A DNA stretch of 64,000 nucleotides from Micromonospora sediminimaris. Lineage in GTDB: Bacteria > Actinomycetota > Actinomycetes > Mycobacteriales > Micromonosporaceae. The notes under the pieces were generated by a model. It searched no databases. It saw only the letters and a list, made by a program, of their open reading frames with translations, and was not told the DNA's origin. The stretch is taken from assembly GCA_900112325.1 (NCBI GenBank), contig FOLJ01000013.1, positions 124,001 through 188,000 on the forward strand, read 5' to 3'. Shown here piece by piece: positions 1 through 64,000 of the stretch (within the stretch, counting starts at the first letter, position 1; each line of letters starts with the position of its first letter). Position numbers and translations under genes: made by a program.

Positions 1-892
1 CGTCGAGACCGAAGAAGTCGCCGTACTCGCTGTTCTCTCCGGCGAAGGTCGAGTCACCACGGTTGTGGTACATGGTGGGGTCGTTCAGCCACGCCGGGAC
101 CTTGACCTTCGCGTCGGCCCGGGTCTCGGAGGTCGGGGTGTACGGGAAGGACTCCCGATCGACCTTCGGGAAGTCCCGGCTGCCGTCGGCGTAGTTGCGA
201 TCCTCGAACGGCCGGCCCTGCGCGTCGCGGTAGGGCGCGGTCGCCTTGTCGACGTAGGTGTACGTGTCCTCTTCGTAGGCGATGACGTCGGCGGTGTGGT
301 TGACGATGACGTCGAGGTAGACCTTGATGCCGCGCCGGTGGGCGAGCTGGACCAGCTTCTTCAGGTCGGCGGGGCTGCCGAAGTGGGGGTCGGCCTGGGT
401 GAAGTCGGTGATCCAGTAGCCGTGGTAGCCGGCCGACACGTCGTCGCCCTCGCCCTGCACCGGCCGGTTCTTGAAGACCGGCGCGAGCCAGATGGCGGTG
501 GTGCCCAGCCCCTCGATGTAGTCCAGGCGCTCGCTAAGTCCTTTGAGGTCGCCGCCCTGGTAGAACCCCTTGTCCGTGGGGTCGTACCCGGTACGCAGCC
601 GGTCCCCGACCAGGCCGCCCCGGTCGTTGCGCGGGTCTCCGTTGGCGAACCGGTCCGGCAGCACGAAGTAGAACTGCTCGGCCTCAGCCTGGCTACGGCC
701 GGCGGCGAGCAGGGCGGCGGCGGAGGGTTCGGCGTGCCAGGTGACGGCACCGGTGGCGCTCGGTGCCCCGGTGCCGGCGGGCCGGCCGGCCGCGGCGGCG
801 GGGGTCGCCGCGACAGGCGTGCCGGCCAGGGTGACGGTGAGCAGGAAGACAAGGGCGAGCAGGAATGTGCGGGGTGTCGGCGGGGGCTTCAT
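1..892 (-). CDS. Secreted GH13 alpha-amylase, 3' end outside window
   Basis: Glycoside hydrolase family 13 enzyme expected to cut alpha-1,4-glucans outside the cell. The first 297 residues are present. A signal peptide (basic start, hydrophobic core, Ala-x-Ala around residue 30) is followed by the family's opening strand QFYFVLPDRFANGD and conserved region I DVIVNH near residue 195. MYHNRGDST lies near the window edge. The catalytic Asp/Glu of regions II-IV would lie beyond base 1, so activity cannot be judged. The ATG at 892 is preceded by gaggaagg. The upstream hexamer array (935-996) suggests maltodextrin-responsive control. The family is clear; the exact substrate is not. Confidence 0.93.
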   Translation of the reverse strand, partial: MKPPPTPRTFLLALVFLLTVTLAGTPVAATPAAAAGRPAGTGAPSATGAVTWHAEPSAAALLAAGRSQAEAEQFYFVLPDRFANGDPRNDRGGLVGDRLRTGYDPTDKGFYQGGDLKGLSERLDYIEGLGTTAIWLAPVFKNRPVQGEGDDVSAGYHGYWITDFTQADPHFGSPADLKKLVQLAHRRGIKVYLDVIVNHTADVIAYEEDTYTYVDKATAPYRDAQGRPFEDRNYADGSRDFPKVDRESFPYTPTSETRADAKVKVPAWLNDPTMYHNRGDSTFAGENSEYGDFFGLD

Positions 893-934
893 CGACGGCC
901 TTCCTCTGGTCGCTGATTGGCCCGCACGCTAGCC

Positions 935-996
935 CTTGCCGAAAGATTCTGCAATACCTTGCAAACAGACCTGCAACAAGGCAGACACTTGCGCAA
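935..996. promoter_or_regulatory. Hexamer operator array upstream of the amylase (MalR/Reg1-like)
   Basis: Five related hexamers are packed into about 60 bases upstream of the amylase: cttgcc (935), ctgcaa (949), cttgcaa (958), ctgcaa (971) and the palindrome ttgcgcaa (989). Streptomyces amylase promoters carry CTTGCAG repeats bound by the LacI-family regulator MalR/Reg1. The match in sequence and context is good. The binding protein is inferred, as no lacI-type gene lies in the window. Confidence 0.6.
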
Positions 997-1024
997 AACA
1001 GGTGCGGTCCGTCCCCGCTGGACG

Positions 1025-1717
1025 CTAACGGCTGCGGCAGATGCGTCCGGAGACGCGGCAACTCGCGGGCCGGGGATCGGCCGACTCGATGTGGAAGCGC
1101 AGGTACACGGACGATCCCCCGGCGAGGTCCGGCCCGCTGCGGTAGGTCAACGTTCCGTCCGCACCGCTGAACGTCCCCTGTGGAACGCCTTCCAGCCAGG
1201 CGGTCACCACCCGCCCGCCCGGGTACTCCACCCGCGCCACCCAGTCCAGGTCACGGGGGGAGGCGTTGCGAATCGACACCTCGGCGATGAAGCCTCCGTG
1301 GAACGTGTGCAGAACCCGGTAGCGGGCCTCGATCGGCGCGGGCGGCGGTGCCGGCGTACGGGACGGTGCGACCGATGGCGGCGCGGCCGGGGGCGGCGTC
1401 GTACGTGCCGCGCTGGGGGTCGGGCTCGGCGGGTCGGTCCGGCGTGGGGAGAGCCCCGGCACCGCCACCGACGGTGGCGCCGACGCCTCTCGACCTGCCG
1501 AGGAGGCGCGCTCGGGTATCGGCGCGGCGGCAACCGGTGGCTGTCCGGGCGGCACCGGCTGGAAGTCCGGCCCGGGCCCCCGGTACGCGCCGACCGCGAT
1601 GACGAGCAGCACCACCATGATGACGACGCCGATCGACACCAGGATCCACGGCGAGGAAGCCACGGCGGTTGAGCCGTGCGGCGGAAACTGACGGGGAGCG
1701 CGGCGCGTACCGGACAT
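1025..1717 (-). CDS. Membrane-anchored protein with C-terminal CBM2-like domain (copy 1)
   Basis: A 230-residue protein with a short cytoplasmic N-terminus, one transmembrane helix (about residues 22-43), a long Pro/Ala/Ser/Thr linker (about 45-130) and a C-terminal beta-rich domain. The domain resembles family 2 carbohydrate-binding modules: an opening ARYRVL strand, a DLDW element and a closing Cys-x-Val-Ser-Gly-x-x-Cys element. No catalytic domain is seen. The predicted topology places the binding domain outside the cell. The ATG at 1717 follows gaggaga; an upstream ATG at 1744 lacks such a site. The next gene upstream is a diverged paralogue. Sugar binding is inferred and not certain. Confidence 0.75.
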   Translation of the reverse strand: MSGTRRAPRQFPPHGSTAVASSPWILVSIGVVIMVVLLVIAVGAYRGPGPDFQPVPPGQPPVAAAPIPERASSAGREASAPPSVAVPGLSPRRTDPPSPTPSAARTTPPPAAPPSVAPSRTPAPPPAPIEARYRVLHTFHGGFIAEVSIRNASPRDLDWVARVEYPGGRVVTAWLEGVPQGTFSGADGTLTYRSGPDLAGGSSVYLRFHIESADPRPASCRVSGRICRSR

Positions 1718-1796
1718 GTCTCTCCTCAGCGGGCAGCCCGGCAAGCGTAACGATCTTCAGCCGCGCCGGAAAGTGCCCGACGAATCACCAACTGTC

Positions 1797-2597
1797 CTAA
1801 CCGATCCCGCAGCCGGTTCCGTTGATCGTGCACTGGCTCGGATACTCCCCGCCCCCAGTACGCGTGAACCGCAGTTGCACCGACTGCTGGGCCCCGGCGG
1901 CGAGCTGACCGGTTCCGCTGAGCAGGTACCAGCCAGGGCCCCTGATGGTCACCGAGACCCCCGGGCCGCTGGAAGCCCGGATCCCGGTGACACCGCCGCT
2001 GAAACGCAACTCCACCTGCCAGTCGTCCGACCCGCTGGTGCCGTTGCTGACCACCAACTGGGCCTCGAAGTGATCCGCGTCGCCGCTGTCGAGCACCCGG
2101 TAGCTGGCGGTGACCGCCCCGCCGCCGTCGGTCGGCGCCGCCGGGGCGGACGTGCTCGGTGACCGGCTGGCCGCCGGCCGCGCGGGCGATCCGGTACGCG
2201 ACGGATCGGTCAGCGGTGCCGGCGACCCGGATCGCGTGGGTGAGCCGGTCGGTGTGACCGAAGCTGTCGCGGTGGGGCCGGTCGAGGTCGTCGAACGAGC
2301 CGTAGGCGCTGCCTCCGCGCTCGCCGTGGCAGTCGTCGGCAGGCTCATCGGCGGGCCCGGCGCCCATGCCGACGGACGTTCGGGGCCGCGGAACGACAAC
2401 AGTGCGACCACCAGCAGCACCGCCAGCACCGCGACGCCGACCAGCGCCACCACCCAGGGTACGGAGGCGACCATCCTGGACAGATCGTGCCCACCGACCA
2501 CCCCACTGGCGGCGTCACCGTTCCGGTCACCTGTGGTATCACCACCCTGGTCACCGGTGGCATCGTCGTTGGCATCACCGGACGGCCGCACTGACAT
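1797..2597 (-). CDS. Membrane-anchored protein with C-terminal CBM2-like domain (copy 2)
   Basis: A 266-residue paralogue of the next gene downstream with the same plan: a Gly/Asp-rich N-terminus (residues 6-34), one transmembrane helix (about 44-68), a Ser/Thr/Ala linker (about 70-155) and a C-terminal domain of about 105 residues. The domain ends in PSQCTINGTGC, close to the INGTxC end of family 2 cellulose-binding modules. The ATG at 2597 is chosen because the frame upstream of it is antisense-like sequence shared with the next gene. Spacing to the downstream paralogue is 79 bases, so they may be co-transcribed. The domain call is fairly sure, the ligand unknown. Confidence 0.75.
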   Translation of the reverse strand: MSVRPSGDANDDATGDQGGDTTGDRNGDAASGVVGGHDLSRMVASVPWVVALVGVAVLAVLLVVALLSFRGPERPSAWAPGPPMSLPTTATASAEAAPTARSTTSTGPTATASVTPTGSPTRSGSPAPLTDPSRTGSPARPAASRSPSTSAPAAPTDGGGAVTASYRVLDSGDADHFEAQLVVSNGTSGSDDWQVELRFSGGVTGIRASSGPGVSVTIRGPGWYLLSGTGQLAAGAQQSVQLRFTRTGGGEYPSQCTINGTGCGIG

Positions 2598-2751
2598 TGA
2601 GGTCCCCACTCGTCGTCGCCGACGGGCCAGCCTAGTCACGCCGGGCCGCGGCGCGAAACGGGCAGGCGCCAAAGCCGCCCGACCCGCCGACGCACCCGAC
2701 ACATCGACGCGTCGCACCTGGCCGGTCGGCGGCCGGAGCCGTACCGCTGGC

Positions 2752-3141
2752 TCAGCCCGTCCGCACGACAGTGCAGATGGCCGGCCCCTCCTCGGTGCTG
2801 CGCAGCAGGTAGCGGTACCGTTCGCCGGGCACCTGCCGGCCCTGGCTGTCCAGGAACTCCCAGCGCACCGCGACCTCCACGAGCAGGGCGGAAATCTGCT
2901 GCACCTGCTCGATGTCGGCGTGCGCCGCGACCAACTCGCGCTCGGCGTAGTCCGGCGCGGCACCCACGAAGGACAGCGCGACGGCGGCCGGGGAGTTGAA
3001 CGAGAAGCTGTAGGTGTCGGCCACCACCAGCCCGGGCAGGGCGTAGCAGCCGGCGATCGCCGGCAGGTCACCGGCGGTCAACGCCACGCCGTACCTGTCG
3101 AAGAAGTCGGTCAGCAGGTCGAGATCGGTGGAAGCAGTCAC
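2752..3141 (-). CDS. SnoaL/NTF2-like fold protein
   Basis: A 129-residue cytoplasmic protein. It opens with a helix (LDLLTDFFDRYGVAL), a short GDLPAIAGCYALP turn and then alternating strands, which is the layout of the SnoaL/NTF2-like cone fold. Members act as small enzymes or ligand-binding proteins, and nothing here identifies the ligand. The GTG at 3141 is chosen as the only start close to the first helix. Its Shine-Dalgarno is weak, so the start is uncertain. It sits 37 bases after the hydrolase-like gene on the same strand and may be in its operon. Confidence 0.65.
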   Translation of the reverse strand: MTASTDLDLLTDFFDRYGVALTAGDLPAIAGCYALPGLVVADTYSFSFNSPAAVALSFVGAAPDYAERELVAAHADIEQVQQISALLVEVAVRWEFLDSQGRQVPGERYRYLLRSTEEGPAICTVVRTG

Positions 3142-3178
3142 GCCGCAAGCAATTGCCGGGGGGTGCCCCGACGAAACC

Positions 3179-3838
3179 TCAACGGGGTGGGATCCGCACC
3201 TCGATCTCGCTGCCCAGCCGGGCACCTGCGTGCAGCCCCAGGTCGTCCCCGCTCCAGAACCGACCCGGGTCGTACCAGTTCGGTCGGCGTCCGACCGGCA
3301 GCAGACCCATCGCCTCGTAGGTGACCGCCACAACCTCCGCGCAGTACGCGGTTTCCAGGTCCAGGTCCCGCGCTGCCGGAACGCGTCGCCGGGAGGCCGG
3401 CAGCGGCAACCGCGGCGACGGTACCCGCCCGCGCATCCACCGCCAGGCCAGCTGGGCGGTGGACGGAAACGGTGTGCCGTCCAGCCGGGCGATGGTCCGC
3501 AGCACCGACCGCTCCATCTCCGCGTCGGCCGGCGGTTCGAGCTGGCGCAGCCAACCCCGCTGGCCGTACCGGTTGGCCCAGACACAGACCGCTTCCCGCA
3601 GGTCGTGCAGCTGCACACCACGTTGGTGGGTGCCGGTCCACAAATCCGGCAGCGACCGACCCAGCTCGGCATGCCACATCAGCGGTGGCATGTCGTCCAG
3701 CACCACTGCCATGCCCACATGGTTGACCGGGCTGTTGGTGGTCAACTGGATGGCCCGGTCAGGCACGCTGCGGCCACGGAAGACCCACAGATCGCCGGTA
3801 CGGGTCAGCTCCACCGCCTCGTCCAGGCTGATGCTCAT
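3179..3838 (-). CDS. YiiX/YebB-like (permuted NlpC/P60) hydrolase-fold protein
   Basis: A 219-residue protein. GDLWVFRGRS near the start, NHVGMAV around residue 40 (candidate catalytic His) and AYCAEVVA around residue 165 (candidate nucleophile Cys) give the His-before-Cys order of the permuted papain-like YiiX/YebB group of the NlpC/P60 superfamily. That group is linked to cell-envelope amide or lipid-acyl chemistry. No signal peptide is visible, so a cytoplasmic role is possible. The start lies only 19 bases from the divergent small gene at 3858, so promoter and leader must be very short. The substrate is unknown. Confidence 0.7.
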   Translation of the reverse strand: MSISLDEAVELTRTGDLWVFRGRSVPDRAIQLTTNSPVNHVGMAVVLDDMPPLMWHAELGRSLPDLWTGTHQRGVQLHDLREAVCVWANRYGQRGWLRQLEPPADAEMERSVLRTIARLDGTPFPSTAQLAWRWMRGRVPSPRLPLPASRRRVPAARDLDLETAYCAEVVAVTYEAMGLLPVGRRPNWYDPGRFWSGDDLGLHAGARLGSEIEVRIPPR

Positions 3839-3857
3839 AGGGGACTACCCTAAGCGG

Positions 3858-4046
3858 ATGCGGCGACGGATGCGGTGGTGGAAGGTCCTCGGGTTGGCCG
3901 GTCTGGCCGGTGTCGCGGCCTCCGGTGTGGTGATCGCCCGAGCGGAACGGCGGCGGCGCGCGTACACCCCGGAGGAGATCCGGGCCCGGCTGCGCGACCG
4001 GCACGCGGAGGCCAGCTCGAACTCCCCGGCCGACGAGGCCGGCTGA
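3858..4046 (+). CDS. Small basic single-pass membrane protein
   Basis: A 62-residue protein: an Arg-rich start, one hydrophobic helix (VLGLAGLAGVAASGVVIA, about residues 9-27), then a charged tail with EEIRARLRDRHAEA. Small proteins of this form are common in actinomycetes and have no assigned job. TACCCT at 3846-3851 lies 6 bases before the ATG at 3858, which fits a leaderless transcript with a TANNNT -10 box. A second ATG at 3870 is possible. Confidence 0.6.
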   Translation: MRRRMRWWKVLGLAGLAGVAASGVVIARAERRRRAYTPEEIRARLRDRHAEASSNSPADEAG

Positions 4047-4053
4047 GTCGCCT

Positions 4054-5727
4054 TCAGTCCACGTCGATGTGGTTGCGGTCCCATCGGCCGCCGACCGGTT
4101 GGCTGTCCAGCCGCATCGCTCCCTCGGCGTTGCCGGCGAGGTCGTTGTCCTCGACCCGGCAGGAGACGCATGCTCCCTGATCACTGATCCACATGCCGTA
4201 ACTCTGCGTCGGGTCGTCGCGGTTGTCCCAGATCCGGTTGCCCCGCACCATGGCCGACTCGAAGTGGGCGTTCACCGTGAACCCGGCCCGTACCGGCGCC
4301 GCCGCCGGCAACTCGTAGCGTGCGCCCGGTGGTGGCACGTCCTCGTTCCAGGCGATCGCCGCATCCGGCCGCAGGTCCGCCAGGTCCAGTTCCATCTCGG
4401 TGTTGCCGACCACCAGTGCCAGTCGGGACCCCACCCGGAGCAGCTTTCCGCGATGCCCGTCGGGCGCCCACCCCGCCGCCCGGTCCGACACCGCACGCCG
4501 GCCGTACCGCACCGACTCCCCGGCGCCGGTGGCCGCCGGGGCGCACTGCCGCCCGTTGCTCCGGATCCGGTTGTTCGTCACCGCCGCGTCGACCATCGGC
4601 CGGTCCACCCGGATCCCGTCCAGACCGTTGTCCCAGAACTCGTTGCTGTCGATCACCACGTCCGACGCCGGGCCTTCATAGCCGTTGCCCAGGCTGTGCT
4701 GGTGGTACCCGTACCAACCGTTGCCGCTGATCCGGTTGCCCCGGATCGTGTACGGCCCGGGAGTGTTGCCCATGCTGATCCCGTCGCGGACATTGCGGTC
4801 GATCACGCAGTCACTGAGAATGCCGCCCCGGCCGGCGATGCCCGCCGTGCCATTGGCGGAGACGTCGAAGCCGGCTTCCAGGTTTCCGGTGAGCGTGCAG
4901 GCGGAAACGATCAGGCCGTCGGCACCCCAGTCCGAGATGCCGAATCGGTTGGCCTGGCTGTGACAGCCGATGATGCGATACCCGCGCGGCGGCGTCCAGT
5001 ACGGCTTCTGCAGTTCCAGAAAGATCCCGTTGGTGCCGTTGCCGAGGGTGGTGCAGTTGCTGATGGTGCAACGTTCCACCGCACCCCAGCCGCCGATGCC
5101 GATGCCGATGCCCGCGCCACCCATCTCCTCACCGTTGTCCAGCCGACCACAGCCGACCACCACCACGCCGTCGATCAGGCTGTCCTGGAGGAAGTCGCAG
5201 CCGAGCCCGGTGGCACCGGTGTGGTGAATGTAAAGATTGCGGAAAACGCCCCGCACGACGTACTGCAGGCCGAGCCCTTTGGCCAGATAGCTGTACTCCG
5301 CCATCGCCACGCCCGAGCCGTCGATCTCGAAGTCGGCGAAGGTGCAGTCGGCGATGTGCCGGTCCCGGTCGGCGCCGTGCTGCACAGTGGTCCAGAAGGC
5401 CAGCGGCGTCGGGTCTGCCCGGTTACCTTCGTTGCTCAGCACGAACCGGGTGGCGCCAGGCCCCGCACCGATCAGTGACACGCCGCTACGCCAGATCGTG
5501 CCCGCGTCCCTGATCGAGTAGATACCCGGCGGGCAGTAGATGACCCGCGCCCTACTGTCGGCGGCGTACCCCTCACCCAGACGGTCGACCAGGGCGGACA
5601 GCGCAGGCTGGTCGTTGGTGACCCCATCACCCCGAAGTCCGAAGTCAAGCGCGTCGCACCACAGCGGCGCCCCGGCGACCGGCGACAGACGTTCCCGGAT
5701 GGCGACGGACCGGTCCTGCTGCCGCAC
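4054..5727 (-). CDS. Right-handed beta-helix (pectate-lyase-3-like) protein
   Basis: A 557-residue protein. DFGLRGDGVTND near residue 28 is the hallmark N-terminal turn of the Pectate_lyase_3 beta-helix family. It is followed by many coils with Asn/Gly-rich turns (GNRISGNGW, SNEFWDNGLDGI, NNRIRSNG). No signal peptide is evident. A segment at about residues 395-475 breaks the coil pattern and looks like an inserted strand-rich module before the helix resumes (RGNRIWDNRDD). Members include polysaccharide lyases, epimerases and inert scaffolds, and catalytic residues are not obvious. The GTG at 5727 follows gaggggagagg. Confidence 0.8.
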   Translation of the reverse strand: MRQQDRSVAIRERLSPVAGAPLWCDALDFGLRGDGVTNDQPALSALVDRLGEGYAADSRARVIYCPPGIYSIRDAGTIWRSGVSLIGAGPGATRFVLSNEGNRADPTPLAFWTTVQHGADRDRHIADCTFADFEIDGSGVAMAEYSYLAKGLGLQYVVRGVFRNLYIHHTGATGLGCDFLQDSLIDGVVVVGCGRLDNGEEMGGAGIGIGIGGWGAVERCTISNCTTLGNGTNGIFLELQKPYWTPPRGYRIIGCHSQANRFGISDWGADGLIVSACTLTGNLEAGFDVSANGTAGIAGRGGILSDCVIDRNVRDGISMGNTPGPYTIRGNRISGNGWYGYHQHSLGNGYEGPASDVVIDSNEFWDNGLDGIRVDRPMVDAAVTNNRIRSNGRQCAPAATGAGESVRYGRRAVSDRAAGWAPDGHRGKLLRVGSRLALVVGNTEMELDLADLRPDAAIAWNEDVPPPGARYELPAAAPVRAGFTVNAHFESAMVRGNRIWDNRDDPTQSYGMWISDQGACVSCRVEDNDLAGNAEGAMRLDSQPVGGRWDRNHIDVD

Positions 5728-5888
5728 GGCCTCTCCCCTCGGTCGTGACCTCCTGACCGCCGCCGCTTTCCCCTTCCCCCCGCCCGAAAACGCCCCACCC
5801 GGCTCACCCCGGCAACGGACGCCGACAAGTCTGACCCAATATGTCAGTTATTGTCCGGTTCGCCGGTGGCCGAGGCCACCCCACCGGC

Positions 5889-5914
5889 GGAATCGCGGGC
5901 CGGGTCCGGTGGTT
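5889..5914 (+). promoter_or_regulatory. SigR-like promoter, copy 1
   Basis: GGAAT at 5889-5893 and GTT at 5912-5914, spaced by exactly 18 bases. This is the GGAAT-N18-GTT pattern of the actinomycete oxidative-stress sigma factor SigR. It is the farthest of three such sites upstream of the C39-type peptidase. Confidence 0.45.
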
Positions 5915-5964
5915 GTACATGGGGTAACCACGGGCGCCTCCGAGCGCCGCCCCCGGCCCGGGTC

Positions 5965-5990
5965 GGAATGGCTCCCCGCCGTCGGGCGTT
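5965..5990 (+). promoter_or_regulatory. SigR-like promoter, copy 2
   Basis: GGAAT at 5965-5969 and GTT at 5988-5990 with an 18-base spacer. It lies 76 bases downstream of copy 1. The surrounding GGAATGGC and GCGTTACACC are shared with copy 3. Confidence 0.5.
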
Positions 5991-6039
5991 ACACCCCCGG
6001 ACGACAACGCCAGCGCCATCCGCCTCCCCGCGAGGCCCG

Positions 6040-6065
6040 GGAATGGCCCCGGCCCACCCGGCGTT
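6040..6065 (+). promoter_or_regulatory. SigR-like promoter, copy 3
   Basis: GGAAT at 6040-6044 and GTT at 6063-6065 with an 18-base spacer, 75 bases after copy 2. It is the site nearest the peptidase and would give a leader of about 145 bases. Confidence 0.5.
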
Positions 6066-6219
6066 ACACCTGGCCGGGCCGCGAGCCCCCGGTGCCACCC
6101 CGCATCCCCGGGACACCGGACGAACGCCGCAAAGCCTCCCCCCTTCTCGCATGGCTCACCCGCATCCCCCACACGCGGGCGGAGCCGCGCGCACCCCCGA
6201 CCGAAAGGTGCAGATCATC

Positions 6220-6876
6220 ATGGCTACCACCATCCTGCGTAAGACCGCCCTGACCATCGCCGCTGCCGCCGCCACCGCCGGCGGCATCGCCGGCCCCGCC
6301 ATCGCCGCCCAGGCCACCCCGGGTGTCCAGGCGAGCGCCGTGCAGGCCGACCGCAAGCCCGGCGGCGAGCGCGAACTCGGCGTCCGCTACGAAGCCCAGC
6401 CCAACTTCTACTACTGCGGCCCCGCCGCCGCCCGCAACGCCCTGAGCGTGCAGGGCAAGAACATCGACGTCGACACCATGGCCAAGCAGATGCGCACCAC
6501 CGAGGCCGGCACCAACTCCATCAACGACATCACCCCCGTGCTCAACAAGGAGACCGGCAAGAACGTCTACAAGTCCGTCGAAATCGCCGACCCCAAGGCC
6601 GACGACAAGCAGACCGACAAGCTGCGCGACGACATCGTCCGCACCGTCAACGACGGCCGCGCCGTAGTCGCCAACATCGCCGGCACCGCCACCGACACCG
6701 ACGGCACCACCCACAGCTTCGAAGGCGGCCACTACATCAGCGTCGTGGGCTACCGCGACGGCGGCGACACGGTCACCATCGCCGACTCCGCCGACCCCGC
6801 CCAAGCCTCCTACCGGATGAGCATCGACACCCTCGCCGACTGGATCGCCACCCGCGGCTACAGCGCCACCTCCTGA
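6220..6876 (+). CDS. Secreted C39-family (papain-like) peptidase
   Basis: A 218-residue protein with a classic signal peptide (KTALTIAAAAATAGG core, AIAAQA cleavage near residue 32). The mature part has YYCGPAAARNAL (catalytic Cys), GGHYISVVGY (His) and TIADSADP (Asp), the triad layout of Peptidase_C39_2 proteins. These are free-standing secreted cysteine peptidase-like proteins, not bacteriocin exporters. Codons are almost uniformly C-ending, stronger than in the neighbours, suggesting high expression. The ATG at 6220 follows aaaggtg. No transporter, bacteriocin or substrate gene lies beside it. Fold confident, substrate unknown. Confidence 0.85.
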   Translation: MATTILRKTALTIAAAAATAGGIAGPAIAAQATPGVQASAVQADRKPGGERELGVRYEAQPNFYYCGPAAARNALSVQGKNIDVDTMAKQMRTTEAGTNSINDITPVLNKETGKNVYKSVEIADPKADDKQTDKLRDDIVRTVNDGRAVVANIAGTATDTDGTTHSFEGGHYISVVGYRDGGDTVTIADSADPAQASYRMSIDTLADWIATRGYSATS

Positions 6877-6890
6877 CCAACCGAAACACC

Positions 6891-6926
6891 ACGAAGGGCC
6901 GACCCCACCCGGGGCCGGCCCTTCGT
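6891..6926. terminator. Strong hairpin after the C39-type peptidase
   Basis: The arms 6891-6906 and 6911-6926 pair over 16 positions with a single mismatch and a 4-base loop, starting 14 bases after the stop. There is no U-run, as is usual in actinomycetes. Confidence 0.75.
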
Positions 6927-6956
6927 CGTCTCTCCCCGAACCACCCCGGGATACGA

Positions 6957-7014
6957 CAACATCGGGGATGTTGCTCCCTCGCCGTGGCGTGACACGGCAA
7001 CATCCCCGATGTTG
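6957..7014. repeat. Nested intergenic inverted repeat between convergent genes
   Basis: Two 18-base arms (6957-6974 and 6997-7014) are exact reverse complements around a 22-base loop. Each arm is itself a small palindrome, AACATC-ggg-GATGTT. It lies between the peptidase (+) and dusB (-), so it can end both transcripts and could form a cruciform. Confidence 0.7.
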
Positions 7015-7050
7015 CTGGCTGGGCTCCCCGCCGGCAGGCGGGTGGAGGGA

Positions 7051-8229
7051 TCAGCCGCCGGAGTCGTCCAGCTCGGCGCCCTCCGGAACGGTGTCGTCGT
7101 CGCGGCTGGCCAGCCAGCCGTCGGGCAGGAAGACCTTGCCCGGTGAGTTGGTACGACCGCGCGGCTGCCCCAGCGTCTCGACCGGGAACGGTACCGCCGG
7201 GTCGAGCTTGCCGAGCAGGTCGTCCAACTGGGCCAGGCTGTCGATCATCGCCAGCGAGCGGCGCAGCTCGCTGCCCACCGGGAAGCCCTTGAGATACCAG
7301 GCGACGTGCTTGCGGAAGTCGGTGCAGCCGTCCCGTTCACCCCGGGCCGGGGTGCGGGAACCGGCGGTGAACTGCTCGACCAGCAGCTCGGCATGCCGGC
7401 GCATGGTCACCGCGACCTCGCCGAGGGTGGGCAGCCGGCGCTGCGACGAGCCGTTGAACGCCGCTTCCAGGTCGGCGAAGAGCCACGGGCGGCCGAGGCA
7501 GCCGCGACCGATCACCACGCCGTCGACCCCGGTGTGCGCCACCATCCGCAGCGCGTCGTCGGCCTCCCAGATGTCGCCGTTACCGAGCACCGGCACGTCG
7601 AGGGCCTGCTTGAGAGTGGCGATGGCGTCCCAGTCCGCCGTGCCCGAGTACCGCTGCGCGGCCGTACGACCGTGCAGGGCGACCGCGGCGACGCCGGCCT
7701 CCTGGGCGGCGAGCCCCGCCTCGACGTACGTCAGGTGCTCGTCGTCGATGCCCTTGCGCATCTTGACCGTGACCGGCACCCCGGCGGGTGACGCGGCGTC
7801 CACGGCGGCCCGCACCAGGCGGGCGAAGAGCCGCCGCCGCCAGGGCAGGGCCGCGCCACCACCGCGCCGGGTCACCTTCGGCACCGGGCAGCCGAAGTTG
7901 AGGTCGATGTGATCGGCGAGGTCCCGTTCGACCACGATCCGCACGGCGGCAGCGGTGGTCTCCGGGTCGGTGCCGTAAAGCTGGAGGCTGCGTGGGCGCT
8001 CGTCGGCCCCGAACGCGATCATCCGCAGCGTCTTCGGGTTCCGCTCGACCAGGGCGACCGTCGTGATCATCTCGCAGACGTAGATGCCGCCGCCCTGCTC
8101 CCGACAGAGCTGCCGAAAGCCGACGTTTGTGATGCCGGCCATCGGGGCGAGCACCACCGGCGGCCACACCTGGTGCGGCCCGATGCGCAGCGACGGCCGG
8201 TCGGCGGCGGGAGGGAGGGCGGTTTCCAC
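7051..8229 (-). CDS. dusB: tRNA-dihydrouridine synthase
   Basis: A 392-residue flavoenzyme of the Dus family that reduces uridine in tRNA with NADPH. APMAGITN at the FMN-binding start of the barrel, HIDLNFGCPVPKV with the catalytic Cys, VKMRKGID, ALHGRTAAQRY and GVVIGRGCLGRPWLF are all present. The length suits the DusB group, including its C-terminal helical RNA-binding part. It starts at GTG 8229 without a clear Shine-Dalgarno. The gene stands between an intergenic hairpin and the TPR gene upstream on the same strand. Confidence 0.95.
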   Translation of the reverse strand: METALPPAADRPSLRIGPHQVWPPVVLAPMAGITNVGFRQLCREQGGGIYVCEMITTVALVERNPKTLRMIAFGADERPRSLQLYGTDPETTAAAVRIVVERDLADHIDLNFGCPVPKVTRRGGGAALPWRRRLFARLVRAAVDAASPAGVPVTVKMRKGIDDEHLTYVEAGLAAQEAGVAAVALHGRTAAQRYSGTADWDAIATLKQALDVPVLGNGDIWEADDALRMVAHTGVDGVVIGRGCLGRPWLFADLEAAFNGSSQRRLPTLGEVAVTMRRHAELLVEQFTAGSRTPARGERDGCTDFRKHVAWYLKGFPVGSELRRSLAMIDSLAQLDDLLGKLDPAVPFPVETLGQPRGRTNSPGKVFLPDGWLASRDDDTVPEGAELDDSGG

Positions 8230-8253
8230 CGCTCAAGGGTACGGGGACCGTGG

Positions 8254-9099
8254 TCAGCGCCGCCGCCACGGCCACCGGCGACCCCCGCCACCGGACGCCT
8301 GCCGGACCAGCGCCTCCGCCGCCCGCAGCTTCTGCTGGATCTCCGTCCCGCCCGCACCCAGCAAGTCGGTCAGCTGGCTGCCCTGCTTCACCACCAACCC
8401 GGCACGCTCGACGTCACCGATGGCCACCAGCGCGTGCGCGTAGATCGAGTACGTGTTGGCCAGCTCCCAGATGGTGATCGGCTGATGCGGGTCGAGCGCC
8501 TTCAGCCGCAGCTCCGTTGCCCGGGAGCCGGCCAGCGCCGCTTCCCGGGCATCGGCCGCCGCGCCCTGCTGCTGGTGGCGGTGCAGCAGAGCGTTCGCGT
8601 GGTTGTGGTAGGCGGTGGCCATCGCCGCACGGGTGCTCGGCCCCGCGCCAGGCGGCGGACCGGCGGTGTGCAGACCGATCTCGACTGCCTTCTCCAGCAA
8701 CTCCAGCCGGACCTCGGGGCTGCCGGCCACGAACGCCGACTCGCCGCAGTCCACCATCGCGGTGATCAACTCACCCAGCGCCTCGTCCCGGCGTGGCTGG
8801 GTCGGATCCGGATGCTCCGCCGCCACCGCCTGATGGATCTCCGCGAACAGCGTGACGGCCTCGTGGCCCGACTCCTTCGCCCGGTCGTGGCGACCCATGG
8901 CGGCCAACACCATGCTGTGCCGCCACAGGGCCCGAGCCAGCTGACGTTGATCGTGCCGGTCGACCTGGGCACCCCCGACGGCCTGCCGGTACGCCTCGAT
9001 GACCCGCAGCCAGAGCACGTCTGCCTGCTCCCAGCCCGCCGGCCGGGTGGAGTACTCCCGCGCCCGCTCGAAGATCTCCTCGCGTGCTTCCGGCTCCAC
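8254..9099 (-). CDS. TPR-like helical repeat protein
   Basis: A 281-residue, mostly alpha-helical protein. Pairs such as LARALWRHSMVLAAMGRHDRA, MATAYHNHANALL and TIWELANTYSIYAHALVAIGDVERA have the small/large spacing of tetratricopeptide repeats. It should be a cytoplasmic scaffold; the partner is unknown. The C-terminus is Gly/Arg-rich (GGGGRRWPWRRR), perhaps for contact with nucleic acid or membrane. The GTG at 9099 is preferred because gaaggg lies about 12 bases upstream. An ATG at 9150 would add 17 residues with no Shine-Dalgarno. Confidence 0.7.
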   Translation of the reverse strand: MEPEAREEIFERAREYSTRPAGWEQADVLWLRVIEAYRQAVGGAQVDRHDQRQLARALWRHSMVLAAMGRHDRAKESGHEAVTLFAEIHQAVAAEHPDPTQPRRDEALGELITAMVDCGESAFVAGSPEVRLELLEKAVEIGLHTAGPPPGAGPSTRAAMATAYHNHANALLHRHQQQGAAADAREAALAGSRATELRLKALDPHQPITIWELANTYSIYAHALVAIGDVERAGLVVKQGSQLTDLLGAGGTEIQQKLRAAEALVRQASGGGGRRWPWRRR

Positions 9100-9234
9100 G
9101 TCGTTGGCCCTTCGTCTCCGTGCGGATATACGCCCGCCTGGAGACATCATTGGGCATGGATGCCAGTCGGCTCGACCGTCGCACCCGTCCCGGGCCGCCG
9201 GGTTCAGACCGGCGTGCCCGGGCGGGGGCGGGAA

Positions 9235-10614
<1,380 letters not shown>

Positions 10615-10726
10615 TTTTCCTCCTACGCCGACTGGCGGTCGGCGGGGACGTCACGGTCGGCGGGGACGGTTCGGGACCACGGTACGACCGGCGCGGTCCC
10701 GAACCCAGCACATTACCTGCGACCGG

Positions 10727-11353
10727 TCAGTTGACTCCGCAGACCTCCATGCCACCGGTCTGCGGATCCTGTGCGAGCACGACCTGCTGGCGTTCCTGGC
10801 CGCCGCCGCGGTAGGTCACCTCCACCGGCACGGTGAGGGTGGTGGTGTCCACCTCGCCGACCCGGTAGGAGGAGATCTGCGGCTCGGCGGCGGAGCGGCG
10901 TTCGAACTCCTGCCGGGACTCGCGCCGCCGGGCGTCCTCGCAGAGCTGGTCGTACGCCTGGCCGTACTCGCCGTCCGCGAGGGCCCGGTAGTAGTCGCCG
11001 GAGACCGTGCGTCCCTGCTCCTCGATCGCCTGCACCCCGCTGACCAGCAGGCCGACGACCGCCGTGCCGCCACCACCGCAACAGAGCAGCAGGGCCAGCG
11101 CCCCCGCACCGAGACCGAGCCACAGCCGGGACCGACCGCCCTCGGTCGGTGGTGCCGCGAACGGCGGCGCCACCCCGGGCCCGGGCGGCGGCACCGGAGC
11201 GCCCCGCTCCGGACCGGACGGCACCTGACCCGGCGGCGGGCCGGGCGGCACCGGACCGGCGGCCGGCGTGCCGCTTTCGTCCGCCGCCTGGGGTCCCTGC
11301 TGGCCGGGCGGCGATGGGTCTGGTGGTGGGGCTGCCGGTCCGGGAGCGGTCAT
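10727..11353 (-). CDS. Proline-rich single-pass membrane protein with extracellular domain
   Basis: A 208-residue protein: a Pro/Gly-rich cytoplasmic half (residues 1-70), a transmembrane helix (LWLGLGAGALALLLCCGGGG, about 77-100), then an extracellular region of about 105 residues with SGDYYRALADGEYGQAYDQLC and paired Cys. This build is typical of DUF4878-like actinomycete proteins. The extracellular part looks like a small alpha+beta ligand or interaction domain. No function can be assigned. The ATG at 11353 has no clear Shine-Dalgarno. Confidence 0.7.
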   Translation of the reverse strand: MTAPGPAAPPPDPSPPGQQGPQAADESGTPAAGPVPPGPPPGQVPSGPERGAPVPPPGPGVAPPFAAPPTEGGRSRLWLGLGAGALALLLCCGGGGTAVVGLLVSGVQAIEEQGRTVSGDYYRALADGEYGQAYDQLCEDARRRESRQEFERRSAAEPQISSYRVGEVDTTTLTVPVEVTYRGGGQERQQVVLAQDPQTGGMEVCGVN

Positions 11354-11378
11354 AGGAGCCAGCGTAGTGCCCGGCGAC

Positions 11379-11720
11379 TCAGCGGTAAGGACCCGCAGCC
11401 CGGTCGCTGGCCACCGTGACCACGTCCCCGCCCGGCGCCGCGGTCGCCAACGGCTCGTACGCGGACGGCTCGTCGACACTCTCGGCGAGCAGCGGCACTG
11501 CCGTGATCTTCACGTCGAAACCGCCGAGGGCGCGGCGGTAGGTGCCGACCGACTCCCACTCGGTGACCAGGCACCAGTGCCGCGGGTCGTCCAACGCCCG
11601 GACCAGCTGTCCGCGCTGGTAGCCGGGCCGGGCGGCGAGCGCGGCGAGGGCCGCGTGGGCCCGGGCGGTGAACGCCTCCGCGACGTCTTCGTCGACCACG
11701 AACCGGTTGGTCACCAGCAC
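11379..11720 (-). CDS. Antibiotic biosynthesis monooxygenase (ABM)-fold protein
   Basis: A 113-residue protein. LVTNRFVVDEDVAEAFTARAHAAL, then GYQRGQLVRALDDPRHWCLVTEWESVGTYRRAL is the ferredoxin-like ABM/YgiN dimer fold (strand-helix-strand with a T-x-W-x-S-x-x-x-Y/F-x-x-A/W end). Family members are small monooxygenases or heme-handling proteins; the substrate is not evident. The GTG at 11720 follows gaggag. It is divergent from the small membrane protein at 11750, only 29 bases away. Confidence 0.8.
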   Translation of the reverse strand: MLVTNRFVVDEDVAEAFTARAHAALAALAARPGYQRGQLVRALDDPRHWCLVTEWESVGTYRRALGGFDVKITAVPLLAESVDEPSAYEPLATAAPGGDVVTVASDRAAGPYR

Positions 11721-11749
11721 CGGCTTCTCCTCCTCGTAGAGTCTGTGGA

Positions 11750-12007
11750 ATGCAGCGTACGCAGCCTGGCATCGCCGGCCGACTGGCCCGGACCAACCCG
11801 ACGACGGTGTTCCTGGTCACCCTCGTCCTCGCGTTGGTCGCGTTCTTCACTCCGGGCGTGATCGGCGGGCTGTTGACGCTGCTGCTGGCCGGCGCGCTGG
11901 CGGCCCTGCTGGTGACCACCTGGACGGTGCAGACGCCGCAGACCCGGGCGATCCGGCTGGTCGTGCTGACCCTGCTGGTCACAGCCGGTCTGGTGAAGCT
12001 GCTCTGA
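11750..12007 (+). CDS. Small membrane protein, two to three helices
   Basis: An 85-residue hydrophobic protein with helices at about residues 18-35, 37-60 and 68-85 and short polar links (TVQTPQTRAIR). It is conserved in form next to zinc genes in related actinomycetes, but no family function is recognised. It ends 55 bases before znuA and precedes the Zur box, so it is probably not in the zinc operon. Confidence 0.65.
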   Translation: MQRTQPGIAGRLARTNPTTVFLVTLVLALVAFFTPGVIGGLLTLLLAGALAALLVTTWTVQTPQTRAIRLVVLTLLVTAGLVKLL

Positions 12008-12025
12008 CATGCAATCATGCGTTTT

Positions 12026-12040
12026 TGACAATCATTGTCG
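12026..12040. promoter_or_regulatory. Zur box upstream of znuA
   Basis: GACAATCATTGTC (12027-12039) is a perfect 6-1-6 palindrome in an AT-rich patch 22 bases before the znuA start. It fits the actinobacterial Zur operator type, and the zur gene lies 3 kb downstream. Repression under zinc-replete conditions is inferred. Confidence 0.75.
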
Positions 12041-12061
12041 TTGTCGCGGAGAGTCGATGAC

Positions 12062-13066
12062 ATGACCTTCCGCTCCGCCCCGCGCGCCCTGGCCACCGCC
12101 ACGGCCGCCCTGCTCGCCCTGACCGGCGTCACCGCCTGTTCGAATGACGACAGCCCGGCCGGCGCCGACCCGCAGCGGGTCGACGTGGTGGCCGGTTTCT
12201 ACCCGTTGCAGTTCCTCGCCGAGCGGATCGGCGGCGACGCCGTGGCCGTGACCAACCTGGCCCGCCCCGGCGCCGAGCCGCACGACCTGGAGCTGAACCC
12301 GGGTCAGGTCGGCCAGATCAGCGAGGCGGAACTGGTCCTCTTCCTGCACGGCTTCCAGCCTGCCGTGGACGAGGCGGTCGAGCAGCAGGCCGGTGACCGC
12401 GCCTTCGACGTGGCGACCGTGGAGCCCCTGCTGGACGCCACCGCCGGTGGTCACGACCACGGCCACGAAGGCGAGGAGGACCAGCACGGCCACGAGGACG
12501 AGGAGCACGCCGAGGAGGAGCAGCACGCCGAGGAGGCGTCCGACGGCGCCAAGGACCCGCACGTCTGGCTCGACCCGATCCGGCTGGCCACCATCGGCGA
12601 CAAGCTCGCCGAGCGGCTCGGCACGGCCGACCCGGACCGGGCCGACGAGTACACCCAGCGGGCCGCCACCCTGCGTACCGAGCTGGAACAGCTCGACACG
12701 GAGTTCGCCGAAGGGCTGAAGACCTGCCAGCGTCGGGAGATCGTGGTCAGCCACACCGCGTTCGGCTACCTGGCGCAGAAGTACCAGCTGGAGCAGATCG
12801 GCATCAGCGGACTCACCCCGGAGGACGAGCCGTCCCCGCAGCGACTGGCGGCGGTGGCCGAGGAGGCCCGGGAGCACCAGGCCACCACGATCTTCTTCGA
12901 GACGCTTGTCAGCCCGAAGGTGGCCGAGACCATCGCCCGTGAGGTCGGCGCCCAGACCGCGGTGCTGGATCCGATCGAGGGCCTGTCAGCCGAGGGCGAC
13001 GGGGACTACCTTTCGGTGATGCGTACCAACCTGCAGACCCTGAGGACGGCGTTGAGCTGCTCGTGA
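12062..13066 (+). CDS. znuA: Zinc ABC transporter substrate-binding lipoprotein
   Basis: A 334-residue lipoprotein that captures zinc outside the membrane. The signal peptide ends in the lipobox LTGVTAC (Cys about residue 25). The core has the cluster A-I fold motifs FYPLQFLAERIGG, LARPGAEPHDLELNP (metal His), KDPHVWLDPI (His), VSHTAFGYLA (His) and an Asp near LDPIEGL. A His/Glu/Asp-rich loop at about residues 137-165 marks zinc rather than manganese specificity. The ATG at 12062 follows ggagag. It is translationally coupled to znuC by GTGA and controlled by the Zur box. Confidence 0.95.
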   Translation: MTFRSAPRALATATAALLALTGVTACSNDDSPAGADPQRVDVVAGFYPLQFLAERIGGDAVAVTNLARPGAEPHDLELNPGQVGQISEAELVLFLHGFQPAVDEAVEQQAGDRAFDVATVEPLLDATAGGHDHGHEGEEDQHGHEDEEHAEEEQHAEEASDGAKDPHVWLDPIRLATIGDKLAERLGTADPDRADEYTQRAATLRTELEQLDTEFAEGLKTCQRREIVVSHTAFGYLAQKYQLEQIGISGLTPEDEPSPQRLAAVAEEAREHQATTIFFETLVSPKVAETIAREVGAQTAVLDPIEGLSAEGDGDYLSVMRTNLQTLRTALSCS

Positions 13067-13827
13067 CACCTGACGTCATCACCGTCACGCACGGGGTGGT
13101 CGGCTACGACGGCCGCCCCGTGCTTCGTGACGTTTCGCTTACCGTGACCGCCGGTGAGGTGGTCGCGGTCCTCGGTGCCAACGGCTCCGGCAAGTCCACC
13201 CTGATCCGCGCCATTCTCGGGTTGGTCCCGCTGAGTTCCGGCACCGTGACCCTGTTCGGCCGACCGGTCCGCCGGTTCCGCCAGTGGCACCGCGTCGGGT
13301 ACGTCCCCCAGCGCCTCGGCGCCGGCAGTGGCGTACCGGCCACCGTTGCCGAGGTGGTCGCCGCCGGGCGGCTGGCCCGCCGGGGAGTCCTGCGTCCGCC
13401 CGGGCGCGCCGACCGGGAGGCCGTCGCCGAGGCGCTGCGCGCCGTCGGCCTGACCGACCGGGCGAAGGACCCGGTCAGCACCCTCTCCGGGGGGCAGCAG
13501 CAGCGCACGCTCATCGCCCGGGCCCTCGCCGGGCAGCCCGAGCTGCTGATCCTCGACGAGCCGACGGCCGGCGTGGACGCGGCCAGCCAGGAGGCGTTCG
13601 CCGCTGCGTTACGCGACTTCACCGTCGGCGGCGGCACCGTCCTGCTCGTCGCCCACGAACTGGGTCCGCTGCGCCCGGTGATCGGCCGGGCGATCGTCGT
13701 ACACCAGGGGTTCGTGGCGCACGACGGCGCCGTGCCGGAGCCGGCCGGGCACCACGCGGCGCCGGACCACGACCACGTGCATCCGCACGGCCCCGAGGAG
13801 CCCGCCGGGCTGTGGAGCGCGAGTTGA
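13063..13827 (+). CDS. znuC: Zinc ABC transporter ATP-binding protein
   Basis: A 254-residue ATPase that powers the ZnuABC importer. Walker A GANGSGKST, Q-loop VGYVPQ, signature LSGGQQQR, Walker B LLILDEP and the switch His in VAHE are all intact. A His-rich tail (HHAAPDHDHVHPHG, about residues 232-247) may bind zinc. The GTG at 13063 overlaps the znuA stop (GTGA). It ends in TGA overlapping the TTG of znuB. Confidence 0.95.
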   Translation: MTPDVITVTHGVVGYDGRPVLRDVSLTVTAGEVVAVLGANGSGKSTLIRAILGLVPLSSGTVTLFGRPVRRFRQWHRVGYVPQRLGAGSGVPATVAEVVAAGRLARRGVLRPPGRADREAVAEALRAVGLTDRAKDPVSTLSGGQQQRTLIARALAGQPELLILDEPTAGVDAASQEAFAAALRDFTVGGGTVLLVAHELGPLRPVIGRAIVVHQGFVAHDGAVPEPAGHHAAPDHDHVHPHGPEEPAGLWSAS

Positions 13828-14693
13828 ACCTCTTCCAGTACGAGTACATGCAGCTTGCGCTGGTCAGCGCTCTGATCATCGGGCTCACCGCGCCCGCGCT
13901 CGGCATCTACCTGGTGCAGCGGCGGCTGGCGCTGATCGGGGACGGCATCGGGCACGTCGCGCTGACCGGGGTCGGTGCCGGCCTGCTCTTCCAGACCTCC
14001 CCCGTGATCATGGCCGTGATCGCGGCCACCGTCGGCGCGGTCGTCATCGAGCTGATCCGGGAACGCGGCCGTACCTCCGGCGACCTGGCCCTCGCGCTGC
14101 TCTTCTACGGCGGCATCGCCGGCGGGGTGGTGCTGGTCGGGCTCTCCGACAGCACCAGCTCCAATCTCAACGCGTACCTGTTCGGCGCGTTGAGCACGGC
14201 CTCCCGGACGGATGTCGCCACCATCGCGGTGCTGGGCACGGCCGTGCTGATCGCGATGATCGGGCTGCGGCCGGCGCTGTTCGCCGTCTGTCACGACGAG
14301 GAGTACGCCCGGGTCTCCGGCCTGCCGGTGCGCGCGCTCAACCTGCTGCTCGCGGTCACCACGGCGATCACGGTGACGATCGCCATGCGGGCGGTCGGCG
14401 TACTGCTGATCAGCGCGCTGATGGTCGTCCCGGTGGCCACCGCGCAGCAGGTCACCCGGGGATTCCGCAGCACGATGGCGGCGGCGATGGCATTGGGTCT
14501 GTTCGCCGGCGGCGCGGGCATCTGGATGGCGGCGGTCGCCGACACCGCGCCCGGCGCCTCGGTGGTGGTCCTCGCGATCGCCTCGTTCGTGGTGGTCACC
14601 CTGCTGGCCGCCGGTTGGCGCCGGCTCCGGCGGGCCCGACCCCAACCCGCGCCGGCTCCGGAGCCGCACGAGGTGGTGCTCGGCGGATCCTGA
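13824..14693 (+). CDS. znuB: Zinc ABC transporter permease
   Basis: A 289-residue permease of the ABC-3 family with about eight helices. LGIYLVQRRLALIGDGIGHVALTGVGAG is the conserved family segment, and helices then run to residue 275. The TTG at 13824 is chosen: it overlaps the znuC stop (TTGA), lies 8 bases after ggag, and gives the usual NLFQYEYMQ start. A GTG at 13812 would add four residues. It forms the pore of ZnuABC. Confidence 0.93.
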   Translation: MNLFQYEYMQLALVSALIIGLTAPALGIYLVQRRLALIGDGIGHVALTGVGAGLLFQTSPVIMAVIAATVGAVVIELIRERGRTSGDLALALLFYGGIAGGVVLVGLSDSTSSNLNAYLFGALSTASRTDVATIAVLGTAVLIAMIGLRPALFAVCHDEEYARVSGLPVRALNLLLAVTTAITVTIAMRAVGVLLISALMVVPVATAQQVTRGFRSTMAAAMALGLFAGGAGIWMAAVADTAPGASVVVLAIASFVVVTLLAAGWRRLRRARPQPAPAPEPHEVVLGGS

Positions 14694-14730
14694 TCACGAG
14701 CTGCCCGCCGGTATTGGTTACCGTTGCAGG

Positions 14731-15030
14731 GTGACCAGCGGATCCGGCTATGACGCGTACGAGGGTGCCAGCGAGTTGCTGCGCGCCCTCTCGGCACCGA
14801 TCCGGCTGGCCATCGTCAGCGAGCTGGCCGGTGGTGAGCGCTGCGTGCACGAGCTGGTGGACAAGCTCGGCGTGGCCCAGCCGCTGGTCTCCCAGCACCT
14901 GCGGGTGCTCCGTGGGGCGGGCGTGGTCCGGGGCTCCCGGCGGGGGCGGGAGATCGCGTACACCCTGGTCGACGAGCACGTCGCGCACATCGTGGCCGAC
15001 GCGGTCAGCCACGCCGGGGAGGGATCATGA
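14731..15030 (+). CDS. smtB: ArsR/SmtB-family zinc-sensing repressor
   Basis: A 99-residue winged-helix dimeric repressor. The recognition helix is in VAQPLVSQHLRVLRGAGVV. In the last helix Asp81, His83, His94 and Glu97 give Asp-x-His-x10-His-x2-Glu, which matches the alpha5 zinc site of cyanobacterial SmtB. The pairing with zur through an ATGA overlap matches the mycobacterial smtB-zur operon. GTG at 14731. An imperfect inverted repeat, GGTAttggTTACC, lies just upstream and may be its operator. Zinc sensing is well supported; target genes are inferred. Confidence 0.9.
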   Translation: MTSGSGYDAYEGASELLRALSAPIRLAIVSELAGGERCVHELVDKLGVAQPLVSQHLRVLRGAGVVRGSRRGREIAYTLVDEHVAHIVADAVSHAGEGS

Positions 15031-15446
15031 ACGAGCGGAGTGGCGTCATGAGCGACAGTGGTACGGCCGTTCGCAACACCCGTCAGCGTTCGGCGGTGAG
15101 CGCGCTGCTCGCCGAGACGGAGGGGTTCCACAGCGCCCAGGAACTGCACGCGATGCTGCGCGATCGTGGCGAGCGGGTCGGGTTGACCACGGTCTACCGG
15201 ACGTTGCAGGGGCTGGCTGACGCAGGCGAGATCGACGTGATGCGCCCACCGGGCGGCGAGCACCTGTACCGCCGGTGCAGCGAGGGGCATCACCACCATC
15301 TGGTCTGCCGGGCCTGCGGCCGTACGGTCGAGGTCGCCGGGCCGACGGTGGAGACCTGGGCCGACCGGGTCACCGCGCAGCACGGCTTCACCGACGTCAG
15401 TCACACCCTGGAGATCTTCGGCACCTGCCCGACCTGCGCCCGCTGA
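15027..15446 (+). CDS. zur: Zinc uptake regulator, Fur family
   Basis: A 139-residue Fur-family repressor. The winged helix has TTVYRTLQGLADAGEID; EHLYRRCSEGHHHHLVC carries the sensory His/Cys ligands; two CxxC pairs (CRAC, CPTC) hold the structural zinc. The operon with an SmtB-type sensor and the znu genes identifies Zur rather than FurA. The ATG at 15027 overlaps the smtB stop. A second ATG (residue 8) is possible. It probably binds the palindrome at 12027-12039. Confidence 0.94.
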   Translation: MNERSGVMSDSGTAVRNTRQRSAVSALLAETEGFHSAQELHAMLRDRGERVGLTTVYRTLQGLADAGEIDVMRPPGGEHLYRRCSEGHHHHLVCRACGRTVEVAGPTVETWADRVTAQHGFTDVSHTLEIFGTCPTCAR

Positions 15447-15590
15447 CCGATCGGCCGCCGGTCTTCCTCGTCGCGTCACTGCGGGTGCCGCCCGGATCGG
15501 CGGGCTGACGATCAGAAGTGTGTGATCGGCGGGAGCTGACGGGCGACTGTCGGGGTGCCGGGTGACGGGGTCCGTGGCAGGCTGTCCGGC

Positions 15591-16202
15591 GTGAAGATCT
15601 ACGCTGATCGTTTCCCGACCGCGCTGCGACAGCTGCTCACCGATCTGCTCGTCATCGCCTGGGTGTACGCGACGATCCGGGGCGCGCTGTGGCTGCACGA
15701 CCTGGTGCAGAAACTGGCCGTACCCGGACAGAAGCTGGAAGGGGCGGGCGGCGGACTTGCCGACAACCTCGCCGAAGCCGGCGGCAAGGTCGGCCGGGTG
15801 CCGTTGGTCGGCGATGAGCTGACCGCACCCTTCGAGCGGGCGGCCGGTGCCGCTCGCTCGCTGGCCGAGGCCGGCCGCGACCAGCAGGAGTTGGTCGACC
15901 AGTTGGCGCTGGCACTGGCCGTCGGGCTGCTGATCGTGCCGCTCGGACTTGTGGTGTTCGGCTGGCTGCCGCTGCGGGTGCGCTGGATGCGCCGGGCCGG
16001 CTCGGCGGCGACACTGGCCGCCGCACCCGCCGGCCGGGACCTGCTGGCCCTGCGCGCCCTGGCCGGCCAGCCGCTGCGCAAGCTCACCCGGATCGCCCCC
16101 GACGTCGCCGAAGCGTGGCGCCGCGGCGACGACGCGACGGTCAACGCCCTGGCCGCCCTAGAACTCCGCCGCCTAGGCCTCCGCGACCCCCAAGCCCCCT
16201 GA
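15591..16202 (+). CDS. Two-helix membrane protein of unknown function
   Basis: A 203-residue protein. A helix near residues 12-35 and a second at about 105-125 (LALALAVGLLIVPLGLVVFGWLPL) flank an extracellular Ala/Gly-rich loop (LEGAGGGLADNLAEAGGKVG). The cytoplasmic tail has LRALAGQPLRKLTRIAPDVAEAWRRGD. Conserved in Micromonosporaceae in form, but no function is recognised. The GTG at 15591 is preferred over an upstream GTG (15555) because the upstream residues are not membrane-like. Confidence 0.7.
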   Translation: MKIYADRFPTALRQLLTDLLVIAWVYATIRGALWLHDLVQKLAVPGQKLEGAGGGLADNLAEAGGKVGRVPLVGDELTAPFERAAGAARSLAEAGRDQQELVDQLALALAVGLLIVPLGLVVFGWLPLRVRWMRRAGSAATLAAAPAGRDLLALRALAGQPLRKLTRIAPDVAEAWRRGDDATVNALAALELRRLGLRDPQAP

Positions 16203-16222
16203 CACACCCACCCCACCCCACC

Positions 16223-16255
16223 ACTCCCCTGTTACTCCCCTGTTACTCCCCTGTT
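16223..16255. repeat. Three 11-base tandem repeats
   Basis: actcccctgtt occurs three times head to tail, running directly into the left arm of the next inverted repeat. No function is evident. Confidence 0.7.
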
Positions 16256-16312
16256 GATCAAGAAGTTTGAGTCGTGAATCGCGCCGATTCAGACCAGAAC
16301 TTCTTGATCAAC
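16253..16312. repeat. Intergenic inverted repeat, possible bidirectional terminator
   Basis: Arms 16253-16267 and 16298-16312 (gttgatcaagaagtt and its complement) are perfect. Inside lies a second palindrome, GAATCG-cgc-CGATTC (16276-16290). It sits between convergent genes. Elements beginning TTGATCA are frequent in Micromonospora intergenic DNA as far as I recall; that is memory, not a search. Confidence 0.7.
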
Positions 16313-16332
16313 ACGGGCTGGCGCGGGACCGC

Positions 16333-16440
16333 GTGGGGTGGGGTCAGGGGTGGGGGTGGGGTCAGGTGGGTGGGGGTGGGGTCAGGTGGGTGGGGGGAGG
16401 TGGCGGCGGGCGGTGGAGGGGGCGGTGGAGGGGCCGGGGG
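16333..16440. repeat. G-rich tandem repeat at the 3' end of the acyl-CoA dehydrogenase gene
   Basis: The plus strand carries many runs of three to six G, including two adjacent 20-base units starting gtcagg (16361 and 16381) and a shorter copy at 16343. It overlaps the last codons and the stop of the dehydrogenase gene on the other strand. It may form G-quadruplexes and is prone to slippage. Confidence 0.65.
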
Positions 16441-18391
16441 TCCAGGGGGCCACCCAGGGCAGGTCGGTGGGCGGGGTGATGACGCCGTCCTCCAGGGCGG
16501 CGTAGCGGCCGGCGAGGATGCGCTTGGCAGCCGTCACGTCGATCGAGTCGGTGTTCTCCCACAGGGCGGTGAACAGGGCGTCTACCCGGACCCGGGCCTG
16601 CCGGCAGAACAGGTCGGCCAGTTCGACGTTCTCCGGCCTGGTGTCGCGCTCGGCGTGGGCGCGTACGCAGACCGCGCTCATCGCGAACAGTTCCGCGCCG
16701 ATGTCCACCACCCGGCCGAGGAACGCCTGCTTGCGCTCCATCTTTCCCTGCCAGCGGGACATCGCGTAGAAGGTGGACCGGGCCAGCTTCCGACTGGCGC
16801 GTTCCACCTGACGCAGGTGCCCGGCGAGCGGACCGAACTCGCCGTACCCGGTGGGCTGCTGCCCCTTGCCGACCGCGAGGGTCGGCAGCCACCGCGCGTA
16901 GAACGCGCCCGCCCGGGCACCAGCCTTCGCCTTGCGGGCGAGCCCGGCGTCGGGGTCGATGATGTCGCCCGCCACCGACAGGTGCGCGTCCACCGCCTCC
17001 CGGGCGATGAGCAGATGCATGATCTCCGTGGAGCCTTCGAAGATCCGGTTGATCCGCAGGTCACGGAGCATCTGCTCGACCGCGGCCGGGCGTTCGCCCC
17101 GGGCGGTGAGCGACTCGGCCGTCTCGTACCCCCGGCCACCGCGGATCTGGACCAGTTCGTCGGCGACCCGCCACGCCATCTCGCTGGCGTACAGCTTCAC
17201 CAGCGCCGCCTCGATCCGGATGTCGTTGCGGTCGTCGTCGGCGAGCAGGCAGCACAGGTCGAGCATGGTCTCCATGCCGTACGTGGTCGCGGCGATGAAG
17301 GAGAGCTTCTGGGCGACGGCCTCGTGCTCACCCACCGGCCGGCCCCACTGGACCCGCTCCGCCGACCACTCCCGGGCCACGTTCAACGCCCACTTGCCGG
17401 CGCCGACGCACATCGCCGGCAGCGACAACCGGCCGGTGGTCAGCGTACTCAGGGCGATCCGCAGCCCCTTGCCCTCGCCACCGATGACGTTCTCCTTCGG
17501 TACGAAGACGTCGTGGAAGCGGGTGAGGCTGTTCTCCAGTCCACGCAGGCCGAGGAAGGCGTTGCGCCGCTCGACCGTGATGCCCTCGGCGTCGCCGTCG
17601 ACCACGAAGGCGGTGATGCCGCCGCGACGTCCCTCCGCCTTCGGCACCCGGGCCATCACCACGAGTTGGGTGGCCACGGTGCCGTTGGTGGCCCACAGCT
17701 TGACGCCGTTGATCCGGTAGCCGGTGCCGTCGGGTGTCGGCTCGGCGGTGGTCGCCAGGCGGGCCGGGTCGGAGCCCACGTCCGGCTCGGTGAGCAGGAA
17801 CGCGGAGACCTCGCCGGCGGCCAGCCGGGGCAGGAAGCGACGTCGCTGCTCCTCGCTGCCGAACATCTTCAACGGCTGAGGTACGCCGATCGACTGGTGT
17901 GCCGACAGCAGCGCGCCGATCGCCGGGCTGACCGAGCCGGCGAGCATCAACGCCCGGCAGTAGTGCAGGTTGCTCAGGCCGAGCCCGCCGTACTCCCGGC
18001 CGATCTTCATCCCGAAGGCGCCCAGCCGGGCCAGCCCCTGGAACACCTCGTCGGGAATCCGCGCGTCGCGTTCGATCGCCGCGCCGTCCACCTCGGTGGC
18101 GACGTAGTCGCGGAGCCGGCCGAGGAACTCCTCGGCGCGGGCCTGTTCCTCCGGATCCGGTCGCGGCCACGGATCGATCAGGTCGAGCCGCAGCCGGCCC
18201 AGGAAGAGTTCCTTGCCGAAGCTGGGCCGGTCCCAGGTGGTCTGGCGGGCCGCCTCGGCGACCTGACGCGCCTCCTTCTCGGACACCTGGCCCGCCGCGT
18301 CCGGCGCGGGCACCTGGCCCGCCGCGTCTGACGCGAGGTCGGCGTTACGGCTGTCGGTGGCTGACGGACGGTGGTTCTCGGCGATGGCCAC
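16382..18391 (-). CDS. Long acyl-CoA dehydrogenase with C-terminal extension
   Basis: A 669-residue flavoenzyme for fatty-acyl-CoA oxidation. The usual core is about 380 residues; here it starts near residue 75 and is followed by an extra helical domain of about 200 residues, as in very-long-chain (VLCAD/ACAD9-like) enzymes. FAD and substrate motifs: FLLTEPDVGSDPARL, KLWATNGTVA, FHDVFVPKENVIG, QIRGGRGYE and RIFEGSTEIMHLLIARE. The N-terminus carries a repeated DAAGQV unit (residues about 22-37). GTG start at 18391. The C-terminal tail is Pro-rich and coded by the G-rich repeat. Confidence 0.92.
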   Translation of the reverse strand: MAIAENHRPSATDSRNADLASDAAGQVPAPDAAGQVSEKEARQVAEAARQTTWDRPSFGKELFLGRLRLDLIDPWPRPDPEEQARAEEFLGRLRDYVATEVDGAAIERDARIPDEVFQGLARLGAFGMKIGREYGGLGLSNLHYCRALMLAGSVSPAIGALLSAHQSIGVPQPLKMFGSEEQRRRFLPRLAAGEVSAFLLTEPDVGSDPARLATTAEPTPDGTGYRINGVKLWATNGTVATQLVVMARVPKAEGRRGGITAFVVDGDAEGITVERRNAFLGLRGLENSLTRFHDVFVPKENVIGGEGKGLRIALSTLTTGRLSLPAMCVGAGKWALNVAREWSAERVQWGRPVGEHEAVAQKLSFIAATTYGMETMLDLCCLLADDDRNDIRIEAALVKLYASEMAWRVADELVQIRGGRGYETAESLTARGERPAAVEQMLRDLRINRIFEGSTEIMHLLIAREAVDAHLSVAGDIIDPDAGLARKAKAGARAGAFYARWLPTLAVGKGQQPTGYGEFGPLAGHLRQVERASRKLARSTFYAMSRWQGKMERKQAFLGRVVDIGAELFAMSAVCVRAHAERDTRPENVELADLFCRQARVRVDALFTALWENTDSIDVTAAKRILAGRYAALEDGVITPPTDLPWVAPWTPGPSTAPSTARRHLPPPT

Positions 18392-18501
18392 GGCAAACCC
18401 CCGGGGGCTCGATCCGGACAGTCGGACTGTTCCGCCTGTTCAGCAGGCTACCCGCGTTTGTTACCCAAAGGTAGCCACGGATATCCGCAGCAGCGGCCGA
18501 C

Positions 18502-19002
18502 TCAGCCCTGGTTCAGGCCACTCGGGTCCTCGTCGTCGTCGATGTCGTCCTCACCCCAGTTGCGGCGGGCGAACGGCAGCATCATCCAGAGGGTCAGGAA
18601 CCACAGACCGGTAACGGCACTGAGCAGGAACGCGATCGGTCGGGCGAGTACGAAATCGGTGATCAGCAGCACCGAACTCACCATCGCGACAAGCATGAAG
18701 CCGAGACCGCCGCTGGCCATCCGATGGGCGAAGCGCACCAGTTCCGGTTTGCGGCCCTGCCGGAACAGCGCCCGGTGGAACGCCACCGGCGAGATGATCA
18801 TCGCGGTCGCGCCGGCTGCGGCCAACAGCGCGACGATGTAGACGTCCCGCTGAAACTGGGTGGTGTCGTCGAAGCCGGCGCTGAACGGCAGGGTCAGCAG
18901 GAAGGCGAAGAGGATCTGCACGCCGGTCTGCGCGACCCGCAATTCCTGTAGCAGGTCGGCGAAGTTGCGCTGCCACCGCTGCTTCTCGGTTTCCTTCGAC
19001 AC
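18502..19002 (-). CDS. DUF6328-type four-helix membrane protein
   Basis: A 166-residue protein. SKETEKQRWQRNFADLLQELRVAQTGVQIL at the start is the typical opening of an actinobacterial family I recall as DUF6328. Four helices follow (about residues 28-45, 60-80, 100-122, 127-147) and an acidic tail (GEDDIDDDEDP). Function unknown. The GTG at 19002 follows ggaggtcc; an upstream ATG at 19059 lacks a site. Confidence 0.78.
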   Translation of the reverse strand: MSKETEKQRWQRNFADLLQELRVAQTGVQILFAFLLTLPFSAGFDDTTQFQRDVYIVALLAAAGATAMIISPVAFHRALFRQGRKPELVRFAHRMASGGLGFMLVAMVSSVLLITDFVLARPIAFLLSAVTGLWFLTLWMMLPFARRNWGEDDIDDDEDPSGLNQG

Positions 19003-19111
19003 TGCGGACCTCCGGGGCTCCGCCGGCCCTCGCCGCCGGCGGTCACGCTGATGCCCCACCGGTCGCGACCCGAAACCCGTTCGGGATCTCCCGTGCCCGC
19101 TCTCCGCCCGC

Positions 19112-19942
19112 TCAAACCGCCGGGCGGACCCGGGCCAGGATCGCCTCGGCCAGCGGCGTCGGCGCCTCGTCCGGGATCCAGTGGGTGATCCCGGCCAGTT
19201 CGACGAATCGAAAATCCCCTGTCACGTGAGCGGCGCACGCCTGCGCGGCGACCCGCCCGATGGCGACGTCACCGTCACTCCAGACGAAGGTGGTGGGCAC
19301 CGGCACCGGGCCGACCGCCGCCAGATCCGACTTCGACATCGCCCGGTACCAGTTCAACGCGGCGGTCAGGGCACCCGACTCACGCATCGGATCGGCGTAC
19401 GCGGCCACCCGGGCAGCGTCGCCGACGCCACGCAGCAACCGCCGCAGCCCGGCCGCGCCGAGCGTGAGCAACGTCTTCTCCGCCACCCCGGGCTTCCGGA
19501 ACAGCACCATGTACGCCGAGCGCGCCTTCTGCTGCGGGTCGTGTGTCAACGCGTACGCCATGGCCGCCGGATGCGGCACGGAGACCGCGGTCAGGGTCCG
19601 TACCCGGTCCGGGTGGGTGGCGGCCAGCGCCCACCCGACGACCGCACCCCAGTCGTGCCCGACCACGTGGGCGGCGGGCACCCCGAGGGCGTCCAGCACC
19701 GCAGCCGCGTCGGCGACCAGTTCACCCAGCCGGTACGCCTCGACCTGGGTGGGCCGGGCCTGTGGCGAGTAGCCCCGCTGGTTCAGCGCGTAGCTGCGCA
19801 GACCGGCGGCGTGCAGGGCCGGCAGTACGTCGTCCCACTCACCCGAGTGCTGCGGGAAACCGTGCAGCAGCAGCACCGGTTCGCCCTGCTCAGGACCACC
19901 GGTGGCGACGTCGAACCACAGACCTCGGGCATCGATGCGCAT
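19112..19942 (-). CDS. Alpha/beta hydrolase, epoxide-hydrolase-like
   Basis: A 276-residue soluble enzyme. HGFPQHSGEWDDVLPAL gives the oxyanion HGFP motif. VVGHDWGAVVGW has Asp in the nucleophile elbow, as in epoxide hydrolases and haloalkane dehalogenases. A cap domain lies at about residues 135-215. GITHWIPDEAP carries the catalytic His. The substrate is unknown; housekeeping detoxification or lipid metabolism are both possible. Start ATG 19942. Confidence 0.85.
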   Translation of the reverse strand: MRIDARGLWFDVATGGPEQGEPVLLLHGFPQHSGEWDDVLPALHAAGLRSYALNQRGYSPQARPTQVEAYRLGELVADAAAVLDALGVPAAHVVGHDWGAVVGWALAATHPDRVRTLTAVSVPHPAAMAYALTHDPQQKARSAYMVLFRKPGVAEKTLLTLGAAGLRRLLRGVGDAARVAAYADPMRESGALTAALNWYRAMSKSDLAAVGPVPVPTTFVWSDGDVAIGRVAAQACAAHVTGDFRFVELAGITHWIPDEAPTPLAEAILARVRPAV

Positions 19943-20001
19943 GCCGGCAGCCTACCGACGACCCGACGCCGGCTCCGAAAAGGTGACAATCAACAGGGCG
20001 G

Positions 20002-20769
20002 CTAAGCCAGCCGCTCCATCCGGTTCCAACCGGTCCAGCCACGCTCACGCAACAACTCCTGCAGTCGTTGCATCCGGGGATCGGCCTCGACGGCGAGCGC
20101 GTCCAGCAGGTCGTGCATCAGGTCCTGGTAGTCCCCATCGGAGGGTTCGAACGTGCCGGCGGCGTACGCCTGCTCAGCCAGGTTGGCAATGATGTCGGCG
20201 GCCTCCCCCAAGCGTGGGTCGTCGTCGTCGCCGCCGTCGAGGATCTCCGACAGCACCCGGTAGAGCCGGACGACCCGCGGGTCGTCGAGCTGCGCGAGTT
20301 TGCCGGGCATGAACTCGCGGATGTGATCGGGCCAGTGGGCGGCGACCAGGATCCAGCCGTCCCGCTCGCCCGCCATCACCCGCTCGGACACACCGATTTC
20401 CCGGAGCCGATCGAGGTAGGCGGTCACCTCCGGGGGGAGTGTCAGACCGTCCCCGGCTGCGAGCTGCGCGATCTGCCTACGGCTGGTCTGCAACCGTTCG
20501 ATCTCTTCCCGCAGGTGACCGTCGATCCCGCGGATCGCTTCCGCGAAGGTCGCCGAATCGGCTTCGAGTAGCTGACTGATCCGGGACAGCGGTACACCGG
20601 CGTTGGCGAGAGTGCGGATCTTGATGAGGGACACGGCCGCCGTCGGGCCGTACCGCCGGTAACCCGAGGCGTCCCGCTCCGGCTCGGGCAGCAGCCCGAT
20701 CTGGTGGTAGTGCCGCACCGTCCGCACCGTGACACCGGCGTACGCCGCCAGTTGACCGATCGTCAGCAT
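20002..20769 (-). CDS. MerR-family transcriptional regulator
   Basis: A 255-residue regulator. MLTIGQLAAYAGVTVRTVRHYHQIGLLPEPER is the MerR winged helix, and a coiled coil at about residues 80-120 forms the dimer. The C-terminal 130 residues are a helical TipAS-like effector region without clear Cys ligands, so drug or organic ligand sensing is more likely than metal. The ATG at 20769 fits the helix-turn-helix start. It lies 49 bases after the permease remnant and in line with the ABC ATPase, which it may control. Confidence 0.88.
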   Translation of the reverse strand: MLTIGQLAAYAGVTVRTVRHYHQIGLLPEPERDASGYRRYGPTAAVSLIKIRTLANAGVPLSRISQLLEADSATFAEAIRGIDGHLREEIERLQTSRRQIAQLAAGDGLTLPPEVTAYLDRLREIGVSERVMAGERDGWILVAAHWPDHIREFMPGKLAQLDDPRVVRLYRVLSEILDGGDDDDPRLGEAADIIANLAEQAYAAGTFEPSDGDYQDLMHDLLDALAVEADPRMQRLQELLRERGWTGWNRMERLA

Positions 20770-20817
20770 GCCCCGATCCTGCCCCCACCACACCGGGCCC
20801 GGCCGAGTCGGGCTTAC

Positions 20818-20913
20818 GCGGTAGGCCACGTACGAGTCGGACCCGGTCTCGATCGCACCACCGAAGCCGTGGACGAACAGCAGCATGAAGGCGATCGGCA
20901 CATGCCGCTTCAG
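20818..20913 (-). pseudogene. Remnant of a DrrB-like ABC-2 permease
   Basis: About 32 codons in the frame overlapping the ATPase stop (CTGA). The residues PIAFMLLFVHGFGGAI followed by SYVAYR resemble the first membrane segment and following loop of DrrB-type drug-export permeases (compare a typical LLFVYVFGGAI segment followed by a Tyr-rich loop). The roughly 25 residues normally before it and the 200 after it are missing; the MerR gene begins 49 bases later. A gene deleted at both ends is the best explanation. Similarity is by eye only. Confidence 0.55.
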
Positions 20914-21707
20914 TGCTGTTCCTTGTCTGTGCCGGCACCGACGAGGGTGAGGAAGATGTCTTCGAGGTTCCGCTGCTTCTCGACGTACTCGACCTCGGCG
21001 GGTGGCAGGATCCGCCTCAGCTCGTCGAGGGTGCCGTCCACGATGATCCGGCCCTCGTGGAGAATCGCGATCCGGTCGGCGAGGTTCTCCGCCTCGTCGA
21101 GATACTGGGTGGTGAGCAGCACGGTCGTGCCGCCCTGAGCGAGTTCGTTGACGGCGTGCCACACCTCAAGGCGCGCCTGCGGGTCCAGCCCGGTCGTCGG
21201 CTCGTCGAGGAAGACGACAGGCGGATTCCCGATCAGACTCATCGCGATGTCCAGCCGGCGGCGCATGCCCCCGGAGTACGTCGCCACCCTCCGGGCACCC
21301 GCCTCAGTCAATGCGAAGCGCTTCAACAGCTCGTCCGCGATCGCGCCGGGTGCCTTGAGGTGCCGCAGCCTGGCGACGAGGACGAGGTTCTCGCGCCCGG
21401 TGAGGATCTCGTCGACCGCCGCGAACTGCCCGGTGAGGCTGATGGACTCGCGCACGTCGGCCGCCCGCGTCGCGACGTCGAAGCCGTTGACGTGTGCGGT
21501 GCCCGCGTCGGCCTTGAGCAGCGTGGAAAGGATCTTCACCACCGTGGTCTTGCCCGCGCCGTTCGAGCCGAGCAGGGCGAAGATGCTCCCCCGCGCGACC
21601 TCGAAATCCACGCCACGCAGCACGTGCAGCTTCTGGTACGACTTTGCCAGGCCCCGCACCCGGATCGCGGGCCCCTGAAGCTCACTGGTTGTCGCCGGGA
21701 TCGTCAT
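20910..21707 (-). CDS. DrrA-like ABC transporter ATPase
   Basis: A 265-residue ATPase of the drug-export (daunorubicin resistance) type. Walker A GSNGAGKTT, signature YSGGMRRRL, Walker B VVFLDEPTTGLDP, and the DrrA-like end HEGRIIVDGTLDELR...NLEDIFLTLVG. It would normally pair with a DrrB permease encoded directly downstream; here only a remnant is left, so it is either orphaned or works with a permease elsewhere. The ATG at 21707 is preferred; 21719 is an alternative start. Confidence 0.9.
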   Translation of the reverse strand: MTIPATTSELQGPAIRVRGLAKSYQKLHVLRGVDFEVARGSIFALLGSNGAGKTTVVKILSTLLKADAGTAHVNGFDVATRAADVRESISLTGQFAAVDEILTGRENLVLVARLRHLKAPGAIADELLKRFALTEAGARRVATYSGGMRRRLDIAMSLIGNPPVVFLDEPTTGLDPQARLEVWHAVNELAQGGTTVLLTTQYLDEAENLADRIAILHEGRIIVDGTLDELRRILPPAEVEYVEKQRNLEDIFLTLVGAGTDKEQH

Positions 21708-21786
21708 GCCGATCAGCATGGAGGGCTGACGCAGCGTCAGGGTCAAGCCCGCAGCGGCACCGATTCTCGCAGTGGGTGGCGCGAGG

Positions 21787-22557
21787 TCAGTCGTACGGAC
21801 GCTTGGGGACAGGCACCTGCCGCCAGGACTCGACCTCAAGGTAGGGGATCTCGGCGTCGTTCACCGGATCCCGGCCGAGTCGGTCGCTGTAGCGGCCGGT
21901 CACCTCGACCCAACTGTCGTCGGGCAGCCCGGCCGGTACGTCGCCGGTCAACCCGAGCTTGACCGGTCGGCCGTCGGCGGCGCAGCAGGACAGCACCATC
22001 CGGGCCAGGATCGGCTGGCCGTCCGCGCCGGTGGCAATGAAGCCGGTGAGCTGCACCCGCCGATCGCCGATCGACGTGCCCCGGTCGAACAGCGCCCGGG
22101 AGGCGTAGTCCAGGACGCTGACCTGCACCGGGTCACCCTCGGGCAGCGGCGGGTAGTCCGACTGCTGTTGGCTGCTCAACGCCGTGCCGGCCTGACCCGC
22201 CGCGTACGACCCGAGGGCCGGCGGGGCGACCAGCAGCAGGCCGAGCACGGGCAGGATCAGCAGCCAACCGACCCGCGGCTCGTGGTGGGCGCGCCCGTGC
22301 CCGTCATGCCCGTCATGCCCGTCGGGGCGGTCGGGGCCGACGGTGGGACCGTCGGCGGGGGCCAGCGCGCGGGGGGCCGGCGGGCGCAGCTCGTACCAGA
22401 GCGTCATGATCGCGGCGGCGACCAGCAGCAGGCCGGCGGCGATCAGGAAGGGACGCAGGCCCTCCTTGACGTAGCGCAGGTAGAGGTCGGTGACGCTGGC
22501 CCGGATCACCGCGCCGCCGAGCAGCAGCAGGATCACCGCCTGCGCCTGCCGGTTCAC
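21787..22557 (-). CDS. TIGR03943 (DUF1980) membrane protein
   Basis: A 256-residue protein. Two helices at about residues 5-22 and 36-55, a Gly/Asp/His-rich loop (HDGHDGHGRAHH, about 80-95), a third helix, then an extracellular beta domain with LSCCAADGRPV and EVTGRY that closes the family. TIGR03943 proteins are almost always encoded next to a DUF318 permease, as here (GTGA overlap). The pair is linked to metal homeostasis in some genomes by context only. The His-rich loop fits metal handling but proves nothing. Confidence 0.85.
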   Translation of the reverse strand: MNRQAQAVILLLLGGAVIRASVTDLYLRYVKEGLRPFLIAAGLLLVAAAIMTLWYELRPPAPRALAPADGPTVGPDRPDGHDGHDGHGRAHHEPRVGWLLILPVLGLLLVAPPALGSYAAGQAGTALSSQQQSDYPPLPEGDPVQVSVLDYASRALFDRGTSIGDRRVQLTGFIATGADGQPILARMVLSCCAADGRPVKLGLTGDVPAGLPDDSWVEVTGRYSDRLGRDPVNDAEIPYLEVESWRQVPVPKRPYD

Positions 22558-23627
22558 AGCAGCACCGCCCCGGCGCCGACGGCGACCAGCACGGCCACCG
22601 CGAAGGTGGTCGGAGCGAACCGGAAGGCGAAGCGGCGGCCGAACACCCCGGCCTGCATCGAGATCAGCTTGAGATCGACCATCGGCCCCACCACCAGGAA
22701 GACCAGTCGGGACGTGAGCGAGAACTGGGACAGCGAGGCAGCGACGAAGGCGTCAGCCTCCGAGCAGAGCGAGAGCAGCACGGCGAGCAGCGCCAGCGCC
22801 AGGATCGACAGCCACGCGTTGTCGGCGAGGGTCTGCAACCACCGCTCCGGCACCAGCACGTTGATGCTGGCGGCGGCCATCGCGCCGAGTACCAGGAAAC
22901 CACCGGCGTGGGTCACGTCGTGACGTACGGCGGCCCAGAAGGCCCGGCCTCGGGACGCGTCGTCCAGCTCCGGGCGGCGCGGCATCCTGATCCACTCGGT
23001 GCGCCCGAGCCGCAGCCAGAGCCACCCCATGATCATGGCGACGATCAGACTGGCGACGCCCCGGGCAAGGACCATCTCGGGGTTGTTCGGGAAGGCGACC
23101 GCCGTGGCGGTGAGCACGATCGGGTTGACCGCCGGGGCGGCGAGCAGAAACGCCAGCGCGGCGGCCGGGGTCACGCCCCGCCGGATCAGTGACCCGGCGA
23201 TCGGTACCGAACCGCACTCGCAGCCCGGCAGCACCACCCCGGCCGCGCTGGCTGCCGGCACCGCCAACGCCGGGTGCCGGGGCAACGCCTTCGCCCAGAA
23301 GGATCGGGGCACGAAGACCGCGATCACGGCGGAGAGCAGCACTCCGAAGGCCAGGAACGGCACTGCCTGCACCATGATCGAGACGAAGACGGTGGTCCAG
23401 GTCTGGATGCGGGGATCGTCCAGGGCGGCGGCGATCGGCTCCCGAAAGATGATCAGGATGATCAGCAGCGCCGCGAGAACCTCCACCGAGCCGATCCGGT
23501 CACCGAGCCAGCGCCGGGGTGACTCGCCACCGGCAGGCTCCGGTGGGCGCGTTTCGATGTCGACGCCCCCGGCCGAGGATCGGGGCTCCGGTTCGCCCGG
23601 CACGGCCCGGTCAGTGTCTGTGGTCAC
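22554..23627 (-). CDS. DUF318 (ArsP_1/YraQ) family permease
   Basis: A 357-residue protein with about eight to ten helices after a polar N-terminus (residues 1-45). VVLPGCECGSVPIAGSLIRRG is the Cys-x-Cys-Gly signature of the family, and a second half-repeat ends in LVVGPMVDLKLISM. Relatives include organoarsenical exporters (ArsP), but many members have unknown cargo. The GTG at 23627 follows aagggtga. Coupled to the TIGR03943 gene; no Zur box is seen upstream. Confidence 0.85.
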   Translation of the reverse strand: MTTDTDRAVPGEPEPRSSAGGVDIETRPPEPAGGESPRRWLGDRIGSVEVLAALLIILIIFREPIAAALDDPRIQTWTTVFVSIMVQAVPFLAFGVLLSAVIAVFVPRSFWAKALPRHPALAVPAASAAGVVLPGCECGSVPIAGSLIRRGVTPAAALAFLLAAPAVNPIVLTATAVAFPNNPEMVLARGVASLIVAMIMGWLWLRLGRTEWIRMPRRPELDDASRGRAFWAAVRHDVTHAGGFLVLGAMAAASINVLVPERWLQTLADNAWLSILALALLAVLLSLCSEADAFVAASLSQFSLTSRLVFLVVGPMVDLKLISMQAGVFGRRFAFRFAPTTFAVAVLVAVGAGAVLL

Positions 23628-23825
23628 CCGTCACCCTTCGGCCGTGGCGGATCGGCGGACTGAGATTACCGTCCGGCGCGGATGACGTCGATGGATGTCA
23701 CAGATTCGCCAGACTTCCGGGAGCCCCCGGCCACCGGACCAATCGGATGCGAGTAACCGTCGTGACCTGGGGAGATCACATTGCCGGTGGATCTTCCGTG
23801 GTGTTAGCGTCGGCGGGACAGACAA

Positions 23826-23919
23826 CACCTCCGACAGGGGAGCGCACAGCGCTGAGAGTGCGGGTCCGCCCGCAGACCCTCCGTACCTGATCTGGGTAAT
23901 GCCAGCGCAGGGAGTTCGG
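23826..23919 (+). ncRNA. TPP riboswitch (THI element)
   Basis: The conserved core parts are present and in order: acaggggagcgc, gctgagagtgcgg, cagaccctc, acctgatctgggtaatgcc and agcgcagggag. It senses thiamine pyrophosphate in the leader of the ykoE-ykoD-ykoC genes, 85 bases before the ykoE start. Binding TPP is expected to lower expression; the expression platform is not obvious in the 85 bases that follow. Confidence 0.95.
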
Positions 23920-24003
23920 TCCACCTCCAGCCCGCCACCGTTCGGCGCCGCCGGCCGGGGCGTGCGTCTTGCCTGGTTCGCATCTGGACTGGGAGCAATC
24001 ATC

Positions 24004-24594
24004 GTGCAAACCACCGACAGCAACCGCTGGCGCACCATCGACATCGTGGTGGCGTCGGTCATCGCCGTCGCCTTCGGCGTCATCTTCTGGGCCTGGGGCG
24101 TGGTGTGGAGCGCCACCGAGGGCGCCTTCAGCTTCTTCCCGCCGGCACAGACCCTCATCTACGGTGTCTGGCTGGTGCCGGCCGTGCTCGGCGGCCTGGT
24201 AATCCGCAAGCCCGGCGCCGCGCTGTACTGCGAACTGCTGGCCGCGATCATCTCGGCCCTGCTGGGCAGCCAGTGGGGCACCATCGTCCTGTTGCAGGGC
24301 CTGATGCAGGGTGTCGGCGCCGAGTTGGCCTTCGCCGCCTTCCGGTACCGCTCCTACCGGCTGCCGATCGCCCTGCTGGCCGGTGCGCTGACTGGCCTCA
24401 GCGCGGCAATCTTCGACTTCGTCTACTGGAACGCCGAACGCGACATCGCCACCTACCGCCTGCCCTACGCCGCGCTCACCGTCGTCAGCGCCACTGTCAT
24501 CGCCGGCGCAGGCGCGCACGCCCTGACCCGCGCCCTGGCCCGCACCGGCGTCCTCGACCGCTTCCCCGCCGCCCGCGAACGCCCCCTGGTCTGA
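24004..24594 (+). CDS. ykoE: ECF transporter S component for thiamine precursor (HMP)
   Basis: A 196-residue integral membrane substrate-binding (S) subunit with about six helices. RTIDIVVASVIAVAFGVIFWAWG, the FSFFPPAQTLIYGVWLVPAVLGG segment and ELLAAIISALLGSQWG are typical of YkoE. The TPP riboswitch in front and the YkoD and YkoC partners behind support uptake of hydroxymethylpyrimidine or thiamine. The GTG at 24004 follows gggagca. Confidence 0.93.
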   Translation: MQTTDSNRWRTIDIVVASVIAVAFGVIFWAWGVVWSATEGAFSFFPPAQTLIYGVWLVPAVLGGLVIRKPGAALYCELLAAIISALLGSQWGTIVLLQGLMQGVGAELAFAAFRYRSYRLPIALLAGALTGLSAAIFDFVYWNAERDIATYRLPYAALTVVSATVIAGAGAHALTRALARTGVLDRFPAARERPLV

Positions 24595-24648
24595 CCTCCC
24601 CGGCAGTGTCGATCTCCACAGCAACCGTCAGGAAGAAAGGAGGGTGGG

Positions 24649-26088
24649 ATGGGTGAGGGGGTGTGGGTACGGGGGTTTGGGTGGCGGCATGCCGGGAGGC
24701 GTGGCTGGGCGGTGCGCGGGGTTGAGCTGCGGGTGGAGCGCGGCGAGAAGGTGCTGCTGTTGGGGGCGTCGGGGGCCGGGAAGAGCACGTTGCTGGCGGC
24801 GCTGGCCGGCCTGCTGCCCGAGGACTCCGGGGAGCACGAGGGCAGCATCGAGATCGACGGCCGGCCGGTCGACGAGGCCCGGGACCGGGTCGGCATCGTC
24901 TTCCAGGACCCGCAGTCCCAACTCGTCATGGCCCGCAGCGGCGACGACGTGGCGTTCGGGCTGGAGAACCGGGGCGTGCCGGCCGGCCAGATCTGGCCGA
25001 GGGTGGACGAGGCGCTGCACCGGGTGGGCTTCCCGTACCACCGGGACCGGTCCACCGCGGCGCTCTCCGGCGGCGAACAGCAACGACTCGCCCTGGCCGG
25101 CGTACTGGCGCTGCGTCCCGGCCTGCTGCTGCTGGACGAACCCACCGCCAACCTCGACCCGGCGGGTGCCGCCCTGATCCGCGCGGCGCTCACCCGGGCG
25201 GTGGACGCCGACACCACCCTGATCCTGGTCGAGCACCGGGTCGCCGAGGCGCTGCCCCTGGTCGACCGGGTGGTGGTGCTCGAACCCGGCGGCGGGGTCC
25301 GCGCCGACGGCCCACCGGAGGCCGTCTTCGCCGCGCACGGCGACGCCCTCGCCGCCGAGGGGGTCTGGGTGCCCGGCCGGGAGATCCCGCCACGTCGGGC
25401 CGCCGGCCCGGCCGGCGAGGTGCTGCTCACCGCCGAACAGCTCGGCCAGCCACCCCGGCTGGCCGCCACCGACCTGACCGTACGAGCCGGCGAGGCGCTC
25501 GCGGTGCTCGGACCGAACGGCGTCGGGAAGTCCACCCTGGCGCTGCTGCTCGGCGGGCTGCTCCGGCCCGGCACCGGGCGGCTGGCGGCGAGCCCGGAAC
25601 TGGCCGGAACGGACTCGCGGACCGCACCGCACCGATGGCGGGCACCGGTGCTGACCCGCCGGATCGGCTCGGTGTTCCAAAATCCCGAACACCAGTTCGT
25701 CACCGGCACGGTCTTCGACGAACTGGCCCTGGGGCCGAGGCGGACCGGGGCGTCCGAATCGGCGGTGCACGACCGCGTGACGGAACTGTTGAGCCGGCTG
25801 CGGCTGGATCGGCTCGCCGCCGCCAACCCGTACACCCTCTCCGGCGGCGAGGCGCGGCGGCTGAGTGTGGCGACCGCCCTGGCCACCGCGCCCCGCCTGC
25901 TCATCTGCGACGAACCCACCTTCGGCCAGGACCGGCGCACCTGGCGCGAGCTGGTGGATCTCCTCGCCGACCTGCGCGACGCCGGACACGGCCTGGTCAC
26001 CATCACCCATGACGCCGACTTCGTGGCCGCGTTGGCCGACCGTACGCTGGCCCTCGCTCCGCCCGACACGGGACCGGCACGGCCATGA
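24649..26088 (+). CDS. ykoD: ECF transporter ATPase with two fused ABC domains
   Basis: A 479-residue protein with two complete ATPase halves. Half 1: Walker A GASGAGKST, Q-loop VFQDPQSQL, signature LSGGEQQR, Walker B LLLLDEPTANLDP. Half 2: Walker A GPNGVGKST, VFQNPEHQF, LSGGEARR, LLICDEPTFGQD, switch His in ITHD. The VFQ(D/N)P Q-loop is typical of ECF/CbiO ATPases. A fused pair is the YkoD form. The ATG at 24649 follows aggaggg; the stop overlaps ykoC (ATGA). Confidence 0.95.
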   Translation: MGEGVWVRGFGWRHAGRRGWAVRGVELRVERGEKVLLLGASGAGKSTLLAALAGLLPEDSGEHEGSIEIDGRPVDEARDRVGIVFQDPQSQLVMARSGDDVAFGLENRGVPAGQIWPRVDEALHRVGFPYHRDRSTAALSGGEQQRLALAGVLALRPGLLLLDEPTANLDPAGAALIRAALTRAVDADTTLILVEHRVAEALPLVDRVVVLEPGGGVRADGPPEAVFAAHGDALAAEGVWVPGREIPPRRAAGPAGEVLLTAEQLGQPPRLAATDLTVRAGEALAVLGPNGVGKSTLALLLGGLLRPGTGRLAASPELAGTDSRTAPHRWRAPVLTRRIGSVFQNPEHQFVTGTVFDELALGPRRTGASESAVHDRVTELLSRLRLDRLAAANPYTLSGGEARRLSVATALATAPRLLICDEPTFGQDRRTWRELVDLLADLRDAGHGLVTITHDADFVAALADRTLALAPPDTGPARP

Positions 26089-26885
26089 TCACCCTGGAGC
26101 CGATCGCCCGGCCGGGCGCGCCGCTGGCCCGGCGAAATCCGGTGGCCAAACTGGCAGCCGCGATGTTGTTCGCGTTTCCGCTGATGGCCACGCTGGACCC
26201 GGTCACGCCGGCCATCGCGATCGCCGTGGAGCTGGCGGTGCTGCCGCTGTTCGGGGTGCACCCCGGGCTGCTGGCCCGACGGGCCTGGCCGCTGCTGGCC
26301 GCCGGCGGCGGCATCCTGGTCACGCTGGTGCTCTTCGCCGCCGACCGGTCGGGTCGGGTGCTGCTCGACGCGGGGCCGGTCGTGGTGACCTCGGGGGTGC
26401 TGGTCACCGCGCTCGGCCTGGTACTGCGGCTGTTCGCGGTGGCGTTGCCCGGCGTGATCGTCTTCGCCACCACCGACCCGACGGACCTGGCCGACGCGCT
26501 GGTGCAGAACGCCAGGGCACCCGCCCGGTTCGCGATCGGCGCGTTGGCGGCGTTCCGGTTGGTGCCGCTGCTCGGCCAGGAGTGGCAGATGATCACCATG
26601 GCGCGCCGGGCGCGCGGAGTCGAGGCGGGGCGCAACCCGGTGGCCCGACTACGGCTGTTCGTCTCGACGGCGTTCACGCTGCTGGTCGGGGCGATCCGGC
26701 GGGGCACCCGGCTCGCGGTGGCGATGGACGCCCGAGGCTTCGACAGCGGCATGCCGCGCACCTTCGCCCGCCGACAGCGTTTCGTCACGGCCGACTGGCT
26801 GCTCGTCGTCGGCGCGACGGCGACCGCCGGGGCCGCGCTCGCCGTCAGCGTGGCACTCGGCGTCTTCCGCCCGCTGGTCGGCTGA
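26085..26885 (+). CDS. ykoC: ECF transporter T component
   Basis: A 266-residue transmembrane coupling protein. Helices span about residues 20-130 and 195-260. The paired coupling motifs are ARRARGVEAG and AMDARGFDSG, the Ala-Arg-Gly signatures that touch the ATPase. It completes the YkoEDC importer under the TPP riboswitch. Start overlaps the ykoD stop (ATGA). Confidence 0.92.
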   Translation: MITLEPIARPGAPLARRNPVAKLAAAMLFAFPLMATLDPVTPAIAIAVELAVLPLFGVHPGLLARRAWPLLAAGGGILVTLVLFAADRSGRVLLDAGPVVVTSGVLVTALGLVLRLFAVALPGVIVFATTDPTDLADALVQNARAPARFAIGALAAFRLVPLLGQEWQMITMARRARGVEAGRNPVARLRLFVSTAFTLLVGAIRRGTRLAVAMDARGFDSGMPRTFARRQRFVTADWLLVVGATATAGAALAVSVALGVFRPLVG

Positions 26886-26946
26886 CCCCGCCACCACGCG
26901 TCGGAGCGGACCGGGTCAGCGACGGACCCGACCGACACCACACCGG

Positions 26947-27174
26947 ATGGTCGGCACCCTCACCGTTGCCGAACTGCTCGCCGCCGGGGCGATCGAGCGG
27001 GTGGTGGCGCTGGGTGGGACGCCGGTGACCCCGGACACGCCGGTACACACCAGGGGCTTTGTCCGGCCACAGTGGCAGGACGGCGAGCTGGTTCTGGTCA
27101 CCATGCAGCACCACGCGGGCGGCCTGGCCCCGTTCGAGGTGCCCGACCCGACGCCCTGCTGCGCCGACCACTGA
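26947..27174 (+). CDS. Small conserved protein with C-terminal PTPCCADH motif
   Basis: A 75-residue protein. VHTRGFVRPQWQDGELVLVTM gives strands, and PFEVPDPTPCCADH is a conserved-looking end with a Cys-Cys pair. Actinomycete relatives with the same end are recalled, but their job is not known. It lies 61 bases after ykoC on the same strand and might be read from the riboswitch, but the terminator comes only after it. A metal-binding role for Cys-Cys-x-x-His is a guess. Confidence 0.6.
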   Translation: MVGTLTVAELLAAGAIERVVALGGTPVTPDTPVHTRGFVRPQWQDGELVLVTMQHHAGGLAPFEVPDPTPCCADH

Positions 27175-27223
27175 GGTGATCCTCCGACCGTGGCGTCCGG
27201 CACCGGCGCGACGGGCGAGGTCA

Positions 27224-27261
27224 GGGGGCCGGGTGCGCGTACCGACACGCACCCGGCCCCC
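27224..27261. terminator. Bidirectional terminator hairpin
   Basis: Perfect 14-base arms 27224-27237 and 27248-27261 (gggggccgggtgcg and complement), 10-base loop. It lies between the convergent small genes ending at 27174 and 27270. Confidence 0.8.
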
Positions 27262-27269
27262 GTGGACTG

Positions 27270-27497
27270 TCAGCTACGCCGGAAGGCGTAGCGGCGGACC
27301 TGGCCGGTCCGCTGGCCACGTCCGACACCGGAGGTGCCGGTGGCCGGTGGCCCCGCCTTGGGGGCGGCCGGCCGCCCGGCCGGCAGGGTGGGCACCGGAG
27401 CGATCGCGACGTCGTCCAGGTTCGCCGGTGTGACGGCGGCGAGTTCCGCCGAGTGACGGTCGGGACGGGACTTCCGGGAGCTGCGTTTGGCTGGCAT
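27270..27497 (-). CDS. Small basic protein, function unknown
   Basis: A 75-residue protein, rich in Arg/Lys at both ends (PAKRSSRKSRPDRH start, RTGQVRRYAFRRS end) and Pro/Ala/Gly in the middle. No membrane helix or known motif. It could bind nucleic acid or be a disordered partner. The ATG at 27497 has a strong gaggagg, which is the main reason to accept it as a gene. Confidence 0.55.
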   Translation of the reverse strand: MPAKRSSRKSRPDRHSAELAAVTPANLDDVAIAPVPTLPAGRPAAPKAGPPATGTSGVGRGQRTGQVRRYAFRRS

Positions 27498-27900
27498 CTG
27501 TGCCTCCTCGCTCGGCCGGCAACCGGTGGACGGTCGGCCGACCGCGTCGTGAGGACCGCCATCAGGGCGGTCGGGGACGGTACGGACTGCTGCCCGGGAC
27601 CGGCCACGGAGGACGCCACCGCCGACGGCGGGTGGACACACACGCGGACGCCCGGGAGCACGCGGGGTCGCGGCACGACAGCGGCGAACCCGGCTCGGAA
27701 AGGGGCGTCAGTAGCGCATGCCCGCACGTTATCGCTCCAGCGAGGTGGGCGCAGCCGAATTAACGCCACCGGTCCGCGCGGGGCATCGTGGTGCGTTATG
27801 CGACCACCTGATGACCAGCGGTGGGGGGACGGCGCGCGCCGAACCGGTACCGCGATACCGTCGCAGCACTACAGGTAGACGGCGGAAGGTGGCGACGAGG
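27498..27900. other. 403-base gap between divergent genes
   Basis: No gene is supported. It must hold the promoters for the small basic gene (-) and gnd (+). Long open frames run through it but have no Shine-Dalgarno and no recognisable product. No clear operator, riboswitch or repeat is visible. Confidence 0.5.
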
Positions 27901-29346
27901 ATGGCGGATCGGGCTACGGCGCAGATCGGTGTGACGGGGCTGGCGGTGATGGGTCGCAACCTGGCCCGGAACCTGGCCCGCAACGGGTTCACCGTGGCGT
28001 TGCACAACCGCTCGCCGGAGCGGACCCGGTCGCTGGTGGCGGAGCACGGCGACGAGGGCACCTTCGTCCCGACGGAGTCCCTGGCGGACTTCGTCGCCGC
28101 GCTGGAGCGTCCCCGCGCGGTGATCATCATGGTCAAGGCGGGCGGTCCCACCGACGCGGTGATCGACGAGTTGGTGCCGTTGCTGGAAGCGGGCGACATC
28201 ATCATCGACTGCGGCAACGCACACTTCGCCGACACCCGACGCCGGGAGGAGGCGCTGCGGGCCAAGGGTCTGCACTTCGTCGGCACCGGTGTCTCCGGCG
28301 GCGAGGAAGGGGCGCTGTGGGGGCCGAGCATCATGCCGGGCGGCTCGGCCGAGTCGTACCGCAAGCTCGGACCGATCTTCGAGAAGATCGCCGCTCAGGT
28401 CGAGGGCGTGCCCTGCTGCCAGCACGTCGGGCCGGACGGTGCCGGGCACTTCGTCAAGATGGTCCACAACGGCATCGAGTACGCCGACATGCAGCTCATC
28501 GCCGAGGCGTACGACCTGCTGCGGGCCGGGCTGGGCGCGGAGCCGGCGGAGATCGCGCAGATCTTCCGGGAGTGGAACTCCGGCGAGTTGGAGTCCTTCC
28601 TGATCGAGATCACCGCCGACGTGCTGGCGCACACCGACGCCGCCACCGGGCGGGCGTTCGTGGACGTGGTGCAGGACCGGGCCGAGCAGAAGGGCACCGG
28701 CCGGTGGACCGTCCAGATCGCTCTCGACCTGGGCATCCCGATCACCGGCATCGCCGAGGCCACCTTCGCCCGGTCGCTGTCGGGGCACGTGGGTCAGCGC
28801 GAGGCCGCGCTGCGGGCCTTCCCCGAGGCCGGCGAGAAGTGGCAGGTAAGTGACCGCGAGGCATTCATCGAGGACGTACGGCGGGCGCTGCTGGCCTCGA
28901 AGATCGTCGCGTACGCCCAGGGCTTCGACCAGATCCGCGCCGGCAGCGCCGAGTACGACTGGGGCATCGACCTGGGTGGTACGGCGACGATCTGGCGCGG
29001 TGGCTGCATCATCCGGGCCCGCTTCCTGGACCGCATCAAGCAGGCGTACGACGAGCAGCCGGAGCTGCCCACCCTGCTGGTCGCGCCGTGGTTCGCCGAC
29101 ACCGTGCGGGACGGCGTGCCGAGCTGGCGTCGGGTGGTGGCCGAGGCGGCCCGGGCCGGCGTACCGGCGCCCGCCTTCGCCTCGTCGCTGGCGTACTTCG
29201 ACGCGCTGCGGGCAGACCGGCTGCCGGCCGCACTGATCCAGGGGCTGCGCGACAACTTCGGCGCGCACACCTACCGCCGGGTCGACCGGGACGGATCGTT
29301 CCACACCCTCTGGGCCACCCCCGACCGCGCCGAGGTCGAGGCCTGA
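27901..29346 (+). CDS. gnd: 6-phosphogluconate dehydrogenase, decarboxylating
   Basis: A 481-residue enzyme of the oxidative pentose phosphate pathway: 6-phosphogluconate plus NADP to ribulose 5-phosphate plus CO2. GVTGLAVMGRNLARN binds NADP; GTGVSGGEEGALWGPSIMPGG and GAGHFVKMVHNGIEYADMQ carry the catalytic Lys and Asn; QKGTGRWTVQIA and the C-terminal GAHTYRRVDRDG tail complete the long, homodimeric form. ATG at 27901, 403 bases from the divergent small gene. Confidence 0.97.
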   Translation: MADRATAQIGVTGLAVMGRNLARNLARNGFTVALHNRSPERTRSLVAEHGDEGTFVPTESLADFVAALERPRAVIIMVKAGGPTDAVIDELVPLLEAGDIIIDCGNAHFADTRRREEALRAKGLHFVGTGVSGGEEGALWGPSIMPGGSAESYRKLGPIFEKIAAQVEGVPCCQHVGPDGAGHFVKMVHNGIEYADMQLIAEAYDLLRAGLGAEPAEIAQIFREWNSGELESFLIEITADVLAHTDAATGRAFVDVVQDRAEQKGTGRWTVQIALDLGIPITGIAEATFARSLSGHVGQREAALRAFPEAGEKWQVSDREAFIEDVRRALLASKIVAYAQGFDQIRAGSAEYDWGIDLGGTATIWRGGCIIRARFLDRIKQAYDEQPELPTLLVAPWFADTVRDGVPSWRRVVAEAARAGVPAPAFASSLAYFDALRADRLPAALIQGLRDNFGAHTYRRVDRDGSFHTLWATPDRAEVEA

Positions 29347-29378
29347 CCCACCGGTCGAGGCCAACGCCGACACCCGAC

Positions 29379-29428
29379 ATACGGCATCTCGCGGTATCCC
29401 TGCTGAGGGATACCGCGAGATGCCGTAT
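29379..29428. terminator. Perfect 23-base hairpin between convergent genes
   Basis: Arms 29379-29401 and 29406-29428 are exact complements around gctg. It lies 33 bases after gnd and 29 before the end of the convergent small gene. Unusually long and perfect for a terminator. Confidence 0.85.
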
Positions 29429-29456
29429 TGCCGAGCTACCGGCCGCGCCGGTCGCG

Positions 29457-29642
29457 TCAGAAGAAGCGGCGGCGCTTGGCCTGCTGGGGGCGGATCAGGT
29501 CGGCGCCCTTGTTGAGCAGCCGAGTGGCCCGGTTGGGGCCACGGCGGGACTCCAGCGTGTGGCTCAGTTTCCGGGCTCCGGCGGCGGCGACCGGTACCGC
29601 GATGGCCATCACCGCCCACTGCCCGATGCGCTTGCGGATCAT
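29457..29642 (-). CDS. Small basic protein with one hydrophobic helix
   Basis: A 61-residue protein: a helix at about residues 8-22 (WAVMAIAVPVAAAGA), then a basic tail (KLSHTLESRRGPNRATRLL ... QQAKRRRFF). The ATG at 29642 follows ggaggtga, a near-perfect site. It lies 109 bases after the uppS stop on the same strand, so it may be the last gene of that operon. Function unknown. Confidence 0.65.
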   Translation of the reverse strand: MIRKRIGQWAVMAIAVPVAAAGARKLSHTLESRRGPNRATRLLNKGADLIRPQQAKRRRFF

Positions 29643-29751
29643 ATGGGTTCACCTCCGTCAGTGGCTGCTGTCGGCGGTGATACCCAGAGTTGCCGCCGCG
29701 TATGCGCTCAGGTGGCCGGAACCACCGACGCTCACGCCGGAAGACCGACGC

Positions 29752-30588
29752 TCAGCCTGCCGGCACCACGGATGCCGAGGTGGTCGGGGCCACCGGGTTG
29801 GGCAGCGCGCCACCGAACCGACGATCGCGCTGGGCGTACAACTCGCAGGCGTACCACAGGTGCCGGCGGTCGAAGTCCGGCCAGAGCGTGTCCAGGAAGA
29901 TCAACTCGGCGTACGCGCTCTGCCAGAGCAGGAAGTTGGAGGTCCGCTGCTCGCCGGAGGGTCGCAGGAACAGGTCCACCTCGGGCACCTCAGGGTGGTA
30001 GAGGTACCGCTGGACCGTCTTCTCGGTGACCTTGGCCGGATCGAGCCGACCGGCGGCCACGTCCCGGGCGATCGCGGCGGCAGCGTCGGCGATCTCCGCC
30101 TGCCCGCCGTAGTTCACGCAGAACTGCAGGGTCAGCGTCGAGTTGCCGCGGGACATCTCCTCGGCGGTCTGCAACTCGCTGATGACGCTCTTCCACAGCC
30201 GCCCGGCCCGACCGGACCACACCACCCGCACCCCGAGGTCGACCAGCTGGTCCCGGCGGCGGCGGATGACGTCCCGGTTGAAGCCCATCAGGAACCGCAC
30301 CTCATCGGGTGAGCGTCGCCAGTTCTCGGTGGAGAAGGCGTACGCCGACAGGTACGGGATGCCCAGCTCGATGGCGCCCTCGACGGTGTCGAAGAGGGAG
30401 AACTCCCCCGCCTCGTGGCCCTTGGTGCGGGGCAGACCGCGTTCCTTGGCCCACCGACCGTTGCCGTCCATCACCACGGCGACGTGGCGGGGCACCGCCC
30501 CCGGTGGCAGCGCCGGCGGTCGGGCTCCAGACGGATGCGGTGTCGGCGGCACCGGTTCGCGCCGCCCGGCCCTGGACGATCGGATCAC
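29752..30588 (-). CDS. uppS: Cis-prenyltransferase (isoprenyl diphosphate synthase)
   Basis: A 278-residue enzyme making the polyprenyl diphosphate carrier for cell wall sugars. [12 protein letters not shown] (catalytic Asp), [23 protein letters not shown], and [23 protein letters not shown] are the family blocks. The position next to recO matches the mycobacterial decaprenyl diphosphate synthase gene. Product chain length cannot be read from sequence. The GTG at 30588 overlaps the recO stop. Confidence 0.95.
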
Positions 30589-31469
30589 TCGGTTCTCTCC
30601 CTACTCACGTCCGGTGACGCCCGGTCGGGCGGCAGCGCTGCACCGGCCGGGGCCACGGTGCCGGCCTCGCCGGTCGGCCGCCGCGCGCCGGGTGCCGACG
30701 GCATCCCACCCCGGTCGACCAGCGGCAGCGAGCGTAGCGCGCGTTCCAGGTGCCACTGCAGGTGCGCCGCGACCAGGCCGCTGCATTCCCGGCGTACCCC
30801 GTTCTCGGTGGCGTCGGCTATCCGCCAGTCACCGACGGTGAGCGCCGACATCAGGTCGATGGTGGCCGGGGCCGGGTGGGCGGCCCCCGGTGGCCGGCAG
30901 TCCGGACAGACCGCGCCCCCGGCCGGCACCGAGAACGCCCGGTGCCGGCCCGGCGTGCCGCAGACCGCGCAGGCGGTCAACGCCGGCGCCCAGCCCGCCA
31001 ACGCCATCCCGCGCAGCAGATACGCGTCGAGCACCAGCGTGGTGGCATGCCCGCCGTCGGCGAGGGCGCGCAGCGCGCCCAGGGTGAGCTGGAACAGCCG
31101 CAACGACGGTTCCCGCTCAACCGGGGTGAGCCGCTCGGCAGTCTCGGCGATCGCGCTGGCGGCGGTGTAGCGGGGATAGTCACCGAGAAACCGCTTGCCG
31201 TAGAGATCGATCCCCTCGACCTGGCTGACGCTGTGCAGCGAACTGCCGTGCTCCCCCTTGGGGTCGCCGGCCAGCTGCACATCGACGTGACCGAAGGGCT
31301 CCAGCCGGGCACCGAACTTTGACATGGTCCGGCGTACCCCCCGGGCGACCGCGCGGAGCCGGCCGTGCCGCCGGGTGAGCAGGGTGATGATCCGGTCGGA
31401 CTCGCCGAGTTTCTGCACACGCAGCACCACCGCGTCGTCGCGGTAGAGCTGTCGGCGGTATCCGGCCAT
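30585..31469 (-). CDS. recO: DNA repair protein RecO
   Basis: A 294-residue mediator that loads RecA with Rec[26 protein letters not shown] is the N-terminal OB fold, a helical middle follows, and a zinc finger CAVC ... CPDC sits at about residues 167-190. The C-terminal 40 residues are Pro/Gly-rich and variable. ATG at 31469; the gene is coupled to uppS by GTGA. Confidence 0.94.
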
Positions 31470-31595
31470 CGCGCCATTCTCCCCTCCGGCCGGGAATCAG
31501 GTCCGACCCCGGGTGGGAATTCAGGGTCCGCTCGGGGTCGCCGTGCCGGCGAACCCGGATGCGCGCCCGGTGCGGCCGGTCGTAGCGTGCTCGGC

Positions 31596-32459
31596 ATGGC
31601 TTCGTACCGGACCAGCACCGTCTCCCGGCCCACCGCCGCAGATCAGCCCACCGCCGCGCGCCGAACCACCGCGCTGCGAGCGAGCACCGTGCGCCGGACC
31701 GGCATGGCGGTCGCCGCGACCGCCGCCCTCATCGTCCTGGTCGGGTGTGACAACCTGTCGTACCGGCAGCTGGACTTCGACACCACCGAGTCCGCCCGGA
31801 TCACCGCGATCCAGGTGCTGCCCGGTTCCGGCGACGTGGTGGTCCGGGCCGACGGCGGAGCGGACGGGGTACGCGTCAAGCGCGTGGTGCGCTACCAGGG
31901 CAACCAGCCGGACGCGACGTACGAGATCAAGGGCACGGAACTGGTGCTGGACACCTCCTGCGGCAGCCGGTGCACCGTCTCCTACGAGGTGACGGTCGAC
32001 GCGGGGGTGGGCGTACGCGGCGAGACCGGCTCCGGGGACGTCGATCTCAGCCGCGTCGGCCGGGTGGACCTCAAGGTCGGCTCCGGCAACGTGCGGGTCG
32101 CCGCGGCGACCGACACGGTGCGGGTGGAGACCGGCTCGGGCGACATCGAGGTGTACGACATCGCCAAGCCTGTCGTGCTGCGGGCCTCCTCCGGGAACGT
32201 GACGGGAAGTCGGCTCGGCGGCGAGGTGGACGCGGAAACCAAGTCCGGCGACGTCACCCTCGACCTGGACAAGCCCGTCTCCGCGCGGGCGCACGCGTCG
32301 AGCGGCAACGTCGCGCTGACCGTGCCCGGCGGGGCGTACCAGATCCGGCCCAGGGCCGACTCCGGCGAGATCGACCTGGGTGTCCCGGATGACCCCTCCG
32401 CCGCGTCCGTGCTCGACCTGCGTACCGGCAGCGGCGACATCACCGTCACCTCGCGATGA
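31596..32459 (+). CDS. Lipoprotein with DUF4097-type beta repeats
   Basis: A 287-residue protein. A signal helix ends in LIVLVGC (Cys near residue 52), a lipobox after an unusually long N-terminal region. The exported part is built of about nine repeats of 20-25 residues centred on SG(D/N)(V/I), as in GETGSGDVDLS, LKVGSGNVRV, VETGSGDIEV, AETKSGDVTL, LRTGSGDITV. This is the DUF4097 beta-strand repeat (adhesin-like solenoid). Role unknown. Ends 14 bases inside the convergent acyltransferase gene. Confidence 0.85.
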   Translation: MASYRTSTVSRPTAADQPTAARRTTALRASTVRRTGMAVAATAALIVLVGCDNLSYRQLDFDTTESARITAIQVLPGSGDVVVRADGGADGVRVKRVVRYQGNQPDATYEIKGTELVLDTSCGSRCTVSYEVTVDAGVGVRGETGSGDVDLSRVGRVDLKVGSGNVRVAAATDTVRVETGSGDIEVYDIAKPVVLRASSGNVTGSRLGGEVDAETKSGDVTLDLDKPVSARAHASSGNVALTVPGGAYQIRPRADSGEIDLGVPDDPSAASVLDLRTGSGDITVTSR

Positions 32460-33573
32460 CCCCACCGCCCCGGCCCCGCTGTTGCGGGACCGGTGCCACC
32501 GGCCCGGCATTCGGCTCGTGATCCTCGCCGGTGCGCGACTCCGCGTGCAGGCGGGTGGGGCGCGCCGCCGGGCGGCGGCCACCGGGGACCAGCTCGGGCG
32601 GACGCTGCGCCGCCACATCCTCGACCCAGCCCACCATCGCGGTTACCAGGGCCACCAGCAGGAAGACCAGGACCACCCGGATCGCCAGCCCCAGCAGGTC
32701 CTGATGCGACCAGCCGACCACGTCGACGAGCGGGGTGAGTGCGACCACGAACGCCATGTGCCACAGGTAGACCGTCAACGCCCGCCGGTTCAGCACGGTG
32801 ACCGCCCGGCCTACCAGCGCGCTCCGGTCCACCCAGGCGGCGGTCGCCGGTGCCCGGCCCAGGGCCACCAGGATGAACGCGGCCGACCAGAGTGCGTTGC
32901 CGAGCGGAATGTCGTTGAGGTCGTAGCCGCGCGGACCCTGGTGGGTCAGGATCCAGGCGCCGCCCACCGCCGCCAGCGCCAGCGCGGTCGGCACCAGAAT
33001 CCAGGCGCTCAGGCGGCGCAGCATCCCGCTCTGGTGGGCGAAACCCAGCAGCCACGCCCCGAAGTAGAGCCCGAAATGGCGCAGCACGACCGGCGGGTTC
33101 TGGTAGATGCCCAGCTCGATGACGAGCAGCAGGCAGTACGGGGCGAGCAGGGTGGGTAACGGGAACCGGCGGAACAGCCACAGCGCGACCGGGGAGGCGA
33201 GCACGAACCACAGGTAGTCACGCAGGTACCAGATCGGGCTCAGCGCCAGCGCACCCCAGTAGTTCGCCGGTGGGTCGGCCACCGGGAAGAGCCAAAGCAG
33301 CACCGCCGGGGTGAACGGCAGCCCGGTGAGCAGCATCGCCGGCACGAAGATCGCGGCGACCACCCACAGCGACGGCAGCAGCCGTCGCAGTCGCCGACCC
33401 ACCGCCATCGGCCCGGACCGCAGCAGGGACGCGGCCATCAGCGAACCGGCCAGCGCGAACATCACCGACATGGCCGGGAACAACAGCGTGAGCGATCCCC
33501 AGCCGGTGACGTGGTACACGACCACCCGCACGATGGCCAAGGCGCGCAGCAGGTCCAGGTATCTGTTTCGCAT
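32446..33573 (-). CDS. Acyltransferase-3 family integral membrane protein
   Basis: A 375-residue protein with about ten helices. RYLDLLRALAIVRVVVYHVTGWG has the family's catalytic His, and FALAGSLMAASLLR, SPIWYLRDYLWFVLASPV and LTVYLWHMAFVVAL follow the OafA/YrhL pattern. Members O-acylate cell-surface sugars or secondary metabolites; the acceptor is unknown. A Pro/Arg-rich cytoplasmic tail of 50 residues ends it. It is inserted between recO and era relative to the mycobacterial order. ATG at 33573. Confidence 0.88.
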   Translation of the reverse strand: MRNRYLDLLRALAIVRVVVYHVTGWGSLTLLFPAMSVMFALAGSLMAASLLRSGPMAVGRRLRRLLPSLWVVAAIFVPAMLLTGLPFTPAVLLWLFPVADPPANYWGALALSPIWYLRDYLWFVLASPVALWLFRRFPLPTLLAPYCLLLVIELGIYQNPPVVLRHFGLYFGAWLLGFAHQSGMLRRLSAWILVPTALALAAVGGAWILTHQGPRGYDLNDIPLGNALWSAAFILVALGRAPATAAWVDRSALVGRAVTVLNRRALTVYLWHMAFVVALTPLVDVVGWSHQDLLGLAIRVVLVFLLVALVTAMVGWVEDVAAQRPPELVPGGRRPAARPTRLHAESRTGEDHEPNAGPVAPVPQQRGRGGGVIAR

Positions 33574-33746
33574 CAGCCTGCATCTGTGTCGGGGGGTGCG
33601 GAGGCTCTTGCTTCCTCTACCCTCCGCTGCCCGCCGACGAACCGGTCAGCGACCCACTGCGTTAGTGAAACTTCCCATATGCCTGACCGGCCCCGATCAG
33701 ACGGTCCGGTGCCGGTCGCCCTATTTAACCGGCCCGCCGGATCGGC

Positions 33747-34643
33747 TCAGAACCCGAGCTTGCGCAACTGCTTGGGGTCGCGCTGCCAGTCTTTGGCCAC
33801 CCGTACGTGCAGATCGAGGTAGACCTTCGTGCCCAGCAGCTCCTCGATCTGCCGCCGCGCGGCGGTGCCGACGCCCTTGAGCCGAGCGCCCCGATGCCCG
33901 ATGACGATCGCCTTCTGGCTGGGCCGCTCCACATACACGTCGGCATAGATCTTCGTCAGCCGGCCCTCCGGAATCATCTCCTCCACCACCACGGCGATGG
34001 AGTGCGGCAACTCGTCCCGCACACCCTCCAGCGCAGCCTCCCGGATCAGCTCCGCCACCAGCACCTGCTCCGGGTCGTCGGTGAGCATGTCGTCCGGGTA
34101 CAGCTGCGGGGACTCGGGGAGATAGCGCGTCATCACCTCGACCAGGGTGTCCACCTGGTGCCCGGAAACCGCGCTGACCGGCACCACCTCCGCGAAATCC
34201 CCCAGCTCACTGACGGCGAGCAACTGCTCGGCCAGCCGCTTGCGATCGACCAGGTCGGTCTTGGTGACCACCGCCAGCACGGTCGCCTTCAGCTCGGCCA
34301 ACTCCCCGGTGATGAACCGGTCGCCACGGCCGATCGGCTCGTCGGCCGGGATGCAGAGACCGATCACGTCGACCTCGCTCCAGGTCTGCCGCACCAGATC
34401 GTTGAGCCGCTCGCCCAACAGGGTGCGGGGACGATGCAGTCCCGGAGTGTCGACCAGCACGAGCTGCGACTCCGGCCGGTGCAGCACCGCCCGGATGACG
34501 TGCCGGGTGGTCTGCGGCTTGTTCGACGTGATCGCGATCTTCTGCCCGACGATGGCATTGGTCAACGTGGACTTGCCGGCGTTCGGCCGCCCGACGAAAC
34601 ACGCGAAACCCGCCCGGTAGGCGCGCCCGCTGCGTTCGTTCAT
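33747..34643 (-). CDS. era: GTPase Era
   Basis: A 298-residue GTPase that helps mature the 30S subunit at the 16S rRNA 3' end. G1 GRPNAGKST, G2 QTTRH, G3 DTPGLH, G4 TKTD, and the KH domain AIVIGHRGARLKGVGTAAR are all intact. The start overlaps the stop of the preceding gene (ATGA). Ends in LRKLGF, as usual for the family. Confidence 0.97.
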   Translation of the reverse strand: MNERSGRAYRAGFACFVGRPNAGKSTLTNAIVGQKIAITSNKPQTTRHVIRAVLHRPESQLVLVDTPGLHRPRTLLGERLNDLVRQTWSEVDVIGLCIPADEPIGRGDRFITGELAELKATVLAVVTKTDLVDRKRLAEQLLAVSELGDFAEVVPVSAVSGHQVDTLVEVMTRYLPESPQLYPDDMLTDDPEQVLVAELIREAALEGVRDELPHSIAVVVEEMIPEGRLTKIYADVYVERPSQKAIVIGHRGARLKGVGTAARRQIEELLGTKVYLDLHVRVAKDWQRDPKQLRKLGF

Positions 34644-35017
34644 TCGGTCACCGTGCCGAGCACCGTGCCATCCGGCCCGGCCACGTGCACCGGCGCGTCG
34701 ACAGCCAGGTCGCGCACGGCCGCGTAGCCGGCACCGTCCAGCGTGGACGCCTCGGTCACCACCACCGCAGCCTCCAACCGGGTGGCACCCGCCGCAGCCG
34801 CCGAGGCGACCGCCAGTTGCAGCGCGGTGATGGTCAGCGAGGGCAGCGACACGCTGGCCGCCGCGTACGTCCGACCATCCTGATCCCGGACCGCGGCACC
34901 CTCCACGGCACCCACCCGGCCTCGGGCACCACGGGCGAGGATGACCAGCTTGCCGTCCTCGGCGCTCAATTCGGAGCCGGTGGACCGGACGGCCGGTACG
35001 GCGGGTGACTCAGGCAT
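34640..35017 (-). CDS. Cytidine-deaminase-like protein lacking zinc ligands
   Basis: A 125-residue protein between era and the CorC-like gene. GRVGAVEGAAVRDQDGRTYAAASVSLPSLTITALQLAVASAAAAG follows the strand-helix plan of cytidine deaminase, but the usual Cys-Ala-Glu on the first active helix and the Pro-Cys-x-x-Cys on the second are absent. It is the positional counterpart of the similar gene next to era in mycobacteria. A non-catalytic role is inferred. It overlaps both neighbours by 4-8 bases. Confidence 0.7.
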   Translation of the reverse strand: MPESPAVPAVRSTGSELSAEDGKLVILARGARGRVGAVEGAAVRDQDGRTYAAASVSLPSLTITALQLAVASAAAAGATRLEAAVVVTEASTLDGAGYAAVRDLAVDAPVHVAGPDGTVLGTVTE

Positions 35018-36392
35018 CGGCGGGCTGCCTCTCCTCGGATTGGTCGGTGTCGGAACGGGACGCGGTCGGCGGAGCGCCCGGAGCGTCCTTCATGTCGGTC
35101 GGCTCCACCCGGCGCACCAGCACCGTGTCGATCCGGTTGCGTCGACCGGTGGTGCCCTCGGCGACCAGCCGCAGGCCAGCCACCTCGACCCGCGCGCCCG
35201 GAATCGGCACCCGACCCAGGGCCTGGGCGAGCAGACCCCCAACGGTCTCCACCTCGTCGTGCGGCAGCTCGGTGTCGAACAGCTCGCCGAGATCCTCGAC
35301 CGGCAGCCGGGCGGTGACCCGCACCGCACCGTCGGGCAACTGCTCGACCGGGGGGCGCTCGACGTCGTACTCGTCGGTGATCTCTCCGACGATCTCCTCG
35401 AGAATGTCCTCGATGGTGACCAGACCGCCGGTGCCACCGTACTCGTCCACCACGATGACCAGGTGGTTGCGGGCGGCCTGCATCTCCGACAGCAGATCGT
35501 CCACGGGCTTGGACTCGGGCACGAAGGTCGCCGGCCGCATCAGCTCGGCCACCGGTAGCTGACGGTCCTCGACGGCCCCGCCCTGGATACGCCGGATCAG
35601 GTCCTTGAGATAGAGAATGCCGAGCACGTCGTCGACGCTCTCACCGATCACCGGGATCCTGGAGAAACCGGAGCGCAGGAACAGCGCGAGCGCCTGGGAG
35701 AGGTTCTTGCCCGACTCGATCCACACCATCTCGGTACGCGGCACCATCACCTCGCGGGCGATGGTGTCACCGAGGGCGAAGACCGAATGGATCATCTGCC
35801 GCTCGCCGTGCTCCACCACGCCCCGTTGCTCGGCGAGGTCGACCAGCTCACGCAGCTCGACCTGAGTGGCGAACGGCCCTTCCCGGAACCCACGGCCCGG
35901 GGTGACCGCGTTACCGATCAGGATCAGCAGGGAGGCCAGCGGGTTGAGCACCCGACCCAGCCAGCGCACCAGCGGCGCGGCCGAACGGCCCACCGCGTAC
36001 GCGTGTTGCCGGCCGAGGGTGCGCGGGCCCACGCCGACCACGACGAAACTGACAACGGTCATCGCCCCCGCGGTGACCAGCGCCGCCCGCCAGCCCGCGC
36101 CGAAGGTGTCCACCGCCACCAGCGCCACCAGTGTGGTGGCGGTCAGCTCGGCGAGCAGCCGGAGCAACAACAGGAGGTTGAGGTGCCGGACCACGTCACC
36201 GGCGACCGTCTGGAGGGTACGGGCACCTCGGATCCCCTCGCGGGCCAGCTCGGCCGCGCGGGCCGGAGAGACCGCGGCAAGGGCCGCCTCGGTCATCGCG
36301 ATCAGGCCGGCAAGTACCACCAGCCCGGCAGCGAAAACGAGTAGTTGCAGGTCGGGTAGGCCGGTGGCGGCCGCGGCCAGCGGAGTGTCCAT
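35010..36392 (-). CDS. CNNM/CorC-like membrane protein with CBS pair
   Basis: A 460-residue protein. The DUF21/CNNM transmembrane domain (three to four helices, residues 1-150), a CBS pair (about 195-320; MVPRTEMVWIESG, SRIPVIGESVDDVLGILYLKDL, VDEYGGTGGLVTIEDILEEI) and a C-terminal CorC_HlyC domain (RLPVEDLGELF). The family is linked to magnesium/cobalt efflux or homeostasis. ATG at 36392 sharing one base with the ybeY stop; a GTG three bases earlier is possible. Confidence 0.92.
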   Translation of the reverse strand: MDTPLAAAATGLPDLQLLVFAAGLVVLAGLIAMTEAALAAVSPARAAELAREGIRGARTLQTVAGDVVRHLNLLLLLRLLAELTATTLVALVAVDTFGAGWRAALVTAGAMTVVSFVVVGVGPRTLGRQHAYAVGRSAAPLVRWLGRVLNPLASLLILIGNAVTPGRGFREGPFATQVELRELVDLAEQRGVVEHGERQMIHSVFALGDTIAREVMVPRTEMVWIESGKNLSQALALFLRSGFSRIPVIGESVDDVLGILYLKDLIRRIQGGAVEDRQLPVAELMRPATFVPESKPVDDLLSEMQAARNHLVIVVDEYGGTGGLVTIEDILEEIVGEITDEYDVERPPVEQLPDGAVRVTARLPVEDLGELFDTELPHDEVETVGGLLAQALGRVPIPGARVEVAGLRLVAEGTTGRRNRIDTVLVRRVEPTDMKDAPGAPPTASRSDTDQSEERQPADA

Positions 36393-36865
36393 CACCGGGA
36401 GCGGGCCGACCGCCAGCTCGCCAGCAACCGGGCCTGGAGCCCGAACATCTCCCGCTCCTCCTCCGGCTCCGCGTGGTCGTAACCGAGCAGGTGCAGGACA
36501 CCGTGCACGGTGAGCAGGTGCAACTCGTCGGCGGTGCTGTGCCCGGCGGTGGCCGCCTGCTTCGCCGCCACCTCCGGGCAGAGCACGATGTCGCCGAGCA
36601 GTGCGGGCTCACCACCGGCGGCGGCGGTCTCACCCGGCCCATGGTCGACGCTGCCCTCGTCCATGGGGAAGGCCAGCACGTCGGTCGGGCCGTCGCCGCC
36701 CATCCACCGATGGTTCAGCTCGGTCATGTAGTCGACGTCCACCAACAACACGGAAAGCTCGGCGAGCGGATTGACTCCCATCTCGTCGAGCGCGTGCCGG
36801 GCGACGGCGAGCACGGCGTCGGTGTCGACCTCGGCACCGGACTCGTTGGCGATCTCGATGGACAA
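36392..36865 (-). CDS. ybeY: Endoribonuclease YbeY, rRNA maturation
   Basis: A 157-residue zinc metalloprotein acting in 16S rRNA processing and ribosome quality control. [16 protein letters not shown] gives the three-His zinc motif H-G-x-L-H-L-x-G-Y-D-H; [12 protein letters not shown] and [11 protein letters not shown] are the other conserved blocks. It starts with TTG at 36865 after gaggga. It sits directly after phoH, as in most bacteria. Confidence 0.95.
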
Positions 36866-36880
36866 CTGTCTTCCCTCGGT

Positions 36881-39004
<2,124 letters not shown>

Positions 39005-39187
39005 AGGTCGGGCCCGAGGGCCCTGCGCCACCTGCTCTCGATCTCGGTGCCGGGCCCGTGGCACGGCGTGCGGACGTTACCCCCATCGTATCGGTTCAAC
39101 GGCGGGGACACGCTGCCCATTTCCGCCGCTGTGACGCTCCGGCACGACCGGACATAGCAGGGCATTCCACCCCGATGAACCGCCCGG

Positions 39188-40576
39188 TCAGACGCGGAAG
39201 TCGAAACCGTCGAAGGTCTCCTGGCGGCGGGTGAACCGGTAGGTCGCCCAGTGCATCCGGACCACCACGCCGGCGGAGTCCCGGGTCAGCCGGAGCAACT
39301 CGCCGTTCTCCCGGCCGGAGACGGTACGGAACACGTCCGGCTGATCCGGCACCGGAGCGAACACCGCCGGCGGCTTCCCCGGCGGGTCACCGGCGCCACG
39401 GGCCCGCAGGGCCCCCTCGTGCCACGAGAAGACGTACTCGAAGCCCTCGCCCCACCAGCGGCCGAGCAGTCCGCGCACGTCCGGCGGCGCCGGCTCACCG
39501 GGACGCCACGGGTCGATGTCGGCCGGATCGTGCTCGACCGCGGCGGCGAGCAGTCGGTGCGGCAACTCCAGCAGCTCGACGGCGGTGCCGGAGGAGCCCA
39601 GCACGGCGGCGCCGAACGCCCCCGGAGTGCCCTCGCCGCCCCGGCGGCCGTACGCCCCGGCGAGGAAGCCCGGCATCGCCCCGTCATGCCCGACATGCAC
39701 CACCCGCTCCCCCTGGGGTACCAGGATCAGACCGAGACCGAAGCCGCCGGCCCAGACCGCCTCGTCGGTGACCGTCACCGGCCAGCGCATCTCGTCCAGG
39801 GTGGCCGGGGCGAGCACCCGACCCGCCGCGTCCAACGCCGCCGGGTCGGCCAGGAAGGCGGCCCACCGGGCCAGGTCGGTCGCCGTGCTCCACAGCTGCG
39901 CGGCGGGGCTCACCGCGCCGAAGTCGGTGGGCGGCTCCGGATGCGCCTCGTCGGAGTACGCGTCGACCAGGAACCCGGTCGCGGCGCGCGGGCCCGGGGT
40001 GGTTGTGGTGGCGGTCAGCCCGAGCGGGGTCAGCACCCTCTCGGTCAGCACCTCCGCCCAGGTGCCGCCGCGTACCTGCCCGACCAGGTGGCCGAGCAGC
40101 GCCATGCCGAGATTCGAGTAGTGGTAGCGGCGGCCGGTCGGCAGCACCCGCTCGGCCCGGTCCAGCTCGGTGATCAGCTGGTCGGTGTCCGGTGCGCGCA
40201 GGGTGTCCCAGACGTCGCCGTACGGTTCGCGTTGCAGGCCGGCGGTGTGCGACAGCAGCCGGCGCACGGTCAGCTCACCGTGCGCCGGCAGGTCGAGGTG
40301 CCGCCGCAGCGGGTCGTCGAGGTCGAGCAGCCCGTCGTCGCGGCACTGCATGACCAGCACGGCGGTGAACGTCTTGGTCACCGAGCCGATCCGGAACCGG
40401 GTCTGCTCGTCCAGGGCCGTGTCGTTTCCGGTGCCGCCGGCGGTGCACGTCCACAGCGGCCGGTCGGCGCGGTGCACCGCCGCCGAGACCGCCGGCACCC
40501 GGGCCTGCGCCTGGACCTGGCGCACCAGCCGGTCCAGGCGACCGGCGGCGGAGGTGCGGCCGGCGGCGGAGGTCAT
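39188..40576 (-). CDS. Serine hydrolase of the beta-lactamase (class C) family
   Basis: A 462-residue cytoplasmic-looking protein. IGSVTKTFTAVLV gives the Ser-x-x-Lys active site; YHYSNLGMALLGHLV gives Tyr-x-Asn; HVGHDGAMPGF matches the third (His-x-Gly) box. Esterases, peptidases and PBP-like enzymes share this fold. The C-terminal 100 residues form an extra beta domain (GRWWGEGFEYVFSW). No signal peptide, so true beta-lactamase activity is unlikely. Coupled to the HIT gene through ATGA. Confidence 0.88.
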   Translation of the reverse strand: MTSAAGRTSAAGRLDRLVRQVQAQARVPAVSAAVHRADRPLWTCTAGGTGNDTALDEQTRFRIGSVTKTFTAVLVMQCRDDGLLDLDDPLRRHLDLPAHGELTVRRLLSHTAGLQREPYGDVWDTLRAPDTDQLITELDRAERVLPTGRRYHYSNLGMALLGHLVGQVRGGTWAEVLTERVLTPLGLTATTTTPGPRAATGFLVDAYSDEAHPEPPTDFGAVSPAAQLWSTATDLARWAAFLADPAALDAAGRVLAPATLDEMRWPVTVTDEAVWAGGFGLGLILVPQGERVVHVGHDGAMPGFLAGAYGRRGGEGTPGAFGAAVLGSSGTAVELLELPHRLLAAAVEHDPADIDPWRPGEPAPPDVRGLLGRWWGEGFEYVFSWHEGALRARGAGDPPGKPPAVFAPVPDQPDVFRTVSGRENGELLRLTRDSAGVVVRMHWATYRFTRRQETFDGFDFRV

Positions 40577-40932
40577 CCGAGACTCCGGGCCAGCATCGGG
40601 CCGAGCGGGGCGCCGCCGAGCACGTGGGCGTGCACGTGGAAGACCTCCTGGCCGCCGTACGCCCCGGTGTTGAACATCAGCCGGAACCCGTCGCCGAGCA
40701 GGCCCTGGTCCTCGGCCACCGCGGCGGCGGTGGCCAGCACCTCGCCGGCCAGCGCCGGGTCACCCTGGCCGAGCGTGGCCACGTCGGCGTAGTGCTCCTT
40801 CGGTACGACCAGCACGTGTACCGGCGCCTTCGGGTCGATGTCGCGGAAGGCGAGCGTGGTGGGCGTCTCGCGGACCACGGTGGCCGGAATCTCTCCGGCG
40901 ACGATGCGGCAGAACAGACAGTCGCTTCCCAT
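40573..40932 (-). CDS. HIT-family nucleotide-binding protein (HinT-like)
   Basis: A 119-residue phosphoramidase-type protein. CLFCRIVAGEIPATVV at the start, FRDIDPKAPVHVLVVPK, and the histidine triad HVHAHVLGG at the end. HinT enzymes hydrolyse nucleoside phosphoramidates such as aminoacyl-AMP. The ATG at 40932 lacks a good Shine-Dalgarno. It forms an operon with rsmE upstream and the serine hydrolase downstream. Confidence 0.93.
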   Translation of the reverse strand: MGSDCLFCRIVAGEIPATVVRETPTTLAFRDIDPKAPVHVLVVPKEHYADVATLGQGDPALAGEVLATAAAVAEDQGLLGDGFRLMFNTGAYGGQEVFHVHAHVLGGAPLGPMLARSLG

Positions 40933-40977
40933 CCGGGCAGTCTAAGGAAGGGTTCCGCGGCGACGTCCGCGCGACGC

Positions 40978-41712
40978 TCACCAGCGCAGCAGGCGGGTGG
41001 CGAGGACCGCCAGGGCGGCCACGCCCGCGGTGGAGGTGCGCAGCACCGAGCTGCCGAGCCGTACCGGTCGGGCGCCGGCTTCCTGGAAGGCCGACAGCTC
41101 GTCCGGGGTGATGCCGCCCTCCGGCCCCACCACCAGCACGATTTCGCCGTGTTCGGGCAGCTCGACTGTGGTCAGCCGGTCGGTCGCCTCCTCGTGCAGC
41201 ACGTACCCGGCCGCCGCCCCGGCGATCCGGCGCGTCACCGATGCGGTGCTTTCGTCAGGCGCTCCCGCCACCACCGGCAGCCACGCCCGCCGGGCCTGCT
41301 TCGTCGCTTCCCGGGCGGTGGCGACCCACCGGCTGCGGGCCCGTACGCCCCGGTCGCCGCGCCACTGCACCACCGAGCGCCCCGCCGCCCAGGGGACCAG
41401 CTCGTCCACGCCCGCCTCGGTCATCGCCTGCACGGCCAGCTCGCCCCGGTCGCCCTTGGCGATGCCCTGGACCACCACCAGCCGCGGGTTCGCCGCGTCG
41501 ACGTACCCCCGGTCGGTCACGTCGAGATCGAGGGTGCCCCGGCCGACGGCGGTGACCACGGCGGTGGCGGTGCCGCCCCGCCCGTCGGCGAGCAGCACCT
41601 GCTCGCCGACGCGCAGCCGTTGCACGGTGGCGGCGTGGTGGCCCTCGGGCCCGTCCAGCACCATCGAGACGGCGGTCGGCAGCGACTCGACGAGGAACAG
41701 CGGGGCGGACAC
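40978..41712 (-). CDS. rsmE: 16S rRNA m3U1498 methyltransferase
   Basis: A 244-residue SPOUT-fold enzyme using S-adenosylmethionine. An N-terminal PUA-like domain (FLVESLPTAVSMVLDGPEGHHAATVQRLRVG) precedes the knotted domain with LVVGPEGGITPDELSAF and RLGSSVLRTSTAGVAAL. The GTG at 41712 is chosen because sequence before it belongs to the dnaJ end (stop at 41714). The position after dnaJ matches mycobacteria. Confidence 0.94.
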   Translation of the reverse strand: MSAPLFLVESLPTAVSMVLDGPEGHHAATVQRLRVGEQVLLADGRGGTATAVVTAVGRGTLDLDVTDRGYVDAANPRLVVVQGIAKGDRGELAVQAMTEAGVDELVPWAAGRSVVQWRGDRGVRARSRWVATAREATKQARRAWLPVVAGAPDESTASVTRRIAGAAAGYVLHEEATDRLTTVELPEHGEIVLVVGPEGGITPDELSAFQEAGARPVRLGSSVLRTSTAGVAALAVLATRLLRW

Positions 41713-41713
41713 G

Positions 41714-42859
41714 TCAGGCGTGGCCGTTGAAGGCGTCGCGCATGCGGGAGAAGAAGCCACCCTGCTTGGTCAGCTCGGCGACCTCCTCGCCGCGGGTCTT
41801 GGCGAAGTCGCGCAGCATCCGTTCCTGGTCGGCGTCGAGCTTGGTCGGGGTGCGCACGTCGAGGTGGACGTAGAGGTCACCCCGCCCGGCGCCGCGCAGG
41901 TGCGGTACGCCTCGGGCCCGCAGCCGCAGGGTGCTGCCCGGCTGGGTACCCGGCTTGACGTCGACCGGTTCTTCGCTGTCGAGCGCCTTGATGGTCAGCC
42001 GGGTGCCGAGTGCGGCGGCGGTCATCGGCACGGTGACCCGGCAGTGCAGGTCGTCGCCCTTGCGGGAGAAGACGTCGTGTGGCCGTTCGTGGATCTCCAC
42101 GTAGAGGTCCCCGGCGGTGCCGCCGCCCGGGCCGACCTCGCCCTGCTGGGCGAGGCGGATCCGCATGCCGTCCTCCACCCCGGCGGGGATCTTGACGGTC
42201 AGCGATCGGCGGGTGCGTACCCGGCCGTCGCCGGCGCAGGTCGGGCAGGGGCTCGGGATGGTGGTGCCGTAGCCCTGGCAGACCGTGCACGGCCGAGCGG
42301 AGACCACCTGCCCGAGGAAGGTGCGCTGCACCGACTGCACCTCGCCCCGGCCACCGCACGCCTCGCAGGTGGCCAGGTGGGTGCCGGCGGCGGTGCCGGC
42401 ACCGGAGCAGGTGGTGCAGAGTACGGCGGTGTCGACGGTGATCGGCGCCTCGACGCCGAAGGCGGTCTCCTGGAGGTCCAGCTCCAGTCGCAGGATCGCG
42501 TCGGCGCCGGGGCGGGTACGCGGACGGGGGCCCCGCCCGGCGCCCGTTGCGCCGCCGAAGAACGCGTCCATGATGTCCTGGAAGCCGACGAAGGGGCCGG
42601 CCCCGCCGGGACCACCCGGACCGCCGGGCCCGCCTCCGCCGGGTGCCAGCGGGTCCCCGCCCAGGTCGACGATCTGCCGTTTCCGATCGTCCGAGAGGAC
42701 CTCGTACGCGGCGTTGATGTCCTTGAACTTCTCCTGTGCCTCCGGATCCGGATTCACGTCCGGATGGAATTGGCGCGCCAGCTTGCGGTAGGCGCGCTTG
42801 ATCTCGTCATCGGAGGCACCCTTGCTCACGCCGAGAATGCCGTAGTAGTCCCTGGCCAC
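41714..42859 (-). CDS. dnaJ: Chaperone DnaJ (second actinobacterial type)
   Basis: A 381-residue co-chaperone of DnaK. J domain with HPD in [11 protein letters not shown] (about residue 33), Gly-rich segment ([13 protein letters not shown]), four CxxCxGxG-like zinc modules ([32 protein letters not shown]), and the C-terminal substrate domain. It lies behind hrcA, as DnaJ2 does in actinobacteria, and should share the CIRCE control. GTG at 42859. Confidence 0.96.
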
Positions 42860-42932
42860 TGCGTTCCGTGTCCTCGTGTTCGTCTCGAGTTACGCCGTTC
42901 GGCGGCGGCAGCCTGCCGTCGGCCCTGACTTG

Positions 42933-43955
42933 TCAGTTCTGGGCCAGCAGCTCGCCCACGTAGCGTGCCACGGCCCTCACCGTGGCGATGGTTCCGGGGT
43001 AGTCCATCCGGGTCGGTCCCAGCACGCCCATCCCCCCGACGATGGTCGCGCCCGGGCCGTACCCGGTGCTGACCACGGAGGCCGCCCGTAGGTTGTCGAT
43101 CTCGTTCTCGTCGCCGATGCGCACCCGCAGGGTGCTCGGTTCCACCTCGCCGATGAGCTTGAGCAGCACGACCTCCTCCTCAAGAGCTTCGAGGATCGGA
43201 CGCAACGAGCCCTGGAAGTCGAGCAGACCGCCCCGGGCGAGGTTGGCGGTGCCGGCCAGGGCGAGCCGCTCCTCGTGCCGTTCGACGAGCGTCTCCAACA
43301 GCACCGTGGACAGGGTGGTCATCGCCGGGCGCAGGTGCGGCACGGAGTCGTCGATGAGAGCCTGCACCAGCGGCGGGGTCTCCGACAGGCGGACACCTAC
43401 GAGCTTCTCGTTGACCAGCCGGCGCAGGTCCAGCACGTCGTCGGCGAGGACCGGTGCGGGCAGCTCGACCAGCCGTTGCTCGACCCGACCGGTGTCGGCG
43501 ATCATCACCAGCATCAGCCGGGTGGTGGAGATCGGCACCAGTTCCAGGTGACGCACCCGGGACCGGGCCAGGCTCGGGTACTGCACGACGGCGACCTGCC
43601 GGGTCAGCTGTGCCAGCAGCCGCACCGTGCGGTGCACCACATCGTCGAGATCGACGGCGCCGGCCAGGAAGCGCTCGATCGCTCGGCGCTCGGCCGGGCT
43701 GAGCGGCTTGACCCGGCTCAACCGGTCCACGAAGAGTCGGTAGCCACGGTCGGTGGGCACCCGCCCCGCGCTGGTGTGCGGCTGACGGATGTAGCCCTCT
43801 TCCTCCAGCACGGCCATGTCGTTCCGGACGGTGGCCGGCGAGACACCGAGTTGGTGCCGCTCGACCAGCGACTTGCTGCCGACCGGCTCCTGGGTGGCGA
43901 CGTAGTCCTCGACGATCGCCCGGAGCACGGCGAGCTTCCGGTCGTCCAGACCCAT
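42933..43955 (-). CDS. hrcA: Heat-inducible transcription repressor HrcA
   Basis: A 340-residue repressor of class I heat-shock genes. [28 protein letters not shown] and the winged helix [21 protein letters not shown], then [14 protein letters not shown] and a GAF-like body ending YVGELLAQN. The ATG at 43955 follows a strong aggagg; an upstream in-frame start (43994) lacks one. The CIRCE element 58 bases upstream implies autoregulation. Confidence 0.96.
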
Positions 43956-44012
43956 CCTTGCCACCTCCTGTCGCAGGTCAGCCCGCAGCGTCACGGCCGC
44001 CAGAGGAACACT

Positions 44013-44039
44013 CTGGCACTCGACTGTAGCGAGTGCCAG
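44013..44039. promoter_or_regulatory. CIRCE operator
   Basis: CTGGCACTC-N9-GAGTGCCAG (44013-44021, 44031-44039) is a perfect inverted repeat with the standard 9-base spacer. It deviates from TTAGCACTC only at the outer bases. It is the binding site of HrcA, lying between hrcA and the divergent DUF4870 gene, so it might touch both. Confidence 0.92.
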
Positions 44040-44165
44040 TCTACGTCGGCGTCCCCCTCGACGCGATGATCAAGTCGGCCCGCTCGTCATCGAACCGATC
44101 GGCGGGTTGACACTCGCCGGTGTCGCTCTGGTGCGCCGTTGCCGCTGGCACCTACCGTGACCTCC

Positions 44166-44762
44166 ATGACTGAACCACCTCGTCCCCCGGACTCCGGCGA
44201 CGAACCCACGACACCACTGTCCGGTTCGCCAGGCCAGGGCGGTTATCCCCCGCCCGGCGGCTATCCACCTCCCACCGGCGACCAGCCGCCGCCGGCCGGC
44301 TACCCGCCGCCCGGGGGCTACCCGCCGCCCGGCGGTTACCCTCCCCCACCCGGAGCCCCCGGTGTCGGCTACCCGACCGGCGGTTACGGCGCTCCCGGCG
44401 GTGGCTACGCCAACAACGAGGACAAGACCTGGTCCCTGATCGCCCACTTCGGCGGCCCGCTCGGCGTGGTCGTCGGTGGCGGGCTCTTCGGCTGGGTGGC
44501 GCCGCTGATCGCGATGATGACCCGCGGGCAGCAGTCCCCGATCGCCCGGGCCCACTCGGTGGCCGCGCTGAACTTTCAGCTCACCTGGGCCATCGTCGGT
44601 GTGCTGAGCTGGGTGCTCACCATGATCACCTGCGGCATCCTGTTCTTCGCGCCGATCATCGCCGGGATCGTGCCGGTGATCTTCGGCATCATCGGCGGGG
44701 TCAAGGCCAACGACGGGGTGCTCTACCAGTACCCGATGAGCTACTCGTTCGTGAAGCGCTGA
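44166..44762 (+). CDS. DUF4870 membrane protein with GYPPP repeats
   Basis: A 198-residue protein. The first 80 residues are Pro/Gly/Tyr repeats (GGYPPPGGYPPP), an intrinsically disordered cytoplasmic tail. The DUF4870 domain follows: DKTWSLIAHFGGPLGVVVGG, QSPIARAHSVAALNFQLTWAI and a last helix pair ending GGVKANDG. Function unknown; Tyr/Pro repeats may form condensates or protein contacts. ATG at 44166 lies in the region facing hrcA. Confidence 0.88.
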   Translation: MTEPPRPPDSGDEPTTPLSGSPGQGGYPPPGGYPPPTGDQPPPAGYPPPGGYPPPGGYPPPPGAPGVGYPTGGYGAPGGGYANNEDKTWSLIAHFGGPLGVVVGGGLFGWVAPLIAMMTRGQQSPIARAHSVAALNFQLTWAIVGVLSWVLTMITCGILFFAPIIAGIVPVIFGIIGGVKANDGVLYQYPMSYSFVKR

Positions 44763-44789
44763 CCGCGCGGGCCGACCGGATGACGGGGG

Positions 44790-46013
44790 TCAGGGCAGCA
44801 GGTCGCGGACCACGGCGTCGGCGAGCAACCGGCCGCGCAGGGTGAGCACGGCGCGGCCGGCGGCGTGGGCGGGCTCGGCGAGCAGGCCCTCGGCCAACGC
44901 CCGCGCCGCACCCGCCCGCCCGGCGTCGGTCAGCACGTCCAGCGGCAGGCCGGAGGCCAGCCGCAACCGGAGCATGACGTCCTCCATGTGCGCCTCGTCG
45001 CCGGTGAGCACCTCCCGGGCCTGCCCGGGTGACGCCCCGGCGGCGAGGCGTTGCGCGTACGCGGCGGGATGCTTGACGTTCCACCAGCGCACCCCGCCGA
45101 CGTGGCTGTGCGCCCCCGGCCCGAGGCCCCACCAGTTCCCGCCGGTCCAGTAGAGCAGGTTGTGCCGGCAGCGCGCGGCTGGCGTGCGGGCCCAGTTGGA
45201 GACCTCGTACCAGGAAAAACCGGCCGCGCCGAGGGTGGACTCGGCGGCCAGGTAGCGGTCCGCGGCGACGTCCTCGTCCGGGTACGGCAGCTCGCCACGG
45301 CGCATCCGGGCGGCCAGCCGGGTGCCGTCCTCGACGATCAGGGCGTACGCGCTGACATGGTCCACGCCTGCGGCGACCACCTGGTCCAGCGAGGCGGCGA
45401 AGTCCTCGGCCCGCTCCCCCGGCGTCCCGTAGATCAGGTCGAGATTGACGTGGTCGAAGCCGGCGTCACGGGCCTCCAGCGCGGCGGCGGTGGCCCGGCC
45501 GGCGTGGTGCCGGCGGTCGAGCACGGCGAGCACCCCGGGCGCGGCCGACTGCATGCCCAGCGAGATCCGGGTGTACCCGGCCGCGCGCAGCTCCTTCAGC
45601 GAGGCGGGCGTCACCGACTCGGGGTTGGCCTCGGTGGTCACCTCCACGTCGGTGGCCAGCCCCCAGGTCCGGTCGATCGCGTCGAGGATGCGGGCCAGGT
45701 CGTCGGCGGGCAGCAGGGTGGGGGTGCCGCCGCCGACGAAGACCGTCTCCACCCGGGCCGGTGGGATGTCGTCCAGCACCCGGGCGGCGAGCGCCAGTTC
45801 CGCCAGCACGGCGTCGGCGTAGCCCTCCCGGCTCGCGCCGCCGCCCAACTCGTCGGCGGTGTACGTGTTGAAGTCGCAGTAGCCGCAGCGGCTCGCGCAG
45901 AAGGGCACATGCACGTAGACCCCGAAACCCCGGACGGCTACGGACGCACGGGCGGACGCGGGCAGCGACCCGTCGGCGGGGACGGGCTCGCCTGCTGGAA
46001 GGACGCCGGGCAT
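44790..46013 (-). CDS. hemW: Radical SAM heme chaperone HemW
   Basis: A 407-residue iron-sulfur protein. CASRCGYCDFNTY is the radical SAM Cys-x3-Cys-x2-Cys; VFVGGGTPTLL, TEANPES, RISLGMQSA and DLIYGTPGE are HemN/HemW blocks. The Cys after Asp/Phe is replaced by DFNTY, as in HemW (chaperone), not the CxxxCxxCxC of the true oxidase HemN. It delivers heme to proteins. ATG at 46013; a GTG at 46019 is also possible. Confidence 0.93.
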   Translation of the reverse strand: MPGVLPAGEPVPADGSLPASARASVAVRGFGVYVHVPFCASRCGYCDFNTYTADELGGGASREGYADAVLAELALAARVLDDIPPARVETVFVGGGTPTLLPADDLARILDAIDRTWGLATDVEVTTEANPESVTPASLKELRAAGYTRISLGMQSAAPGVLAVLDRRHHAGRATAAALEARDAGFDHVNLDLIYGTPGERAEDFAASLDQVVAAGVDHVSAYALIVEDGTRLAARMRRGELPYPDEDVAADRYLAAESTLGAAGFSWYEVSNWARTPAARCRHNLLYWTGGNWWGLGPGAHSHVGGVRWWNVKHPAAYAQRLAAGASPGQAREVLTGDEAHMEDVMLRLRLASGLPLDVLTDAGRAGAARALAEGLLAEPAHAAGRAVLTLRGRLLADAVVRDLLP

Positions 46014-46033
46014 GGCCACTAGTGTGCCCTGGC

Positions 46034-46822
46034 ATGACCTCTCCCGACGCGTTCGTGCGGGTCGCCACGGCCCACGGGGTGACCACGCTCACCCTGGACA
46101 GTCCGCACAACCGCAACGCGCTCTCCACGCCGCTGATGACCGAACTGCTGGCCGGGCTGGCCGCCGCGGTCGCCGACGACGCGGTCCGGGTGATCGTGCT
46201 CGACCACACCGGGCCGGTCTTCTGCTCCGGCGCCGACCTGAAGGAGACCGCGGCGGCGTACGCCAGCGGCACGGTGCCCGCCGGGATGCTGGGTGACGTG
46301 CTCGCGGCGGTCTGGGAGTGCCCGAAGCCGGTGCTGGCGAGAGTCGCCGGCCCCGCCCGGGCCGGCGGACTGGGCCTGATCGCGGCAGCCGACCTGGCGG
46401 TCTGCGCGGCCGAGGCCACGTTCGCCTTCACCGAGGTGCGGATCGGGGTGATCCCCGCGGTGATCTCCGCGACGGTGCTGCCCCGCCTGACCACCCGGGC
46501 GGCAGCCGAGCTGTACCTGACCGGCGACACCTTCGACGGCCGGCGGGCCGCCGAGATCGGCCTGGTCACCGCCGCGGTGCCGGCCGCGGAGCTGGATGCC
46601 GCGGTGCGGCGGTACTGCGACTCGCTGGTACGCGGGGCCCCGTCGGCGTTGGCCGGCGCGAAGCGACTGCTGCGCCGCCCGGCCGCCGTCGACCTGCGCG
46701 CCGACCTGACCGAGCTGGCCGAGGTGTCCACCGGGTACTTCCTGTCGGCGGACGGCGTCGAGGGGGTCACCGCGTTCCGGGAGAAGCGGCCGCCGCGCTG
46801 GGTGGCGGAACTCGGTGGGTGA
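46034..46822 (+). CDS. Enoyl-CoA hydratase/isomerase family protein
   Basis: A 262-residue crotonase-fold enzyme. VFCSGADLKE and ARAGGLGLIAAADLAV form the oxyanion hole, and FTEVRIGVIPAVISATVLPRL holds the region of the second catalytic Glu (here GVIPAV in place of a Gly-rich loop). This resembles hydratases used in branched-chain or lipid breakdown; the substrate is not clear. The ATG at 46034 is preferred to a GTG at 46022. It is divergent from hemW, 20 bases apart. Confidence 0.88.
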   Translation: MTSPDAFVRVATAHGVTTLTLDSPHNRNALSTPLMTELLAGLAAAVADDAVRVIVLDHTGPVFCSGADLKETAAAYASGTVPAGMLGDVLAAVWECPKPVLARVAGPARAGGLGLIAAADLAVCAAEATFAFTEVRIGVIPAVISATVLPRLTTRAAAELYLTGDTFDGRRAAEIGLVTAAVPAAELDAAVRRYCDSLVRGAPSALAGAKRLLRRPAAVDLRADLTELAEVSTGYFLSADGVEGVTAFREKRPPRWVAELGG

Positions 46823-46946
46823 GGTACGGCCGGGACGGGGAACCTCGCGTCGCGCGCAGGTGCCACGGGAGGTGGGAACCGGTCGGACGACCCGAACGGG
46901 TCGATGAGGGACGTACGCTTGGCGGACCTTGACACAGGAGGTGCGG

Positions 46947-47873
46947 GTGCGAACTCGGGCTGTCGCGACGGGCTTCGTGGTCCTGGTCCTGATCGCCGCG
47001 ATCGGGATGATCGTGGTGCTGAGGCAGGCCGGTGAGGGGCTACGGCTGCCGCTGGCCGGTCGGGCCTGCACGGTCCAGGCCGACGGCGAGGTGACGCTCG
47101 ACTCGCAGCAGATGGCGAACGCGGCGACCATCGCGGCGATCGGCGTGCAACGCGAGATGCCGGAACGGGCGGTGGTGGTGGCGCTGGCCACCGCGTACCA
47201 GGAGTCCGGGTTGCGCAACCTGACCGGTGGTGACCGCGACTCCGTGGGGCTGTTCCAGCAGCGACCGAGCCAGGGTTGGGGCACGCCGAAACAGATCCGG
47301 GATCCGCGGTACGCGGCGGGGAAGTTCTACGCGGCGTTGAAGAAGGTGCGCGGCTGGGAGGACATGCGGGTCACCGACGCCGCGCAGAAGGTGCAGCGCT
47401 CGGCCTTCCCCGAGGCGTACGAGAAGTGGGCCGACGAGTCGCAGGTGCTCACCCGGGCGCTGCTCGGTCACGCCAGCACGGCGGTCACCTGCGCGGTGGG
47501 CGGTGATCCGGTGATGCGCGGCGCCGCCGCCATCGCCGCGCTGACCGAGGGGCTGGCGCTCGACTGGGGCCTGCGGGCCTTCACCGGCGACGACGACCGG
47601 CAGGTGGGCAGGAGTTACTTCACCTCTGCCGTCGACAGCTCCGGCAACCCGACCCTGCTGAAGGTGGGGATCAACGAATCGCCCTCCGCCGAGGGTGTGC
47701 GGGCCGGCTGGCGCTACACGCACTGGCTGGTCTCCCACGCGAAGGAGCACGGGGTGAAGCGGGTGACCTACGACGGCCGGGAGTGGACCGCCAAGCGCGG
47801 CGACTGGAAGCGCCTGCCGGACAGCGACCGGGGTGACACGGAGGTCCTCGCCGAGGTCCACGCCGACGTCTGA
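46947..47873 (+). CDS. Membrane-anchored transglycosylase-like protein
   Basis: A 308-residue protein: an N-terminal helix (about residues 6-25), then an extracellular alpha-helical part with ALATAYQESGLRNLTGGDRDSVGLFQQRPSQGWGT, which resembles the Glu-Ser ... GLFQ motif of lysozyme-like lytic transglycosylases. The rest (ALTEGLALDWGLRAFTGD, RAGWRYTHWLVSHAKEHGV) has an alpha+beta form. It may cleave peptidoglycan. The GTG at 46947 follows aggagg. Activity is inferred from one motif. Confidence 0.72.
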   Translation: MRTRAVATGFVVLVLIAAIGMIVVLRQAGEGLRLPLAGRACTVQADGEVTLDSQQMANAATIAAIGVQREMPERAVVVALATAYQESGLRNLTGGDRDSVGLFQQRPSQGWGTPKQIRDPRYAAGKFYAALKKVRGWEDMRVTDAAQKVQRSAFPEAYEKWADESQVLTRALLGHASTAVTCAVGGDPVMRGAAAIAALTEGLALDWGLRAFTGDDDRQVGRSYFTSAVDSSGNPTLLKVGINESPSAEGVRAGWRYTHWLVSHAKEHGVKRVTYDGREWTAKRGDWKRLPDSDRGDTEVLAEVHADV

Positions 47874-48106
47874 CCGACCTCGATCTCTTTAGGCCGACCG
47901 CTCTTACCCGCAGTCACCGCAAAATCCGGCATTTTGCTACTTAATGCCACGTCTCGCCACGTTGAGTGACGTGCGGTAGTCGTCCAACCGCCTTCAGTCG
48001 CCGTACCTGTGTAAAGGTCGCGGGGTGCCCCCCGAGCCGCCTGGACGCGCGTTACGATCGGCGGCCTGTGCCAGAAATGGTTTCACCTCTTGGGGAGGGG
48101 TACTAC

Positions 48107-49012
48107 GTGGCGTTCGACTACGGCGACCGGACCGGCTACGAACCGATCAGTGACGTCGACCGCAAGGAGTTCCACGAGCAGGGCTTTCTCCTGCTGCGCA
48201 ACGTCCTGACCGAGGATCACCGGGCCGCTCTCGAGGCCGCGGTCGACCGGGTGTACGAGGAGGAGAAGGCCAAGGGCAACACCACCAAGGACGGCACCCT
48301 GCACCTGCTGGGCTTCCTTGAGCGTGACGAGCTCTTCGGCGAGCTGCTCACCCACCCGATCGCGTTCCCCTACATGTGGGGCCTGGCGGGCTGGAACATC
48401 TACACCCACCACAACCACCTCGACGTCACGCCGCCGGCGTTGGAGCCCGAGAAGCCGTACTGGGGTTGGCACCAGGACGGGTACCGGCAGAACTCCGACC
48501 CGGAGACGATGGACCCGAATCTGCCCCGGCCGATGTTCTCGCTGAAGGTCGCCTACGTGCTCTCCGACCTGTCGGAGAAGGGACGCGGCGCGACGAAGGT
48601 GATCCCTGGCAGCCACCTGTGGAACTCGCTGCCGCGCCCGTCGGATCTGAGCGTGCACAACCCGGACCCCGAGGGCACCGTCGAGATCACCGCCAACCCG
48701 GGTGACGCCTTCATCTTCGACCGCCGCCAGTGGCACTCCCGGTCGACAAACCTGTCGAACATCACCCGCAAGATGCTGTTCGTCGGTTACACCTACCGGT
48801 GGATCCGCCCGCTCGACGAGCTGCACCCCGACAAGGACGGCGAGTGGTACCGCAACCGCACGCCGGTGCAGCGCCAGCTGCTCGGGGAGGGCACCCACAC
48901 GGCGAACTACTGGGGCATCAACTGGGACGGCTACATCGACGACGAGATCCCGCTGCGCAAGGAGCTCAAGCAGCGCGGTCTGCTGAACCGCAGCATCCCC
49001 TGGCTCCGCTGA
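48107..49012 (+). CDS. Phytanoyl-CoA dioxygenase (PhyH)-family enzyme
   Basis: A 301-residue Fe(II)/2-oxoglutarate-dependent hydroxylase-like protein. WGWHQDGYRQ gives the His-x-Asp metal pair and WHSRSTNLSNITRKMLFVGY the distal His and the Arg for 2-oxoglutarate. The substrate is unknown; relatives act on lipids, ectoine or natural products, but no biosynthetic cluster is adjacent. The GTG at 48107 is chosen for ggggagggg 6-7 bases upstream; ATG 48077 and GTG 48068 lack one. Confidence 0.85.
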   Translation: MAFDYGDRTGYEPISDVDRKEFHEQGFLLLRNVLTEDHRAALEAAVDRVYEEEKAKGNTTKDGTLHLLGFLERDELFGELLTHPIAFPYMWGLAGWNIYTHHNHLDVTPPALEPEKPYWGWHQDGYRQNSDPETMDPNLPRPMFSLKVAYVLSDLSEKGRGATKVIPGSHLWNSLPRPSDLSVHNPDPEGTVEITANPGDAFIFDRRQWHSRSTNLSNITRKMLFVGYTYRWIRPLDELHPDKDGEWYRNRTPVQRQLLGEGTHTANYWGINWDGYIDDEIPLRKELKQRGLLNRSIPWLR

Positions 49013-49027
49013 CCGGACCGTGACGAC

Positions 49028-49066
49028 AGGCCCCGTGGCCACGCCTGGACGTGGCCCACGGGGCCT
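49028..49066. terminator. Terminator after the PhyH-type gene
   Basis: A stem of 11 paired bases plus 4 inner pairs with a single bulged base closes a loop of 8 bases (49028-49066, ggccccgtgg against ccacggggcc). It lies 16 bases after the stop and before the convergent MOSC gene. Confidence 0.8.
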
Positions 49067-49099
49067 GTTCGCGTCAGCTCGGGACGACGTGCCGGTCCG

Positions 49100-49744
49100 T
49101 CAGCCGGCCGACTCGCCCAGCCGGCGACGCGCCTTCTCGCGAACCGGCTCGGGCAGGTCGTCGGCCGCCAGCAACCGGGGCAGCAGCGCCGGCTCCAGGG
49201 TGAGCGCCCGGAACACCTCGCCGAGGGTCACCCCGTGGGCCGGCCGGTGCACGATCTCGATCGGGTCGCCGACGCCCACCGCGCCCTCCCGCACCACCCG
49301 CAGGTAGGCGCCGGGCGTCGCACGGGCGGTGAACCGCTTGATCAGATCCGGTACGCCCCAGAATCCGGCAAAGGTGGTGCACGGCGTACGCGGCTTGGTC
49401 ACCTGGAGCAACACCTCGCCGACGGCCCACTGCTCGCCGATCACGGCGCCGGTGACGTCGACCGCGTGCGTGGTGAGGTTCTCGCCGAAGCCCCCCGGAC
49501 GGATGGCGCGCCCGAGGTCCGCCTCCCACCAGGCCGCGTCCTCCCCCGCGTACGCGTAGACGGCCTGGTCCGGACCACCGTGGTGGGACCGTTCGCCGAT
49601 GAAGTCGCCGACCAACCCGTCGGTGCGGAAGAACACCGGAGCCTCGACCGGCCGCTTGTCGATGCCGCTGCGCCCGCTCGCGTCACCGGCCCACGCCGCC
49701 TCGGTCACGATGCCGACGTTCACCGATGCCACCCTGCCCGTCAT
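49100..49744 (-). CDS. MOSC domain protein (YiiM-like)
   Basis: A 214-residue protein. VEAPVFFRTDGLVGDFIGERSHHGGPDQAVYAY, RPGGFGENLTTHAVD and TKPRTPCTTFAGFWG are the MOSC blocks, with the conserved Cys (PRTPC) that handles sulfur in molybdenum-cofactor enzymes. YiiM-type members reduce N-hydroxylated compounds; whether this one binds Mo is inferred. The ATG at 49744 is preferred since agga lies 7 bases away. Confidence 0.9.
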   Translation of the reverse strand: MTGRVASVNVGIVTEAAWAGDASGRSGIDKRPVEAPVFFRTDGLVGDFIGERSHHGGPDQAVYAYAGEDAAWWEADLGRAIRPGGFGENLTTHAVDVTGAVIGEQWAVGEVLLQVTKPRTPCTTFAGFWGVPDLIKRFTARATPGAYLRVVREGAVGVGDPIEIVHRPAHGVTLGEVFRALTLEPALLPRLLAADDLPEPVREKARRRLGESAG

Positions 49745-49840
49745 GATCACATCCTAAGGGAGCGGTTTCGGCACCCCATCAGCCGTCGGCCGCTGGTCAG
49801 GTGGTCGCGCCACGGGCACCACGTTTGTCGTACGCATGCG

Positions 49841-49873
49841 AAAGGCGCCCGACCTCGACGGTCGGGCGCCTTT
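49841..49873. terminator. Bidirectional terminator hairpin
   Basis: Perfect 13-base arms 49841-49853 and 49861-49873 (aaaggcgcccgac and its complement). The AAA/TTT ends make it intrinsic-like in both directions. It ends the GlsB/YeaQ-type gene, whose stop is 15 bases away. Confidence 0.85.
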
Positions 49874-49887
49874 CGACGGTTCAGCTG

Positions 49888-50175
49888 TTACCGGTGGGTG
49901 ACACCCCGGCGGTTGCGGCCCACGCCGGCGACCAGCGCCACCGCGACGGCGGCCAGCAGCACCTGGAGCATCAGCTCCCGCCAGTCGATACCGGCGGTCT
50001 CGGCGAAGCCGGACGCACGGGCGATCACGGTGCCGAGCAGCGCCGCACCGACACCGATGAGCATGTGCAGCCAGATCGGCATGTTCTGACGGCCCGGCAC
50101 CACCAGTCGGCCAAGCGCACCGACGATCAGACCAACGATCAGGGCGGTGATGATGCCCCAGACGGTGAGCTCCAT
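49888..50175 (-). CDS. GlsB/YeaQ/YmgE-family stress membrane protein
   Basis: A 95-residue protein with three helices: WGIITALIVGLIVGALGRLVVPG, IWLHMLIGVGAALLGTVIA and VLLAAVAVALVAGVG. These short proteins (transglycosylase-associated family) are stress-linked and bind the inner membrane, though they have no known activity. The ATG at 50175 follows aaggagag. Confidence 0.88.
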   Translation of the reverse strand: MELTVWGIITALIVGLIVGALGRLVVPGRQNMPIWLHMLIGVGAALLGTVIARASGFAETAGIDWRELMLQVLLAAVAVALVAGVGRNRRGVTHR

Positions 50176-50311
50176 GGTCGCTCTCCTTCACGAAAGACGT
50201 TCAACGTTTGTGGTGTTCCTGTCGTGACCGCCTAATGCCCGACGAGCGAAGATCCCAAACCGGCTTTTCTGGCCGAGAGGTCGCGACCACCCCGAAAGAC
50301 CGCGCCACGCA

Positions 50312-50345
50312 GACGGGCGCCCGGCCGGGTGGCCGAGCGCCCGTC
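50312..50345. terminator. Terminator after lepA
   Basis: gacgggcgc pairs with gcgcccgtc, one mismatch, then cggcc with ggccg and a gggt loop (50312-50345). It lies 14 bases beyond the end of lepA. Confidence 0.8.
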
Positions 50346-50358
50346 GGGATGGATGCGC

Positions 50359-52233
50359 TTACTTCTTTCCGCTCGCCTTGCCGTCGGAGTCGGAGGAGAG
50401 CGCGGCGATGAACGCCTCCTGCGGGACTTCCACCCGGCCCACCATCTTCATCCGCTTCTTGCCCTCCTTCTGCTTCTCCAGCAGCTTGCGCTTACGGCTG
50501 ATGTCACCGCCGTAGCACTTGGCGAGCACGTCCTTACGGATGGCGCGGATCGTCTCCCGGGCGATCACCCGGCTGCCGATGGCTGCCTGGATCGGCACCT
50601 CGAACTGCTGACGCGGGATGAGGTTGCGCAGCTTCGCCGCGATGGTGGTGCCGTAGGCGTACGCCTTCTCCTTGTGCACGATCGCACTGAACGCGTCCAC
50701 CGGCTCGCCGTGCAGCAGGATGTCGACCTTGACCAGGTCGGACGCCTGCTCGCCGGAGGGCTCGTAGTCCAACGACGCGTAGCCCTTCGTACGGCTCTTC
50801 AACTGATCGAAGAAGTCGAAGATGATCTCAGCGAGGGGCAGCGTGTAGCGCAGCTCCACCCGGTCGGCGGAGAGGTAGTCCATGCCCAGCAGGCTGCCGC
50901 GCCGGCCCTGACACAGCTCCATCACCGCACCGACGTAGTCGTTGGGGGTGAGTACCGTGGCCCGCACCGTCGGCTCGTACACCTCGGCGATCTTGCCGGT
51001 CGGGTACTCGCTGGGGTTGGTGACCACGACCTCCTCGCCATCCTCCTGGATGGCCCGGTAGACCACGTTCGGCGCGGTCGAGATGAGGTCGAGGTTGAAC
51101 TCCCGCTCCAGTCGCTCCCGGATGATCTCCAGGTGGAGCAGGCCGAGGAACCCACAGCGGAACCCGAAGCCGAGCGCACCGGAGGTCTCCGGCTCGTAGG
51201 TCAACGCGGCGTCGTTGAGCTTGAGCTTGTCCAGCGCGTCCCGCAACGCGGGGTAGTCCGACCCGTCGATCGGATACAGGCCGGAGTAGACCATCGGCTT
51301 CGGGTCCTTGTAACCGCCGAGCGCCTCGGCCGCTGGCCGCCCGTTGATGGTGACCGTGTCACCGACCCGGGACTGCCGGACGTCCTTCACACCGGTGATC
51401 AGATAGCCGACCTCACCGACGCCGAGCGCGTCGGCCTTGACCATCTCCGGCGAGATGACCCCGATCTCCAGCAGCTCGTGGGTGGCGCCGGTGGACATCA
51501 TCTTGATCCGGTCCCGGGCGCTGATCCGCCCGTCGACCACCCGCACGTAGGTGACCACGCCCCGGTAGACGTCATACACCGAGTCGAAGATCATGGCGCG
51601 CGCCGGGGCATCGGCGTCGCCGACCGGCGGGGTGAACTGCCGGACGATCTCATCGAGCAGGTACGGGACACCCTCACCGGTCTTGCCGGAGACCCTGATG
51701 CAGTCCGCCGGGTCGCCCCCGATCAGGTGGGCCAGTTCCTCGGCGTACTTCTCCGGCTGGGCCGCCGGTAGGTCGATCTTGTTGAGCACCGGGATGATGT
51801 GCAGGTCGTTCTCGAGCGCGAGGTAGAGGTTGGCCAGCGTCTGCGCCTCGATGCCCTGGGCCGCGTCGACCAGCAGGATCGCGCCCTCGCAGGCGGCCAG
51901 CGACCGGGACACCTCGTAGGTGAAGTCGACGTGGCCAGGCGTGTCGATCATGTTGAGCACGGCCTGCTCGCCAGCCCGCTCGCCCTCGGCGATGGTCCAC
52001 GGCATCCGGACCGCCTGGCTCTTGATGGTGATGCCACGCTCGCGCTCGATGTCCATCCGGTCGAGGTACTGCGCGCGCATCTGCCGCGGGTCGACCACGC
52101 CGGTGAGCTGCAACATCCGGTCGGCCAGGGTCGACTTTCCGTGGTCGATGTGGGCGATGATGCAGAAGTTCCTGATCCGCCCCGGGTCGGTGGCACCAGG
52201 AGCGTTCGCGCCGGGATCGAGCGTCGGTGGCAC
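50359..52233 (-). CDS. lepA: Elongation factor 4 (back-translocase)
   Basis: A 624-residue translational GTPase. G1 [10 protein letters not shown], switch [11 protein letters not shown]4 NKIDLP and the LepA-specific C-terminal domain with [16 protein letters not shown] and [25 protein letters not shown]. It moves stalled ribosomes back by one step under ionic or cold stress. GTG at 52233; the order lepA ... rpsT-holA matches mycobacteria. Confidence 0.97.
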
Positions 52234-52327
52234 AGCGGTCCGTTCTGGTCGGCTGACGTGAGCGGGCCGGCACGCGCCGGCCCCCTCTATGCTCCCATGT
52301 CCCCGGCGGGCATCGGCCGGGCGTCCG

Positions 52328-52861
52328 TCACTCCTGCGGCGGCTCGACGAAGAGGGCGGCGAGCCGGGGCAGTCGACGGCGGGCCTCCTCCTCGTCGTCG
52401 AAGTCCCAGAAGTCGTTCAGGTCGGGCTGCGGCGCCGCCGCGCGCTCCCCCGGCAGGTCGGTCGCGGTGGCCCTGCGGTACGCGTCCCACGGCACCGCGA
52501 GCATGTCCGCGCACTCGAACTCCTCGCCGCTGAGCGAGGCGGACCGGATCTGCGGCAGCTCGGCCAGCGAGTCCGGATCAGCGACCGCCCGGGCGAACAC
52601 CTCCCGTCCCTGGGTCATCAGCCAACCCCGGAAGTACTCGAACCCGTCGTCCGAGGCGCCACCGTTGATCAGGTACGCGGCACCCCACAGGTCGACCCGG
52701 TAGGACGCGCCGAGGACCCGTTGCTGGTGGTGGGCGTACCCGACGATCTCCTCGGGGTCGCGGGCGGCGAGCAGCGCGACGGCTCGGGCGGCGATGGCGT
52801 CCGGCTCTCCCCCGCCGGTGCGGGCGCGGTCGATCAACTGCCAGAAGTCGTCGGTCCTCAT
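52328..52861 (-). CDS. DUF4240 protein
   Basis: A 177-residue soluble protein. [14 protein letters not shown] near the start, [32 protein letters not shown] and an acidic end ([15 protein letters not shown]) are DUF4240 features. Function unknown; related proteins share a helical fold with WGR-associated proteins. The ATG at 52861 has only a weak site. It is divergent from the kinase-like gene (88 bases apart). Confidence 0.82.
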
Positions 52862-52948
52862 GGTCCGGCAGTCTGGCAGACGCCGCTCCGGGTGCCCGGA
52901 TCCGCGCCGGAGGTCGCCGCCCGACCGGCCACCGGGCAGCATGGTCGG

Positions 52949-53929
52949 GTGAGTTCCGCCTCTCCGCCCGAGTACCACGCGACCGCGCAGCGGCCCGAGT
53001 GGTCGGTCCTGCCGGCGCGGCTGCGGACCGCAGTGGCCGCCCGGCTGGGCGCCCCGGTGGTCCAGGCCACGACCGCCAGCGCCGGCTTCACCCGGGGTTT
53101 CGCCGCGCTGCTGCACACCGCCGACGGGCACCGCGCGTTCGTCAAGGCCGCGCCCCACGCCGAGCAGCCACACCTGGTCGACTGGTACGCCCGGGAGGCC
53201 GCGATCCTCAACCGGCTGCCGGCCGGGTTGCCGGTGCCCCGCCCGCACTGGTCGCTGTGGGAGGCGGGCTGGTACGTGCTGTGCCTCGACGCCATCGACG
53301 GTCACACCCCCCGGCTGCCCTGGGCGCAGGTCGAACTCAGCGCCACCCTCACCGCCTTCGCCGACGTCGCCGAGGCGCTCGCCGATCCACCGGCCGAGTT
53401 GACCGCCCTCGGCCTGCCCCGTCTCAGCGACCTGGCCCGCGACGACATCCTCTGGTGGGGCGAGGTCGCCGCCGGCCGGGAACCGGTGCCGCCGTTGCCC
53501 GCCCCGGCGCGGGGACGGCTGGCCGAACTGGTCGCGCTGGAGTCGCGCCTGCCCGGGTACGCCGCCGCTTCGACCGGGCTGACCCACGGCGACCTGCGGG
53601 TCGACAACGTGCTGATCGACACCGCCGGCGCGGCCTGGTTCTGCGACTGGTCGTGGCTGTGCCAGGGGCCGGCCTGGTTCGACCTGGTCACCCTGCTGAT
53701 CACCGGGTACGCCGGCGGGCTGGACGTCGATTCCCGCTTCGCCGCCCACCCGGCCGCGGCCGGCGCGCCCGACGACGCGCTGGACGTCACGCTGGCCGCC
53801 CTGGCCGGCTACCACCTCACCGCCTCGACGTCGGCGCCACCGACCGCGTCGACCCACCTGCCGGCGCACCAACGGTGGACAGGCGAGCAGGCTCTCGCCT
53901 GGCTCTCGCACCGCCGCGCCTGGGCCTGA
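52949..53929 (+). CDS. Aminoglycoside-phosphotransferase (APH)-family protein
   Basis: A 326-residue kinase-like protein. AFVKAAPH carries the ATP Lys, ASTGLTHGDLRVDNVLID the catalytic loop (His-Gly-Asp-x4-Asn), and AWFCDWSWLCQGPAWFDLV the metal Asp. APH-fold enzymes phosphorylate antibiotics, sugars or choline-like molecules; the acceptor is unknown. Resistance should not be assumed. The GTG at 52949 has a weak Shine-Dalgarno. Confidence 0.85.
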   Translation: MSSASPPEYHATAQRPEWSVLPARLRTAVAARLGAPVVQATTASAGFTRGFAALLHTADGHRAFVKAAPHAEQPHLVDWYAREAAILNRLPAGLPVPRPHWSLWEAGWYVLCLDAIDGHTPRLPWAQVELSATLTAFADVAEALADPPAELTALGLPRLSDLARDDILWWGEVAAGREPVPPLPAPARGRLAELVALESRLPGYAAASTGLTHGDLRVDNVLIDTAGAAWFCDWSWLCQGPAWFDLVTLLITGYAGGLDVDSRFAAHPAAAGAPDDALDVTLAALAGYHLTASTSAPPTASTHLPAHQRWTGEQALAWLSHRRAWA

Positions 53930-53960
53930 GGCACCGCCCCCGCCGGTTGACGACGCGCTG

Positions 53961-54020
53961 GTGTCCCGGCGACCGGCCTGGGTGCGGGTGTCCCGGCGGC
54001 AACCGGCCTGGGTGCGGGTG
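53961..54020. repeat. Direct repeat before rpsT
   Basis: Two near-identical copies of gtgtcccggcg followed by accggcctgggtgcgggt (starting 53961 and 53988; copy 2 has three extra bases, gca). It lies between the kinase-like gene and rpsT. No function is evident. Confidence 0.6.
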
Positions 54021-54154
54021 GTGCGACGACCTGTGCGGGTGCCGTTTTGGCCCGCCCGAACCGGACCTGGTAACCTGGCTCTTCGCGCAGCGATGACGCA
54101 TGCTCGTCGCGCGCACAAGCTGACCAACCCGAGCTATCAAGACGAGGCTGTCGC

Positions 54155-54421
54155 GTGGCGAACATCAAGTCCCAGATCAAGCGCAACCGGCAGAACGAGA
54201 AGCGCCGGCTGCGTAACAAGTCGGTCAAGTCGTCGCTGAAGACCGCCATCCGCAAGTTCCACGAGGCCGCTGAGGCCGGTGACGTCGAGAAGGCCGCCGC
54301 CCTCATGCAGGATGCCTCGCGCAAGTTGGACAAGGCGGTCAGCAAGGGCGTCATCCACGGCAACCAGGCCGCGAACCGCAAGTCCGCGATCGCCAAGCGC
54401 GTCGCGTCGCTCGCCTCCTGA
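54155..54421 (+). CDS. rpsT: 30S ribosomal protein S20
   Basis: An 88-residue basic protein: [34 protein letters not shown] and [20 protein letters not shown] are standard S20 sequences. It binds 16S rRNA helices early in assembly. The GTG at 54155 is the family start (VANIKSQ). Single gene with its own terminator. Confidence 0.97.
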
Positions 54422-54439
54422 GCCAGCGCCCAGACCTGA

Positions 54440-54472
54440 CGGAAGCCCCGAGGCGGTGCCTCGGGGCTTCCG
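54440..54472. terminator. Terminator after rpsT
   Basis: A perfect 14-base stem cggaagccccgagg / cctcggggcttccg with loop cggtg, 18 bases after the rpsT stop. Confidence 0.9.
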
Positions 54473-54525
54473 CACGTCCATCCGCCCCGGCATCGGTCCG
54501 CTTCCGGTCCGGCCGCGCGCCCTGA

Positions 54526-55122
54526 TCAGGACCCGGGTTCGGCGGTTTCCGGCCGAGACCCGACATCACTCCGCTCCGCGGCCGCCCCGCCGCGCCCCGC
54601 CGCCGCTGTCCCCCGGGCCGCGCCGCCCGGGAACCGGTCGGGTCCGGCACCGGCGGCAGGCGGTGCCGGCCGCGTCGCGCCAGGGCGCTCCTCCGCCGGC
54701 TCGGACCGCACCACGCCGGGACGCTCCATCTCCACCGGTTCGGATCGCACCACGACGCCGGGCACGCTATGCCGCAGCCAGTCGACCCGGGCCCGCCCGA
54801 CCACCGGCTCCATCTGCTGACGGAACCGGTCACGTTCCTGCTCGGGTACGGCCGCGGCGGAGCGCACCACAGTGGCGGCCACCAGGTCGTTGAGCTTGAC
54901 CATCACGGCCACCGTGGCGGGCAGCACGAGCACCGCCCACCAGGTCACCAGCTCGGCGAGCGCGAGCAGCGCCGCCAGCGCGATCGCCCCCTCGAAGAAG
55001 ATGAAGCAAAGCACCCCACCCGGATTGACGAACCGCAGGCCGAGCACCCGCGCGTAGAACGGCCGGTACCGCTCCTCGTCGGCCGGGATCGTGGCCCACG
55101 AGCCACGGAGGGCTCCGCTCAC
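54526..55122 (-). CDS. Membrane protein coupled to holA
   Basis: A 198-residue protein. RYRPFYARVLGLRFVNPGGVLCFIFFEGAIALAALLALAELVTWWAVLVLPATVAVMVKLNDLVAATVV gives two helices (about residues 36-60 and 65-88). A long Pro/Ala/Glu/Gly-rich cytoplasmic tail follows. The GTG at 55122 overlaps the holA stop (GTGA), so it is translated with holA. Conserved form in Micromonosporaceae; function unknown. Confidence 0.72.
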   Translation of the reverse strand: MSGALRGSWATIPADEERYRPFYARVLGLRFVNPGGVLCFIFFEGAIALAALLALAELVTWWAVLVLPATVAVMVKLNDLVAATVVRSAAAVPEQERDRFRQQMEPVVGRARVDWLRHSVPGVVVRSEPVEMERPGVVRSEPAEERPGATRPAPPAAGAGPDRFPGGAARGTAAAGRGGAAAERSDVGSRPETAEPGS

Positions 55123-56099
55123 CTGGCGCCACCCTGCCGGGCGGCCGCCACCGAGAAGACCGCCTTCTCCAGCGCGTACGCCCGGTCGTCGGAGCCGCCC
55201 TTGACCGCCGCGTTGCACTCGGCCGCCGCCCGCATCGCCAGGACCAGCCCGTCGGGGGTCCAGCCCCGGGCCTGCCGTTGGGCCCGTTCGACCTTCCACG
55301 GCGGCATGCCGAGGCTGCTGGCGAGTTGGTACGGGCTGCCCCGGCCGGCCGAGGCGACCCGGGCGACCGTACGGATGCCGTCGGCGAGGGCGTCGGCGAT
55401 CGGCACCGGATCCACCCCCACGTGCAAGGCCCAGCGCAACGCCTCCAAGGCGCCCGGGAGGTCACCGACCATCGTGGCGTCAGCCACCGTGAACCCGCTG
55501 ACCTCCACCCGGCCCCGGTAGTAGCGCGCCACCGTGTCGGCGCCGATCCGGCCGTCGGTGTCGGCGATCAGTTGGGAGCAGGCTGCCGCGAGTTCGCGTA
55601 GGTCGTTGCCGACCGCGGCGATCAGCGCCTCGGCGGCGGCGTCCGTGCACCGTCCGCCGGCCCGGCGGATCTCGTCGCGGACGAAGGACACCCGGTCGCG
55701 GTGCCCCTTGAGCTTCGCGGCGGTCACGACCCGGGCACCGGCCGACTTCAGGCCGTCCGCGAACGCCTTGCCCTTGGCGCCCCCGAGGTGCGCCACCACG
55801 AGCTGCACCTCCGGGTCGGGGTTCTTCGCGTACGCCAACAGGGCGGCGACCAGATCTTTGCGGGCGTCCTGACCGGACCGGAGCACCAGCACGCGACGTC
55901 CGCCGAACAGCGACGGGCTGAGCATCTCGTCGATCTCGCCGACGGTGAGCTGGCTGGCCTGGTATTCGCGCACGTCAACGGCGGGGTCAGCGGCGCGGGC
56001 GGCGGCAACGGTTTCGGACACCGCGCGCGTGGCGAGCAGCTCCTCGTCGCCGAGGACGAGCACAATAGGAGCGGCACTGGCGGCGGTCACGCCGCCCAT
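55119..56099 (-). CDS. holA: DNA polymerase III subunit delta
   Basis: A 326-residue clamp-loader subunit that opens the beta clamp. ASAAPIVLVLGDEELLATRAV opens the AAA+-like domain, LFGGRRVLVLRSG and VVAHLGGAKGKAFADGLK follow, and the collar domain ends with AECNAAVKGGSDDRAYALEKAVF. Start ATG 56099 or GTG 56090 are both possible. It sits after comEC, as in many actinobacteria. Confidence 0.92.
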   Translation of the reverse strand: MGGVTAASAAPIVLVLGDEELLATRAVSETVAAARAADPAVDVREYQASQLTVGEIDEMLSPSLFGGRRVLVLRSGQDARKDLVAALLAYAKNPDPEVQLVVAHLGGAKGKAFADGLKSAGARVVTAAKLKGHRDRVSFVRDEIRRAGGRCTDAAAEALIAAVGNDLRELAAACSQLIADTDGRIGADTVARYYRGRVEVSGFTVADATMVGDLPGALEALRWALHVGVDPVPIADALADGIRTVARVASAGRGSPYQLASSLGMPPWKVERAQRQARGWTPDGLVLAMRAAAECNAAVKGGSDDRAYALEKAVFSVAAARQGGAR

Positions 56100-56223
56100 A
56101 TTCGCACGCGCGGCCGGTCGGTCCAGCCTGCTCGTCATTACTCTGCCGGCAGACCCCGCACTCAACGCAAATCCAGACATAAGACTTATCTTCCGCTTTT
56201 CGCGGTAAATCGCCGTCGATTCA

Positions 56224-58644
56224 TCACGATGGACGGACCCGGTCGACGCCAGCGCTCACCACCGCCAGCCCTCGGGGCGACCGCACCACTGCCACGTCAC
56301 CCCCGACGTCGGTACGCAGCACCCGCGCGCCACCCCGGGCCAGCCGGGCCAGCACCGCCTCGTTGGGATGGCCGTAGCTGTTCTCCGCGCCGACCGGCAC
56401 CAGTGCCACCGCCGGCCGCACCGCGTCCAGAAAGGCCGGATCCTGGTACGCGCTGCCGTGGTGGGCGACCTTCAGCACGTCCGCCCGCAGCCCGTCCGGT
56501 GGCAGCCGCTCCAGCAGCGCCCGCTGCTCCTCCACCTCGGCGTCGCCGGTCAACAGAATCCGCACCCGGTCGACCATGGCGAGCAGCACCAGCGAGTTGT
56601 TGTTCGGATCCGAGCGGGTGCCGCGCATCGGGTACGGCGGGCCGAGCACGGTCAGATCGACCGCGCCGGCCCGATAGCGCCAACCCGCCGCTGCGGCGAC
56701 CACCGGCGTGCCGTACGCCGCGGCGGTGCCGCGCACCAGATCCCGGCCGGCCACTGGTTCCGGCCACTGCGGAACCAGCACCGTGTCCACAGGTCTTCCC
56801 CGGAAGATTCCGGCCACCCCGCCCGTGTGGTCCACGTGGAAGTGGCTGACCACCAGCAGCGACACCCGACGTACGCCGAGCCGGCGCAGGCAGGCGTCCG
56901 CTGCCGCCGGATCCGGACCGGCGTCCACCACCACCGCCCGGCCCGCCCGCACCGGCAGCAGCATCGTGTCGCCCTGACCTACCGCACAGGCGGTGACGAC
57001 CCAACCGTCCGGCGGCCATCCCGGCGCGATCACCCGCACCGGCAGGGCGCCCAGCACGACCGCGACGGCGCAGACCGCCACCAGTCGACGTACCAGCGGG
57101 CGGCGGGCGGCGAGCAGCAACGCCACCGTCAGCGCCGTCAGCAGCAGCGCTCCGGAGATCCCGCCGGGCCAGGGCAGGTTGCCCGCCGGCAGCCGGGCGC
57201 CGTACCGGGCGACCAGCACCAGCCACCACGCCGGCCAGTGCGCCAGCCAGGCAACGGTCTCGGCGCCGGCCGGCCAGATCGGCGAGACGACCGCGGCCGC
57301 CACGCCGAGCACCGTCGCCGGAGCTATCGCCGGCACCGCGAGCAGGTTCGCCGGCACCGCGACCAGGCTGACCGTGCCCGTCAGTCCGGCGATCACCGGC
57401 GAACAGGCGAGTTGTGCGGCGGCCGGCACCGCCAGCGCCTCGGCCGCGCCTGTCGGTACGCCCCGCCGACGCAGGCCGTCCCGCCAACTCGGTGCGAGCA
57501 GCAGTAACCCGCCGGTGGCCAGCACGGAAAGCGCGAAGCCGGGGTCGCCGGCCAGGCCCGGATCGACAAGCACCAGCGCCGCCACGGCGGCGGCGAGCGC
57601 GGGCACTGCCGCCCGGGGCCGGCCGGCGGCCAGCGCGGCGAGCCCGATCGCGCCCATGGTGGCCGCGCGTACCACGCTCGGGGACGGTCGGACCAGGATG
57701 ACGAAGCCCACCAGGGCCAGGCCGCAGAAGCACACCGCCAGCGCGGGACCGGCACGGGCCCAGCGGGCCAGCAACAGCACCGCACCCATCACAATTGCCA
57801 CATTCGACCCAGAAACGGCATTCAGGTGAGTCATTCCGGTGGCCTGGAAATCCTCCTCCACCGGGTCAGGCAGCCGGCTGGTGTCCCCGACGACCAGGCC
57901 GGGCAGCAGGCCACCGGGATCGTCTGGCAGGGGCGCGCACGCCTGCTGGAGGCCGGCGCGCAGCCGACCGGCCGCGCGCTGCAACGCCGAGGGAGAACCA
58001 AGCCGAATGGGTGCGCCGACGGCCATCAGGACCGCCCCGGTGAGGTCGCCGCCGCGTGGCTCGGCCAGGCGCCCGTCCGCAGTGAGCCGTTGCCCGGGCA
58101 GCAGTCCCCGCCACGCCGGGTCGTCGGCGAGCACCAGCACCCGCGCCGGGAGGCTGATCCGTTGGCCCTGCGGCCCGGTCAGCGTCACCAGCCTCGCCGG
58201 CACCAGCAGGGTCGGTGGACGGCCCACGATGCCGCCGCGTACCGGCCGGGGGTCGTCCCGGACGACAAGTTCGGCGGTGACCCGGGCCCGTTCGTCCACC
58301 AGGACGCGCAGTGGGCCCGCGTCCCGTACGGTCAGCCGCGCCGAGGTGGCCGCCCCGCCACAGACCACGCCGATCAGGATCGCCACCGCGACCCAGCCGT
58401 GGCGGCGCACGGTCGGGCCGGGTCGCCCGACGAAGCCGAACAGGTGCAGCGCCGCCACCCCGGCGACACCGGCCGCGCCTGCGGCCAGCAGCAGCGTCCG
58501 CCGGGCATCGAGATGCAACCCCGCCAACGCGGTGAGCCAGGCCGCGACCGCCAGCCCCGCCAGGCGGAGGTCCGGCGCGGGCCCGCCGGTCGCGACACCG
58601 GGGATTCCGGCCGACGGTGCGACCGGGGCGGCCGACGCCCTCAC
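56224..58644 (-). CDS. comEC: ComEC/Rec2-family DNA uptake channel protein
   Basis: An 806-residue membrane protein. Helices in the first 120 residues, a DUF4131-like region, the Competence domain with GLVVGDTSRLPDPVEEDFQATGMTHLNAVSGSNVAIV, then more helices, and a C-terminal metallo-beta-lactamase domain with VVSHFHVDHTGGVAGIF and KVAHHGSAYQD. In competent bacteria it carries single-stranded DNA across the membrane. The GTG at 58644 overlaps the comEA stop. No pilus or comF genes are adjacent. Confidence 0.94.
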   Translation of the reverse strand: MRASAAPVAPSAGIPGVATGGPAPDLRLAGLAVAAWLTALAGLHLDARRTLLLAAGAAGVAGVAALHLFGFVGRPGPTVRRHGWVAVAILIGVVCGGAATSARLTVRDAGPLRVLVDERARVTAELVVRDDPRPVRGGIVGRPPTLLVPARLVTLTGPQGQRISLPARVLVLADDPAWRGLLPGQRLTADGRLAEPRGGDLTGAVLMAVGAPIRLGSPSALQRAAGRLRAGLQQACAPLPDDPGGLLPGLVVGDTSRLPDPVEEDFQATGMTHLNAVSGSNVAIVMGAVLLLARWARAGPALAVCFCGLALVGFVILVRPSPSVVRAATMGAIGLAALAAGRPRAAVPALAAAVAALVLVDPGLAGDPGFALSVLATGGLLLLAPSWRDGLRRRGVPTGAAEALAVPAAAQLACSPVIAGLTGTVSLVAVPANLLAVPAIAPATVLGVAAAVVSPIWPAGAETVAWLAHWPAWWLVLVARYGARLPAGNLPWPGGISGALLLTALTVALLLAARRPLVRRLVAVCAVAVVLGALPVRVIAPGWPPDGWVVTACAVGQGDTMLLPVRAGRAVVVDAGPDPAAADACLRRLGVRRVSLLVVSHFHVDHTGGVAGIFRGRPVDTVLVPQWPEPVAGRDLVRGTAAAYGTPVVAAAAGWRYRAGAVDLTVLGPPYPMRGTRSDPNNNSLVLLAMVDRVRILLTGDAEVEEQRALLERLPPDGLRADVLKVAHHGSAYQDPAFLDAVRPAVALVPVGAENSYGHPNEAVLARLARGGARVLRTDVGGDVAVVRSPRGLAVVSAGVDRVRPS

Positions 58645-59738
58645 ACCGTCACCAGGTCCTTGAGCTGCTCGTACCGGGCGTCGCCGATTCCGTTCACCTG
58701 ACGCAGGTCGCCGATGGACCGGAAGCCGCCGTGCTGATCGCGATACTCGATGATCCGCTGGGCGAGCACCGGCCCCACCCCGGGCAGGGTTTCGAGCTGT
58801 GCGGACGTCGCGGTGTTCAGGTTGACCGGCCCGCCCGCGCCCGGTCCACCGCCCGGCACCGGGCCAGCTCCGGACCCGGGCCCCACCGCGCCCGGAGGTG
58901 CCGGTACGCCGACCAGGATCAACTCGCCGTCGCTGATCCTGCGGGCCGGATTCAGCATCGCCACGTCCACCCCAGGCAACGCCCCTCCGGCGGCGTGCAG
59001 GGCGTCGGCCACCCGCGCGCCGGCCGCCAGCCGCACCAACCCGGGCCGTCGGACCTTGCCGGCGACGGCGACCACCAGCTCACCGGTCGCCTCCGTCCCG
59101 GGCTTCGCCGGCTCGTCGCCGGCCTCGACGGACGCGTCCGGTGTCGCCACGGTGCCGGTCTCGGCGACGACCGGCTCCACCTCAGGACGGGACTGCCAGG
59201 CCCAGATGGCCGCAACCAGCACCACGAGGGCGGCGACGGCGGCGAGCGCCCGCACTCCCCGCCGCCCCGGATCGAAAGCACTCGGCCCCGCAAGGGGCTT
59301 CGGCGACTCCTCGTCGACCGTCCGCCCTCGCTCGTCGTGGACCGGTCCTTCGTCGCTGACCCGAACCGGACCACCGGGCCGGGCCGGCCCGCCGCTGCTG
59401 GCCGGGCCACCGGCCCCGATCGGTCCGTCGGCGCGAACGGGACCGGAGTCATCGACCCGGCCGGCAGCTTGGAGCGGCAGCAGCACGGTCGGCCATTCCG
59501 TGACCGGCGTCGGCGCCCCGCCGAGCGGGGACAGGCCGACGGACGGGGCCCGCTCGGCGGGCGGGGGCACGTCGACAGGCGGGGGCCGCTCGGCGAACGG
59601 TGGCCACCCGGCGAGGGCCGTCCGGTCGCCGCCCGACATCGGCGGTTCGGCAGCGCCCGCCGGCAGGTCCAGCGCGCCGGGCATCAGTTGCCACAGACGC
59701 CGCCGGACCACCATCTCCTCGTCCTCGTCCTTCGACAC
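58641..59738 (-). CDS. comEA: ComEA-like DNA-binding protein with SLBB and HhH domains
   Basis: A 365-residue protein. A long Pro/Gly/Ala-rich cytoplasmic N-terminus (residues 1-160), one helix (ALAAVAALVVLVAAIWAW), an SLBB domain (ELVVAVAGKVRRPGLVRLAAGARV) and two helix-hairpin-helix motifs (VNLNTATSAQLETLPGVGPVLAQRI, FRSIGDLRQVNGIG). It binds DNA outside the membrane for ComEC. The disordered N-terminus is far longer than in Firmicutes ComEA. GTG at 59738. Confidence 0.93.
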   Translation of the reverse strand: MSKDEDEEMVVRRRLWQLMPGALDLPAGAAEPPMSGGDRTALAGWPPFAERPPPVDVPPPAERAPSVGLSPLGGAPTPVTEWPTVLLPLQAAGRVDDSGPVRADGPIGAGGPASSGGPARPGGPVRVSDEGPVHDERGRTVDEESPKPLAGPSAFDPGRRGVRALAAVAALVVLVAAIWAWQSRPEVEPVVAETGTVATPDASVEAGDEPAKPGTEATGELVVAVAGKVRRPGLVRLAAGARVADALHAAGGALPGVDVAMLNPARRISDGELILVGVPAPPGAVGPGSGAGPVPGGGPGAGGPVNLNTATSAQLETLPGVGPVLAQRIIEYRDQHGGFRSIGDLRQVNGIGDARYEQLKDLVTV

Positions 59739-59936
59739 GGCGCGAGGTTAGGGCGGCGGGGCCCGGTCGAGCGCGCCGCGCCGGTCCGCCTGTGGACAGC
59801 GTGAGGCTCTGTGGACAGCAGCCCGATCATGCACCCGATCTGCTATGGCCTCCGCGCGTTGCCGGGCCGCCGCCTGTCGTGACCGAGACCGTCGCACGAG
59901 CCCGACACGTGCGACGCAGGTCGCCGATCCGTCGGT

Positions 59937-60710
59937 TCAGTCGGTGCGCGCCTGCGGGTCCAGACCGAGGACGGCGCGTCCGCCGTCGACCGGCAGGGTC
60001 ACCCCGTTGACGAAGGCGGCCGCCGGCGAGAGCAGGTACGCCACCGCCTCCGCCACGTCCTGCGGCTGCCCGATCCGGCCCACCGGGTGCAGCCGGGCAA
60101 GCTCCGCCTCGATCCGCTGCGCCTGGTCCGGCTCGGTCTCGGCGAGGAACGCCTCGTGTCGTTCGGTGGCCACCGAGCCGAGGGCTATCGCGTTGGCACG
60201 GATGCCGTGCCGGCCGTACTCGACGGCCAGCGCCCGGGTCAGCCCCTCCACGGCCGCCTTGGCCGTGGCGTACGGCAGGCAGCCCGGCACCGGCCGGCTC
60301 GCCTGGTGGGACGAGACGTTGACCACGACGCCAGCGGTGCCGGCGGCGAGGTAGCGGCGTACCGCGGTCGCGGCGCCGACCACGGCGGGGCGCAGGTTAC
60401 GGGTGATCAGGTCGACGACCTCGCCGACCGGCGCGTCGTGCACCGAGGCGTCGCGGAACACGGCGGCGTTGTTCACCCATCCGGTCAACGGGCCGAAGCG
60501 CTCCGCCAGGTCGGCGGCCCGCCCGGCGACGCCCTCGTCACCGGCGTCACCGACCACCGCCGCGAGCCGGTCGGCTCGGGCGTGGTCCTCCACCCAGGAC
60601 AGCGCACCCGGATCGCGCTCGACCACCACGACCGTCCGGCCGTCGGCGAGCAACCTCTCCACGATGCCGCGCCCGACCCCGCGTCCCCCACCGGTCACCA
60701 CACAGGACAT
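59937..60710 (-). CDS. Short-chain dehydrogenase/reductase
   Basis: A 257-residue NAD(P)-dependent enzyme. CVVTGGGRGVGRGIV is the cofactor loop, WVNNAAVF the NNAG-like site, VNVSSHQASRPVPGCLPYATAKAAVEGL the Ser-Tyr-Lys triad and PVDGGRAVLG the C-terminal end. The Arg after the first strand (VVERDP) suggests either cofactor. The ATG at 60710 follows ggaggtg. Substrate unknown; it is not part of the core order in mycobacteria. Confidence 0.9.
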   Translation of the reverse strand: MSCVVTGGGRGVGRGIVERLLADGRTVVVVERDPGALSWVEDHARADRLAAVVGDAGDEGVAGRAADLAERFGPLTGWVNNAAVFRDASVHDAPVGEVVDLITRNLRPAVVGAATAVRRYLAAGTAGVVVNVSSHQASRPVPGCLPYATAKAAVEGLTRALAVEYGRHGIRANAIALGSVATERHEAFLAETEPDQAQRIEAELARLHPVGRIGQPQDVAEAVAYLLSPAAAFVNGVTLPVDGGRAVLGLDPQARTD

Positions 60711-60838
60711 CCGCCCCACCTCCCCAGGCCCGGCCACGCGACCAATCCTCGCCCACCCACGCCACCAACGGCGAACAGGTCAGCGGGTCGAAGGCACCGG
60801 CGGCGGCTCGCGCGGACGTGCGCTGACGGCTCGACTGG

Positions 60839-61699
60839 TCAGCTGGCGGTGTCCGGCCTACGGTGGATCACCACGCAGGCGAGGCCGGGCCCGACGTGCA
60901 CCGCGACGGCGGCACCGGCCTCGGAGACGTACGCCGCACGCAACCGGTCGCCGAGCCGAGCGGTCAGGGTGTCGAGAAGTTCCTCGGCCCGCTGCGGTGC
61001 GTCGAGATGGTGTACGGCCAGGTCCACCTGCCCGTCGCCGGCCGCCTCGACGGCGAGATCCACCAACCGAGCCATGCCCCGACTGGCGGTGCGGACCTTG
61101 TCCCGCAGCACTATGCGTCCCTCGGGCATGTGCAGGATGGGTTTGACCGACAGCGCGGTGCCGAGCAACGCCTCCGCCGCGTTGATCCGCCCGCCGCGAC
61201 GAAGGAACTCCAGCGTGTCCACGTAGAAGTGGATGCTGGTACGACCGACGGCGGCTTCTGCCGCAGCCCGTACGTCGGCCAGGTCGGCGCCCCGCGCGGC
61301 GGCCCGGGCCGCCGCGATCGCCGGGAAACCGAGACCCATGCCGCAGGAACGGCTGTCGACCACGCTGACCCGGTCGCCCAGTTCGGCGGCGGCCAGCTCG
61401 GCGGCCTCGACCGTGCCGGAGAGTCCGGCCGACAGGTGCACCGAGACGACACCTTCCGCCCCCGCCTCCAGTAGCTCCCGGTAGGTCCGGCCGAACTGCT
61501 CGGGCGACGGGCGGGAGGTGCTCACCGACACCCGCCGCGCGCGCAGCGCCCGGGTCGCGTCCGCCGGGAAGGTCTCGACGCCCTCCAGCCCTTCGACGCC
61601 GGCCAGCACGACGGTCAGCGGTACCACGGTCAGCGCGTGCTCCCGCAGCAGCTCGGGTGGAAGGTAGGCGGTGGAGTCGGTGACGACCGCGACTGGCAT
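60839..61699 (-). CDS. degV: DegV-family fatty-acid-binding protein
   Basis: A 286-residue protein. VAVVTDSTAYLPPELL is the family opening, VSTSRPSPEQFGRTYREL and SAGLSGTVEAA hold the acyl-carboxylate Thr/Ser, and HFYVDTLEFLRRGGRI is the conserved middle. DegV/FakB proteins bind fatty acids; FakB-type members give them to FakA kinase, but fakA is not in the window. ATG at 61699. Confidence 0.92.
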   Translation of the reverse strand: MPVAVVTDSTAYLPPELLREHALTVVPLTVVLAGVEGLEGVETFPADATRALRARRVSVSTSRPSPEQFGRTYRELLEAGAEGVVSVHLSAGLSGTVEAAELAAAELGDRVSVVDSRSCGMGLGFPAIAAARAAARGADLADVRAAAEAAVGRTSIHFYVDTLEFLRRGGRINAAEALLGTALSVKPILHMPEGRIVLRDKVRTASRGMARLVDLAVEAAGDGQVDLAVHHLDAPQRAEELLDTLTARLGDRLRAAYVSEAGAAVAVHVGPGLACVVIHRRPDTAS

Positions 61700-61747
61700 G
61701 CGGGCACCGTAGCGGATCAAGCTGGGCGGCTGCCTGGACGCGTCCGC

Positions 61748-62413
61748 TCAGACCGGCTCGGCGGAGACCGGAATTCCGGTCGCGGCGGTGCCGGTCGCGG
61801 CGGTGCCGGCCTGCATCGGACCGACGTTGTGGGCGCGCAGGTGCCACCCGCGCTCGACATCGTGGCGCAGTTCCGTCCAGTGACAGTTGCGCAGCGAGCC
61901 GACGGCACGCAGCACGGCGTGCTCCCAGCCGAGCAGGTGGCCGCAGCCCTGCCGGGCGGCGCCGCCGTGAGTGGCCACCACCACGGTGCCCCCGGACAGT
62001 TGGTCGGCGGCCTCCTGCAACGCGGTGCCGATGCGTTTACCCAACTCGTCCAGCGGTTCGATGTCCGCTCCCGGGTCGGGATCTCCGGCCCGCCAGCGGG
62101 CGTACTCCCCGGGGAACCGCTCCGCAACCTCGGTCAGCAGCAGCCCCTGCCAGCTGCCGAAGTGCCGCTCCCGCAGGCGGGCGTCGGAGCGTACCGGCAG
62201 ACCGGTAAGCGCGGAGAGCGCGGCGGCGGTGTCCGCGGCGCGGCTCAGGTCGCTGGCGACCAGGGCGTCCGGGCGCAGCGCGGCCAGCAGCGGCGCTGCG
62301 CTGCGCGCCTGTTCCCGGCCGAGGTCGTTCAGCGGTACGTCGGTCTGTCCCTGCACCCTGCTGGCGGCGTTCCAGTCGGTGTTGCCGTGCCGCCAGATGA
62401 TCAGCCTGGTCAC
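61748..62413 (-). CDS. gpgP: Histidine phosphatase, GpgP-like
   Basis: A 221-residue phosphatase. LIIWRHGNTDWNAASRVQGQTDVPLNDLGREQA gives the Arg-His-Gly catalytic motif, LRERHFGSWQG the acid/base region and VVVATHGGAARQG the second His. By position before rsfS-nadD it matches mycobacterial glucosyl-3-phosphoglycerate phosphatase; a general phosphoglycerate-mutase-like enzyme cannot be excluded. The tail has a 15-base tandem duplication (about 61779-61808) coding AATGT twice. ATGA overlap with rsfS. Confidence 0.88.
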   Translation of the reverse strand: MTRLIIWRHGNTDWNAASRVQGQTDVPLNDLGREQARSAAPLLAALRPDALVASDLSRAADTAAALSALTGLPVRSDARLRERHFGSWQGLLLTEVAERFPGEYARWRAGDPDPGADIEPLDELGKRIGTALQEAADQLSGGTVVVATHGGAARQGCGHLLGWEHAVLRAVGSLRNCHWTELRHDVERGWHLRAHNVGPMQAGTAATGTAATGIPVSAEPV

Positions 62414-62814
62414 TCGCCCGATCCGGCGGCGGCCTCTGCGCTGGCGAGGTCCCGGTCGACGAACGGAATGGTCGGGCAGTCCTTCCAGAGCCGGTCAAGG
62501 GCGTAGAACTCGCGTTCCTCGGTGTGCTGCACGTGCACTACGACGTCAACGTAGTCGAGCAGCACCCAACGGCCGCCGCGTTCGCCCTCCCGACGCACCG
62601 GCTTCGCCTTCTCCGGCAGGTCGAGCAGGGCCTCCTCGATGGCGTCGACGATAGCCAGCACCTGGCGCTCGTTCGGGGCCGCGGCGAGCAGGAACGCGTC
62701 GGTGATGGCGAGTTGGTCGCCCACGTCGATGATGACGATGTCCTGAGCCTTCTTGTCGGCCGCCGCCTGGGCGGCGACGATCGCCAGCTCGTGAGCGCGT
62801 TCGGAAACTGTCAC
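62410..62814 (-). CDS. rsfS: Ribosomal silencing factor RsfS
   Basis: A 134-residue protein that binds L14 and blocks subunit joining in starved cells. AADKKAQDIVIIDVGDQLAITDAFLLAAAPNERQVLAIVDAIEE and GGRWVLLDYVDVVVHVQHTEEREFYALDRLWKD are standard. The GTG at 62814 follows aaggaga; the protein would otherwise gain an Arg-rich, non-conserved lead. Confidence 0.96.
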   Translation of the reverse strand: MTVSERAHELAIVAAQAAADKKAQDIVIIDVGDQLAITDAFLLAAAPNERQVLAIVDAIEEALLDLPEKAKPVRREGERGGRWVLLDYVDVVVHVQHTEEREFYALDRLWKDCPTIPFVDRDLASAEAAAGSGE

Positions 62815-62913
62815 CGTTCTCCTTCGATCAACCGTGCGAGGTTTCCAGCCTCTCACACGGCCCGGATTCTCGACTCGCCAGTTTCAGCCGGAAAACGGCA
62901 TGAAACGGCCGAA

Positions 62914-63510
62914 TCACTCCCGATACAGGCACCGTTTCGCGATGTACTGCACCACACCGTCCGGCACCAGATACCAGACCGGCTCGCCCCGAGCGACCCG
63001 CGCCCGGCAGTCGGTGGAAGAGATCGCCATGGCCGGCACCTGCACCAGGCTGACCGTGTCGGCGGGCAGGTGCGCGGCGGTCAGCGCGAAACCCGGCCGG
63101 GTGACCCCGATGAAGTGAGCCAGCTCGAAGATCTCGTCAAGGTCCTTCCAGCTCAGGATCTTCTCCAGGGCGTCCGCGCCGGTGATGAAGAACAGCTGCG
63201 CCTTCGCACCGTACTGGGCACGCAGGTCGCGCAGCGTGTCGACGGTGTAGGTGGGGCCACCCCGGTCGATGTCGACGCGGCTGACCTGGAAACGGGGGTT
63301 GGAGGCGGTGGCGATCACGGTCATCAGGTAACGATCCTCCGCCGAGCTGACCGGGACGTCGGCCTTCTGCCACGGCTGCCCGGTCGGCACGAAGATCACT
63401 TCGTCGAGGCCGAACCGGTCCGCCACCTCGCTCGCGGCCACGAGGTGACCGTGATGGATCGGGTCGAACGTTCCACCCATGATGCCGATCCGCCGGATGT
63501 CTTCCTCCAC
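62914..63510 (-). CDS. nadD: Nicotinate-nucleotide adenylyltransferase
   Basis: A 198-residue enzyme that makes deamido-NAD from nicotinate mononucleotide and [22 protein letters not shown] holds the Hx[12 protein letters not shown] and [21 protein letters not shown] (the ISST/S nucleotidyl motif) follow. The GTG at 63510 is the usual start. It is the first gene of nadD-rsfS-gpgP. Confidence 0.96.
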
Positions 63511-63532
63511 CCCATGATCCTAGGGCGTGCAA

Positions 63533-63583
63533 GACCGGGGCCGGGCCGGGCCGTCACCCTTCCGGCCCGGCCCGGCCGCGGTC
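63533..63583. terminator. Terminator between pepN and nadD
   Basis: A perfect 14-base stem (63539-63552 with 63564-63577) extended by five more pairs after one mismatch, loop of 11. It lies next to the pepN stop. Confidence 0.85.
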
Positions 63584-63584
63584 G

Positions 63585-64000
63585 TCACGCGCTCGTGGCG
63601 GCCACCGCCGTGCGCGCCACCAGGGCCCGACGAAGGTCGTCGTCGGCGTCGGTGACCACCCGACGCAGCCCCGGTGTCAGATCGTCGCGGGCCAGCAACG
63701 CCGCGGCCGCCTCCCGGGTGGGCTGGGACACCGCGTGACGGGGAAAGGCCAGCTTCGCCACCTCATCGGCCACCCAGGGCGTACGCAGCCGCGCGGCGGC
63801 CGGCATGTCCGCGAAGTAGCTGGCCACGTAGGCGCTGGTCAGGTCGGCCTGCTCGGGCTGCCAGAAGCCCTCCGCGGTCGCCTCGACCAGCCGATTCGAC
63901 AGTTCCGTGTTCGACACGATGATCTCCCACGCGGCCTGCTTGGCAGCGGGATCGGGCAGGGCTGCCCGGCACCGGGCGGCCCGCTCGGCACCGGTGGCGC
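63585..64000 (-). CDS. pepN: Aminopeptidase N, C-terminal end only
   Basis: The last 138 residues. CRAALPDPAAKQAAWEIIVSNTELSNRLVEATAEGFWQPEQADL and YFADMPAAARLRTPWVADEVAKLAFPRHAV match the helical ERAP1_C-like domain of actinobacterial PepN (M1 zinc peptidase). The catalytic part lies outside the window at the right. The gene is likely complete in the genome; here it is partial. Confidence 0.85.
   Translation of the reverse strand, partial: ATGAERAARCRAALPDPAAKQAAWEIIVSNTELSNRLVEATAEGFWQPEQADLTSAYVASYFADMPAAARLRTPWVADEVAKLAFPRHAVSQPTREAAAALLARDDLTPGLRRVVTDADDDLRRALVARTAVAATSA

Follow-up and report, generated by a model that had tools for sequence, protein, structure and literature searches.

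The SigR regulons known from earlier work are concerned chiefly with thiol balance in the cytoplasm and with protein quality. The sigma factor is freed from RsrA under disulfide stress, and in Streptomyces antibiotics that inhibit translation raise its level as well (PMC4921905). Its consensus in S. coelicolor is GGAAT-N18-19-GTT (PMC9205884), while the -10 element of the Corynebacterium glutamicum SigH reads t/cGTTgaa (PMC10012870). The locus described here resembles the promoters of S. coelicolor SigR and of SigH from Mycobacterium and Corynebacterium in its GGAAT-N18-19-GTT pattern, in the extension of its -10 element and in the occurrence of such sites at sigR and thioredoxin genes. It differs from them in that two to five copies are stacked before each gene, and in that the genes behind the arrays code for predicted secreted hydrolases, whereas the SigR/SigH targets serve mainly cytoplasmic thiol and protein-repair functions. 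A second point of comparison is the Streptomyces SigE cell-envelope regulon (PMC6767563), in which an ECF sigma factor likewise acts on genes of the cell envelope.

The window, i.e. the whole stretch of DNA analysed, spans 64 kb of a Micromonospora sediminimaris genome (6.4 Mb, 33 contigs). The initial annotation had reported in it three copies of GGAAT-N18-GTT, about 75 bases apart, and these are found where it had placed them, with starts 76 and 75 bp apart and all three facing the gene of a C39 peptidase (Table 1). They are the sole exact matches in the window, for which shuffled sequences predict 0.24, with no shuffle giving three, and the probability that three same-strand sites fall by chance within the 492-bp gap is near 1e-10. 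Genome-wide, the pattern has 37 matches as against 2 for its reversed form. In the intergenic stretch before the C39 gene no sigma-70-like promoter was found, and in the leader the matches to known RNA families were all sub-threshold. We consider the best explanation, with a probability of roughly 0.7, to be that the three sites are real and independently usable promoters of the SigR (SigH/ECF12) type that lie in series before the gene of a secreted C39-like peptidase and belong to an extracellular arm of the SigR response particular to this lineage.

Table 1. Features of the focal locus (window coordinates)
Feature	Position	Strand	Remarks
Putative SigR-type promoter site 1	5889..5914	+	Distal type GGAATC-N17-GTTGTACATGG; agrees with the distal element conserved in C39 arrays
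Putative SigR-type promoter site 2	5965..5990	+	GGAATG-N17-GTTACACCCCCGGACGAC; GGACGAC downstream resembles sigR promoters
Putative SigR-type promoter site 3	6040..6065	+	GGAATG-N17-GTTACACC; start codon 180 bp downstream
Gene of predicted secreted C39-like cysteine peptidase, 218 aa	6220..6876	+	One cysteine (catalytic C66); H171 and D189 invariant
GC-rich inverted repeat downstream of the stop codon, probable terminator	6892..6925 (arms 6892-6901 and 6916-6925)	+	Read from the sequence
Cassette (array, gene and terminator)	5850..6947	+	Second genomic copy on another contig (G000:C17, L001 4248-5346), 98.9% identity over 1.1 kb

Copies 2 and 3 had been noted to share further bases, and the triplication had been taken as a sign of duplication. 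The shared bases are present directly adjacent to the boxes (GGAATGGC, GGCGTTACAC) but not elsewhere in the unit, as the 75-bp units of these two copies, minus the boxes, are 42% identical compared to 39% after shuffling. We rejected a recent triplication of a 75-bp unit: the units show 47-48% identity overall and 40-42% without the boxes, the same as shuffles, and the distal copies (GGAATC, GTTGTACATGG) and proximal C39 copies (GTTACACCCC) are of separate types, each kept across species. Given that the units in the window are, outside the boxes, no more alike than shuffled DNA, it appears that the copies are old and have been held by selection on the boxes. The duplicating unit is instead the whole cassette of array, gene and terminator, the unit common to most paralogue pairs beginning a little upstream of the first site and ending some 40-90 bases past the stop codon. 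The variation in copy number among paralogues (1-5) could also suggest that a single copy per array is active and the others are remnants, and a further C39 paralogue of the genome (L098, 57% identity) has degenerate copies only, two sites 70 bp apart. We regard this as improbable, because every copy retains the boxes and the base of the GTTnnA feature within DNA that has otherwise diverged to the level of chance, and because distal and proximal copies alike have retained their own type. The most distant C39 paralogue of the genome (L099) has no sites.

The sequence evidence supports the initial annotation's proposal of SigR-type promoters: the sites are deeply conserved, and the sigR and thioredoxin genes of the genome have the same motif. 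The sites combine the -35 GGAAT and the -10 GTT at a spacer within the 18-19 bases by which SigR/SigH promoters are recognised. A single gene of the genome, sigR, lies above the TIGR02947 cut-off (354 bits), and the reading frame after it (in L086) has the zinc anti-sigma motif HHLDECGPC. A site of the array kind precedes sigR in 30/30 genus genomes examined, with a 19-base spacer in 27 of them, and single 18-base sites in the genome are found at the genes of thioredoxin, an Fe-S assembly protein, a luciferase-like monooxygenase and a DEAD helicase. Among the bases left free by the search, 174 elements have T in 82% and C in 93% of cases directly before GTT, and A in 95% as the third base after it, making GTTnnA their most conserved free-base feature; this A agrees with the -10 element of C. 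glutamicum SigH (PMC10012870). Taken together, the conserved free bases and the similar sites at sigR and thioredoxin make SigR control the best reading. The arrays have an 18-base spacer in 174/185 sites and TCGTTnnA, where the sigR promoter has mostly 19 bases and GCGTTAC, suggesting that another ECF sigma factor of similar taste, with a preference for GGAAT and CGTT and dedicated to the cell envelope, could recognise them; 27 genes of the genome match the sigma-factor model, and the products are extracellular, like many Streptomyces SigE targets (PMC6767563). We hold this to be unlikely, given that the thioredoxin gene has the same 18-base spacing and that none of the other sigma-factor genes found in the genome has an exact autoregulatory site nearby, pointing at itself. 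Moreover, the -35 of SigH/SigR is GGAAT and not the GGAAC that C. glutamicum SigE needs (PMC10012870), the T of the arrays being one that the search itself demanded.

The even spacing emphasised in the initial annotation holds locally, but is not a conserved feature, as the gaps of other arrays vary, clustering at 70-95 bp, never falling below 50 bp and ranging to over 120 bp. With gaps scattered in this manner, strict helical phasing of the sites was rejected. One polymerase covers a length of DNA that is about the size of these gaps, which would fit independent loading at each site. Multiple spaced copies are also typical of operators, and the boxes might bind an activator or repressor instead of acting as promoters, a reading for which the palindrome CGGTCGTT...AACGACCG around the -10 in some arrays also speaks. 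We consider this very improbable, since the element, asymmetric and with its gap fixed at 18 bases, corresponds to a known sigma consensus and faces its gene in 332/332 cases (174:0 and 158:0), and since the palindrome is not a general feature. We likewise rejected an attenuator or conserved palindrome at the -10, the downstream half of the palindrome occurring in 46/161 elements of one set and 1/164 of the other.

The gene downstream of the array was correctly recognised as that of a secreted C39-type peptidase (PF13529, 83.1 bits against a cut-off of 24). The catalytic Cys/His/Asp residues C66, H171 and D189 are invariant across 15 sequences of the C39 family, and C66 is usually the sole cysteine of these proteins. 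The focal protein is thus a member of the C39-like peptidases by both score and catalytic residues, and peptidase activity is predicted for it; a search of the PDB found no sequence relative of the family. The terminator scan, which requires a T run, did not report the inverted repeat behind the gene. Two facing copies of a short palindromic element, CAACATCGGGGATGTTGC, lie 3' of the cassette (window 6957-7015), and related copies are seen near the second cassette (L001 5383-5443), at about 4793-4873 of L002 and elsewhere in the genome, in the manner of a dispersed repeat. The cassette adjoins a tRNA-dihydrouridine synthase gene (window 7051-8229, minus strand) here and in several other genomes, so that this is probably the old home locus of the C39 family.

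An array of this kind had been deemed unexpected before a C39 peptidase, yet it proves to be the rule for the C39 family and also for a second, muramidase-like family. Two more pairs of sites in the genome, 86 and 76 bp apart, are situated upstream of genes for small secreted muramidase-like proteins, and all 40 arrays (40/40) from six other genomes are upstream of one or the other family. Among 30 arrays sampled one per genome, 26 precede either family, 3 run into a contig end and 1, next to a transposase gene, is an orphan. The orphan (L039, about 1501-1680) has three sites and no C39 or muramidase gene behind them, with a transposase-like frame at 96-1280, and was perhaps orphaned by insertion. 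To avoid selection by motif, homologues were also collected by protein, counting loci with enough upstream DNA: at least one exact site was present in 101/101, and two to five sites in 82. For the C39 loci these numbers were 73/73 and 59, and for the muramidase-like loci 28/28, with two or more sites in 23. Given that 14/73 C39 loci have a single exact site, stacking is not essential to this family. Across genera, C39 homologues of at least 50% identity mostly have 1-5 sites, whereas most members of a clade at 48% or less have none.

Profile comparison relates the second family to solved muramidase structures (8b2h, E 1.8e-16; 8b2e, E 4.8e-16), and a catalytic-type glutamate, E102, is invariant within its LQESKLEN motif, although the match to Pfam SLT_3 stays below the cut-off at 18.3 bits. 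The structural profile match and the invariant acidic residue point to muramidases, with the activity being predicted. In contrast to 8b2e and 8b2h, these proteins are short, free of cysteine and furnished with a leader resembling that of the C39 family. An N-terminal export leader can be read in both families, both of which are multicopy, and residues 1-45 (LRKxxLxxAGxAxxGGxxAGP...) are similar between these two unrelated enzymes, as if promoter array and leader had been joined to different mature domains. Close copies of the muramidase-like gene number up to nine per genome (25 genomes), and the paralogues cluster by genome (7 label changes compared to 18.5 in shuffles), suggesting repeated origin or homogenisation of copies within each lineage.

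A search of related genomes for the array, which had been proposed as a check, revealed that it is strongly conserved within the genus and also in several of its sister genera. Stacked pairs, defined in the genus search as two sites 35-65 bases apart from end to start, were detected in 154/160 Micromonospora genomes; individual genomes had as many as 20 matches, and the reversed-pattern control gave 0. At the level of the family 10/44 genera have stacked pairs, Verrucosispora and Phytohabitans being among the named carriers, while large genome sets of other genera have none. It speaks against the SigR reading that several well-sampled genera of the family have no stacked sites, although SigR is expected in them. 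The search at class level, which additionally required the A after each GTT, found a stacked pair in just 1/244 genomes outside the family (G441, L261).

These observations suggest a mechanism in which disulfide stress would cause RsrA to release SigR, or antibiotic exposure would raise it, so that SigR-RNA polymerase could load at each site. With a spacing of about 60-100 bp adjacent polymerases would bind with little overlap, and the contributions of the sites could then sum to a high output of the secreted enzyme when stress sets in, giving a strong pulse of hydrolase. The strong or graded output suggested earlier for this locus is plausible. The extracellular branch would comprise the two multicopy cassette families, spread and homogenised as whole units, and candidate roles of their enzymes include wall remodelling, clearance of damaged proteins and attack on neighbours. 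More broadly, and tentatively, Micromonospora and its sister genera may possess an undescribed extracellular SigR arm, in which dispersed, self-homogenising cassettes with 2-5 stacked promoters and a common leader drive a peptidase or a muramidase, the number of promoters serving as an output dial. If true, a conserved set of secreted hydrolases of cell wall and peptides, each behind stacked SigR-type promoters, would link extracellular remodelling or attack to redox or antibiotic stress in a major antibiotic-producing genus, and the natural series of 1-5 copies per gene makes the old question of tandem-promoter additivity directly testable. Such a family-specific extracellular stress response has apparently not been described before: a search of open-access papers, with most subscription journals outside its range, found no account, for Micromonospora, of C39 peptidases or of SigR promoters in stacks, and in a paper on Micromonospora sp. 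RV43 that discusses SigR we found no mention of a peptidase or lysozyme.

Fragments of muramidase-like genes are also seen at the ends of contigs of the focal genome (G000), namely C13, C15 (both ends) and C33 (both ends), and several have 3' parts 100% identical to the copy on C16. Near-identical copies thus seem to break the assembly, suggesting that the true number of muramidase-like copies is above that which is visible. On C15, a long head-to-tail run of a GGGTGGC unit (L002, about 940-1075) lies upstream of a stacked promoter pair.
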